This document shows positions 1 to 31,124 of a stretch of 31,124 nt of DNA, piece after piece. The notes beneath the pieces are model-generated. The model worked only from the letters and a program-made list of their open reading frames with translations, searched no databases and was not told where the DNA came from. Every line of letters starts with the position of its first letter. Position 1 is the stretch's first letter. The translations under genes and the position numbers were made by a program. The stretch lies in the IMG/VR virus record IMGVR_UViG_3300025664_000003, positions 1 to 31,124 of that record; one strand, given 5' to 3'. The stretch is from a virus.

Positions 1-1
1 C

Positions 2-436
2 CCGGAAAACATCGTGCCGCCGTACATCGTCGCGCACGTCGAGCCGAGCGGAACGGAAGCGCCCGGCGGCTTCCCGATGCTCACCTGGCCGGGCACGACT
101 GAACCGGATTCGGGCGCGTCGCCGCTCCACGACCTGCCCTCGACGCAGCTCTGCCGCGACGAGGTGGACCTCATACTCTACGGCTTCACGAACGCGACGG
201 CGATTCAGTACCGCCAGTCGCTCATCGACTACTCCTGGACCGATGCGTTCGGTTTCGCGAACAACCCAGTGATCCGGGACGAGAAGCGCACCCAGGCCGA
301 GATAGCGACTATCGCGCAGAAAAAGTCGATCCATATCTCGGCCTGGTACCTGCAATGGACGGCAGACGCGATCGCGCGGCGGCTGATCCTGGAGGCGTCC
401 GTCGGGTCCTGGACCGAAGTTGGAGGGGTAACATGA
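2..436 (+). CDS. Putative neck/tail-terminator-like virion protein (5' partial)
   Basis: The reading frame is open to the left edge; a GTG at 14 is the first start codon in view, but codons upstream (PENI) are also open, so the true start probably lies outside. At least 140 residues are visible. No catalytic motif is present. The segment with QKKSIHISAWYLQ and a following ARR is reminiscent of myophage neck/tail terminator proteins, and the gene precedes tail sheath and tube genes, where such a protein would be expected. It overlaps the next gene by ATGA. The family call is an inference from position and general look; a minor capsid or connector protein is an alternative. Confidence 0.5.
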   Translation, partial: PENIVPPYIVAHVEPSGTEAPGGFPMLTWPGTTEPDSGASPLHDLPSTQLCRDEVDLILYGFTNATAIQYRQSLIDYSWTDAFGFANNPVIRDEKRTQAEIATIAQKKSIHISAWYLQWTADAIARRLILEASVGSWTEVGGVT

Positions 437-612
437 CCTGGGGCGACATCATCCGCGGCTTCTGGGGAGGCCGCAAGAGCGCGCCACCGGCCGCGCAAGA
501 CGAACCGCTCATGTCGATCGAGGAGCCGATCCCGGAGGCCCCGCCGCCGAGGAAAAGAGCGCCCGCCAAGAAGGCGCCGGCGAAAAAGGCGATCCGCAAG
601 AAGTCGCGATGA
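433..612 (+). CDS. Small basic protein with Lys/Ala/Pro-rich tail
   Basis: A 59-residue ORF starting at the ATG that overlaps the preceding stop (ATGA). The N-terminus MTWGDIIRGFWGG is amphipathic; after a Pro/Glu-rich middle the last 20 or so residues are a histone-H1-like tail (KRAPAKKAPAKKA then KKSR). Such tails usually bind nucleic acid or another acidic partner. It ends by overlapping the ATG of the Myb-like gene downstream. A longer frame upstream of 433 exists but runs inside the previous gene, so the coupled ATG is preferred. Function unknown; possible DNA-condensing or scaffold role is inference only. Confidence 0.6.
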   Translation: MTWGDIIRGFWGGRKSAPPAAQDEPLMSIEEPIPEAPPPRKRAPAKKAPAKKAIRKKSR

Positions 613-920
613 AGGGCGCGTCCTGGTCGCCCGCCGAGGACGCCGTGATCCGCGAGGAGGTCGCTCGGGGCGATGCGATTGGCTCGCGCTGGGCCGATCG
701 CGCGGTCTTGCGCCTACCCGGCCGGTCGCGCCCAGCCGTCCAGGTGCGAGCGTCCGTTCTGCGCGTCTCGAAGCAGATGCACATGGACACGCCGCCCGAT
801 CGCGAGCGGGTCGTTCGCGCGCCGCCGCCGTTCGCTCCCACGTCGGCGAGTCGCGTCGTGCCGTCCGGCGCGGGGATACCGGACTTTCTAGCCGACTGCC
901 CGGCATTCAACCGCCGATAG
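609..920 (+). CDS. Myb/SANT-like DNA-binding protein
   Basis: 103 residues. Residues 6-52 fit a Myb/SANT-like helix-turn-helix: WSPAEDAVIREEV, a central W (SRWADRA), then LPGRSRPAVQVRASVL, with the typical tryptophan and the GRS...R recognition-helix pattern. The C-terminal half is Pro/Arg-rich and looks disordered. It starts in an ATGA overlap with the basic-tail protein, so the two are probably made together. A DNA-binding regulator in the middle of structural genes is unusual but seen in phages. The target is unknown. About 74 bases without a gene follow, ending in a good AGGAGA ribosome site for the next gene. Confidence 0.62.
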   Translation: MKGASWSPAEDAVIREEVARGDAIGSRWADRAVLRLPGRSRPAVQVRASVLRVSKQMHMDTPPDRERVVRAPPPFAPTSASRVVPSGAGIPDFLADCPAFNRR

Positions 921-994
921 CGTAAAGGGCCGGGCACCCAAGCGCCGAACGCCTTCCCCGGCTACCAACTCGGCTATCTCGGCAGGAGACAAGT

Positions 995-1582
995 ATGGCA
1001 GGCGTAGGACCGCAGCCCGGATACGGGACCGTCAACCAGCAGTTCGGCCCGTTGCGCTACGCCGCCCGACGCGGTTCCCTCTTTCGCGGCGGGAATCAGG
1101 CCGTCGTTGCCACGGCGCTCCAGACCGGGCTCACGACGGCGTCGACCGGCGGGCTGATCCTCTACAACCCGCTGACCAGCACGGTGAACCTGTCGATCCT
1201 CGAGGCGGCGTTCGGGTTCATCGTCGCGCAGACGGCGGCCGGGGTCATCGGCCTCGCAGTCGGATCGGCCGCGACGGCTCCCACCGGCACGCTGACGGCG
1301 ATCACGCCGGTCAACGCCTTGGTCGGCTCGACCAAGACGCCCTCAGGCAAGCTCTACTCCTCGGCGACGATCACGCTCCCGGCGGCGCCGGTCCTGGCGA
1401 AGATTCTCACGACCGTCGACACGGGCGCGATCACGGTTGCCCCGAACGGCGGTCCGGCCGCATCCGACGTCGCCGGCGCGATCGAACTGACGCCGGGCTC
1501 CTACTGCCTGTTCGTCTCGTCTGGCGCCAGCGTCGCGAGCTCGTTCTTCGGGTCCTACCTCTGGGAAGAAGTGAGCCCCTGA
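995..1582 (+). CDS. Putative virion surface/decoration-like protein
   Basis: 195 residues starting at an ATG seven bases after AGGAGA. The sequence is rich in small and beta-prone residues (Ala, Thr, Ser, Val, Gly) with almost no charge, as in phage structural beta-sandwich proteins. The stretch LILYNPLTSTVNLSILEAAFGFIV resembles a family of phage structural proteins that begin with an ordered-array sheet, and there is a Gly/Ser-rich C-terminus ending in SYLWEEVSP. No enzyme motif is seen. It sits in the virion operon directly before an inserted HNH gene and a second small Ala/Val-rich protein. Decoration or head-tail role is inference. Confidence 0.5.
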   Translation: MAGVGPQPGYGTVNQQFGPLRYAARRGSLFRGGNQAVVATALQTGLTTASTGGLILYNPLTSTVNLSILEAAFGFIVAQTAAGVIGLAVGSAATAPTGTLTAITPVNALVGSTKTPSGKLYSSATITLPAAPVLAKILTTVDTGAITVAPNGGPAASDVAGAIELTPGSYCLFVSSGASVASSFFGSYLWEEVSP

Positions 1583-1585
1583 CGC

Positions 1586-2149
1586 ATGATGCGCGCCGGA
1601 TATAAGCAAACGCCCGAGCATATCGAGAAACGCGCTGCGTTCAATCGTGGGCGGAAGCGTTCGCCCGAGGCTATCGAAAAAACCGCGGCCGCGCTACGCG
1701 GGCGAACCTATTCCGAAGCCCGTAGGCTGGATATGTCGCTCGCGCGGAGAGGCAAGCAATATGCCCTCGGGTGCAAGCGCGACGAGGCGTTCCGCCGCAA
1801 GCTTTCGGACTACTACCGCAGCAATCCCGAGAAGCACAACCACTACGTGGACGGCAAGGCCGCGGAGCGCTCCAGCGCGCGCGTCGCCGAAATGGGTCGC
1901 CTCGACTACCGCCTTTGGCGCGAGGCGGTCTTTGCCCGGGACAACTTCACCTGCCAGGATTGCGGCCAGCGCGGCGGGCGGCTCGAAGCGGATCACATCA
2001 AGCCCTACAGCCTGTTCCCGGACCTTCGGCCCGATGTGGACAACGGCCGAACCCTTTGCAGGCCCTGCCATCGGTTGACAGATACTCACTGCGGCCGGAT
2101 AGCGCTCTACAAGCGGCGCCTAGCCGAAGAGATCGCGAGCGCTGCTTGA
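1586..2149 (+). CDS. HNH homing endonuclease with NUMOD3-like repeats
   Basis: 187 residues. Residues about 7-45 contain two NUMOD3-like DNA-binding repeats (TPEHIEKRAAFNRGRK, then SPEAIEKTAAALRGR). The C-terminal half is an HNH nuclease: a first CxxC (CQDCG), the catalytic EADHIKPYS histidine, the DNGRTLCRPCH segment supplying the second CxxC pair and the second histidine. This architecture is that of free-standing homing nucleases that cut one strand or both strands of a phage locus lacking the gene. It is wedged between two small virion genes, three bases after one and abutting the start of the next, so it is expressed from the virion operon. Specificity cannot be inferred. Confidence 0.85.
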   Translation: MMRAGYKQTPEHIEKRAAFNRGRKRSPEAIEKTAAALRGRTYSEARRLDMSLARRGKQYALGCKRDEAFRRKLSDYYRSNPEKHNHYVDGKAAERSSARVAEMGRLDYRLWREAVFARDNFTCQDCGQRGGRLEADHIKPYSLFPDLRPDVDNGRTLCRPCHRLTDTHCGRIALYKRRLAEEIASAA

Positions 2150-2437
2150 ATGGGCGGACTCGGCCCGATCCCCGGCGGGAACAAAACGACGCGCAACGTC
2201 TCGGCCGCGACGGTCATCAAGTCGACGGCCGGAACGATCGTGACCGTCTGCGTCGTGGTCGCGGGTGCCGCGGGCGCGCTGTACGACAACGACTCGACCT
2301 CGACCGGCAACACCGTGGCGAACCTGATCGCGGTCGTTCCGGCAGTCGTCGGCATCTACGCGCTGAACTGGCCGTGCGCGACCGGGATCACGTACGTTCC
2401 CGGCACGTCTCAGGTCGCGAGCTTCGCGTTCTCGTGA
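2150..2437 (+). CDS. Small Ala/Val-rich virion-type protein
   Basis: 95 residues, beginning with the ATG immediately after the HNH stop codon. The sequence is hydrophobic and uncharged with the segment STAGTIVTVCVVVAGAAGALYD, a short beta-rich fold commonly found as small phage structural proteins that are repeated near sheath genes. A transmembrane helix is an alternative reading of the Val/Ala stretch, but the many Thr, Asn and Gly residues favour a beta domain. Its usual partner would be the 995 gene, from which it is now separated by the HNH insertion. Function not known. Confidence 0.5.
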   Translation: MGGLGPIPGGNKTTRNVSAATVIKSTAGTIVTVCVVVAGAAGALYDNDSTSTGNTVANLIAVVPAVVGIYALNWPCATGITYVPGTSQVASFAFS

Positions 2438-2448
2438 AAGGGTAGCCG

Positions 2449-2751
2449 ATGGATAACCCGTGGAAGTGCCCGGCTTGCGGCGTCTGTAACGCGCCGGGCG
2501 TCACGTCGCATCGCTGCGATGACGGCTCTTGCCTGGGCGGTGGCGCGATCATCGTCGTCTCGCCGCCGATTCCGCCGGGGTTCTATCGCTGCTCCTCATG
2601 CGGTACGCACGTGCCGAACGGCCAGGCTCACCAGTGCTGGACGTACGTTCCGCAGCCGACTTGGTACCCGGTCACGTTCACGACCTGCGGCTCGTCCAGC
2701 ATGCCCAACATCGGCGGAGCCTTTCAGGTCAAAACCCTGGTGGTGAGCTAG
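2449..2751 (+). CDS. Cys-rich double zinc-ribbon small protein
   Basis: 100 residues after an AAAGGG ribosome site. Two zinc-ribbon-like knuckle pairs are visible: CPACGVC with a following HRC, and CSSCGTHVP with a following HQC. The centre contains a Gly/Pro-rich linker and the C-terminus is not charged. It lies directly before the tail sheath gene with its stop codon abutting the sheath ATG, so it is co-translated with virion proteins. Phage zinc-ribbon proteins can be structural or regulatory; no function can be assigned. The Cys pattern is seen directly, metal binding is inferred. Confidence 0.55.
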   Translation: MDNPWKCPACGVCNAPGVTSHRCDDGSCLGGGAIIVVSPPIPPGFYRCSSCGTHVPNGQAHQCWTYVPQPTWYPVTFTTCGSSSMPNIGGAFQVKTLVVS

Positions 2752-3840
2752 ATGGCGATCACGTCCCAAATCGTCACTGTTGACGCAACCGTAACCTCGG
2801 CCCCGTCGCCCTCGACGCTTCAGCAGTCCGGCGCGATCGTCTCCGTCGGCGGCACCACGCAGACCACCGGCACCTACGCGTACTACTCAACGCTGACGGC
2901 GCTCGTCGCCGCGCTGTCCTCGGCCGGGAACTACCTCGAAGTCACCCACATGGCGACGACGTTCTTCGCGCAGGGGAACGCGGTCGGCGTCTACGTGCTC
3001 GAGCTCGGTGTCGTGGCCTCAGCCCCGGCCGGGATCACGGCGCTCAACACCTGGATCGTCGCCAACCCCGGCAACTTCTACGCCTACCTGACGCCCGCGA
3101 CGTGGGACGCTTCGGGTGCGGCGCTCAACACGATGGCGGCGAACTACTCGAGCCCGACCGGCAAGACGTACTTCTTCGTCACCACGACCTCAGGGACGAT
3201 CTCGGCATACCTCGCGACCACGAAGGCGATCGTCGCGATCGTACCGAGCCCGACCGCTGCGTCGAGCGAGTTTCAGGCCGCGGCGTTCTTCTACCAGTGG
3301 CTCGCGAACTTGCCGGCGATCGCATCGCCCGTTCCGCCGATGGCCTTCCGGTACGTCTACGGCGTCACGCCCTGGGTGCTCAACGGGAACGGCACGACGA
3401 TCTCGACGATCCTCACGGCGTTCGGGAACATCATCCTGTCGGGCGCGGAAGGCGGTGTCTCCACCGCTACGCTCCGCAACGGCACGACGATGGACGGCAA
3501 CCAGATGATGTTCTGGTACGGCGTCGACTGGGCGCTGATTCAGTCGAAGCAGCAACTCGCGAACGCGATCATCAACGGCTCGAACTCGAACCCGCCGCTG
3601 TACTACAATCAGGCCGGGATTAACACGCTGCTCGCGATTCTCGACGCGATGGGAGCGGCCGGTACGTCGTTCGGGCTGTTCCTCAATGCGACGTTCGCCG
3701 CGACATCGTTCGCGACGTACACGGCGGCGAACCCGTCGAACTACGCGGCCGGTATCTACAACGGCTTCTCGGGGTCGGTCACGCCGCAGCTTGGATTTGA
3801 AGCGATAACTTTTTTTCTTGACGCCGTGACGTTCGCGTAG
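2752..3840 (+). CDS. Contractile tail sheath protein (DUF3383-like)
   Basis: 362 residues, the sheath subunit that would surround the tail tube and contract on infection. The N-terminal part is an Ile/Thr-rich strand region with LQQSGAIVSVGGTTQTTGTY, typical of the DUF3383 sheath family, and residues 150-240 carry the YLATTKAIVAIVPSPT and FFYQWLANLP segments common in small sheaths. Length is short for sheaths, which range widely, consistent with a compact myovirus. It is followed after 13 bases by the tube gene, the normal order. The C-terminus ends FFLDAVTFA. A run of seven Ts near the end is discussed under rejected items. Confidence 0.82.
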   Translation: MAITSQIVTVDATVTSAPSPSTLQQSGAIVSVGGTTQTTGTYAYYSTLTALVAALSSAGNYLEVTHMATTFFAQGNAVGVYVLELGVVASAPAGITALNTWIVANPGNFYAYLTPATWDASGAALNTMAANYSSPTGKTYFFVTTTSGTISAYLATTKAIVAIVPSPTAASSEFQAAAFFYQWLANLPAIASPVPPMAFRYVYGVTPWVLNGNGTTISTILTAFGNIILSGAEGGVSTATLRNGTTMDGNQMMFWYGVDWALIQSKQQLANAIINGSNSNPPLYYNQAGINTLLAILDAMGAAGTSFGLFLNATFAATSFATYTAANPSNYAAGIYNGFSGSVTPQLGFEAITFFLDAVTFA

Positions 3841-3853
3841 GGAGCGCGCAAAC

Positions 3854-4306
3854 ATGAGTGCATTCGCGCCCCTCACCGCCCAAGGTTTGCTTAACCGCGT
3901 CCGGACGCACATCGTCGTGCCGGGAAACACGTCGCTGAACGCAACTGCCGCCTACATGGGCAAATCGCAGGCCGTCCTCACGTTCGAGGGGCCGTTCGTG
4001 CAGCAGCCCGAGACGGCGACCGGGATCGTGAACTCGCCGCAGCCGTACGTCATGGCGCAGATCGTGCTGTCGCTCTTGCGTTCGCAGGCGCTCGCGGCGC
4101 TCTGGATCGCGCAAGCCCAGTCCGATAGCACCCTCGGCAACGTCGTGGCGTATTCGGATTCGGCGAACTTCCCGTCGGTCACGCTGGCGAACTGCTCGAT
4201 CACCGAGGTCGACCCCGGCGCGTTCGACGGCGTCGATCCGACGACGAAGGTCACGATCAAGGGAGTTTTCTACACCAATTCGAGCATGTGGGCGCCGAGC
4301 GCCTAA
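3854..4306 (+). CDS. Tail tube protein
   Basis: 150 residues. Assigned as the inner tube subunit on size and position: it lies right after the sheath and right before the frameshifted chaperone and tape measure, the invariant order in myophages. The sequence is beta-rich, with KSQAVLTFEGPFVQQPETATG near residue 35-55 and VTIKGVFYTNSSMWAPSA at the end, where the tail-tube fold usually closes. No other motif is visible. Start at the ATG after a GGAGCG ribosome site. The tube would form hexameric rings stacked under the sheath. Confidence 0.75.
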   Translation: MSAFAPLTAQGLLNRVRTHIVVPGNTSLNATAAYMGKSQAVLTFEGPFVQQPETATGIVNSPQPYVMAQIVLSLLRSQALAALWIAQAQSDSTLGNVVAYSDSANFPSVTLANCSITEVDPGAFDGVDPTTKVTIKGVFYTNSSMWAPSA

Positions 4307-4315
4307 CGAGGCTTC

Positions 4316-4903
4316 GTGACGATCAATGCAGACCTCAAGCTCGCGTTCCCGATCCGCTGGAGTGACGACGCCAAACCGCTGATCTGGGCGTATCACACGC
4401 CGCTTTCGCGCGAGGTGTTCGACGCGAACTACCGGGTGATCGCGGCGACCAAGGCGGCGCTGTTCTCGAAGGGGCTCGGCTACGCGGCCGAGATCGCGCC
4501 GACCATCGCGTCGCTCGCGCTCCAGGACGCCGCGCGCCAGGACGCGCTCGAGAGCGGCGTGGAGGGCGACGGCGCGAGGCCGCTGCTGGCCGAACTGAAG
4601 CGCCTCACGATGGTGCTCGCGCCGGGCGCCATCGGCTACGAACTCATCCCGGCCGAGGTCGCGGTAGCGCGCAAGGTGATCGACGACGAGGACTGGTCGG
4701 AGGCAGAGTCCGGAGTCGTTTTTTTTACCTGCGGATATGCGATGACGCCCCGGCGGCTTCGCGAGAACAAGGCAACGGCCTTGGCGTTGATCCTGCGGGG
4801 ATCGACTACATCCTTGGCGCCTTTGGAGTGGGTCGCTTCTTTGCCGAAGTCGACCGAGGGCGAGACTTCCGAGCCAGCCCCAGCATCGTCGCTGCCGTCT
4901 TAG
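4316..4903 (+). CDS. Tail assembly chaperone, zero-frame product
   Basis: 195 residues from a GTG start preceded by CGAGG. It corresponds to the short (G-like) chaperone that binds the tape measure during tail assembly in long-tailed phages. The protein is helical and acidic in the middle, and the last 35 residues (GSTTSLAPLEWVASLPKS onward) are low-complexity Ser/Pro/Glu, as expected for the less used zero-frame tail. Codons 135-137 are GTT TTT TTT, a slippery run, where a -1 shift would give a longer product. The gene lies between tube and tape measure, the canonical site. Confidence 0.72.
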   Translation: MTINADLKLAFPIRWSDDAKPLIWAYHTPLSREVFDANYRVIAATKAALFSKGLGYAAEIAPTIASLALQDAARQDALESGVEGDGARPLLAELKRLTMVLAPGAIGYELIPAEVAVARKVIDDEDWSEAESGVVFFTCGYAMTPRRLRENKATALALILRGSTTSLAPLEWVASLPKSTEGETSEPAPASSLPS

Positions 4904-5028
4904 ACTGGATCTCCGGTGAGGGATTCCATGAGACGTTCGAGCGGTACGGGGGAGATCGGTTTGAATCGGCGCGAGAGTATCGCGAGCGCTACGTCGTGCG
5001 GGCGCTGCGTGATCTCGGCAACGGCTAA
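4316..5028 (+). CDS. Tail assembly chaperone, -1 frameshift (G-GT-like) product
   Basis: The -1 frame is open from the slippery heptamer to a TAA at 5026-5028, so a shift at 4720-4726 would give a protein of 237 residues. The shifted part reads YLRICDDAPAASREQG, GIDYILGAFGVGRFF and ends RERYVVRALRDLGNG; it is charged and well formed, unlike the low-complexity zero-frame end, and it stops 11 bases before the tape measure start. The separate 66-residue frame beginning at 4828 is only the end of this product and has no convincing ribosome site. This is the known gpG/gpGT arrangement; frameshifting itself is inferred. Confidence 0.72.
4720..4726 (+). promoter_or_regulatory. -1 ribosomal frameshift slippery heptamer
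   Basis: Eight consecutive Ts at 4719-4726 give the heptamer T TTT TTT in the chaperone frame, followed by ACC. A slip by one base back keeps Phe codons paired and continues into the open -1 frame. A homopolymer of this length stands out in such a G+C-rich region. A GC-rich segment (CGCCCCGGCGG) about 20 bases downstream could form stimulating structure, but I did not establish a fold. Confidence 0.7.
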
Positions 5029-5039
5029 GGCGGTGTGAT

Positions 5040-6974
5040 TTGGCCGTAAAGCCGATCGTAACGATCGATGTCGACTCTGCTCAGTTCGAACGGTTTACGG
5101 CGCTCTTCAACGACTATTCGGCCAAGCTCGAAGAGCAGCCCGCGGCGTGGCAGAAGCTCAACGCCGCGATGGGCGGCGGCGCTGAGGCGCTCAAGAGCGG
5201 CGCGATGAGCGCCAAGGACGCGCTCGCGCTAGCCGGTGCACAGGCCATCCTGATCGTCGAAGAACTGAAGAACGCGACCAAGGGGCAGTCGGAGTTCGGC
5301 CGCGAGACGGAGCGCTCGCACAAGGGCATGAAGGGGCTCGCGACGACCGCTAAGGGCCTGGGCTCGACGCTGTTCGGGATCGGCAAGTGGGTGACCGGAA
5401 TCGGGATCGCGGCGCTGGGGCTGGGGGCGATCGGTTCCGGTTTCGGGTTCGGGGCGCTGGCCTCGGCGGCGCTCAACCGGCAGCGGTCGGCGAATCAGCT
5501 CGGCCTGAACCCGGGGCAGCTCGCGAGTTTCCAGATCAACGCGCAGCAGTTCGGCGACGTGGGCGAATTGCGGGCCGCGGCAGCCGCTCAGATCGACATC
5601 CAGAAGTCGGGGATGTTCGCCAACCTTCACATGGACTATCGCAAGGCGAACAAGGAAGCGGCGTCTGACGTCTACTTCGACGCGCTGATATCGGCTCGGG
5701 CTGCGTGGAAGCGGCATCCCGAGATGCCAATGGCGACGCCGGAGATGCAAGCGTTCAGGGGCCTCGGCTTCAACCCCGACGACGTGCGCGCGGCGGTGAT
5801 GGACCCGACGTTTGCGCGCGACATCGCGAAGGTGCGGCGGGATACGCATCACGACGCCAGGAGATACGATCTACCGCGCGATGTCGTCGCAGACATGGTC
5901 GTGCTCAAGAAGGCGATGGATTCGGCGGGCATCCAGATCGAAACGGTCTTCATCAGGGGTCTGCACGGACTCGCCGGACCGCTAGCGACGCTCTCGCATG
6001 AGGTCGTCGACTTCATCGCGTCATTTGTTAACGGTCCGCTGTTCAAGGAGGGGATCGACAAGGCGACAGAGGGCCTCAAGTGGCTCGGCGCATACCTCAA
6101 TTCGCCGAAGGCGAAGACCGACTTTAACGCCTTCGAGGCCAACCTCGAAACCTTCGGCACGAACGTCGGCATGATCGCGTCCGAGATCGGCGTGATCGCG
6201 GACAAGTTCAAGTGGCTCCTGCCGAAGCCGAGCGGCAAGCCCGGTGGCGATCCCACCGAGCCGCATATCCTCGCCACGGACCAGTGGATCAATTCGCACC
6301 TCAAAGGCGCCGGGCAAGCGCTGGTCGAGGGGGCGAAATGGTACTTCGGCCCCGCCTCGGAGGCCGTGAAGAAGGCCCTCGTAGGCTCGGGGCCGGGGTT
6401 AGCGTTTCAGGTGATGCGCAAGGCGGTCGCGACGCTAGCTTGGGCTGGCGGCTCCGGTGCGGCGGGCTCGGATCTGGCGAACCCAGCCATCGCGCACAAC
6501 AGCCTCATCGCGTTGCTCTACGGGCTCAAGCAGCGCGGGCTGGTTCCCGGGGTCGGCTGGGTGAAGACCGGTCACCACGACGACGGCCCGCTTCTCCATG
6601 CCGGTGGATACGCGGCCGATATTGACCTCATCAACAAGCAGAGCGTCGATTCGTGGGCCGGGAAACAGGCTGCGCTTGCACTCGCTGGTTACCGCGGAAC
6701 GCGCACCCTCGGGCTCGACCCCTGGATGCGTAGCCAGCCCGGAACGATGGCTAAGATTCGCGCTGAAATGGCTAAGCACGGCGGGATCATCTTCGATGAA
6801 ACGACATCGCATATCCACGCGAGTTCCTATCCCGACGGGACGAGCGCGAAGCCGCACCCTGCGCTCCTGCGGGCGCTGCGCGATCGGCGTCCCGTCAAGC
6901 CGAAGGTTCACGTCACGGTCCAGGACAACACCGCCGGGCGCACGTCGGTCGTGATTAACGGAGCGCGCTGGTGA
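5040..6974 (+). CDS. Tape measure protein with M15-peptidase-like C-terminus
   Basis: 644 residues from a TTG start; AAGGCGG lies six bases upstream, and no other in-frame start fits. It sets tail length and is ejected at infection. Residues 1-110 are helical; residues about 113-150 form a Gly/Ala-rich hydrophobic stretch (TGIGIAALGLGAIGSGFGFGA) of the membrane-interacting type. The C-terminal 150 residues are different: H520-x2-G-x-A-x-D527 (HAGGYAAD) is the M15 peptidase zinc motif, with E587 and HIH 591-593 later. This suggests a peptidoglycan-cleaving domain. The short length predicts a short tail. It overlaps the next gene by GTGA. Confidence 0.8.
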   Translation: MAVKPIVTIDVDSAQFERFTALFNDYSAKLEEQPAAWQKLNAAMGGGAEALKSGAMSAKDALALAGAQAILIVEELKNATKGQSEFGRETERSHKGMKGLATTAKGLGSTLFGIGKWVTGIGIAALGLGAIGSGFGFGALASAALNRQRSANQLGLNPGQLASFQINAQQFGDVGELRAAAAAQIDIQKSGMFANLHMDYRKANKEAASDVYFDALISARAAWKRHPEMPMATPEMQAFRGLGFNPDDVRAAVMDPTFARDIAKVRRDTHHDARRYDLPRDVVADMVVLKKAMDSAGIQIETVFIRGLHGLAGPLATLSHEVVDFIASFVNGPLFKEGIDKATEGLKWLGAYLNSPKAKTDFNAFEANLETFGTNVGMIASEIGVIADKFKWLLPKPSGKPGGDPTEPHILATDQWINSHLKGAGQALVEGAKWYFGPASEAVKKALVGSGPGLAFQVMRKAVATLAWAGGSGAAGSDLANPAIAHNSLIALLYGLKQRGLVPGVGWVKTGHHDDGPLLHAGGYAADIDLINKQSVDSWAGKQAALALAGYRGTRTLGLDPWMRSQPGTMAKIRAEMAKHGGIIFDETTSHIHASSYPDGTSAKPHPALLRALRDRRPVKPKVHVTVQDNTAGRTSVVINGARW

Positions 6975-7648
6975 GTAATTCAGCCGACGCCTACATGGCG
7001 CAGTACAACCTCGCCTTCCAGGTGTCGCCGATCATCCTTCAGGACGGGATCGCGAAGGGCGGCCTCATCCCGATCATCCAGTTGTACGGGCAAGTCGGGA
7101 ATCTCGCGCCGTCCGCATCGGTCAACGACTTCTTCGCGCAGTATCTGCCGCTGCCGGGCTCCACGCTGATCTCGAATACGGTCGGTATGTATCCGTTCGC
7201 GAACCAGACGATCGCCGCGAACGCGGTCATCCAGCAGCCGCTTACGCTCTCGATGAAGATGATCGCACCGGTCAACCAGCAGGGCGGCTACCTCACGAAG
7301 CTGGCGACGTTCACAGCGCTCCAGGGCTCGCTACAACTCCACAACGCGTCGGGCGGGACGTACGTGGTCGCGACGCCCGCGTTCGTCTACACGAACCTGA
7401 TTATGACCGGCATGGAGAGCCTGCCCAGCGATGACGCCCAGCAGCAGATCGAATGGCAGCTCGACTTCATCGCGCCGCTGCTCACGCTCGCAGCGGCGGC
7501 GGCAGCGCAAAACAACCTCATGGCGGCCGTGACGGGCGGGGGGCAGATCGTCGGAACGCCCGCGTGGACGCCGAACCAGCAGCAGGCGCTGTCGCCCGGC
7601 CTGCCTGCCATTCTCGCGGCGCTCGCGGAGTTCGGCGGCAAGGTATGA
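6971..7648 (+). CDS. Distal-tail (Dit-like) / tube-baseplate adaptor protein
   Basis: 225 residues from a GTG overlapping the tape measure stop. It begins with AYMAQYNLAFQVSPIILQDG and continues with IPIIQLYGQVGN, ending in an Ala/Gln-rich helix. Position between tape measure and plug/hub genes matches the Dit-like or LysM-lacking adaptor that links the tube to the baseplate in compact contractile-tailed phages. No catalytic motif is present. The assignment is mostly positional, with a general resemblance to that family; a minor hub protein is possible. It overlaps the plug gene by ATGA. Confidence 0.6.
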   Translation: MSNSADAYMAQYNLAFQVSPIILQDGIAKGGLIPIIQLYGQVGNLAPSASVNDFFAQYLPLPGSTLISNTVGMYPFANQTIAANAVIQQPLTLSMKMIAPVNQQGGYLTKLATFTALQGSLQLHNASGGTYVVATPAFVYTNLIMTGMESLPSDDAQQQIEWQLDFIAPLLTLAAAAAAQNNLMAAVTGGGQIVGTPAWTPNQQQALSPGLPAILAALAEFGGKV

Positions 7649-7920
7649 CCACGATTGCGTTTGCCCCGAACAGCCAGAACGCGCCGCCCTTCTCGGCGCT
7701 CGTTACGCTCGACGGCAACAGCTACAGCCTCGTCACGATGTGGAATCTGTACCGCAAGTGGTGGTACGTGAAGCTCACCGACCAGAGCGGCAACCTCATC
7801 GTCAATCAGCCGCTGATCGGGTCGCCGCCGGATGCGGATATTCTACTCGCGCCGGGAATCTTCGTGACGTCCACGCTGCTGTTCCGTGTCTCGACGCAGC
7901 AGTTCGAGCAGAATCCCTAG
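7645..7920 (+). CDS. Baseplate plug protein (DUF6983-like)
   Basis: 91 residues beginning at the ATG of an ATGA overlap; a longer upstream frame lies inside the previous gene and is not used. The pattern FSALVTLDGNSYSLVTMWN, then KWWYVKLTDQSGNLIVNQPL fits the small beta-barrel plug found in compact myophages such as cyanophage Pam3, where it seals the central channel of the baseplate. The order adaptor, plug, hub, spike supports this. The stop TAG abuts the ATG of the hub gene. Family assignment from remembered sequence pattern, not from a search. Confidence 0.65.
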   Translation: MTTIAFAPNSQNAPPFSALVTLDGNSYSLVTMWNLYRKWWYVKLTDQSGNLIVNQPLIGSPPDADILLAPGIFVTSTLLFRVSTQQFEQNP

Positions 7921-8952
7921 ATGCGCTTCTACGACATTTCGGTGACTCCAGCGCAGACGCCCGCGAGCCAGAGCCCGGCCGCCTTCCGGCATTGGACCTC
8001 GCTCGTCAACGGCCAGAACGACCCGGGCGCGCTCGACATCGAACTCGACTTCCTCTCGTTCGCGAACGCCAGCGTCGGCAACGACGGCTCGACCATCACG
8101 ATCCACGGCGTGCCGCTGACCGACATCACGCAAGCGTCCCAGTTCGCCGGCATGAACATCGCGGTCAAGGCCGGGATGTCGAAGGGCCTGCCGCTCGCCG
8201 ATCCCTCGCAACAGGGGCTGATCCTCAACGGCGAGATACTTCAGTCGTGGGCGAATTGGGTCGGCACGCAGATGGACCTCAACTTCCTGGTCTACGCATC
8301 GACGTACACATACGATAAGCCCGGCAACTTCGTGCTCGACTGGAAGCAGGGCGACGATATTCAGATCGCGCTCAAGAAGACGCTGGGGGTCGCGTACCCG
8401 GACCTCGGGATCGTCTTCTCTCTCTCGAAGCCGTACATCCTGACCCGGCACGTCGGTCACACGCACTACACCCTCGCGGGACTGGCGGCGCTGATCGCGT
8501 CGACCACGAAGACGGCGACGTTTCCCGGTGTGCAGGTATCGACCCCGATCAATAACACGATCATCGTCTCGGACGGCCTAACGCAGCAGAACCCGAAGAC
8601 GCTGAACTTCGACGATATGGTCGGCCAGCCGACATGGATCGACAAGGCGACGATGATCGTCACAACGGTCATGCGAGGCGACATTCAGATCGGCGACTTC
8701 ATCAAGATGCCGAAGGGACTATTGAGCGCGCCCGGGACCGTTACGATCGCCGCGTCCGCCGTTTCGGGGACCACGCAACTCGACTTCCAATCCGCGTTTC
8801 AGGGGCAGTTCAACGTGCAGGCCATCCGGCATGTCGGCAACTTCCGCAGCCAGGCAGGAGCCGACTGGGTGACGATCTTCAAGTGCGCGCCGCGATCGGC
8901 GGTCAGCGGCACTTCTCCCACGGGCGCCCTGCCGGTGGGCTTCGGTGGCTAA
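7921..8952 (+). CDS. Baseplate hub protein (gp44/gp27-like)
   Basis: 343 residues starting directly after the plug stop. The N-terminal half has FRHWTSLVNGQNDPGALDIELDFL and a repeated strand pattern, GMSKGLPLADPSQQGLILNGEI, characteristic of hub proteins with a tail-tube-like fold that bind the spike trimer. The segment DIQIALKKTLGVAYP in the middle is usual in hub families of Mu-like and Pam3-like phages. It overlaps the spike gene by eight bases, so the two are coupled. The hub would be trimeric under the tube. Call rests on order and pattern. Confidence 0.7.
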   Translation: MRFYDISVTPAQTPASQSPAAFRHWTSLVNGQNDPGALDIELDFLSFANASVGNDGSTITIHGVPLTDITQASQFAGMNIAVKAGMSKGLPLADPSQQGLILNGEILQSWANWVGTQMDLNFLVYASTYTYDKPGNFVLDWKQGDDIQIALKKTLGVAYPDLGIVFSLSKPYILTRHVGHTHYTLAGLAALIASTTKTATFPGVQVSTPINNTIIVSDGLTQQNPKTLNFDDMVGQPTWIDKATMIVTTVMRGDIQIGDFIKMPKGLLSAPGTVTIAASAVSGTTQLDFQSAFQGQFNVQAIRHVGNFRSQAGADWVTIFKCAPRSAVSGTSPTGALPVGFGG

Positions 8953-9607
8953 CGACGACAAGCTCTGGGTCCAGCAGAACCTCCCGGCGATCGCAGCCAC
9001 GCGCGCGGCGGCAGCGATCCAGCAGACCGGCCGCGCCCTCCCGTGTCGGGTCATCGCGGTCAACCCCAGCGACCCCGGGACCGGCGACCCTCTCGGCTAC
9101 GGGTTCGTTCAGGTCCAATTCGAGCTCACTGTGCCGTACACGAAGCCGGATGGGACGGCGGCCAGCTACACGCTCCCGCCGCTGATCCTGCCGAAGGCCG
9201 AGAGCCAATGGCTGCGCGCGCCGACGCAGGTCGGGGATTTCGGGATGACCGTCCCAGCCGACACGTTCCTGGGCGGCATCAGCGGCCTGGGGACCGGGGT
9301 CGCGGACCTCGGGACCGACTACGGCAACCTGTCGACGCTGGTGTTCGTGCCGGTCGCGGCCACGAGCTTCCCGGCGGCCCCGGATCCGAACTCGGCCTGG
9401 GTGAACGGCCCTGACGGGGCGGTCCTCTCCGACACGGCGCAAACGGCATCCGTGACGGTCGCGGAGAACCTGGTGACCATCGTGGCTGGATCGAACACCT
9501 GGACCTTCGACGCGACGGGCCTGACGCTGCCAACGGGAATCGTCGTCGAATCTCATGTCCACAACGTCACGGCCGTCGATGCCGATACCGGGGAGCCGAT
9601 TGCATGA
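8945..9607 (+). CDS. Baseplate spike protein (gpV/Gp138-like)
   Basis: 220 residues from a GTG inside the end of the hub gene. Residues 25-110 look like the OB-fold of membrane-piercing spikes (ALPCRVIAVNPSDPG... VQVQFELTVPY... LPPLILPKAESQWL). A long beta region follows and the tip is Gly/Thr-rich with VVESHVHNVTAV. The HxH near the C-terminus matches the iron-binding tip motif known in trimeric spikes such as P2 gpV and phi92 gp138. The protein would sit at the end of the hub and pierce the outer membrane, implying a Gram-negative host if correct. Confidence 0.72.
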   Translation: MANDDKLWVQQNLPAIAATRAAAAIQQTGRALPCRVIAVNPSDPGTGDPLGYGFVQVQFELTVPYTKPDGTAASYTLPPLILPKAESQWLRAPTQVGDFGMTVPADTFLGGISGLGTGVADLGTDYGNLSTLVFVPVAATSFPAAPDPNSAWVNGPDGAVLSDTAQTASVTVAENLVTIVAGSNTWTFDATGLTLPTGIVVESHVHNVTAVDADTGEPIA

Positions 9608-9954
9608 GAACGTGGGGGCGTGTCGGTCAAATTGGCGGCCAGGGCGGGACCTGGACGCTAGTCCAAACGGACGTCAACGGCGATAATTCAAACGTCTATC
9701 TGACCGCGCTCGTCCAGGTGCTGCGACTCAATCTTCTGGAGAGCCCGTTCTGGTCGAACTACGGCATCCCGGCGTATCCATCGGTTATAACTCAGGTCTT
9801 CCCAGATTTTTACGCCTCGGCAACGCAGACGCAGTTCGCTCCCTTCTTCGCATCGCTCACGATCATCCGCGTGCAAGGCTCATTCCCGCCTCAATATAAC
9901 GTCCGCGCGCTCTGTAACTCCGGTGCGATCTTGACGACCGTGGTGGCGACGTGA
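9604..9954 (+). CDS. Baseplate wedge gp25/GpW-like small protein
   Basis: 116 residues, ATGA overlap with the spike gene. The middle reads YLTALVQVLRLNLLESPFWSNYGIPAYP, which resembles gp25-like or DUF2634-like proteins that join wedge to sheath; the remainder is beta-rich. It normally lies directly before baseplate J. Here the GIY-YIG/HNH gene is inserted between the two, beginning within the stop codon of this gene (GTGA). Length fits gp25 family. Assignment is positional with some pattern support. Confidence 0.65.
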   Translation: MRTWGRVGQIGGQGGTWTLVQTDVNGDNSNVYLTALVQVLRLNLLESPFWSNYGIPAYPSVITQVFPDFYASATQTQFAPFFASLTIIRVQGSFPPQYNVRALCNSGAILTTVVAT

Positions 9955-10811
9955 GTTACCGGGGAGCGTACTACGTCTACATGCTGTTCCGTCCTAGCGG
10001 CGAGCCATGCTACGTCGGGAAAGGTAAGGGTGGCCGATATAAGCGCATGGACCGCCCCCACAACACACACCTTCAGCGCATCATCGACAAGGCCGGTGGC
10101 AGACTTACGTCGATCAAGTTCGCCGAATATCTGCCGGAAAGCGAAGCGCATGAACTAGAGATCGCGCTGATCGCCGAGTTCGGCCGCGCCGGGAACGGCG
10201 GAATCTTGGTGAACGCGACGACCGGCGGTGAAGGAATGTCCGGCGTCAAGAAATCGGCGGCTACCAGGGATAAGATCAGCGCGACGAAGCGCGCCAAGTC
10301 AACGCCGCAAGAGCGATTCTGGGCGCACGTCAATAAGTCAGGCCCTACAATGCCAGGCATGGATACAAACTGTTGGCCGTGGACCGGGCACTTGAATGAG
10401 GACGGTTACGGGAAGCTCAATCTGCGAATCCATGGCTATTCAAATATCGCGCCCAGAGCCGCCTACCAGATATGCGCCGGGCCGTGCCCTCCACTCGACG
10501 TCGACCTGATTTGCGGGAATCACGCTTGCGTGAGGCCCGAGCATATCGCCTTCGTGTCACGTCGGGAAAAGGGCGCCCGTGGAATGAGCGTTCCGGCGCG
10601 CAATGCACGAAAGACACACTGCAAGCGCGGGCATCGATTCGACGAAGAAAATACCTACCGCCCGGCCTCACTTCGCGGGCGCGCACCAAAGCGTGAATGT
10701 CGGCCGTGCAAGGCCGTTCATCACAAGACGTACATGGCTAAGCATGGCGATAGGGTGCGGGCCAGGGCGCTGGCTGGATATCATGCTCGAAAGAACGGTA
10801 AGGCGGCATGA
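9951..10811 (+). CDS. GIY-YIG plus HNH fusion endonuclease
   Basis: 286 residues with two nuclease domains. Residues 6-90 are GIY-YIG: YYVYMLF, then CYVGKGKGGR, a conserved glutamate in ELEIALIAEFGR and N in LVNATTGGEG. A NUMOD3-like linker (MSGVKKSAATRDKIS) follows. Residues 120-200 are an HNH_3-type domain: CWPWTGHLNEDGYGKL, ICGNHACVRPEHI. The C-terminal region has a further Cys/His module, THCKRGHRFDEENTY with CRPC. Its base composition looks lower in G+C than its neighbours. It sits between two baseplate genes with GTGA and ATGA overlaps. Whether both nuclease domains are active is not shown. Confidence 0.85.
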   Translation: MSYRGAYYVYMLFRPSGEPCYVGKGKGGRYKRMDRPHNTHLQRIIDKAGGRLTSIKFAEYLPESEAHELEIALIAEFGRAGNGGILVNATTGGEGMSGVKKSAATRDKISATKRAKSTPQERFWAHVNKSGPTMPGMDTNCWPWTGHLNEDGYGKLNLRIHGYSNIAPRAAYQICAGPCPPLDVDLICGNHACVRPEHIAFVSRREKGARGMSVPARNARKTHCKRGHRFDEENTYRPASLRGRAPKRECRPCKAVHHKTYMAKHGDRVRARALAGYHARKNGKAA

Positions 10812-12007
10812 GCGGAACCCCACTCCTGTTCACCGCAGCCGGGCCAGTAGCTACTCCCCCGGCGACGCTCCAGCAGGCGCTGATCGCCGCGGTCGCTGCT
10901 ACTAATCCGGGATATACCGCGAACTTGCCGGGCAGCTTAATCGAGGACCTGAGTTCGACCCAAGTCGGGTCAATGGTCACGATCGACCAAGCCCGCGTCG
11001 ACGCCGTGAACAACGTCTCGCCGTACGCGATGAACCCGTACGTGCTCGCGCAGTTCGGCCGGCAGACGGGCGTTCCGCAGGGGCTGGCGGCGAACGCGAG
11101 CGTCTACGTCGTGTTCTCCGGGTCGGCCGGGTACGTCATCCCGCCCGGCTTCGTCGTCTCGGACGGCACGAACAGCTACGTCATCCAGGACGGCGGCACG
11201 ATCGCGAGCGGCGGGAGTTCGCAGCCCCTCTTCGCAGTCGCGTCCACCCCGGGCTCGTTTGCGATTCCAGCGAACACCGTCACGGCCATCGGCACGTCGG
11301 TCCCCAGCCCGTACGCGCTCACCGTGACCAACCCGCTCGCTGGCACGGCGGCACTCGCGCCCGAGACGACCGAGAGCTACCGCAGCCGCATCCTGGCGGC
11401 CGGTCAGGTCGCCACGACCGGGACGCCGACGTACCTCAAGACGCTGCTGTGGGCGGTTCCCGGCGTCAACGTGAGGCTCGTGCGCGTGCTGCAAGTGGGC
11501 GCGGCCTGGGAGGTCATCTGCGGCGGCGGCGATCCGTACCAGGTTGCGGGCGCGATCTACGCGGGTGTCAGTAACGTCGGCGGGCTAGTCGGATCGCAGA
11601 CGTCGTCGCTGCGGAACGTCAAGGTCACGATCTACGATGCGCCCGACGATTATACGGTCGTGTTCGTGAACCCGCCGGTGCAGACGGTCGGCGTAGCGGT
11701 CACATGGAATACCACACTGCCCAATTTCTCGGCCGGGGCTGCGGTGAATCAGTACATCATCGGCGCGACGCAGGCGTACATCAACGGGATCGTCGTCGGT
11801 CAACCGATCAACCTGCTTGTGTTGAGCGAGCAGATTCAGGCCGCGATCTCGTCCGTGCTCGCGCCGATCAACCTCACCACACTGCAATTCACCGTGAAGA
11901 TCAACAGTGTCCCGACGCAGCCGACGGCGGGAACGTCGATCATCCCGTCAGATCCAGAGGCGTACTTCTTCATCTCGGCCTCAGCGGCTACGTCCGTGCA
12001 AGGCTGA
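10808..12007 (+). CDS. Baseplate J-like wedge protein
   Basis: 399 residues, ATGA overlap with the nuclease. Typical baseplate J features: N-terminal helix LQQALIAAVAATNPG with LPGSLIEDLSSTQVG, a beta-sandwich with YVIPPGFVVSDGTNSYVIQD and SFAIPANTVTAIGTS, then the diagnostic ETTESYRSRILAAGQ segment followed by VPGVNVRLVRV. It forms the wedge of the baseplate that links hub, sheath initiator and fibres. Size is normal for the family. Confident call from several family landmarks. Confidence 0.85.
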   Translation: MSGTPLLFTAAGPVATPPATLQQALIAAVAATNPGYTANLPGSLIEDLSSTQVGSMVTIDQARVDAVNNVSPYAMNPYVLAQFGRQTGVPQGLAANASVYVVFSGSAGYVIPPGFVVSDGTNSYVIQDGGTIASGGSSQPLFAVASTPGSFAIPANTVTAIGTSVPSPYALTVTNPLAGTAALAPETTESYRSRILAAGQVATTGTPTYLKTLLWAVPGVNVRLVRVLQVGAAWEVICGGGDPYQVAGAIYAGVSNVGGLVGSQTSSLRNVKVTIYDAPDDYTVVFVNPPVQTVGVAVTWNTTLPNFSAGAAVNQYIIGATQAYINGIVVGQPINLLVLSEQIQAAISSVLAPINLTTLQFTVKINSVPTQPTAGTSIIPSDPEAYFFISASAATSVQG

Positions 12008-12010
12008 CGA

Positions 12011-13120
12011 ATGGGCTGGCTCACTACCGAAACAGGCCAGTCGCTGCTCACGGAAACCGGCGAGCAGATACTCCTTGAGGGTGCGCCATATCTCCCACTC
12101 CAGACTACGATTTTGTCGTTTTTGTACGAGCAGTTCAACGACGACTCCGACCTCAACGCGTTCGTCGCATCGTTCAACGCAATCGCGCAGACGTACCTCG
12201 ACTGGTTCAATGCGACGCCGCTAGCGGTCTACACGAACCCGAACATCGCGGGCCCGCTGCTCGATTGGATCGCGCAGGGCATCTACGGAATCGCGCGGCC
12301 GGTGTTCTCGTCGCAGACGACGCAGTACATCGCGGGGCTCAACTCGGGGCCGCTCAACGCGCGCGCGGTCAACGGCCACCTGTTCCTACAGAGCGGTACC
12401 GCGACGATCGCGACGGACGACTACTACAAGCGCGTCATGACCTGGTGGCTCTACACCGGGACGTCGCGCCGCTTCAACGCCACGCTCCTGCGGCTGAAGG
12501 TCGCGCGGTTTCTGTACGGTGTGAACGGCACCGACGTGACGCTTGACCAAGCGCAGAGCGTGCACGTCCAGCCGGAATCGGTGACGCCGCCGGGGCCGCC
12601 GGTGCTGTCCGATACGATGGCCGGGGGCGCGATCGCAGCGCGGACGTATGGCGCGCGGGCCTCGTACGTCACGCCGTTGGGCGAGGGACTGGCGGGCGCG
12701 GCGGCCGCGCTGACCGTACCGTTCAACTACCGACTGGGCGTGGCGAGCCCACCGGCGGCGAACGGCGCGACCACCTGGAACGCCTACGTCGGCATCCTGT
12801 CGACGAACCCCGGCAAATTCATCGCGGGGCTCAACAGCGGGCCAGTCAACGCGGCGCCGGTGAACGGGACGAACAAGCGCGGTGTCGCGCCGCCGACCCG
12901 CCAGAACACGACGCCCATCCCGATCGGCACGAATTGGCTCGAGCCGACGAGCGGGCTGATCGCTGGGCTCCCGCTGCCGACCCAGGACGAGACGAACACG
13001 CCGGGCAACTTTCTCGTGACGATCCCCGGCGGGACGGCCTCGTCTATCTTCCAGCAGGCATTTGAGCAGGGTCTGCTGGCGTTCCCGTTCCAGCTCAACG
13101 CTACGATTGTGGTGGCCTAA
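12011..13120 (+). CDS. DUF2612-like baseplate/fibre connector protein
   Basis: 369 residues, start three bases after baseplate J stop. The N-terminus has a repeated LTTETGQSLLTETGEQILLEG pattern seen in phage structural proteins; residues 55-165 (NDDSDLNAFVASFNAIAQTYLDWFN ... YYKRVMTWWLYTGTSRRFN) resemble DUF2612, which joins wedge to fibre. The motif IAGLNSGP followed by VNG occurs twice, near residues 113 and 275, framing a Val/Pro/Ala-rich insert. It abuts the fibre gene by a TAATG overlap. The connector role is inferred from order. Confidence 0.65.
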   Translation: MGWLTTETGQSLLTETGEQILLEGAPYLPLQTTILSFLYEQFNDDSDLNAFVASFNAIAQTYLDWFNATPLAVYTNPNIAGPLLDWIAQGIYGIARPVFSSQTTQYIAGLNSGPLNARAVNGHLFLQSGTATIATDDYYKRVMTWWLYTGTSRRFNATLLRLKVARFLYGVNGTDVTLDQAQSVHVQPESVTPPGPPVLSDTMAGGAIAARTYGARASYVTPLGEGLAGAAAALTVPFNYRLGVASPPAANGATTWNAYVGILSTNPGKFIAGLNSGPVNAAPVNGTNKRGVAPPTRQNTTPIPIGTNWLEPTSGLIAGLPLPTQDETNTPGNFLVTIPGGTASSIFQQAFEQGLLAFPFQLNATIVVA

Positions 13121-14049
13121 TGCCGAACGTCTGGTCGAACAACTGTAACAGCACTTTGGCCGCGGCTGTCACCACGACGAGCCAAACGACGATCACGCTG
13201 GCGTCGGCCGCGAACCTGCCGACGATCACCGCGGGCGAGACGTTCGCGATCACGTTGAACGACGCTGCCACCCAATCTGTTTTCGAGATCGTCTACTGCA
13301 CGGCGCGCACCGGGGCGGTCTGCACGGTCATCCGCGGCCAGGAGGGGACGGCCGCGCAGACCTGGCTCGTCGGCGACTACGCGTATGGCGCGGTCACGGC
13401 GGCGCAGCTCGGCAACTTCTCCGGCGGCCCACCGGTGGGTGCAGCGTTCCTCGATACGAGCTCGACGCCGCAGACGAAGACCGGCCCGATCACCTTTTCG
13501 GGCGGAGTCACCGGGGCTCTTCACGGGAACGCCGACACGGCCACGACGGCGGGGAGCGCGACGACCGCCGGATCGGCGACCACCGCGACGACGGCCGGGA
13601 CCGCAGCGGCCCTTTCCGTGCCCTACGTCGCGTCGGTGGCGAACAGCGACGGCAGCATCACGGTCACCGACTCCGGCCCCACCGACGGCGCTACGGCTAC
13701 GATCTCGGTCACTCCGGGGCACTCGGTGTTCCCGTCGGCCGGAACGTCCTCTGGGCGTGGCCCGACGAACGCCACGATCACGCTGCCGGATGACGGCCGG
13801 GCCTACACGATCGTCGTCGATTGGTCCGCGTACTGTGTCGGCGATTCGCTCTACATCGGAACGCCTTCGGGCGGCGGGACGAGCGGCTTCCAGACGGTGC
13901 AGGGCTCCGGGTTCAACTCCGGGACGCTGCGGACGCTGGCCTACTGCACCGTCGCGGCGGCGGCCGGTCAGACGCTCACCTTCGCCCTTACCGGCAGCGG
14001 CGGAACGAGCACCGCGGACGGTATCTGGCTCATCACCGCGTACCACTAG
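13120..14049 (+). CDS. Tail fibre / receptor-binding protein
   Basis: 309 residues following the connector by TAATG. The N-terminal 100 residues include a PTITAGETFAITLND beta region with the VIRGQEGTAAQTW motif commonly found where fibres attach to baseplates. A short repetitive stretch (residues 138-160, NADTATTAGSATTAGSATT) is a trimeric fibre-shaft signature. The C-terminal 130 residues are beta-rich and Gly/Thr/Ser-rich with a few Cys, a possible receptor-binding tip. No enzymatic motif is seen. Small for a fibre, so it is likely a short fibre. No chaperone gene is evident. Confidence 0.72.
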   Translation: MPNVWSNNCNSTLAAAVTTTSQTTITLASAANLPTITAGETFAITLNDAATQSVFEIVYCTARTGAVCTVIRGQEGTAAQTWLVGDYAYGAVTAAQLGNFSGGPPVGAAFLDTSSTPQTKTGPITFSGGVTGALHGNADTATTAGSATTAGSATTATTAGTAAALSVPYVASVANSDGSITVTDSGPTDGATATISVTPGHSVFPSAGTSSGRGPTNATITLPDDGRAYTIVVDWSAYCVGDSLYIGTPSGGGTSGFQTVQGSGFNSGTLRTLAYCTVAAAAGQTLTFALTGSGGTSTADGIWLITAYH

Positions 14050-14083
14050 GCCCGGCAACGCCTCGCTGCGAAGCGGGTGAAAC

Positions 14084-14629
14084 ATGGGCGACGACGGCGA
14101 CACGCACGGTAAGGGGCCGTCCACGGACGCGGGAAACCGCCCCGTGGAAGATCCTACCAAAAACGTACAGGCTCTCGTCGATGCGGGAATGCGTCGGCAA
14201 GACGACCTGCGCGAGCTCGAAGCCACGCATCTTCGAGAGATTGGCGCGCTACGGGCCGCCTACGAGGAGAAGCTACGGGTCGCCGAGAGCGCGCGCATCG
14301 ACGCGATCCGAGCCGTCGACGTGGGCGCGGTATCGCGGGCGGCCGAGGTAGCCGCGGCGCAGGCCAGCACGCTTGCGGCGCAGGTCACCACGTCGGCTGA
14401 GACGCTGCGCGGCCAGGTGAACGCGGCGGCCATCGCGGCGGCGACGGCGCTCGCGACCGCCCTCCAGCCGATCACCAAGAGCATCGAGGACCTGCGCGCG
14501 GCGCAGTACGCCCAGCAAGGCCAGGCTGCGGCCAAGACGGAAGGCCGGGACAATAGCCAGTGGCTCATCACGCTGCTCGTCGGCATCGGCGTTGCCGTGG
14601 TAACCTACTTCATCGCCGTCCACAAGTGA
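14084..14629 (+). CDS. Tail-anchored coiled-coil protein
   Basis: 181 residues after a 34-base gap from the fibre gene. Residues 28-150 form a long alpha-helix rich in Ala, Glu, Arg and Gln, likely a coiled coil. One hydrophobic helix (about residues 161-178, WLITLLVGIGVAVVTYFIAV) ends at HK, giving a C-tail-anchored inner-membrane protein. Its place at the head of the lysis genes suggests a role with membrane or cell wall; holin, spanin-like, or superinfection exclusion functions are possible and none can be selected from sequence. Confidence 0.55.
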   Translation: MGDDGDTHGKGPSTDAGNRPVEDPTKNVQALVDAGMRRQDDLRELEATHLREIGALRAAYEEKLRVAESARIDAIRAVDVGAVSRAAEVAAAQASTLAAQVTTSAETLRGQVNAAAIAAATALATALQPITKSIEDLRAAQYAQQGQAAAKTEGRDNSQWLITLLVGIGVAVVTYFIAVHK

Positions 14630-14638
14630 GGTAACCCA

Positions 14639-14821
14639 TTGCTCGCGATCCTCGTCTTCCTGCTCTTCTTCTTGATCGTCTTCTCGATCATCGTCTACAT
14701 CGTGCGGCTACTCGTTCCGGCCCCGTTCCTCAACGTCGCGCTCGCGATCGTCGCGCTGATCGCGCTCGTCATCCTGTTCGAGCGGTTCGCTCCGATGGTC
14801 GGCCTCGGCCACCTGTCGTGA
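14639..14821 (+). CDS. Small two-helix membrane protein (holin candidate)
   Basis: 60 residues from a TTG preceded by GAGGTAA. Residues 2-25 (AILVFLLFFLIVFSIIVYIVRLL) and 31-50 (NVALAIVALIALVILF) are hydrophobic helices joined by a short Pro loop; the C-terminus is short. Size and position before the amidase suit a small class II-type holin, which would let endolysin through the membrane. It overlaps the amidase gene by GTGA. The holin role is an inference; no sequence family was recognised. Confidence 0.5.
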   Translation: MLAILVFLLFFLIVFSIIVYIVRLLVPAPFLNVALAIVALIALVILFERFAPMVGLGHLS

Positions 14822-15360
14822 ACTTCCCCTCGGCGATCCTCAACGCGTTCGGACGCCGCAACGCCTCTCAGATCACGACGTTGTTCATCCACCACACCGT
14901 CATGGTCCCCACGGCCGATGTCACCGAAGTCGACGCGGTCGACCGCGGCCGGGGCGGGTTCCTCGCCATCGGCTACAACGCGTACGTGAAGTCGACGCCG
15001 GGCGGCTGGGTCGTGCAGCAGGCGCGTCCGCTGAACGTCATCCCGGCGGCACAGTACGGGATGAACACCGAGGGCTACGCGATCGCGGTCGGCGGCAACT
15101 ATCAGCCGGGCGGCGCACCGTTCCTGACGCCCTACGATCCGGCCGTGCTGCCGGTGATCGCGGCCCAGGTCGCGGCGGTCAAGAAGAAGTGCCCGAACCT
15201 GCGATACCTCTGCGCACACCGCGACGTCGCGACGATCATGGAGAAGCGCGGCCTCGACCCGGGTCTATATTCGACCGCCTGCTGCGGGGACGACCTGTAC
15301 GCCCACCTCGACGAGTTGCGGACGCTCGTCGGCCTGGCGAAGTACCCCGGCCTGCCGTGA
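14818..15360 (+). CDS. N-acetylmuramoyl-L-alanine amidase (amidase_2/PGRP-like) endolysin
   Basis: 180 residues from a GTG overlapping the preceding stop. Residue landmarks of the zinc amidase fold: FIHHT (H25 or H26), a Gly/Ala-rich core (YAIAVGGNYQPGG), CAHRD (H134) and a DPG motif with D147 that normally supplies the third ligand. It would cut the amide between muramic acid and the stem peptide. There is no signal peptide, so export depends on a holin. The gene is followed after 29 bases by the truncated lysozyme. Strong family match, so the call is confident. Confidence 0.85.
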   Translation: MNFPSAILNAFGRRNASQITTLFIHHTVMVPTADVTEVDAVDRGRGGFLAIGYNAYVKSTPGGWVVQQARPLNVIPAAQYGMNTEGYAIAVGGNYQPGGAPFLTPYDPAVLPVIAAQVAAVKKKCPNLRYLCAHRDVATIMEKRGLDPGLYSTACCGDDLYAHLDELRTLVGLAKYPGLP

Positions 15361-15389
15361 ATCTCTCCCGCTTCGGAAAGGAACCTCTG

Positions 15390-15509
15390 TGCCACAGATA
15401 AACGCCGCCGGCCTCTCGCTCATCCGAAACTTCGAGGGCTGTAGGCTCGAAGCGTATCCGGATCCCGGAACCGGCGGCCAGCCCTTCACGATCGGCTTCG
15501 CGCCATGAT
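15390..15509 (+). pseudogene. Truncated lysozyme (GH24 N-terminal fragment)
   Basis: A GTG with an AAAGGA ribosome site 10 or so bases upstream opens a 39-residue frame: MPQINAAGLSLIRNFEGC, then LEAYPDPGTGGQPFTIGF, then AP and a TGA. This is the N-terminal lobe of a GH24 phage lysozyme with the catalytic E16, D25 and T34 region present, but it stops where GHT would normally follow, exactly at the start of the HNH gene. The remaining 100 or so residues are missing. It is too short to fold as a lysozyme. An independent full-length lysozyme lies just beyond the HNH gene. Confidence 0.85.
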
Positions 15510-15948
15510 GTCTTCGGAGGAGCGGTTTTGGAGTCGCGTTGCCCGGCATCCGACGGGCTGCTGGGAGTGGCTGGGCGCGAAGCGCAAGGGATACGGCAAG
15601 GTTCGACGAGGGGGACGGCCGGGTCGAGTATTTTACGCCCACCGTCTCGCGTATGGTTTTGCCGTTGGCCGCGTTGACCCGCGCCTCGATGTCTGCCACC
15701 ACTGCGACAATCGAGGGTGCGTCCGCCCTTCGCACCTATTCATGGGCAGTCACCTGGAAAACATGCTGGATCGTGACGCGAAAGGCCGGAACGTCAACCT
15801 CACCGGCCAGCGACATGGAATGTCGAAGCTCTCAGACCAAGATGTTCGAGACATCCAAGGTTGCGATGACGATGCCCTGGCGCTCTCGGAGCGGTACGGC
15901 GTCGCTCGTAAGACCATCTATTACTGGAGGCAGCGTGCCACAAGTTAA
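15505..15948 (+). CDS. HNH_3 homing endonuclease with C-terminal helix-turn-helix
   Basis: 147 residues starting ATGATG across the end of the truncated lysozyme. Residues 18-30 (GCWEWLGAKRKGYGK) and 44-90 (FYAHRLAYGFAVGRVDPRLDVCHHCDNRGCVRPSHLFMG ... NMLDRDAKGR) form an HNH_3 domain with the CHHC pair. The C-terminus (KLSDQDVRDIQ ... ALSERYGVARKTIYYWRQR) is a helix-turn-helix likely to bind DNA. It has TGGAGG near its end, which is the ribosome site for the next gene, whose GTG lies 14 bases inside this stop. It therefore both ends the first lysozyme and supplies translation signals to the second. Confidence 0.88.
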   Translation: MMSSEERFWSRVARHPTGCWEWLGAKRKGYGKVRRGGRPGRVFYAHRLAYGFAVGRVDPRLDVCHHCDNRGCVRPSHLFMGSHLENMLDRDAKGRNVNLTGQRHGMSKLSDQDVRDIQGCDDDALALSERYGVARKTIYYWRQRATS

Positions 15949-16384
15949 CGCCCCCGGCTTGCAGTTGATAAAGAACTTTGAAGGTTGTCGGTTAACTGCG
16001 TACGATGACGGAACCGGAGTCCTGACGGTTGGTTGGGGCCATACCGGCTCGGTGAACGGCAAGCCCGTCGCGCTCGGCATGACGATCACGCAGACCACCG
16101 CCGATGACCTGCTCGCCACCGACCTCGAGAAGTTTGAGGAAGGCGTCAACAAGAAAGTCTCGCACGACCTGACGCCCAATCAGTTCGCCGCACTGGTGTC
16201 GTTCGCGTACAACGAGGGCCTCGGCGCGCTCGAAGGGTCGACGCTGCTGCGCCTCCTCAATGCGGGCGACACACAGGCCGCGGCCGATCAGTTCGGCGAC
16301 TGGACGACCGCTGACGGCCAGGTGCTCGAGGGGCTCGTGCGCCGGCGCGCGGCGGAACGCGCGCTGTTCCTGACGCCAGGATGA
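15935..16384 (+). CDS. Endolysin, GH24 lysozyme (muramidase)
   Basis: 149 residues from a GTG preceded by TGGAGG. The start MPQVNAPGLQLIKNFEGC places E16, D25 and T31 with the same spacing as T4 lysozyme (E11, D20, T26). The segment TVGWGHT gives the conserved loop, and FAALVSFAYNEGLGAL the helix that lines the cleft; VRRRAAERALFLTPG closes the fold. It cleaves the glycan chain between MurNAc and GlcNAc. No export signal or SAR helix is seen, so it needs a holin. It is a divergent paralogue of the broken copy upstream, not a fresh duplicate. It overlaps the next gene by ATGA. Confidence 0.9.
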   Translation: MPQVNAPGLQLIKNFEGCRLTAYDDGTGVLTVGWGHTGSVNGKPVALGMTITQTTADDLLATDLEKFEEGVNKKVSHDLTPNQFAALVSFAYNEGLGALEGSTLLRLLNAGDTQAAADQFGDWTTADGQVLEGLVRRRAAERALFLTPG

Positions 16385-16536
16385 CGCCCGAACAGGTCGA
16401 CTCAGCGCTGCTCGACGGCTGGGAGTATCTCGAGGCTGTGAAACACGGCCGGATGCCGCCCAAAGACGCTTCGCTGGTCATCGACCAGTTGGAGGAGGCG
16501 CTGGCCGGCGAAGTCGGCTGGACGCAGCCCGAATGA
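16381..16536 (+). CDS. Small acidic hypothetical protein
   Basis: 51 residues, coupled by ATGA on both sides. Sequence MTPEQVDSALLDGWEYLEA and a second helix SLVIDQLEEALAG form an acidic, probably two-helix protein with no recognised motif. It lies between the endolysin and a membrane protein, so a small lysis-related accessory protein is possible. Nothing in the sequence identifies a function. Confidence 0.55.
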   Translation: MTPEQVDSALLDGWEYLEAVKHGRMPPKDASLVIDQLEEALAGEVGWTQPE

Positions 16537-16892
16537 TCCTCGCGCTGTACGCCCGCTGGCTCGCGATCCCGGCGCCGATCCGCGAACCGATCCGCTCGTT
16601 TGCCGTGTCGGCCGCGTTCGGTCTGGGCACCGCCATTTCGACCGCGTTCACCGCCTATTTCTTCAACTCCGAGCTGCACGGGCAGACGTGGGGCGGATTC
16701 TTCCACCTGCTCACGAGCCCAGCGTTCGTCGGCGCCGCGTTCATAGCTATCGCCGCGGCGTACCGCGCGCGCCAGGGAAGACTCGCCTCGACCCAGACCG
16801 TCGAGACATCGGCCGCCGTGTCGGTTCCGAAGCCGCCGCCACCGGCAAAGATCGTCGCGGTCGAATCGGTCACCGATGCGGGCCCGCCATGA
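16533..16892 (+). CDS. Two-helix membrane protein (holin or lysis-related candidate)
   Basis: 119 residues. Two hydrophobic segments are visible, about residues 21-43 (IRSFAVSAAFGLGTAISTAFTAYFF) and 55-77 (FFHLLTSPAFVGAAFIAIAAAY), followed by a basic RARQGR and a Pro-rich tail (PKPPPPAKI). Such a topology fits class II-type holins or phage membrane anchors. It is second holin candidate after the one at 14639. Overlaps both neighbours. Without a family match the function is undecided. Confidence 0.55.
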   Translation: MILALYARWLAIPAPIREPIRSFAVSAAFGLGTAISTAFTAYFFNSELHGQTWGGFFHLLTSPAFVGAAFIAIAAAYRARQGRLASTQTVETSAAVSVPKPPPPAKIVAVESVTDAGPP

Positions 16893-17434
16893 ACGAACCC
16901 GAACTGCTCGCCGCGGGCGCCGCGGGCCTCGCCGCCGAACTCATCGCCAAGACGCCGGAGTTTCCAGCCTCGTTCGACATCGCGCCGACCCTCACCGATC
17001 CGCCCGTCGTCGCGGAGACGTCCGCGATCGAAACGTCCGATCCGCTCATCGCTCGCGAAGCGCAGGCGGCCGGAATCCCCGTCGTCGCCCCCGATTCAGC
17101 ACCTATCCAAGTCGTCGCTGCAGCGACGGAAGGAACACCGATGACCATACAAGGCGAAATCGCCGACGGACTCGTCGCCGCGATGGACAGCCCCGCAGCG
17201 CAGGCGTATCTCACCACGCTCGTCACCAGCGGCGAAGCGCAGGTCCCCGCGCTCATCGCGAACGCGATCAAGAACAGCCCCAAGGCCAGCGGCATCCTGG
17301 GCATGGTGCTCCCGGCGATCGAGGGCGGCCTCGTCTCCTACGTCACGCAGGTGCTCGCGAAGTACCCGCCGGCCGAGGTCGTCGCGTGGCTGACCGCGAT
17401 GGCGAAGGACGAGGCGCGCAACCTCGGCGGCTGA
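16889..17434 (+). CDS. Hypothetical protein, last gene of the rightward late operon
   Basis: 181 residues beginning at the ATG that overlaps the previous stop. The N-terminal 80 residues are Ala/Pro/Val/Glu-rich and probably disordered. Residues 95-180 are helical (AQAYLTTLVTSGEAQVPALIANAIKN, then SYVTQVLAKYPPAEVVAWL). An internal ATG at residue 85 (MTIQGEIADGLV) with an AAGGAA ribosome site (17129 region) could give a separate short form covering only the helical domain. No family is recognised. It is followed by two hairpins that end the operon. Confidence 0.6.
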   Translation: MNEPELLAAGAAGLAAELIAKTPEFPASFDIAPTLTDPPVVAETSAIETSDPLIAREAQAAGIPVVAPDSAPIQVVAAATEGTPMTIQGEIADGLVAAMDSPAAQAYLTTLVTSGEAQVPALIANAIKNSPKASGILGMVLPAIEGGLVSYVTQVLAKYPPAEVVAWLTAMAKDEARNLGG

Positions 17435-17446
17435 AGGAGCGCCCGG

Positions 17447-17473
17447 CCGCGCGAGCGTAACCTGACCGCGCGG
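17447..17473 (+). other. Inverted repeat upstream of the terminator
   Basis: CCGCGCG at 17447-17453 and CGCGCGG at 17467-17473 are perfect complements with a 13-base loop. There is no U-run after it. It may pause RNA polymerase or protect the mRNA end; it is 20 bases before the likely terminator. Confidence 0.45.
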
Positions 17474-17492
17474 ACCCTTCGGAGACCAGAAG

Positions 17493-17526
17493 CCGCCTCG
17501 GCCACACACCGGGGCGGTTTCGCTTT
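17493..17526 (+). terminator. Intrinsic terminator between converging operons
   Basis: CCGCCTCGG (17493-17501) pairs with CCGGGGCGG (17509-17517) as nine base pairs with one G-T wobble and a 7-base loop, then TTTCGCTTT follows. The late operon ends at 17434 and the leftward operon ends at 17589, so this hairpin is positioned to stop rightward transcription and may also hinder leftward transcription, although the leftward side lacks a T-run. Confidence 0.65.
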
Positions 17527-17588
17527 ACCTGGTCAGCCGCCCGCCAGGCCCGGCCACGACACGCGCTTGGGGGAGCGGCGGGCGACGG

Positions 17589-17768
17589 TCATGCGGGTTC
17601 CTCGCTGGCTGCGTGGCGCGCGGCCCGACGTTCGCGCATCCGGGCGGCGTGATCCTCGGCGTGCTGTAACTCTCGCGCGGCTTGCTCGACGCGCTTCTTC
17701 GCGAGAGCGACGAGCCGATCAGCATTGGTGACGAGGTGATCCTCGATGGTGGGCTTATCCGCGTTCAT
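17589..17768 (-). CDS. Small helical hypothetical protein downstream of RuvC-like gene
   Basis: 59 residues, starting in an ATGA overlap with the RuvC-like stop. The sequence is almost all helix (DRLVALAKKRVEQAARELQHAEDHAARMRERR) and very basic at the end, so it is probably a coiled coil. It is the last convincing gene of the leftward operon. A further 19-residue frame (17533-17592) begins in another ATGA overlap but has no independent support. Function unknown. Confidence 0.6.
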   Translation of the reverse strand: MNADKPTIEDHLVTNADRLVALAKKRVEQAARELQHAEDHAARMRERRAARHAASEEPA

Positions 17769-18343
17769 CCAGCGCGCCCCGCGGCAGACTTGCGCACCGA
17801 GCCCCGCGCCCGTTTCCCCTGCCCGCGCGCTGGCGCCGCGACGTGTTCGATCTCGCCAGCCTGGTGCGCGAGCCCGTAGCGGTGCAGCAGGTACGCAAAC
17901 GCCTTGTCTGCGCCCGGGTCCTTGAAGAACTCGACTCCGAACTTCTTGTAGAGCGCGAGCGGGATCAGCGTCTTCTTCGCGTTGCCAGGCAGGCCGATCA
18001 GCTTGCGAACCTTGGCGGTGTCGACCTCGATGATGTTCAGCCAGCCGTCGGCGTAGAGCTGGTCGTACAGCCGCGACATCATCCAGCCGAGTTCGTAGAG
18101 GTGGCCTGCGCCAGCCGCGGAGTAGAGCATTGGCGCTTCGATGTAGATGAACGTGTCGTCCGCCTGCGCGCCGCGTGCGTTGCACCAATCAGCGATCGTG
18201 CGGGCGAGCGCCCACGTCCGGCGGCGCGTCGACAGCGCGCGTTCTTCGCCGTCCTGGGTGAGCGGCGCGAAGGCCAGCGCGTGATCGGTGCCGTCGGAGA
18301 GTCCCGTGGCCGTGAGGGAGGGGTCGATTCCGAAGACGGTCAT
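17765..18343 (-). CDS. RuvC-like Holliday junction resolvase (RNase H fold)
   Basis: 192 residues. The first strand has the acidic D7 in VFGIDPSLTATG, E69 lies in FIYIEAPMLY, and D146 in the GADKAFAYLL helix; NAKKTLIPLAL supplies the usual lysine-rich helix. These are the landmarks of RuvC/RNase H-fold resolvases that cut branched DNA before packaging. One of the usual four acidic residues, expected three residues after D146, is a phenylalanine (F149). The C-terminus is basic (ARGQGKRARGSVRKS). It overlaps both its neighbours by ATGA and sits at the end of the replication operon, normal for such a gene. Activity is uncertain. Confidence 0.78.
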   Translation of the reverse strand: MTVFGIDPSLTATGLSDGTDHALAFAPLTQDGEERALSTRRRTWALARTIADWCNARGAQADDTFIYIEAPMLYSAAGAGHLYELGWMMSRLYDQLYADGWLNIIEVDTAKVRKLIGLPGNAKKTLIPLALYKKFGVEFFKDPGADKAFAYLLHRYGLAHQAGEIEHVAAPARGQGKRARGSVRKSAAGRAG

Positions 18344-18564
18344 GGCTTCAACCCTCGCGAGTCGCGATCGGCGTCGTCGGTGTACGGCTTGAGCGACGTC
18401 CCGTGCTGATCGCGGATCGCATAGCCGTAGCGGTCGACGCTACGCGGGAAGTGTGAACTCGGCAGATCGCGCGCCGCCCGGCGTTCTTCGACAGCCGCAG
18501 CGCAGCCAAGGCACTCCTTCGCGCCATGAACGGAGCCGCCGCAGGTGTGCTCGATATGGCTCAC
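18340..18564 (-). CDS. Small Cys/His hypothetical protein
   Basis: 74 residues. The N-terminus HIEHTCGGSVHGAKECLGC contains three Cys and three His in 20 residues, a plausible zinc site; the rest is charged with ERRAARDLPSSHFPRSVDRYG. The gene is translationally coupled to both neighbours. No known family. Metal binding is inferred only from the Cys/His spacing. Confidence 0.55.
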   Translation of the reverse strand: MSHIEHTCGGSVHGAKECLGCAAAVEERRAARDLPSSHFPRSVDRYGYAIRDQHGTSLKPYTDDADRDSRGLKP

Positions 18565-18833
18565 CCGAGCGCCGCCCGAATCCGGCGCAGGCGGCGAGCG
18601 CGGTCCATTGCCTCGATGCGGGCCGCCGCGCGGATGTGGTTATCGTACAGGTTGTCGTCGTCGCGTTGTCGCCACGAAGGCGAGGTGACTAGAGAATCGC
18701 TCTCCGCGTCGGCGATCGCGCGGTCGAGGCACGCCAGGTCCTCGTCGCGCTCCGGCCACGGCTGCGCGGGTACCGGAACCGGCCCGCCGATCAGCCCCGC
18801 CCGTCGTGCCTCGTCGCTGCTGATGATCGCCAT
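18561..18833 (-). CDS. Hypothetical protein
   Basis: 90 residues starting in an ATGA overlap with the DUF5131 gene. It has an N-terminal SSDEARRAGLIGGPVPVPAQPWPERDED region and a helical, arginine-rich end (IRAAARIEAMDRARRLRRIRAALG). No motif is identified. It is placed between DUF5131 and RuvC-like genes. Function unknown. Confidence 0.55.
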   Translation of the reverse strand: MAIISSDEARRAGLIGGPVPVPAQPWPERDEDLACLDRAIADAESDSLVTSPSWRQRDDDNLYDNHIRAAARIEAMDRARRLRRIRAALG

Positions 18834-19570
18834 CAGCGCGCACCGGCCGAGCGAGGATATTCCAGCCAGCGCCGCCCATCCAGAACCGCAGCCTCACCAC
18901 CGCGCTTGTCGCGCGGGCCGCCGAGTTGCTTCAGGAAGAACGGGATGCCGGCCGCAACGCAACGGTCGCGCAGGTCGCGCGCCCAGGCCGGTTCCATCGG
19001 TCGCGCGCCGTGGCCGGATTCGCCGCCGCAGACGAGCCAGTCGATCCCGGTCAGGTCAACGGCGTCGAGCGGTCCCAGCAGCGGCTCCGCGCTGATCCAG
19101 CGCACCGCAGCGGGCGTTTCGCGCAGCATGTCCGCGCGCCAGGCGTAGGCGTTCGATTCGATGCTGACGCCCCACCAGACGTTTTCGGCCCGCTTGTAGA
19201 AGCGCAGCAACGAAGCTACGACGCGCCGCATCCGCTCGGGGCGCTTCGTGAGAACGAGGAACTCGTGCTTCGGTGCGCCGAGCATCGCGAGATACAGCAA
19301 CTCGATCTCCTTGTCGGGAACGCCGCGCAAGAATACGTCGCTCATGCTGTTCACGAAGAAGCGCGACGGCTTGCGAACTCGCAGCAGCGCGTCTAGTCGG
19401 TCCATGTGCATCGTGAGATCGAAGCCGTGCTCGAAGGCGTGACCGGGAACGCCGCGCCACCGCTCGGCGAACGTCTCGGCGTAGCAGTGGTCGCAGCCGG
19501 GCGATACCTTCTCGCAGCCGGTCCACGGGTTTAACGTACGGTCGGCCCACTCGATGGAGGTGACGCTCAC
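18833..19570 (-). CDS. DUF5131 / phage Gp37-Gp68 family protein (radical-SAM-like)
   Basis: 245 residues from a GTG overlapping the upstream gene by GTGA; a longer frame upstream is inside that gene. The start SVTSIEWADRTLNPWTGC is the family signature. C19, C26 and C29 form CxxxxxxCxxC in GCEKVSPGCDHCYAE, a cluster pattern that looks like a radical-SAM site. Further motifs include FLVLTKRPERM, VWWGVSIES and WISAEPLLGPL, then VCGGESGHGARP. The family is widespread in phages and mobile elements; its reaction is not established. Here it lies downstream of zinc-finger proteins in the replication operon. Confidence 0.85.
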   Translation of the reverse strand: MSVTSIEWADRTLNPWTGCEKVSPGCDHCYAETFAERWRGVPGHAFEHGFDLTMHMDRLDALLRVRKPSRFFVNSMSDVFLRGVPDKEIELLYLAMLGAPKHEFLVLTKRPERMRRVVASLLRFYKRAENVWWGVSIESNAYAWRADMLRETPAAVRWISAEPLLGPLDAVDLTGIDWLVCGGESGHGARPMEPAWARDLRDRCVAAGIPFFLKQLGGPRDKRGGEAAVLDGRRWLEYPRSAGAR

Positions 19571-20028
19571 CGCACCGGCCCCGTCGGGAACAGCGCGTCG
19601 GGGGCGGTCGCGCGCTTCTTCGCCTTCGACCCGGCCGTCATTTTGCGCGCGGCCTCGTCGCCGTGCTTCGTAGCGCGGTGCTTCGCCACGTCGGCGAACG
19701 AGCGGTGACAATCCTGGCAGACGCCCGCGTTTGCGCGCTTCAGGATACGCTTCGCCTCGCGCCGTTCGCGCTCGGCTAGCCTCTCGGCGGCGTCACGTTC
19801 GCGGCGGGCAAAGTCGCGTTCCGATTCGGCCGTTAGTAGCCCCGCGCGCAGCTTGTCGATCTCCCGGCCGCCCTTCGGGAAGTGCAGACTGTGCCCGTTC
19901 GGGCAGAACCATTGACGGCTGTCGTCTTCTTCCGCGCGGTCGAGAAGAATCTGTGGCAGGGCGTAGGCGACCGCGCAGACGGGGCACGCTTTCGTCGTCA
20001 GCGTGACGGAATAAGTTAGCGTGCTCAT
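19567..20028 (-). CDS. Zinc-finger/coiled-coil protein
   Basis: 153 residues beginning MSTLTYS. Three parts are visible: a first zinc-ribbon (CPVCAVAYALPQI with FCPNGHSLHFP), a charged coiled coil at residues 58-110 (REIDKLRAGLLTAESERDFARRERD ... REAKRILKRA), and a C2H2-like finger (CQDCHRSFADVAKHRATKH). The C-terminus is Lys/Ala-rich. This mix is common in phage hypothetical proteins with a probable nucleic-acid role. It overlaps the upstream 20025 gene by ATGA and the downstream DUF5131 gene by GTGA. Confidence 0.7.
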   Translation of the reverse strand: MSTLTYSVTLTTKACPVCAVAYALPQILLDRAEEDDSRQWFCPNGHSLHFPKGGREIDKLRAGLLTAESERDFARRERDAAERLAERERREAKRILKRANAGVCQDCHRSFADVAKHRATKHGDEAARKMTAGSKAKKRATAPDALFPTGPVR

Positions 20029-20705
20029 TCGTCGTCCCCGCCCGCAAACAGCGGGCCATTCCCAGCCGGTGCAATCCCGCCGCCCCACGATGTGATCGCG
20101 TGGATCAAGCAGACCTGCGCGAGCGTCTCCGAATGCTGATGATCCAGGTTGCACGTATTCTTGCGAATGTGCCGCAGCACGGTAGCGTGGGTGCAGTCGA
20201 CCTCAACGGGGCTCCCGTCGTCGTCCGCGGTCATCTTCCCGATGCACGCCTTCCCGGCGCTAATCCCGCCGATCTCGATCTCGGCCGCGTCGATCTTCGC
20301 CTGCAAGGCAAACACCCACGCGACGTCGACGTGCGGATCGCGCCACAACGCGGAATAGTCGCGCGCTGGCGGCTCCTCTTCGCGCGCGGGCGGATCGTGG
20401 TGAATGTTCGCTTCGCGGCCGTCGACTTCGCCGCGGCGCTTGCGCGTCGCCTTCGGCGCTTCGGTCATGAGCGGATGCCCGTCCTCGGTGAGCAGCACGG
20501 CGCCGCCCTCGGTGAGAATCGGCTCGCTTCCAGCTGCGGCCTTGATCTTTTTGGCCTGCAACTCTTTGGCGAGCTTATTTCGGTACGCCAGCGGCGCACC
20601 GCAGTTCTTGTCGTGATCGACGTTCGGATCGGCGATGCGGTTGTCGCAGCTATCGCAGGTGACGTACACGCGCTCGGCGGTTGCTGGCATTTCGGAGCCT
20701 TTCAT
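20025..20705 (-). CDS. Hypothetical protein with N-terminal Cys cluster
   Basis: 226 residues from ATG in the helicase stop overlap. A second ATG (residue 6, 20690) has AAAGG seven bases upstream and is a likely alternative start (MPATAERVYV). Residues 13-40 contain CDSCDNRIADPNVDHDKNCG, a putative zinc site. The middle is charged and disordered; the C-terminal 70 residues include CIGKM, CTHATVLRHIRKNTCN and CLIHAITSW, further Cys/His residues. It precedes the zinc-finger protein. No recognised family. Confidence 0.6.
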   Translation of the reverse strand: MKGSEMPATAERVYVTCDSCDNRIADPNVDHDKNCGAPLAYRNKLAKELQAKKIKAAAGSEPILTEGGAVLLTEDGHPLMTEAPKATRKRRGEVDGREANIHHDPPAREEEPPARDYSALWRDPHVDVAWVFALQAKIDAAEIEIGGISAGKACIGKMTADDDGSPVEVDCTHATVLRHIRKNTCNLDHQHSETLAQVCLIHAITSWGGGIAPAGNGPLFAGGDDE

Positions 20706-22132
20706 TGGGCGACCGTTCCCGGTGTTGGGAACAGGTCTGCGGGGTCGTCGCTGGGTTGGAAGTCCATCCCGATAGTGCGCGCGGCCTCGGGCCGGTTGCG
20801 CTCAAACCAGGGGGTGACGGGGAACCCGTCGTCTTTGGCCTCGCACCACAAGGCGCGAGCGCCGTCGAAGTACATCGGCACGTAGCCGGTGTCGCCGTCA
20901 CGCGACTTCACCACCACCAGCTCGCCGATCGTCGGCTTCTGCATCGGATCCTCGCGGTACGGGAAGATCGCCGTGTGCGCGTGCCCTTCGACGTTCCCGC
21001 CGTCGCGGATCTGCTGGAGCGAGGTGAACGACGGCCGCCCGGTGGCCGTGCGGTTGAGGTGGATCAACGCGAACACCGGGCAGCGAAACTCGGCGCCGAA
21101 CGCCAGGAGCCGCTGGTACGTCTCGTCGAGGGCCTCATGCTTCGTTTGGCGCCCGCGCGGCTTGGCCTCGTCCAAGAACAGCACGTGGTCGATCACGACC
21201 GCGGCGAGCGATCCGCGCCGCCGTACGATCTCCCGGGCGTTGCGATACAGCATGGCGATCGACCGCTCTTTCTGGCCGGTCACGTACACGGCGAGCGGTG
21301 AGAGTTCGCGGCTGGCGATCGCCACCCGCTGGCGCTGCTCGCTCGTCAGCTCCGCCAGCCGCTGCGCACGGGCCGAGGCCGTCGACCGCTGCGCCAGCCT
21401 GCGCCGGTCGATCGCCTCTGCGCCCATTTCGATCGACGCGAACAGCACCGGGCCGTAGGTGTCCGCGATGAAGTCGGCCAGGGTGATCCCAAGGCCCGTT
21501 TTGCCGGTCATCGGAGCCGCTGGGACGACGACAAGCTCGCCTGGGGCAAACCCACCCACCCGCCGGTTCACACCCGCCCAGGGCGACAGGATGACCGTCT
21601 GGCGCTCGCGATTCGCGATCCCGGCCGCCAGCCGGCCGACTCGCTCGTCGGGCTCGTCCAGCCGGAGCGCGCCGATCCCGCGTTGCGTGACCGCCGAGAG
21701 GGCTTGCTCGGCGTCGAGCATCGTGGCCGCGATGTCGTCCTGGTAGCCGAGCTCGGTAATCTCGGCGCCGGCGTGAATCATCGCCCGGGACATCGCCTTC
21801 TTGCAGACCACGTCGGCGTAGTACGCCGTCGACGCCGCCGACGGGACCGCGTTCATCAGGTCGTTCAGGTACGCCATGCCGCCGACTTTGTCGAGCATCC
21901 CGCAGGCGCGCAACTCCCCGGCCAGTGCGACCTTGTCGAGCGGTTCGCTGCGGGCGTACAGCCGCGAGAGCGACAGAAAGATCGTCTCGTGCAGGGAGGC
22001 GTAGAAGTCGCCCGGGTACACGTACTCGAGCGCGACCTCGAACATCGCGGGGTTGACCATGACGGCACCGAGCAGGGCCATTTCGGCTTCGAGGTCGTGC
22101 GGCGGGATGCGGTCGTGGCCGTGAGTGGTCAT
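20702..22132 (-). CDS. dnaB-like: Replicative DNA helicase, DnaB family
   Basis: 476 residues; the start at 22132 is chosen because upstream codons belong to another frame. Residues 10-105 are the DnaB N-terminal domain (PPHDLEAEMALLGAVMVNP ... GDFYASLHETIF). Residues 205-212 (AAPMTGKT) form the P-loop, a slightly unusual form of the usual RPSMGKT; AAVVIDHVLFL is the Walker B strand; residues with VYVTGQKERSIAML, GGNVEGHAHT and VVKSRDGDTG complete the RecA-like core. It unwinds DNA at the phage fork. It lies downstream of the initiator-like gene, and no primase is seen in the window. Confidence 0.9.
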   Translation of the reverse strand: MTTHGHDRIPPHDLEAEMALLGAVMVNPAMFEVALEYVYPGDFYASLHETIFLSLSRLYARSEPLDKVALAGELRACGMLDKVGGMAYLNDLMNAVPSAASTAYYADVVCKKAMSRAMIHAGAEITELGYQDDIAATMLDAEQALSAVTQRGIGALRLDEPDERVGRLAAGIANRERQTVILSPWAGVNRRVGGFAPGELVVVPAAPMTGKTGLGITLADFIADTYGPVLFASIEMGAEAIDRRRLAQRSTASARAQRLAELTSEQRQRVAIASRELSPLAVYVTGQKERSIAMLYRNAREIVRRRGSLAAVVIDHVLFLDEAKPRGRQTKHEALDETYQRLLAFGAEFRCPVFALIHLNRTATGRPSFTSLQQIRDGGNVEGHAHTAIFPYREDPMQKPTIGELVVVKSRDGDTGYVPMYFDGARALWCEAKDDGFPVTPWFERNRPEAARTIGMDFQPSDDPADLFPTPGTVAQ

Positions 22133-22281
22133 GCGGGGACCCAGCCCAGCGCGGCGAGCAGTTGGGCTCCGATCCACTCGGTGTAGGCGGGCGGGATCGC
22201 CTCGTTGACCTCGGCGCGGTGGTAGCCCATAGCCGCACCGCCGCCGCAAAACAGGTCGAGCAGCCGAGGACGTCCGTTCAT
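22129..22281 (-). pseudogene. DNA cytosine methyltransferase remnant (internal deletion)
   Basis: 50 residues, overlapping the helicase start by ATGA. Residues 4-22 (PRLLDLFCGGGAAMGYHRA) are motif I of C5-cytosine DNA methyltransferases as found in phages, and the following VNEAIPPAYTEWIGAQLL matches the C-terminal motif X helix of the same enzymes. The two ends are fused in frame at residue 22-24 and the whole middle, including the PC catalytic loop, is missing. It cannot be a working methyltransferase. Either an in-frame deletion scar or a retained miniprotein. It lies between initiator and helicase genes. Confidence 0.82.
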
Positions 22282-23042
22282 CGCAGCGGCCGGTTCACGG
22301 GCTCGCCCCAAGCGATCGGGCCTTTGGCGAGCGGGCTGCGGGTGAAGTTGTCGTCATAGGCCCGGGGCCCATCTTGCGCTGCGCTCTGGACGACCCGCAA
22401 TGCGGGCCGGTCGCCGACGCCCTTCCACTCCCAGGCCAGCGCGAAGCTCCGAACGGTTGCCGCGCGCTCGAACGTCCCGGCTTGGACGGCATCGAGAAAG
22501 CGGATTGCCCTCGCCTTGACCTCCGCGGGCGGGTAGCTGTCGAGCAGAATCTTGGCCTTCTCGAGATCGGCGCGCATGGCGCTCGCGGTCGCCTTCTCGC
22601 CGCGTTCGTGAACCGGAATCAACCCGCGTTCGACCGCCTCGGATCGGAACCAAACGGCGAGGTCGTAGGGTGGATTAGGCTTCCGTTCGTTCTTTGCTTT
22701 CGGCGATTCATCGCCAAGAGACGAAGTCTCTTGAAACCCAGGTAGAACGATAGGCAACGGCTTAGACGACTCCTTTGTGATCCGCGGGCGCTCGCGTAGC
22801 CGTGCCGGGGTGTTGCCGGGGTGTTGCCCGGCGTGCTCAGAATAGTTGCCGGGGTGTGCCGGACTGTTGCCCGAGGTGTTGCCCGGCAACACTTTGAGCG
22901 TGGCGGCGATCTCGGTCCAGCGGACCGCGCGCCCCTTTTTTGATCCCGCCGCTATCACGGCGGCAACCGTGCGGATCGACGGTTTCTCGCCGAGCGCTTC
23001 GAGCAGCGCGACGGCTGCGGCGACGACCGGATTAGGGCTCAT
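22278..23042 (-). CDS. Replication initiator-like protein containing the candidate origin
   Basis: 254 residues, just upstream of the helicase. The N-terminal 55 residues are a helical, possibly winged-helix region (IRTVAAVIAAGSKKGRAVRWTEIAATLKV). Residues 52-85 are a repetitive linker with PGNTSGNSPAHPGNYS and PGNTPARL. Residues 115-254 are helical (WFRSEAVERGLIPVHERG ... ALAWEWKGVG). Position, layout and the helicase neighbour suit an O/Rep-type initiator of phage replication, but no initiator family is identified with certainty. The linker coding DNA holds iterons (separate entry). Confidence 0.6.
   Translation of the reverse strand: MSPNPVVAAAVALLEALGEKPSIRTVAAVIAAGSKKGRAVRWTEIAATLKVLPGNTSGNSPAHPGNYSEHAGQHPGNTPARLRERPRITKESSKPLPIVLPGFQETSSLGDESPKAKNERKPNPPYDLAVWFRSEAVERGLIPVHERGEKATASAMRADLEKAKILLDSYPPAEVKARAIRFLDAVQAGTFERAATVRSFALAWEWKGVGDRPALRVVQSAAQDGPRAYDDNFTRSPLAKGPIAWGEPVNRPLR
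22716..22732. repeat. Inverted repeat in AT-richer DNA next to iterons
   Basis: AAGAGAC-GAA-GTCTCTT is a perfect 7-base-pair inverted repeat with a 3-base loop. The 100 bases around it (22681-22780) are by hand count about half G+C, clearly lower than the surrounding sequence, as expected for an unwinding element beside the iterons. Confidence 0.6.
22801..22890. repeat. Iteron-like repeats, candidate replication origin
   Basis: Seven copies of a 10-13 base element close to GTTGCCGGGGTGT begin near 22802, 22812, 22823, 22845, 22856, 22866 and 22878, so spacing is about 11 bases, one helical turn, with one gap of two turns. The last copy is a perfect palindrome, GTTGCCCGGCAAC at 22878-22890. 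The repeats encode the PGN-rich linker of the initiator-like gene. Seen directly; origin function is inferred. Confidence 0.65.
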
Positions 23043-23221
23043 GGATTAGTCCCGCAAGAACAGTCCGATAGCGGGACGCGGACCGCGCCATTCCCCTGAA
23101 GCGCATATGCGCGCGCGGCGCCGCAGGAACAGATAAGCATCGTCGGCTCGGTGTTCGATCCAGCGCCCGGGCCCGGACGTCGCTGGTCAGCGATGGGCCG
23201 GCAAATACGAGGTCGCTTCAC
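23039..23221 (-). CDS. Small Cys-rich hypothetical protein
   Basis: 60 residues from a GTG that overlaps the stop of the gene before it by GTGA, and its own stop overlaps the initiator-like ATG. Cys at CRP, then the pair CSCG twice (MLICSCGAARAY and LSDCSCGTNP) give a likely zinc site. An internal ATG at MLICSCG would yield a 33-residue form. The GTG is favoured by coupling. Function unknown. Confidence 0.55.
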   Translation of the reverse strand: MKRPRICRPIADQRRPGPGAGSNTEPTMLICSCGAARAYALQGNGAVRVPLSDCSCGTNP

Positions 23222-23385
23222 GACGCCTTCGCCAGTTCAGCCGGGCACTCGGCGGCGTGCTCGCGGCCCGCGCGGCGCGCGTCCTGGAGCTTCTCGTGGT
23301 CGCCCAGGTCGGCGCCGCATTCTTCGCACCGGGCGCGATATGTCCAGTCGATGCGGACCGTTTTGGACGCGCGCTGGCTCGCCAT
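23218..23385 (-). CDS. Small zinc-ribbon protein
   Basis: 55 residues, too short to be obvious, beginning ATG at 23385 and stopping in a GTGA overlap with the next gene. It reads MASQRASKTVRIDWTYRARC, then CEECGADLGDHEK and EHAAECPAEL. The four Cys/His residues (RCEECG ... EHAAEC) give a knuckle seen in many phage zinc-ribbon proteins. The tight overlap with the next gene supports it as a real gene. Longer frames on this strand in the same place are not supported. Confidence 0.7.
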   Translation of the reverse strand: MASQRASKTVRIDWTYRARCEECGADLGDHEKLQDARRAGREHAAECPAELAKAS

Positions 23386-23542
23386 ATGAAGAAACCCTCG
23401 TCTGGGTATGCGCCAGACGCGGGCTCTCTCTTCGAGCTGACCGTGATGGCGCTGAGTGATCCGGTGATGGTCGGATGCTTCTCAGCACCCATCACTGTCG
23501 AGCGTCGTCGGGGAGCTACCCCAATCAGCTCGCGAGGCCGGT
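23386..23542. promoter_or_regulatory. Non-coding spacer with imperfect hairpin
   Basis: About 157 bases between two leftward genes with no convincing frame. GTGATGG (23464-23470) and CCATCAC (23489-23495) are perfect complements with a partial inner stem ATGC/GCAC. GTGATGG or GTGATCC also recurs just upstream (23443-23470). No -35/-10 pair was seen. A regulatory RNA hairpin or protein-binding site is possible; nothing more can be claimed. Confidence 0.35.
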
Positions 23543-23914
23543 CTACGGCGCTGGCCCGCCGCGCTCCTTCTCGGGCGGATCGGGTTCGGGAATGAAATCC
23601 CACGGCACCGGAATCGGGGCAGCGCCTGCGTCAACGAGAAGAGCCCAGCCCGCACAGACCGGCTCCTCGCCGTTCACCTTCGGTTCGTGTACGCAATAGA
23701 ATGGCTCACGTTCGAGCGCACACTTCGTTGCGTTAAGGACGGTCACGCCCGAGGTATTCGCGACGGTCCCGAACCGGAAAACGCAGTCGTGGCACCGCTC
23801 GCGAACCTGCGGCTTCTCTTTCGCCACGGCGTCGGCAAACCGGGCCATGTGATAGCCAGCCTCGCGTTCCTCGACGCTCGGTTCGTGCAGGCGCGAGTCG
23901 ATAATGTCACCCAT
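23543..23914 (-). CDS. Hypothetical Cys-rich protein
   Basis: 123 residues. Residues 40-75 contain RCHDCVFRFGTVANT, then KCALEREPFYCVHEP, and later VCAGW: a four-Cys arrangement of CxxC plus CxnC typical of a small structural zinc site in phage hypotheticals. The C-terminus is Pro-rich. The start follows AAGGAAC seven bases upstream. It sits downstream of a helical protein gene and upstream of the 157-base spacer. Function unknown. Confidence 0.62.
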   Translation of the reverse strand: MGDIIDSRLHEPSVEEREAGYHMARFADAVAKEKPQVRERCHDCVFRFGTVANTSGVTVLNATKCALEREPFYCVHEPKVNGEEPVCAGWALLVDAGAAPIPVPWDFIPEPDPPEKERGGPAP

Positions 23915-23926
23915 TGCCGCGTTCCT

Positions 23927-24253
23927 TCACGGGCTGAGACTCCGGAGCAGCGTTTGCAGGATCGATTTCAATTCCCGGAGCGTTCGCGATCGCTCGCGCA
24001 AGTTGTCCAGTACCGCCTGCGCCGCGATCACTTCGCTCTTGCGCAGGTCCTTGGAAGCCGGGTCCTCGCGGTCGGCCAGCACGAGCGACTGCCGCGCACG
24101 CGCGAGCCGGTTGCGGGCCTTGATCGCCTCGTTCCCGACCCGCGCCATCTCGGCCATGATCTCGTTGAGCGCGTGCGCCTGTTCGTGTGCGGCGAGCGCG
24201 TTGAGCTCGTCCGCCGACAGGCGTTCGACCGCGAGGAGCCCGGCGACGACCAT
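23927..24253 (-). CDS. Helical hypothetical protein
   Basis: 108 residues starting at the ATG two bases after the stop of the ssDNA-binding-like gene. It is nearly all helix with heptad character (EQAHALNEIMAEMARVGNEA, RKSEVIAAQAVLDNL, RTLRELKSILQTLLRSL), probably a coiled coil. Such a protein next to an ssDNA-binding protein could be an accessory, but no family is recognised. Confidence 0.6.
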   Translation of the reverse strand: MVVAGLLAVERLSADELNALAAHEQAHALNEIMAEMARVGNEAIKARNRLARARQSLVLADREDPASKDLRKSEVIAAQAVLDNLRERSRTLRELKSILQTLLRSLSP

Positions 24254-24255
24254 CG

Positions 24256-24786
24256 CTACGGGCTCTCCGGCCAGGAGTCGTCGCTGCCGTCTTCGAGCGC
24301 GGCTGCGTCGTCGTGATGCACCGCGGCCCGCTGCGGCGGCTTGGTGGCGGTAGCGGGTTTCGCGGCGGGCTGGTCCTTCGCAGCCGCGGCCGGCTCTTTC
24401 TTGGCGGCCGGGAGGACGTTGGTGATGTCGGAGTACCCGCGGTCGTTCGTATCGACCACCACGCGGCACTCCCGGCCGCGCAGTTCCTCTTCGTCGAGGC
24501 TTTTCTGCGCCGGGTCGCCGCACCGAACGCCGGTCGTCGCTTCGAGCATCTTGGCGAATGCGGACCACTGCTTGTTCTGCGTGTTCTGGCCGAACGAAAT
24601 CGTGTACCGGCGCTTGAGCGTGTACTCGCCCACGATGAACAGCACGTCGACGAGGTTCTTGCCGTTGTCGTTGACCTTGGGGACGCCGTTATCGGTCACG
24701 ATATCGGCGGACTTGATCATCGCGAAGTACATGCCGGGCTCGACGACCGGGGTGGCGTTGGCGTCATAATCTCCGAAGGGAGGCAT
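24256..24786 (-). CDS. Putative single-stranded-DNA-binding protein (OB-fold/DUF669-like)
   Basis: 176 residues. Residues 1-125 form a beta-rich domain (YFAMIKSADIVTDNG, KNLVDVLFIVGEYTLKRRYTISFGQ, CRVVVDTNDRGYSDITNVLP) with a helix between strands (QWSAFAKMLEATTG), an arrangement of OB-fold ssDNA-binding proteins and DUF669 proteins. A Lys/Ala/Pro linker leads to an acidic end (ALEDGSDDSWPESP), the typical SSB tail that binds replication partners. It lies in the replication operon. Assignment is by look and context, not a named family match. Confidence 0.62.
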   Translation of the reverse strand: MPPFGDYDANATPVVEPGMYFAMIKSADIVTDNGVPKVNDNGKNLVDVLFIVGEYTLKRRYTISFGQNTQNKQWSAFAKMLEATTGVRCGDPAQKSLDEEELRGRECRVVVDTNDRGYSDITNVLPAAKKEPAAAAKDQPAAKPATATKPPQRAAVHHDDAAALEDGSDDSWPESP

Positions 24787-24787
24787 A

Positions 24788-24997
24788 TCAGGTTTCTGCT
24801 TTCTGTCGTTCCAGATGGAAGCGGACGGAGAGGATGTGGGAGCAACCGCGCCCAGCGCGGCACGAGCAGGAATAGTCGTTCAGGAAAGGAGCGCGCCGGA
24901 CGTCGTAGGTCCCGGAATCGCCGGCGACTTGGTAGGAGCCGTCGGCGCGCGCAAAGACGCACAGGCGAGCGGCTTTCATGGCGAGGTCGGGGTTCAT
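24788..24997 (-). CDS. SWIM-type zinc-finger small protein
   Basis: 69 residues. The pattern YSCSCRAGRGCSHILSVRFHL fits the SWIM zinc-binding signature CxCxnCxH, found in proteins that bind DNA or proteins. The N-terminal MNPDLAMKAARLCVFARADG may complete the fold. One base separates the stop from the SSB-like start. A tiny phage SWIM protein could bind DNA with the neighbouring protein; that role is inferred. Confidence 0.68.
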   Translation of the reverse strand: MNPDLAMKAARLCVFARADGSYQVAGDSGTYDVRRAPFLNDYSCSCRAGRGCSHILSVRFHLERQKAET

Positions 24998-25010
24998 CGT
25001 ATACCGGCGT

Positions 25011-25361
25011 TCACAGCGGTTCTCCGGTTTCGAGATTGAAGGGAACGGAGCATCGACCGAAGCGCGGGTATCCCCGTTTACGATCGCGCAGCGACTGAAT
25101 CCACCCGTCCAGGTAGTCGCGTGCGAGGATCATCATGCGGAGCGCTACGTCCTCGGGTTTCATGCGCCGGACCGTCGAGCCGTTAACGTACGTCACCCGG
25201 TCGTTCATCTCGTTTTCGATGACGCGCTCTGCGCCCGCAAGCGCATCGGCGATGTACCCCGCGACCGGCCCGACCGGAAGGCCAGCGCCGCGAATCGGTA
25301 CGACGACGTGAGCCTCATTCTCCGTTGCCTGTCTGGCGTTTTCGGGCTTGGCGGTTTTCAT
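25011..25361 (-). CDS. Hypothetical protein
   Basis: 116 residues starting at 25361 after AAGGAG. The sequence is MKTAKPENARQATENEAHVVV, then a helical region with IADALAGAERVIENEMNDRVTYV and MKPEDVALRMMILARDYLDGWI. No Cys, no membrane helix. The start overlaps the preceding gene by ATGA. Unknown family. Confidence 0.6.
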   Translation of the reverse strand: MKTAKPENARQATENEAHVVVPIRGAGLPVGPVAGYIADALAGAERVIENEMNDRVTYVNGSTVRRMKPEDVALRMMILARDYLDGWIQSLRDRKRGYPRFGRCSVPFNLETGEPL

Positions 25362-25537
25362 CGTGCGCTCCTTATTGCGTTCCAGACTTCGCCCCACGTC
25401 TCATCGGAAACCGCGCCGGTTAACTGCTCCGCCATGAAGCGAACGACTCGCTCGGGCAGGTGGCGGACAATCCACCACGCGGCGCGGTTCAGCGGGTCAC
25501 GGGCCATCGCGTTGAATAGCTCGTCGTCGGTTTTCAT
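25358..25537 (-). CDS. Small hypothetical protein
   Basis: 59 residues beginning MKTDDELFNAMARDPLNRAAW and ending ETWGEVWNAIRSAR. It is helical with several tryptophans (WWIVRHLPER). The gene starts in an ATGA overlap with the 25534 gene and ends in another. Its own 3' end carries AAGGAG, the ribosome site for the next gene. Function unknown. Confidence 0.6.
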   Translation of the reverse strand: MKTDDELFNAMARDPLNRAAWWIVRHLPERVVRFMAEQLTGAVSDETWGEVWNAIRSAR

Positions 25538-25914
25538 GCGGAGCCTTTCGAGCGGGCGATGAGCGTGGCGATACTGTCGTACGCGCGGCCAATGACGGAA
25601 GGGGCTTCGGTGTACGGGTTGTCGTCGTCGCATTCGTCCGCGAGCGCGTCGCGGATGCGTTCCAGTTCGGCAACGTCCTCGGCGTCGAGGTAGACGGCCC
25701 GCGCGAAGAGCGAGAGGTTCCGCAATTCGCAGCAGACGGAGGCGACCTGGTTAAGGCAGGAGTACGTCACCATCGCATCCGGCGGTGCGACATCCGTAAC
25801 GATGCCGAACCGATCGTCGACTTTTCCCGAGTAGGGGTCCGTCCATCGAACCTTGTCGCCGACTTGGAACGACGCGCTGGGAAGGGTCACGGGCTCAGAG
25901 GGCGTATCGTTCAC
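25534..25914 (-). CDS. Hypothetical protein with SH3/KOW-like N-terminus
   Basis: 126 residues from a GTG with AAAGGAAC nearby upstream. Residues 17-45 (VGDKVRWTDPYSGKVDDRFGIVTDV) look like a small SH3/KOW-type barrel. The middle has a Cys pair (YSCLNQVASVCC), and the rest is acidic and helical (EDVAELERIRDALADECDDDN). No family assignment. It is separated from the repressor-like gene upstream by 63 bases containing the hairpin GACCGA/TCGGTC (25946-25966). Confidence 0.55.
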   Translation of the reverse strand: MNDTPSEPVTLPSASFQVGDKVRWTDPYSGKVDDRFGIVTDVAPPDAMVTYSCLNQVASVCCELRNLSLFARAVYLDAEDVAELERIRDALADECDDDNPYTEAPSVIGRAYDSIATLIARSKGSA

Positions 25915-25977
25915 GGGCGTTCCTTTGCAGAAGGGAATCGAGCGGGACCGAAGGGCAACCTCGGTCTCGTTCGCGTT

Positions 25978-26250
25978 TCAGGGGGCGGTGCGCGCGGCCC
26001 GGCTTCGGTCGGCCAGGTCGGCCCGGTAGGCGGCATCGACCTCCATTCGGGCCTTCGCGATCGCCACGGCGTCGTCCGTCGATCCGCCGCGCAGCGCGGC
26101 CAGGGCGAGGGCGAGCGGATGGTGGAACCCCGCTCCGGGCAGCGCTCGGCCGTTCTTCCAGGCCGAGACGGTCACGCGGTTCGCGCCGACGTGCTCGGCC
26201 AGTTCGCCGGTGCGGAAGGGGTCCAGGAGCGTCGGGATCGCATCTGCCAT
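25978..26250 (-). CDS. Repressor/Cro-like helix-turn-helix protein
   Basis: 90 residues. Residues 14-35 (RTGELAEHVGANRVTVSAWKNG) form a helix-turn-helix of the Cro/CI kind (FRTGELAEHVGANRVTVSAW with R and N in the recognition helix). The C-terminal part is an Ala/Arg-rich helix, perhaps for dimerisation; there is no peptidase domain of the LexA/CI type. It starts at an ATG that would be the first base of a transcript from the leftward promoter. It probably controls the divergent promoters just upstream and may be first in the leftward operon. Confidence 0.72.
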   Translation of the reverse strand: MADAIPTLLDPFRTGELAEHVGANRVTVSAWKNGRALPGAGFHHPLALALAALRGGSTDDAVAIAKARMEVDAAYRADLADRSRAARTAP

Positions 26251-26256
26251 GCCCGC

Positions 26257-26285
26257 ATGATAATCTATTGTCGCCCCGTTGACAA
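26257..26285 (-). promoter_or_regulatory. Leftward sigma70-type promoter
   Basis: On the minus strand TTGTCA (26280-26285) and TATCAT (26257-26262) are 17 bases apart. Transcription would begin seven bases further, at the A of the repressor-like ATG (26250), giving a leaderless message. This is how lambda PRM makes CI, but here it is inferred from sequence only. Confidence 0.65.
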
Positions 26286-26294
26286 GCGTTTGTC
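26268..26294. promoter_or_regulatory. Candidate operator with GACAA/TTGTC half-sites
   Basis: Three half-sites: TTGTC (26268-26272), GACAA (26281-26285) and TTGTC (26290-26294). The last two form a 14-base dyad GACAAGCGTTTGTC. These overlap both -35 boxes, so a bound repressor would block both promoters. Confidence 0.65.
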
Positions 26295-26307
26295 GTGGGA
26301 TTATAGT
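26279..26307 (+). promoter_or_regulatory. Rightward sigma70-type promoter
   Basis: TTGACA (26279-26284), a 17-base spacer and TATAGT (26302-26307) are close to consensus. A start near 26314 would give a leader of about 23 bases with GAGAGGA (26323-26329) seven bases before the GTG start. Strongest promoter seen in the window. Confidence 0.85.
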
Positions 26308-26336
26308 GGGAGAACCTTCTGCGAGAGGACGCCAAC

Positions 26337-26585
26337 GTGACCAAAGCCACCGCCCAAAACTTCCAGATCAACCCGGCCGGATATGCCTCGGCCCTTGCGG
26401 CTAAGGCCGCGATCGGCGAATGGTTCGCCTCCCGGCACGGCGCCGGTTGCGACCGCCTCCGCGCCTTCGTTGCCTCCGCGACCAACGGGCGCACCGACGT
26501 CCTCGCCGACGTGACCGCCAAGGGGACCGTCCGCGACATGCTAGGCGCCCTGCTCCTCATGCAGAACCGCGTGGCCGCCCGATGA
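26337..26585 (+). CDS. Hypothetical first gene of the rightward operon
   Basis: 82 residues from a GTG with GAGAGGA seven bases upstream. Sequence MTKATAQNFQINPAGYASALAAKAAI and a second helical half (NGRTDVLADVTAKGTVRDMLG). As first product from the strong rightward promoter it might be an early regulator or anti-host protein; there is no recognised helix-turn-helix. Coupled to the next gene by ATGA. Confidence 0.6.
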   Translation: MTKATAQNFQINPAGYASALAAKAAIGEWFASRHGAGCDRLRAFVASATNGRTDVLADVTAKGTVRDMLGALLLMQNRVAAR

Positions 26586-27106
26586 CCGTCAGCGCCGCCC
26601 CAACCTTCACCCCCGCCGAGCTCGCCGCTGTCATCCTGGCCGACGAGCCCGACACCGTCGACGCCCCGCTCGGAACCGATGCGTGGACGACCACGGTCGG
26701 CGCGCTGCTGGCGGCGAGCAAGCTGTTCGGCGCCGCGCCGTACATCGGCAAAACCGTCGCCTACGCGTGCCGATTGGTCCTCGGTGGCTCCCCGCCCGCG
26801 ACGATCACGGGCAGCGGTGGGACCGGGATCATCCGGTTCTCGCGGCCGACGCGGTTCGCGAAATGCTCCTGCGGCAAGACCGTGCCGACCGAACTCGTCC
26901 GCAAGCAGGGCATGTTTGAGGACCTGGGCCCGACCTCGCGCAACGCGACCGACACCTGCGTCTGCGGCCGGTCCCGTAGCGTCCACGAGGACGCCGAACT
27001 GCGCCAGAAGCCGCACGTCGCGCGGGCGCTCGAACGCTGCGGTGGCGTGTTCCAGCCGCTCGGCGCGATGCCGTTCGACTCGTTCTACTGCGGGTGCTAC
27101 GACTGA
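26582..27106 (+). CDS. Hypothetical protein with two CxCG motifs
   Basis: 174 residues. Residues 95-150 contain FAKCSCGKTV and TCVCGRSRSVH, a paired CxCG that likely holds zinc, followed near the end by FYCGCYD. The N-terminal half is helical and hydrophobic (FGAAPYIGKTVAYACRLVLGG). No family recognised. Coupled by overlap to both neighbours. Confidence 0.6.
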   Translation: MTVSAAPTFTPAELAAVILADEPDTVDAPLGTDAWTTTVGALLAASKLFGAAPYIGKTVAYACRLVLGGSPPATITGSGGTGIIRFSRPTRFAKCSCGKTVPTELVRKQGMFEDLGPTSRNATDTCVCGRSRSVHEDAELRQKPHVARALERCGGVFQPLGAMPFDSFYCGCYD

Positions 27107-27819
27107 TGACGCCCGCCTCACTCGATGCCCGCGCGCCCGGTGCGAAGGTGTACTTCAAAGCTGTCCAAATTGACGGCTATTCCTTCCAGGGCAGCCCGAA
27201 GGTGCTCTACGAGGTCGGTGTGACGGTCGTCCCGGCGCCGCAACGCGAGACGAGCGGAGCGCCGCGCATCTGCGGCCCCGGCTACCTACACGCATCCAAC
27301 GCCGCGGGCGAAACGCTCATCGGCGGATCGTGGCCGTGCCGGCTGTTCGAGGTCACCGGCACGCCGGTCGCCGGATTCGACGGCGAGCATACGCACAAAG
27401 GTGGCTTTCTGTCGCTGACCATCGAGCGGGAGATCGAAGCGCACCGCGCGCTCGGTCCGAACGGCGCGCAGGTCGTGGCGTTTATCGAGCGCCTGAAGAC
27501 CACGACGGAAGACGACTGGACGGTCGTCATACGCGAGCGTCAGCGAGCGTCCGGGGACGCCGCCAGGGCCGCCGCCAGGGCCGCCGCCGGGGCCGCCGCC
27601 GGGGCCGCCGCCTGGGCCGCCGCCAGGGCCGCCGCCGGGGACGCCGCCGGGGACGCCGCCAGGGCCGCCGCCAGGGCCGCCGCCTGGGCCGCCGCGCTCG
27701 CGCTTGTCGCGCGCGACAAGCTCTCGCTGGAGCAATTCGCCGTGCTCTACAAGCCTTTCGCCACGGTCATCCCGGCGGACTCCCTCTTAGCCGAGACGCA
27801 GCCGGAGGTGACGAAATGA
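27106..27819 (+). CDS. DUF7666-like protein with Ala-rich 4-residue repeats
   Basis: 237 residues from an ATG overlapping the previous stop (TGATG). Residues 10-135 form a folded domain with YFKAVQIDGYSFQGSPKVLYEVG, ICGPGYLHASNAAGETLIGG and WPCRLFEVTGTPVAGFDGEHTHKGGF, reminiscent of DUF7666-type phage proteins in which a beta-rich head precedes an Ala-rich tail. Residues 150-197 are 12 copies of a 4-residue unit [RGW][AD]AA encoded by a 12-base repeat. The tail (LVARDKLSLEQFAVLYKPFA) resumes normal composition. Function unknown. Confidence 0.62.
   Translation: MTPASLDARAPGAKVYFKAVQIDGYSFQGSPKVLYEVGVTVVPAPQRETSGAPRICGPGYLHASNAAGETLIGGSWPCRLFEVTGTPVAGFDGEHTHKGGFLSLTIEREIEAHRALGPNGAQVVAFIERLKTTTEDDWTVVIRERQRASGDAARAAARAAAGAAAGAAAWAAARAAAGDAAGDAARAAARAAAWAAALALVARDKLSLEQFAVLYKPFATVIPADSLLAETQPEVTK
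27553..27696 (+). repeat. 12-base tandem repeat encoding [RGW][AD]AA
   Basis: Twelve in-phase units of 12 bases (GGG/AGG/TGG followed by GCC or GAC, GCC, GCC) cover 144 bases. Each unit encodes four residues, giving an Ala-rich helix with variable first residue. The period is a multiple of three, so the frame is kept if copies are gained or lost. Confidence 0.85.
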
Positions 27820-28025
27820 CGCCTCCAATAGAGGACCCACGCCTCATCGTCGCCATCGCGCTCGCGGGCCTTGCCGCGCTGCTGTTCGTCACCTACCACG
27901 TCGGCCGCTGGCTGGACGCCGCGTACAACCAGGGCTACGACCCGAGCGCCGAACGGCGGCGGGTAGCGCGCTCAGCCGCGATCGTGGACCCCGATCCGCT
28001 CTACGACGAAACGGTCGCGCTATGA
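27816..28025 (+). CDS. Small single-span membrane protein
   Basis: 69 residues from ATG in an ATGA overlap. Residues 10-30 (LIVAIALAGLAALLFVTYHVG) are a membrane helix; the C-terminal half is soluble, with RRRVARSAAIVDPDP. Probably cytoplasmic tail. Function unknown; first of four membrane proteins in a row. Confidence 0.6.
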   Translation: MTPPIEDPRLIVAIALAGLAALLFVTYHVGRWLDAAYNQGYDPSAERRRVARSAAIVDPDPLYDETVAL

Positions 28026-28216
28026 TCGCCGGTCTCATCTGCATTATGATGGGAGCGGTTGTTTTCGGCCTCACGCTGTGGGCCGCTGGAGCGCCGCATC
28101 CCGAGTTGCCGGCGACGGCTGGCGACGCCTATCGCGGCGCATTTATGGCGGCTGGATTCCTCCTCGTCGTCATGGGGATGGCCTGGGCTGTTCAAAGCGG
28201 CACGAAATCGTGCTAA
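28022..28216 (+). CDS. Small two-span membrane protein
   Basis: 64 residues. Helices at residues 2-20 (IAGLICIMMGAVVFGLTLW) and 40-59 (AFMAAGFLLVVMGMAWAV), with a Pro/Gly-rich loop between. C-terminus GTKSC. ATGA overlap with the previous gene; the next gene starts inside its end at 28210. Function unknown. Confidence 0.6.
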   Translation: MIAGLICIMMGAVVFGLTLWAAGAPHPELPATAGDAYRGAFMAAGFLLVVMGMAWAVQSGTKSC

Positions 28217-28392
28217 CGCTCGCAGAGGTCGGCGCGGCCTGCGCGCTCGTCGGCTTCGTCGTCGGCTCACGGGTGGCCGCAACCGTCATCCAGCGGCAGA
28301 TCGAGGCCGCAGTCGGCCCGACCGTCGCGGCGCTGATCGCCCATCGCGTCAACGCACACCTCTCGCCCGAAAGGACCAGCCCGCGTGGATAG
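28210..28392 (+). CDS. Small membrane-associated protein
   Basis: 60 residues from a GTG inside the previous gene. One hydrophobic segment LAEVGAACALVGFVVGSRVA near the N-terminus, followed by an amphipathic helix (QIEAAVGPTVAALIAHRV). It may be membrane-anchored. The end overlaps the next gene by eight bases. Start is uncertain because it has no strong ribosome site of its own. Confidence 0.5.
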   Translation: MLTLAEVGAACALVGFVVGSRVAATVIQRQIEAAVGPTVAALIAHRVNAHLSPERTSPRG

Positions 28393-28540
28393 CGTCTCGT
28401 TGGACGTGGCTGTTCGCACGGCCGCGCTGGTCCTAATGGTCGCCCTCACGGAAGTGGCGCTCGCCATATTCTTCGGCGCCATGTTCGTCGCGTCTGTAAT
28501 TCGCGGGCGCGTCTCAGAAAGCGAATCCACCGATGCCTGA
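28385..28540 (+). CDS. Tiny membrane protein
   Basis: 51 residues from a GTG overlapping the previous stop. Most of it is hydrophobic: AVRTAALVLMVALTEVAL, then AIFFGAMFVASVI, ending RGRVSESESTDA. It is likely one long or two short membrane helices. Fourth membrane protein in a row. The next gene starts at 28533 inside it. Confidence 0.55.
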   Translation: MDSVSLDVAVRTAALVLMVALTEVALAIFFGAMFVASVIRGRVSESESTDA

Positions 28541-28910
28541 CCCGAAAACGACCGCCGCGCCGAAACCGGCGCGCAAGCCGCGCGCGACGTGGACCCACGT
28601 CGAGGTGGCGAACCTGTTGACCGACTTCCATCACGGCGGGCTCGAAAACGTCGAGAAGCGCGCCGATCCGCTCAATAGCGACCGATACGGCCTGCACGAC
28701 GCCGAATCCGCGAAGGCGAAGCTGATCGAGTTGGGGCTGGTCGCGAAGCCGGAGAAGCCGGTGCTCGACGCGAGTCTCGCCAACGGCGTGGACAAGTGGG
28801 TCACGATCGTCGGCGAGTTCATCGAGCCGCAACGCACCCTCGCCGCCCGCTACGCCATCGCCAAGCTGCGCGAGCTTCTGTCCAAGCGCGAGCGGAACGG
28901 CGCGACGTGA
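28533..28910 (+). CDS. Hypothetical protein
   Basis: 125 residues. A basic Pro/Lys-rich N-terminus (PKTTAAPKPARKPRATWTH) is followed by a helical region (LTDFHHGGLENVEKRADPLN, ESAKAKLIELGLVAKPEK) and a C-terminal helix ending KRERNGAT. It may bind nucleic acid through its basic end. No family seen. Overlap GTGA with the next gene. Confidence 0.58.
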   Translation: MPDPKTTAAPKPARKPRATWTHVEVANLLTDFHHGGLENVEKRADPLNSDRYGLHDAESAKAKLIELGLVAKPEKPVLDASLANGVDKWVTIVGEFIEPQRTLAARYAIAKLRELLSKRERNGAT

Positions 28911-29092
28911 TCGAGATTCAACTGGACGCGGTCGTGGGTTCGGATTCGGATCACTTACAGGGGCTCGCGAGCCTTCTTGCGATATACCAGGCCCTGCCTG
29001 GCTCCAAGCTGTTCGCGTCGTCGGCCAAACTGGGGTTAGGCGGAAGCTCCGTCGTTGCCTCGCTGCGCTTTTCTTTGCCGGAGAAGCCATGA
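28907..29092 (+). CDS. Small hypothetical protein
   Basis: 61 residues from a GTG in the previous stop overlap. MIEIQLDAVVGSDSDHLQGL, then a helix and a Gly/Ser-rich middle, ending SLRFSLPEKP. No motif. Coupled to the next gene by ATGA. Confidence 0.52.
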   Translation: MIEIQLDAVVGSDSDHLQGLASLLAIYQALPGSKLFASSAKLGLGGSSVVASLRFSLPEKP

Positions 29093-29373
29093 CCGACCTC
29101 GAGCAACGCGAAATCGTCTGCGCCACGAACGACGCCGTGTTCCGCGTCACCCGCCCGGCCTCGCGTTTCCTGTTCTGGCCGACCCTGTGCGACGAGTGCC
29201 TGCGCCACGCGTCTCCGCTTGATCGCGCCTCGCAGCGGCCCGAGGGCTACGTGGTCGACGATCGCCGGCCGCTCACGCGCTCCGAGGTCGGCGACCTGCG
29301 CGGCCGGTGGCGCGGGCGGCTGGGGCCGAAGAAGCGCGTCACCGCGTACCCGGCGGAGGCTGTGCCCGCATGA
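29089..29373 (+). CDS. Small Cys-containing hypothetical protein
   Basis: 94 residues. Residues 1-40 carry IVCATNDAVFRVTRPASRF and LCDECLRHASP, with one CxxC pair. The C-terminal part is arginine-rich (RSEVGDLRGRWRGRLGPKKR). Could bind RNA or DNA. Overlaps the next gene by ATGA. Function unknown. Confidence 0.55.
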   Translation: MTDLEQREIVCATNDAVFRVTRPASRFLFWPTLCDECLRHASPLDRASQRPEGYVVDDRRPLTRSEVGDLRGRWRGRLGPKKRVTAYPAEAVPA

Positions 29374-29552
29374 TCGACGTGAAGCTCGACTCCAGCCGTG
29401 CGCCGCTCGTGCGCGCTCAGGAACTCCGTCGCGCGAACGCCGAGCACTACGGCCCGTGGTCGTCGGCGTTTCCGCATCGCGCCGACGTCGCCGAGATCCT
29501 CCTCGCGCGCCATGACGAACGGATCGCGACCGAGCCGGAGGGGCAGCCATGA
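29370..29552 (+). CDS. Small hypothetical protein
   Basis: 60 residues, ATGA overlap with the Cys-containing gene. Sequence MIDVKLDSSRAPLVRAQELRR and then HADVAEILLARHDERI-type helix. Highly charged, no Cys, no membrane segment. Function unknown. Confidence 0.52.
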   Translation: MIDVKLDSSRAPLVRAQELRRANAEHYGPWSSAFPHRADVAEILLARHDERIATEPEGQP

Positions 29553-30160
29553 ACCAGCCCACCCCATCTACCGGGACGCAGCCGGAGCCGATGCCTGAAG
29601 AACGAGCGCAGCGTCAGGTCGAGGTGTTCCTGGCCGAGCACACGATCACCGACGAAATGCTCGACGCGGCCTGCAAGATCGCGAATGAGGCGTTCGGGTA
29701 CGACGACGAGCGGCGGAACACCATCGTCGGGCTGACATATGCCGCTCGGATCGCGCGGAACCGTCTCGCCGCCGCGTCACCCGAAGCCAAGCCCGCCAAG
29801 CCGCGGAAATACGTCCTTGCGCTCGCCATCATGGCGCTCTCGGCGTGCGTGGCGCGACAGTCGCAACCGTCGCCTACCCCATCGCCGACCGTGCGGTTTC
29901 TTCCACCAATTTCCTACGACACCGTCATCGGACACGAGACGTTCACGAGCATCATCGTCAAACGGTCCGTCGAGTTTGTCGAGGTGAAACCTAACTACTA
30001 CAAGCGCGTCACGCGGTGGACCGTTGGTGATGACGATCAAGGCACATACTCGTCGCCTGAGGAATCGGTGGCCGCTCTTTCACGGTTGAAGGGAGGCTTT
30101 GGTTCGACGTTCTCCGAGGCGTGGCGTGCATACGTCGCGCAGAAGCCGGACCTGCGATGA
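29549..30160 (+). CDS. Two-part protein with internal membrane/lipobox-like segment
   Basis: 203 residues. Residues 1-80 form a helical cytoplasmic-type domain (EERAQRQVEVFLAEHTITDEM). Residues 84-100 (KPRKYVLALAIMALSAC) are a positively charged hydrophobic segment ending in LSAC, just like a lipoprotein signal with Cys100. A Pro/Ser/Thr linker and a folded 85-residue C-terminal part (TFTSIIVKRSVEFVEVKPNYYK) follow. No start codon lies before residue 84 that would make a separate lipoprotein. It may be a signal-anchor protein. Function unknown. Confidence 0.6.
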   Translation: MNQPTPSTGTQPEPMPEERAQRQVEVFLAEHTITDEMLDAACKIANEAFGYDDERRNTIVGLTYAARIARNRLAAASPEAKPAKPRKYVLALAIMALSACVARQSQPSPTPSPTVRFLPPISYDTVIGHETFTSIIVKRSVEFVEVKPNYYKRVTRWTVGDDDQGTYSSPEESVAALSRLKGGFGSTFSEAWRAYVAQKPDLR

Positions 30161-30303
30161 GCCTCCACGCCCTTACCGGACTAATCGTCCTTGTCGGGTT
30201 CGGCTTCTTTCCCGCTCTGTTATGTTCTTTGCCCGCGCAAGTGGTGGAAGGCGCGCGCGATGCGTGGTGCATCATCATCCGCGCCTGGTGGTCGCCGCGA
30301 TGA
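30157..30303 (+). CDS. Tiny single-span membrane protein
   Basis: 48 residues starting ATG in an ATGA overlap. Residues 4-26 (HALTGLIVLVGFGFFPALLCSLP) form one membrane helix; the end is RDAWCIIIRAWWSPR. Overlaps the next gene by ATGA. Similar in size to the membrane proteins at 27.8-28.5 kb, but not adjacent to them. Confidence 0.52.
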   Translation: MSLHALTGLIVLVGFGFFPALLCSLPAQVVEGARDAWCIIIRAWWSPR

Positions 30304-30863
30304 GCGATCCAGCGGCCCGCGAAGCCTTGGTGGCCGAGCTTCGGAAATGGGCGCAGACGCGCGACTACGAAAACGCCGAACTGCTCTACACGGTACTCGG
30401 TGGCGCGTACCTCATGTGGCTCGGCGTCACCGAAACAAATCACACCCCCCAACCCCGCCGCCCCCGCATCCTCGGAGAAGCCGTGATGGCGGGGTTTGTC
30501 GGTTCGGTTATCGTCGGCTCAGACGGATACTGGCCGTGCAGGCTTCGTGCTAAATCAAAAGCCGCGTACTTTTCCTTGGATGGCGCGTGGTTCTGCGCGT
30601 GGGCGCTTTGGGCGCTCGGCAAGAGCGACGGATTCATCCTAACGCCGTATCGGTGCGGTCTCGCTCGCGTCCTCGTCGCCGACCCTCCGCTTTGGCGCGC
30701 GCAGAAGAACCCGTGGCGCTGGTCGCCCTGCTGGATTCTCGGCCGCGTTCGCCTTCGGCGCGGCAAGAATTACGACAAACGGAACGCGTGCGGATACTAC
30801 CATCTCACGCGGTCAACGGCGCACATTCTCCCCGCCGCGAGCGAGGCTCCCGATCATGGGTGA
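30300..30863 (+). CDS. Hypothetical Trp/Arg-rich protein
   Basis: 187 residues. N-terminal helix (AAREALVAELRKWAQTRDYEN), then a hydrophobic Trp-rich middle (AWFCAWALWALGKSDG) and a basic Trp/Arg end (WRAQKNPWRWSPCWILGRVRLRRG). Four or so Cys are present but not in CxxC pairs. No recognised family. It overlaps the small gene upstream by ATGA and is seven bases from the next start. Confidence 0.55.
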   Translation: MSDPAAREALVAELRKWAQTRDYENAELLYTVLGGAYLMWLGVTETNHTPQPRRPRILGEAVMAGFVGSVIVGSDGYWPCRLRAKSKAAYFSLDGAWFCAWALWALGKSDGFILTPYRCGLARVLVADPPLWRAQKNPWRWSPCWILGRVRLRRGKNYDKRNACGYYHLTRSTAHILPAASEAPDHG

Positions 30864-30869
30864 GCAGCG

Positions 30870-31064
30870 GTGAGTGATTATTTCGCATCTGACGGGATAG
30901 GCGAGTTTGATGGCGGGATGGGCGAGCGGAGCGTGGTCGTTTCGCCAGTCTGCCCGGACTGCGGGCATGGGGCGCACTATCCGGTGACGTGCTGCGTAAT
31001 AATGTACCGCACTTGGAACGGCGGGCGGCGGACCTGCGGCTGCAACGGGGGAGGACCGAGATGA
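30870..31064 (+). CDS. Small zinc-ribbon-like protein
   Basis: 64 residues from a GTG. The pattern VCPDCGHGAHYPVTCCVIM, then RRTCGCNGGG contains six Cys, with CPDC as the first knuckle. It is another of the many zinc-ribbon-type small proteins in this window. ATGA overlap with the following gene. Confidence 0.55.
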   Translation: MSDYFASDGIGEFDGGMGERSVVVSPVCPDCGHGAHYPVTCCVIMYRTWNGGRRTCGCNGGGPR

Positions 31065-31124
31065 AAGAGACGACCTTTACTGTGAAGCACGGGTCTACGC
31101 AAGTGCTCGTGGTGATGACGGCAC
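31061..31124 (+). CDS. Partial ORF at window end
   Basis: ATG in an ATGA overlap opens MKETTFTVKHGSTQVLVVMT and is still open at the edge. Too short for any family statement. It shows that the rightward operon continues beyond the window. Confidence 0.5.
   Translation, partial: MKETTFTVKHGSTQVLVVMTA

Follow-up and report, generated by a model that had tools for sequence, protein, structure and literature searches.

How does a phage come to carry the start of a lysozyme gene, an HNH endonuclease gene, and a complete lysozyme gene in direct succession? This question is raised by an IMG/VR virus record, analyzed here as one stretch of 31,124 nucleotides (the window), whose gene order is that of a tailed phage with a contractile tail. 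The answer that we consider probable is that the locus is an intron-less HNH homing element, which interrupts the lysozyme gene and supplies it with a diverged new 5′ end.

Table 1. Features of the interrupted lysozyme locus and of further HNH_3 loci with the same or a mirrored anatomy
Locus	Feature	Position	Strand	Remarks
Window	Amidase gene	14818–15360		precedes the GH24 fragment
Window	Shine-Dalgarno-like sequence of original lysozyme start	15375–15382	+	GGAAAGGA
Window	5′ fragment of original GH24 lysozyme gene	15389–15508	+	39 codons, GTG start, "PDPGTGG" subtype
Window	Left junction	15500–15510	+	GCGCCATGATG; homology to complete gene stops at GCCAT; TGA/ATG overlap
Window	HNH_3 (H-N-H zinc-finger) homing-type endonuclease gene	15505–15948	+	147 aa; weak C-terminal helix-turn-helix match
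Window	Ribosome-binding site of complete lysozyme	15926–15930	+	GGAGG, inside HNH coding sequence
Window	Complete GH24 lysozyme gene	15935–16384	+	149 aa, E16-x8-D25-x5-T31
Window	Putative replacement 5′ end of lysozyme gene	15935–16048	+	about codons 1–38, diverged copy of 15389–15505, GC3 0.58; predicted boundary
L038	T4-type lysozyme			MNEQLLKVELHRDEGVR / MDMNLLVAELKRDEGVR
L073	Helicase			fragment fused in frame to HNH ORF; new gene begins inside HNH end
L175	Unknown gene			cyanobacterial genome
L146	AAA-type ATPase
L098	Gp37-like gene
L154	ssb
L144	Helicase
L372	GH24			possible case, just MERRM common
L077	Mirror case	2409–3592		complete gene, HNH, then orphan diverged copy of 3′ end
L149	Mirror case	3519–4593		complete gene, HNH, then orphan diverged copy of 3′ end

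Anatomy of the lysozyme locus

The gene fragment (Table 1) is closed by a TGA at 15506–15508 and encodes 39 residues, VPQINAAGLSLIRNFEGCRLEAYPDPGTGGQPFTIGFAP. It matches the PHROG endolysin family (E 8e-8); against the Pfam Phage_lysozyme profile its E-value is just 0.05, because it is so short, and the match covers positions 2–22 of 125 rather than the full-length domain. The GH24 residues Glu16 and Asp25 and a threonine (Thr34) are present, and the fragment ends before the remaining fold. Its stop overlaps the start of the HNH gene by ATGA. The HNH protein matches Pfam HNH_3 (E 2.6e-11) and has the invariant residues C64, H65, C67, N69, C72, H77, and N86 of this domain. The complete lysozyme gene starts with a GTG 14 nucleotides within the HNH gene and ends with a TGA at 16382–16384. 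Its product matches Phage_lysozyme (PF00959, E 1.1e-46) over all positions, 1–125 of 125, and this full-length match together with the triad E16, D25, and T31 places it in GH24. The first-pass annotation had thus described the main parts correctly, namely a 39-residue GH24 N terminus with its catalytic acidic residues that ends at the HNH start and a divergent complete GH24 gene that begins inside the HNH end and takes its ribosome site from the HNH coding sequence; the start that it gave for the fragment (15390) is one base off.

The fragment and the rest of the locus could act together as a split gene, as in nrdA of phage Aeh1, and gene splitting by HNH insertion is indeed known in phages (PMC2988022). 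This is scarcely credible here, as the downstream gene spans the whole GH24 model with catalytic residues of its own and makes the 39-residue fragment redundant.

Several other features of the window were recorded. Its lysis region combines an amidase gene beside the GH24 lysozyme gene with genes for two small, hydrophobic products that are possible holins (14639–14821, 14818–15360, 16533–16892). A hybrid GIY-YIG and HNH_3 endonuclease gene (9951–10811) lies between a PHROG 7986 gene and a baseplate-J-like gene and overlaps both. In this J-like gene, GC3 is low in the first ~37 codons (0.63 versus 0.87), and it may be a second 5′-end replacement of which the remnant has not survived. The third homing-type endonuclease gene of the window (1586–2149, HNH with a NUMOD3 match) is placed between two unrelated short genes. 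No significant flanking duplication was found at 1586–2149 or at 9951–10811. The product of 27094–27819 has a repetitive Ala-rich segment (ARAAAGAAAG) near its end, and matching long ORFs exist in other frames.

Homology of the fragment and the complete gene

The fragment and the N terminus of the complete lysozyme are homologous, well beyond chance. They share 76% identity over 29 residues (E 3e-10), and the homology of the DNA spans from the start codon to the GCCAT at the left junction. The protein alignment scores 119, whereas pairings of unrelated HNH loci have a median score of 32 and reach 82 at most. The endonuclease gene thus lies between homologous copies of one gene end, of which one is part of a complete ORF, as is typical of mobile ORFs (mORFs). 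By their N termini, the two copies fall into separate GH24 subtypes, PDPGTGG for the remnant and D-x(3)-G for the new start.

HNH genes are often found in phage introns, and the fragment and the downstream sequence could be read as exons that are spliced from around a group I or group II intron. Phage ICP1 offers examples of HNH genes in such introns (PMC10448857). No sign of an intron behind such splicing, which the first-pass annotation had named as a finding against its own reading, came from an Rfam search within 15200–16500 (no match up to E 1), and no intron was matched in 11 loci that cover the analogous cases. An intron also does not explain why the sequence of exon 1 is repeated directly 5′ of exon 2, which leaves this reading hardly tenable.

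In the complete lysozyme, the codon composition changes where the remnant breaks off. GC3 rises from 0.54 to 0.87, with the changepoint at codon 37 (p 0.004 by permutation). The step lends only mild support to a composite gene, because similar 5′ dips occur in a few other genes of the window (12011–13120, 10808–12007, and possibly 20702–22249, whose start is uncertain). A subtype classifier based on protein identity made no assignment for the lysozyme body (mean identity 0.548 to the subtype of the remnant, 0.529 to the other).

Searches for close relatives of the phage or its lysozyme found none, the best protein identity being about 58–59%; the GH24 endolysins of Gifsy-2, SEN34, and Hafnia yong1 reach 55–58% at best. 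The amidase likewise retrieved no close relatives of the window, the baseplate J search yielded relatives of 46–63% identity only, and INPHARED held no record that covers most of the HNH plus lysozyme query. Because no comparably close relative was found, a mosaic of foreign and native parts is not directly demonstrable in the window itself.

The same anatomy at other HNH_3 loci

A set of about 155 HNH_3 loci was gathered from IMG/VR and from GTDB genomes, and the sequences on either side of each HNH gene were compared. The order of gene-start fragment, HNH gene, and complete gene with a diverged copy of the start recurs in several loci besides the window, and two mirror cases concern the 3′ end (Table 1). 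Among 141 testable sites, the window and L175 each reached an empirical p of 0.0002 in anchored start-to-start scoring, and L038, L098, L144, and L154 reached 0.002–0.004; the weaker loci rest on a gene-family match plus the score. Several of the top flanking-similarity matches proved on visual inspection to be self-overlaps or GC-rich frames of low complexity and were removed. The flanking similarity at L080 resembles a motif common in phages and was excluded, and Shewanella phage ZP9 was rejected as a further case, as its HNH gene follows the endolysin at a distance of one gene. At L372 (880–1500), the HNH gene is located directly 5′ of a GH24 lysozyme; both ORFs begin with MERRM, encoded by different codons, and are separated by a terminator-like hairpin.

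The window could also descend from two tandem paralogous lysozymes, the first of which was entered by the HNH gene and later lost its 3′ half, so that the element replaces no gene end. The remnant and the complete gene are indeed diverged homologs. Tandem lysozymes without HNH were named by the first-pass annotation as a finding that would count against its reading, and a second GH24 gene occurs in none of the ~80 related GH24 loci. Moreover, the order of fragment, HNH gene, and complete gene recurs at unrelated genes, each of which would need a paralogy of its own. Such an origin is therefore very improbable.

On balance, we lean toward the view that HNH homing elements of this kind are widespread in phages and prophages near conserved gene ends, each carrying a diverged replacement end and using the displaced end as a homology arm. 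In this view, the target genes are lysozyme, helicase, ssb, recombinase-like, and ATPase genes.

Native and foreign parts of the ATPase and helicase genes

Two loci have HNH-less relatives, the ATPase (L146) and the helicase (L073/L261). At the ATPase locus, the remnant of 23 codons shares 79–82% DNA identity with five of six relatives and 68% with the most distant one (L183). The body of the new gene (codons 46–267) is 70–78% identical to the relatives, in contrast to only 61–64% in codons 1–45, and no such step is seen when the relatives are compared with each other. GC3 is 0.51 in the new end versus 0.80 in the body. This identity pattern and the jump in GC3 indicate that the remnant and the body are native and that the start is foreign.

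For the helicase (L073), 80 relatives were fetched and 55 aligned; the HNH gene lies directly upstream of the helicase in 22 of these close relatives and is absent from the rest. L261, which has the HNH gene, and L253, which lacks it, are 97.2% identical in the helicase body and 53% in the first ten codons. Before its HNH gene, L261 keeps an L253-like upstream flank and the first seven codons, which are followed by the element-type sequence QQRTIDELYAW. The L226 and L215 remnants contain this sequence as well, although the helicase bodies of these two loci are different (~77% identity to L261). In a second pair, L228 and L240, the body is 97.5% and the first 10 codons are 70% identical; L228 fits the pattern in its body and start, and no remnant was detected before its HNH gene. 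L073 and L214–L265 are nearly identical phage helicase loci from a natural population, some of which have an HNH gene at the gene start and others none. The presence and absence of the gene at the same site support, indirectly, the mobility of these HNH_3 relatives alone.

Judged by these alignments, the body after the HNH gene is native at the ATPase and helicase loci, and foreign sequence is confined to the first ~10 to 45 codons. The helicase remnant and body would then serve as the two homology arms in homing. By analogy to both loci, the lysozyme body of the window, which begins near codon 39 and has a GC3 of 0.87, probably represents the native 3′ part of the original lysozyme, and by analogy to the helicase loci the fragment probably serves the element as its left homology arm.

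These comparisons bear on the proposal that, after cutting by the HNH enzyme, a whole foreign lysozyme gene was acquired along with the HNH gene and the original 3′ half was lost. The different N-terminal subtypes of remnant and complete gene speak for such an exchange, as does the absence of a second copy of the 3′ half from the window. It conflicts with the native bodies and solely foreign 5′ ends of the two loci with HNH-less relatives and with the GC3 of the lysozyme body, which is phage-typical, unlike that of the 5′ end. Replacement of the whole gene is accordingly unlikely. The statement of the first-pass annotation that the second half of the first lysozyme is gone does not follow from the locus, as this half may well persist as the 3′ part of the "second" lysozyme. 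Its further idea of an endolysin replacement driven by the nuclease probably holds for the start of the gene, where nuclease-driven recombination would have left a diverged and presumably uncuttable sequence behind, and probably fails with respect to the whole gene, the body being native at the two comparable loci.

Proposed mechanism of homing

In the favored reading of an HNH element with a replacement 5′ end, the HNH gene and a diverged copy of the first ~38 lysozyme codons would have been inserted into the lysozyme gene close to its conserved T-x-G-x-G-H segment. What remains of the old start 5′ of the HNH gene would be a 39-codon remnant, coupled to HNH translation by the ATGA, and a complete lysozyme would be restored by the start that the element brings along, whose ribosome site is in the HNH reading frame. 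The HNH enzyme is predicted to cut element-free lysozyme alleles near codon 37. The break would be repaired from an element-bearing phage, with the upstream flank and the old start as the left arm and the lysozyme body as the right arm, and through this two-arm repair the HNH gene plus the new start would be copied in. The new start may be too diverged to be cut or to recombine with the remnant.

If this holds true, a nuclease can reside in conserved coding sequence and attack essential genes with neither a self-splicing intron nor an intein, and such elements provide phages with chimeric 5′ (and 3′) gene ends. Annotation would otherwise record loci of this kind as a pseudogene next to an unrelated gene. 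Homing, cut site, and resistance are directly accessible to testing in the ~55 closely related helicase contigs, which include both HNH-bearing and HNH-less ones.

Comparison with known mobile endonucleases

The fragment and the complete gene of the window belong to the GH24 phage lysozymes (PF00959), a family that is interrupted here by an HNH gene. No description of gene-end-carrying endonucleases in phages was found in the open-access literature, including two recent papers on phage homing (PMC10448857, PMC12724721), and recurring gene-end replacement by HNH elements in phages looks so far undescribed.

The free-standing endonucleases of T4-type phages (mob/seg; intronless homing) are located between genes or split genes, according to the passages of PMC2988022 considered here. 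As portrayed there, they resemble the present elements in their position beside conserved phage genes, in the start/stop overlap with the upstream ORF (UAAUGA in mobE), and in homing by break repair with co-conversion of the flanks; a replacement gene end is not among the features that these passages list for them. PMC2988022 also covers nrdA/mobE of phage Aeh1 and gene 43 of phage 25, in which a homing gene likewise lies inside a coding sequence. Both halves must cooperate in these cases, whereas the downstream gene is complete here.

The HNH elements with a diverged replacement gene end would be a phage counterpart of the mobile ORFs of fungal mitochondria. In atp6, atp9, cox2, and nad3, mobile endonuclease ORFs supply the gene with a foreign C-terminal end while the native one stays behind, with examples in Allomyces macrogynus and Glomus sp. 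(PMC3630166). In both systems, an endonuclease ORF sits within a gene, and a diverged end keeps this gene whole; a native remnant and body combined with a foreign end, as in the fungal cases, are seen at the ATPase and helicase loci and are probable for the window. The fungal mORFs carry 3′ ends (C termini), in contrast to the 5′ end found here and the 3′ ends of the two mirror cases. The mORF enzyme for atp6 is of the LAGLIDADG type and resides in mitochondria, while HNH_3 enzymes of phages and prophages are used here, and, unlike in the fungal mORFs, the genes overlap for translational coupling.

Follow-up and report, generated by a model that had tools for sequence, protein, structure and literature searches.

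This locus raises the question of whether a cluster of short repeats inside a gene directly upstream of a phage helicase gene is the replication origin of that phage, a repetitive stretch of coding sequence, or a site bound for another purpose. The window analysed is the whole IMG/VR virus record IMGVR_UViG_3300025664_000003 (31,124 bases). A tail sheath, a baseplate and an amidase-like gene, found in family scans, indicate that this unclassified tailed phage has a contractile tail.

A probable replication operon and its putative initiator gene

The minus strand at ~17.7–26.2 kb appears, from open reading frames (ORFs) and family scans, to be a replication operon. It comprises a weak HTH regulator and small genes, together with the gene at 22278–23042, a DnaB-type helicase, and genes for a DUF5131 protein and for a RuvC-like resolvase. 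No loader for the helicase could be recognised in the phage. A relative, IMGVR_UViG_3300037228_000070 (L002), was compared over a locus of 13.4 kb. The genes and the domain considered here are the following.

22278–23042, minus strand: putative replication initiator gene (ORF, 254 aa), directly upstream of the helicase gene
22887–23042, minus strand: N-terminal three-helix (HTH-like) domain, residues 1–52, the proposed iteron-binding part (AlphaFold single-sequence model)
22129–22281, minus strand: cytosine-methyltransferase-like gene remnant of 50 aa in the initiator–helicase interval (220 aa in L002)
20702–22132, minus strand: DnaB-type replicative helicase gene, the next large gene of the operon (PF03796, 7.5e-34; PF00772, 6.9e-25; phrog_19, 8.5e-59)

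The 50-aa ORF resembles a leftover of the L002 gene at 5342–6004 (plus strand), with both ends kept and the middle gone. Elsewhere in the record, three plus-strand ORFs that sit among structural and lysis genes are possible homing endonucleases by their sequence: 9951–10811 has GIY-YIG- and HNH-like parts that fall below the cut-offs, and 1586–2149 and 15505–15948 appear HNH-like by eye.

No Pfam or PHROG family matched the putative initiator above threshold, and a profile match to the lambda O family (PF04492 Phage_rep_O and O-like PHROGs) was absent from a scan in which lambda O itself, the positive control, scored 5.7e-36. The N-terminus showed a weak similarity to KfrA_N (PF11740; E 0.036, 15.2 bits) that lies below the gathering cut-off of 26.1. 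In the AlphaFold single-sequence model, residues 1–50 have pLDDT values of 65–88 and form helices at 5–16, 23–33 and 42–51. The models of this initiator and its L002 counterpart both consist of a confident-to-fair three-helix head, a linker disordered across the repeats and a later helical part. Fold searches with these models returned nothing better than E 2, the N-terminal domain matching at noise level; these two models are too weak for fold matches of this kind. Searches of a phage collection with either initiator, or with a 42-bp block from the gene, gave no usable match.

Phased repeats and a synonymous dip in G+C

The sequence-only reading had described seven GTTGCC(C/G)GG-type repeats about 11 bases apart that end in a palindrome. 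Five exact GTTGCC sites are present on the plus strand (starts 22812, 22823, 22845, 22866 and 22878), and the count of seven holds if two degenerate GTGCCGG copies, near 22802 and at 22853–22861, are included. The full motif is exact in only four of the five, the site at 22866 reading GTTGCCCGAG. The units are spaced by 10–12 bp or double that distance, with a barely recognisable slot near 22834, and the closing palindrome is present, with the structure GTGTTGCC-G-GGCAACAC.

22801–22893, no strand assigned: iteron array of GTTGCC(C/G)GG-type units ~11 bp apart, at 22802 (weak), 22812, 22823, 22845, 22853 (weak), 22866 and 22878
22876–22892, no strand assigned: 17-bp palindrome GTGTTGCCGGGCAACAC that closes the array and includes one inverted half-site (direct reading; inverted repeats I3 and I7)

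One explanation, which the sequence-only reading had itself named as its possible undoing, is that the repeats are Pro-Gly-Asn units of a flexible protein linker whose codons have drifted, with no function as DNA. Four copies do share one frame and encode GN, but the copy at 22823 lies in another frame (A-G-Q-H-P) and is nevertheless identical to the first copy over 11 bases; CGGGCAACACC thus occurs both as CCG GGC AAC ACC (PGNT) and as GCC GGG CAA CAC C (AGQHP). We compared the array with recodings in which the protein was fixed and codons were sampled from the phage's own usage, using statistical tests that were devised after the sequence had been seen. The 12 pairs of identical out-of-frame 10-mers were equalled in 0 of 5000 recodings, and five GGCAAC were reached in 0.28% of 5000. 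The 11-bp phase is not a multiple of 3, and the periodicity score of 74 at this spacing was reached by 0 of 3000 Markov nulls and by 0.3% of synonymous nulls; across the whole record, the array is clearly outscored by a single other repeat, a coding one at 27.5 kb. A motif-free count of near-identical 8–10-mers, in contrast, was not significant against recoding (P 0.08–0.14), as a protein linker would allow, and it is therefore frame and phase that carry the evidence for the array. Since identical copies occur out of frame, the explanation by protein repeats with drift is rejected, and the repeats are DNA-level, not protein-level. The synonymous dip in G+C that adjoins them, described below, also argues against a mere linker, which we regard as highly improbable.

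The coding repeat near 27.5 kb (27500–27720) is a strong short tandem repeat of alanine-rich units (AARAAAGAAAG-like) that outscores every other repeat in the record, and lies in a 241-aa ORF (27094–27819, plus strand) that has no Pfam match.

Beside the array, a stretch of about half G+C holding a perfect 7-base inverted repeat had also been reported. The 80-mer at 22674 agrees with the first part of this description, as it is 47.5% GC against a record mean of 66% and ties for the lowest-GC 80-mer of the 31-kb record. The inverted repeat is likewise present and perfect, except that its arms are 8 bp, not 7.

22653–22772, no strand assigned: proposed DNA unwinding element, in which GC3 falls to about 0.5 (core 22674–22753, 47.5% GC)
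22715–22733, no strand assigned: perfect 8-bp inverted repeat CAAGAGAC-TTC-GTCTCTTG inside the proposed unwinding element (inverted-repeat search)
22702–22714, no strand assigned: second small hairpin in the proposed unwinding element, following the 8-bp repeat

The 34-codon linker has a GC3 of 0.50 where 0.845 is expected (0 of 1000 recodings), which is lower than in all 3890 windows from 15 other genes, and the dip is limited to about 22653–22772. The low GC of this stretch therefore results from synonymous codon choice. The 8-bp hairpin is marginal against recoding (P 0.049).

The matching locus in a relative

L002, whose helicase is 85% identical, was the sole close relative among the viral contigs scanned with the initiator, the helicase, a helicase fragment, a lysis-region protein, the block DNA, the L002 initiator and two alignments as queries. 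Genome scans for further relatives found none; the more distant helicase relatives, L006 and L007, are at 34–36%. Over its first ~80 residues, the product of the L002 gene in the matching place shows no detectable similarity to the putative initiator; beyond these, aligned identity is 34%, with BLASTP aligning the two proteins only from a shared block onward (E 6e-7). The DNA common to both genes is confined to a 44-bp piece and the 3' end.

22762–22791, minus strand: 30-bp block identical in L002 that encodes RPRITKESS and forms the hinge between the array and the low-GC stretch (44-bp alignment, 22759–22800, 91%)

The identity of this block at the DNA level is not unusual, as 10 of 140 identical 9-aa windows of the helicases are likewise identical in DNA. 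Its AAAGGAG motif was considered as an internal ribosome site and rejected on inspection, there being no suitably placed start codon in both phages.

Around the identical 30-bp block, the parts of the L002 gene are arranged in the same order as here, with different sequences. Repeats of ~11 bp that differ in sequence from those described above occur in the matching place with the highest score of the 13.4 kb (P 0.011–0.015), and were not significant in a stricter slot-based consensus test (P 0.24). The L002 linker has a GC3 of 0.53 versus 0.85 (0 of 5000 recodings), which places it among the lowest 0.3% of windows. An 8-bp hairpin is nested in an inverted repeat of 12 bp, the longest of the locus, which is matched in 0 of 1000 recodings.

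The block of 30–44 bp could be no more than a joint left by recombination where gene halves were swapped, in which case the repeats and the low GC would be relics of foreign DNA. Phage genes are mosaic, and the block and the C-terminal tail form islands amid a diverged stretch, both of which fit such a joint. Phased repeats, a GC3 dip of ~120 bp and hairpins nevertheless recur in both phages with unrelated sequence, for which recent foreign DNA offers no explanation, and we consider a simple joint very unlikely. What the pair does suggest is an apparent exchange of the N-terminal domain together with the repeats, as judged from the sequences of this one pair of phages.

A candidate intragenic origin and known replication systems

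Taken together, the locus has repeats within a gene that the protein does not explain, a low-GC element adjacent to them and a neighbouring DnaB helicase gene, as expected of an intragenic iteron origin. We therefore consider it very probable that 22653–22893 is an intragenic theta replication origin, of lambda-like layout, inside the initiator gene. The features that can be computed for such an origin were found here, apart from GC skew, which was uninformative, and were found again in L002, which supports this assignment. Cumulative GC skew over the whole record, one of the checks proposed with the sequence-only reading, has its overall minimum at 30473 and only a shallow local minimum at 21919.

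Alternatively, the HTH protein might bind the repeats as an operator, to regulate its own operon, or as a partition-type (parC-like) array, to segregate a phage plasmid, with replication beginning elsewhere. Plasmid partition sites also carry arrays of about 11-bp direct repeats, and the HTH-like N-terminus with its weak KfrA_N similarity would suit such a role. The array, however, lies within a gene and not at a promoter, and the gene adjoining is that of a replicative helicase. In both phages, a hairpin-bearing, A+T-shifted stretch that an operator would not need adjoins the array, and no partition ATPase or filament gene was present among the subset of ORFs scanned. An operator or partition site is thus unlikely, and we found no reading other than an intragenic theta origin that jointly covers the phased out-of-frame repeats, the A+T shift, the recurring hairpins and the helicase gene.

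At such an origin, the initiator would use its N-terminal three-helix domain to bind the repeats, all from one side of the double helix and with one unit in each turn, and a dimer of the initiator would sit on the palindrome. The nucleoprotein array so formed would strain and open the A+T-shifted stretch, and the C-terminal part of the initiator would bring the phage DnaB to the opened strands, possibly helped by the hairpins, whereupon theta replication would ensue. With the origin and its binding protein encoded in one gene, the binding domain and the repeats could be swapped jointly without upsetting the match between the C-terminal tail and the helicase. The phage pair suggests that recognition of the origin is exchanged as one unit with the helicase side fixed, and the locus is a plain instance of DNA that carries two codes simultaneously. 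More tentatively, and with somewhat less than even confidence, we propose a new family of initiators in which the N-terminal domain that binds the DNA and the matching repeats, spaced at one helical turn per site, make up an exchangeable specificity cassette; the fixed 30-bp hinge would connect this cassette to an unwinding element with hairpins and to a constant tail that binds the helicase.

The closest comparison is with lambda ori, which has been established by experiment and comprises four 18-bp iterons and an AT-rich region of 38–39 bp inside O, a protein that binds DNA with its N-terminal part and P with its C-terminal part (PMC6022878, PMC3349717). Read by the same procedure, lambda gene O (L008, NC_001416) presents the annotated iterons, then the lowest GC3 of the gene and then a 12-bp inverted repeat. 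This is the order seen here, with iterons in the linker-coding part of the initiator gene, and bears out the earlier likening of this locus to lambda. The lowest GC3 of lambda O falls at gene positions 445–549, the AT-rich part of ori just past the last iteron. The synonymous-site signature thus also marks a proven origin. A GC3 dip beside phased repeats is therefore found in lambda O and in both initiator genes compared here, whose N-terminal halves are unrelated, and may offer a simple route to locating origins in uncultured phages when the initiator has no family match. The proposed DNA-binding N-terminus and helicase-side C-terminus also parallel lambda O (PMC6022878), and an ITKE-coding stretch lies just past the last iteron in both. 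As a general signature, ITKE past the iterons was rejected, being absent from 10 other phage initiators.

The term lambda-like applies to layout only, as far as sequence comparison goes. The lambda iterons are four 18-bp palindromes that bind O dimers, whereas here there are about seven 11-bp half-site-like units and one closing palindrome; lambda recruits the host DnaB through P, whereas here DnaB is phage-encoded; and the putative initiator, unlike lambda O, has no O-family match. The proposed unwinding stretch here, also unlike that of lambda, is about 48% GC within a 66% GC genome. A second parallel is oriL of SPP1, in which direct repeats and an AT-rich unwinding element lie inside gene 38 and the phage encodes a DnaB-type helicase (PMC6316719), much like the repeats, low-GC element and helicase described here. 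SPP1 differs in encoding a loader of its own, gp39, and in having oriR as a second origin; neither was recognised in this phage, whose initiator gave no match by sequence in the phage collection. The likeness to KfrA-type plasmid DNA-binding proteins is limited to the weak N-terminal HTH similarity below the Pfam cut-off; these proteins are coiled-coil regulators of plasmid maintenance that are not known to act as initiators (PMC7783346). What distinguishes the present locus from lambda ori is an initiator that matches no known family and repeats that are differently built, within an arrangement already known from lambda.
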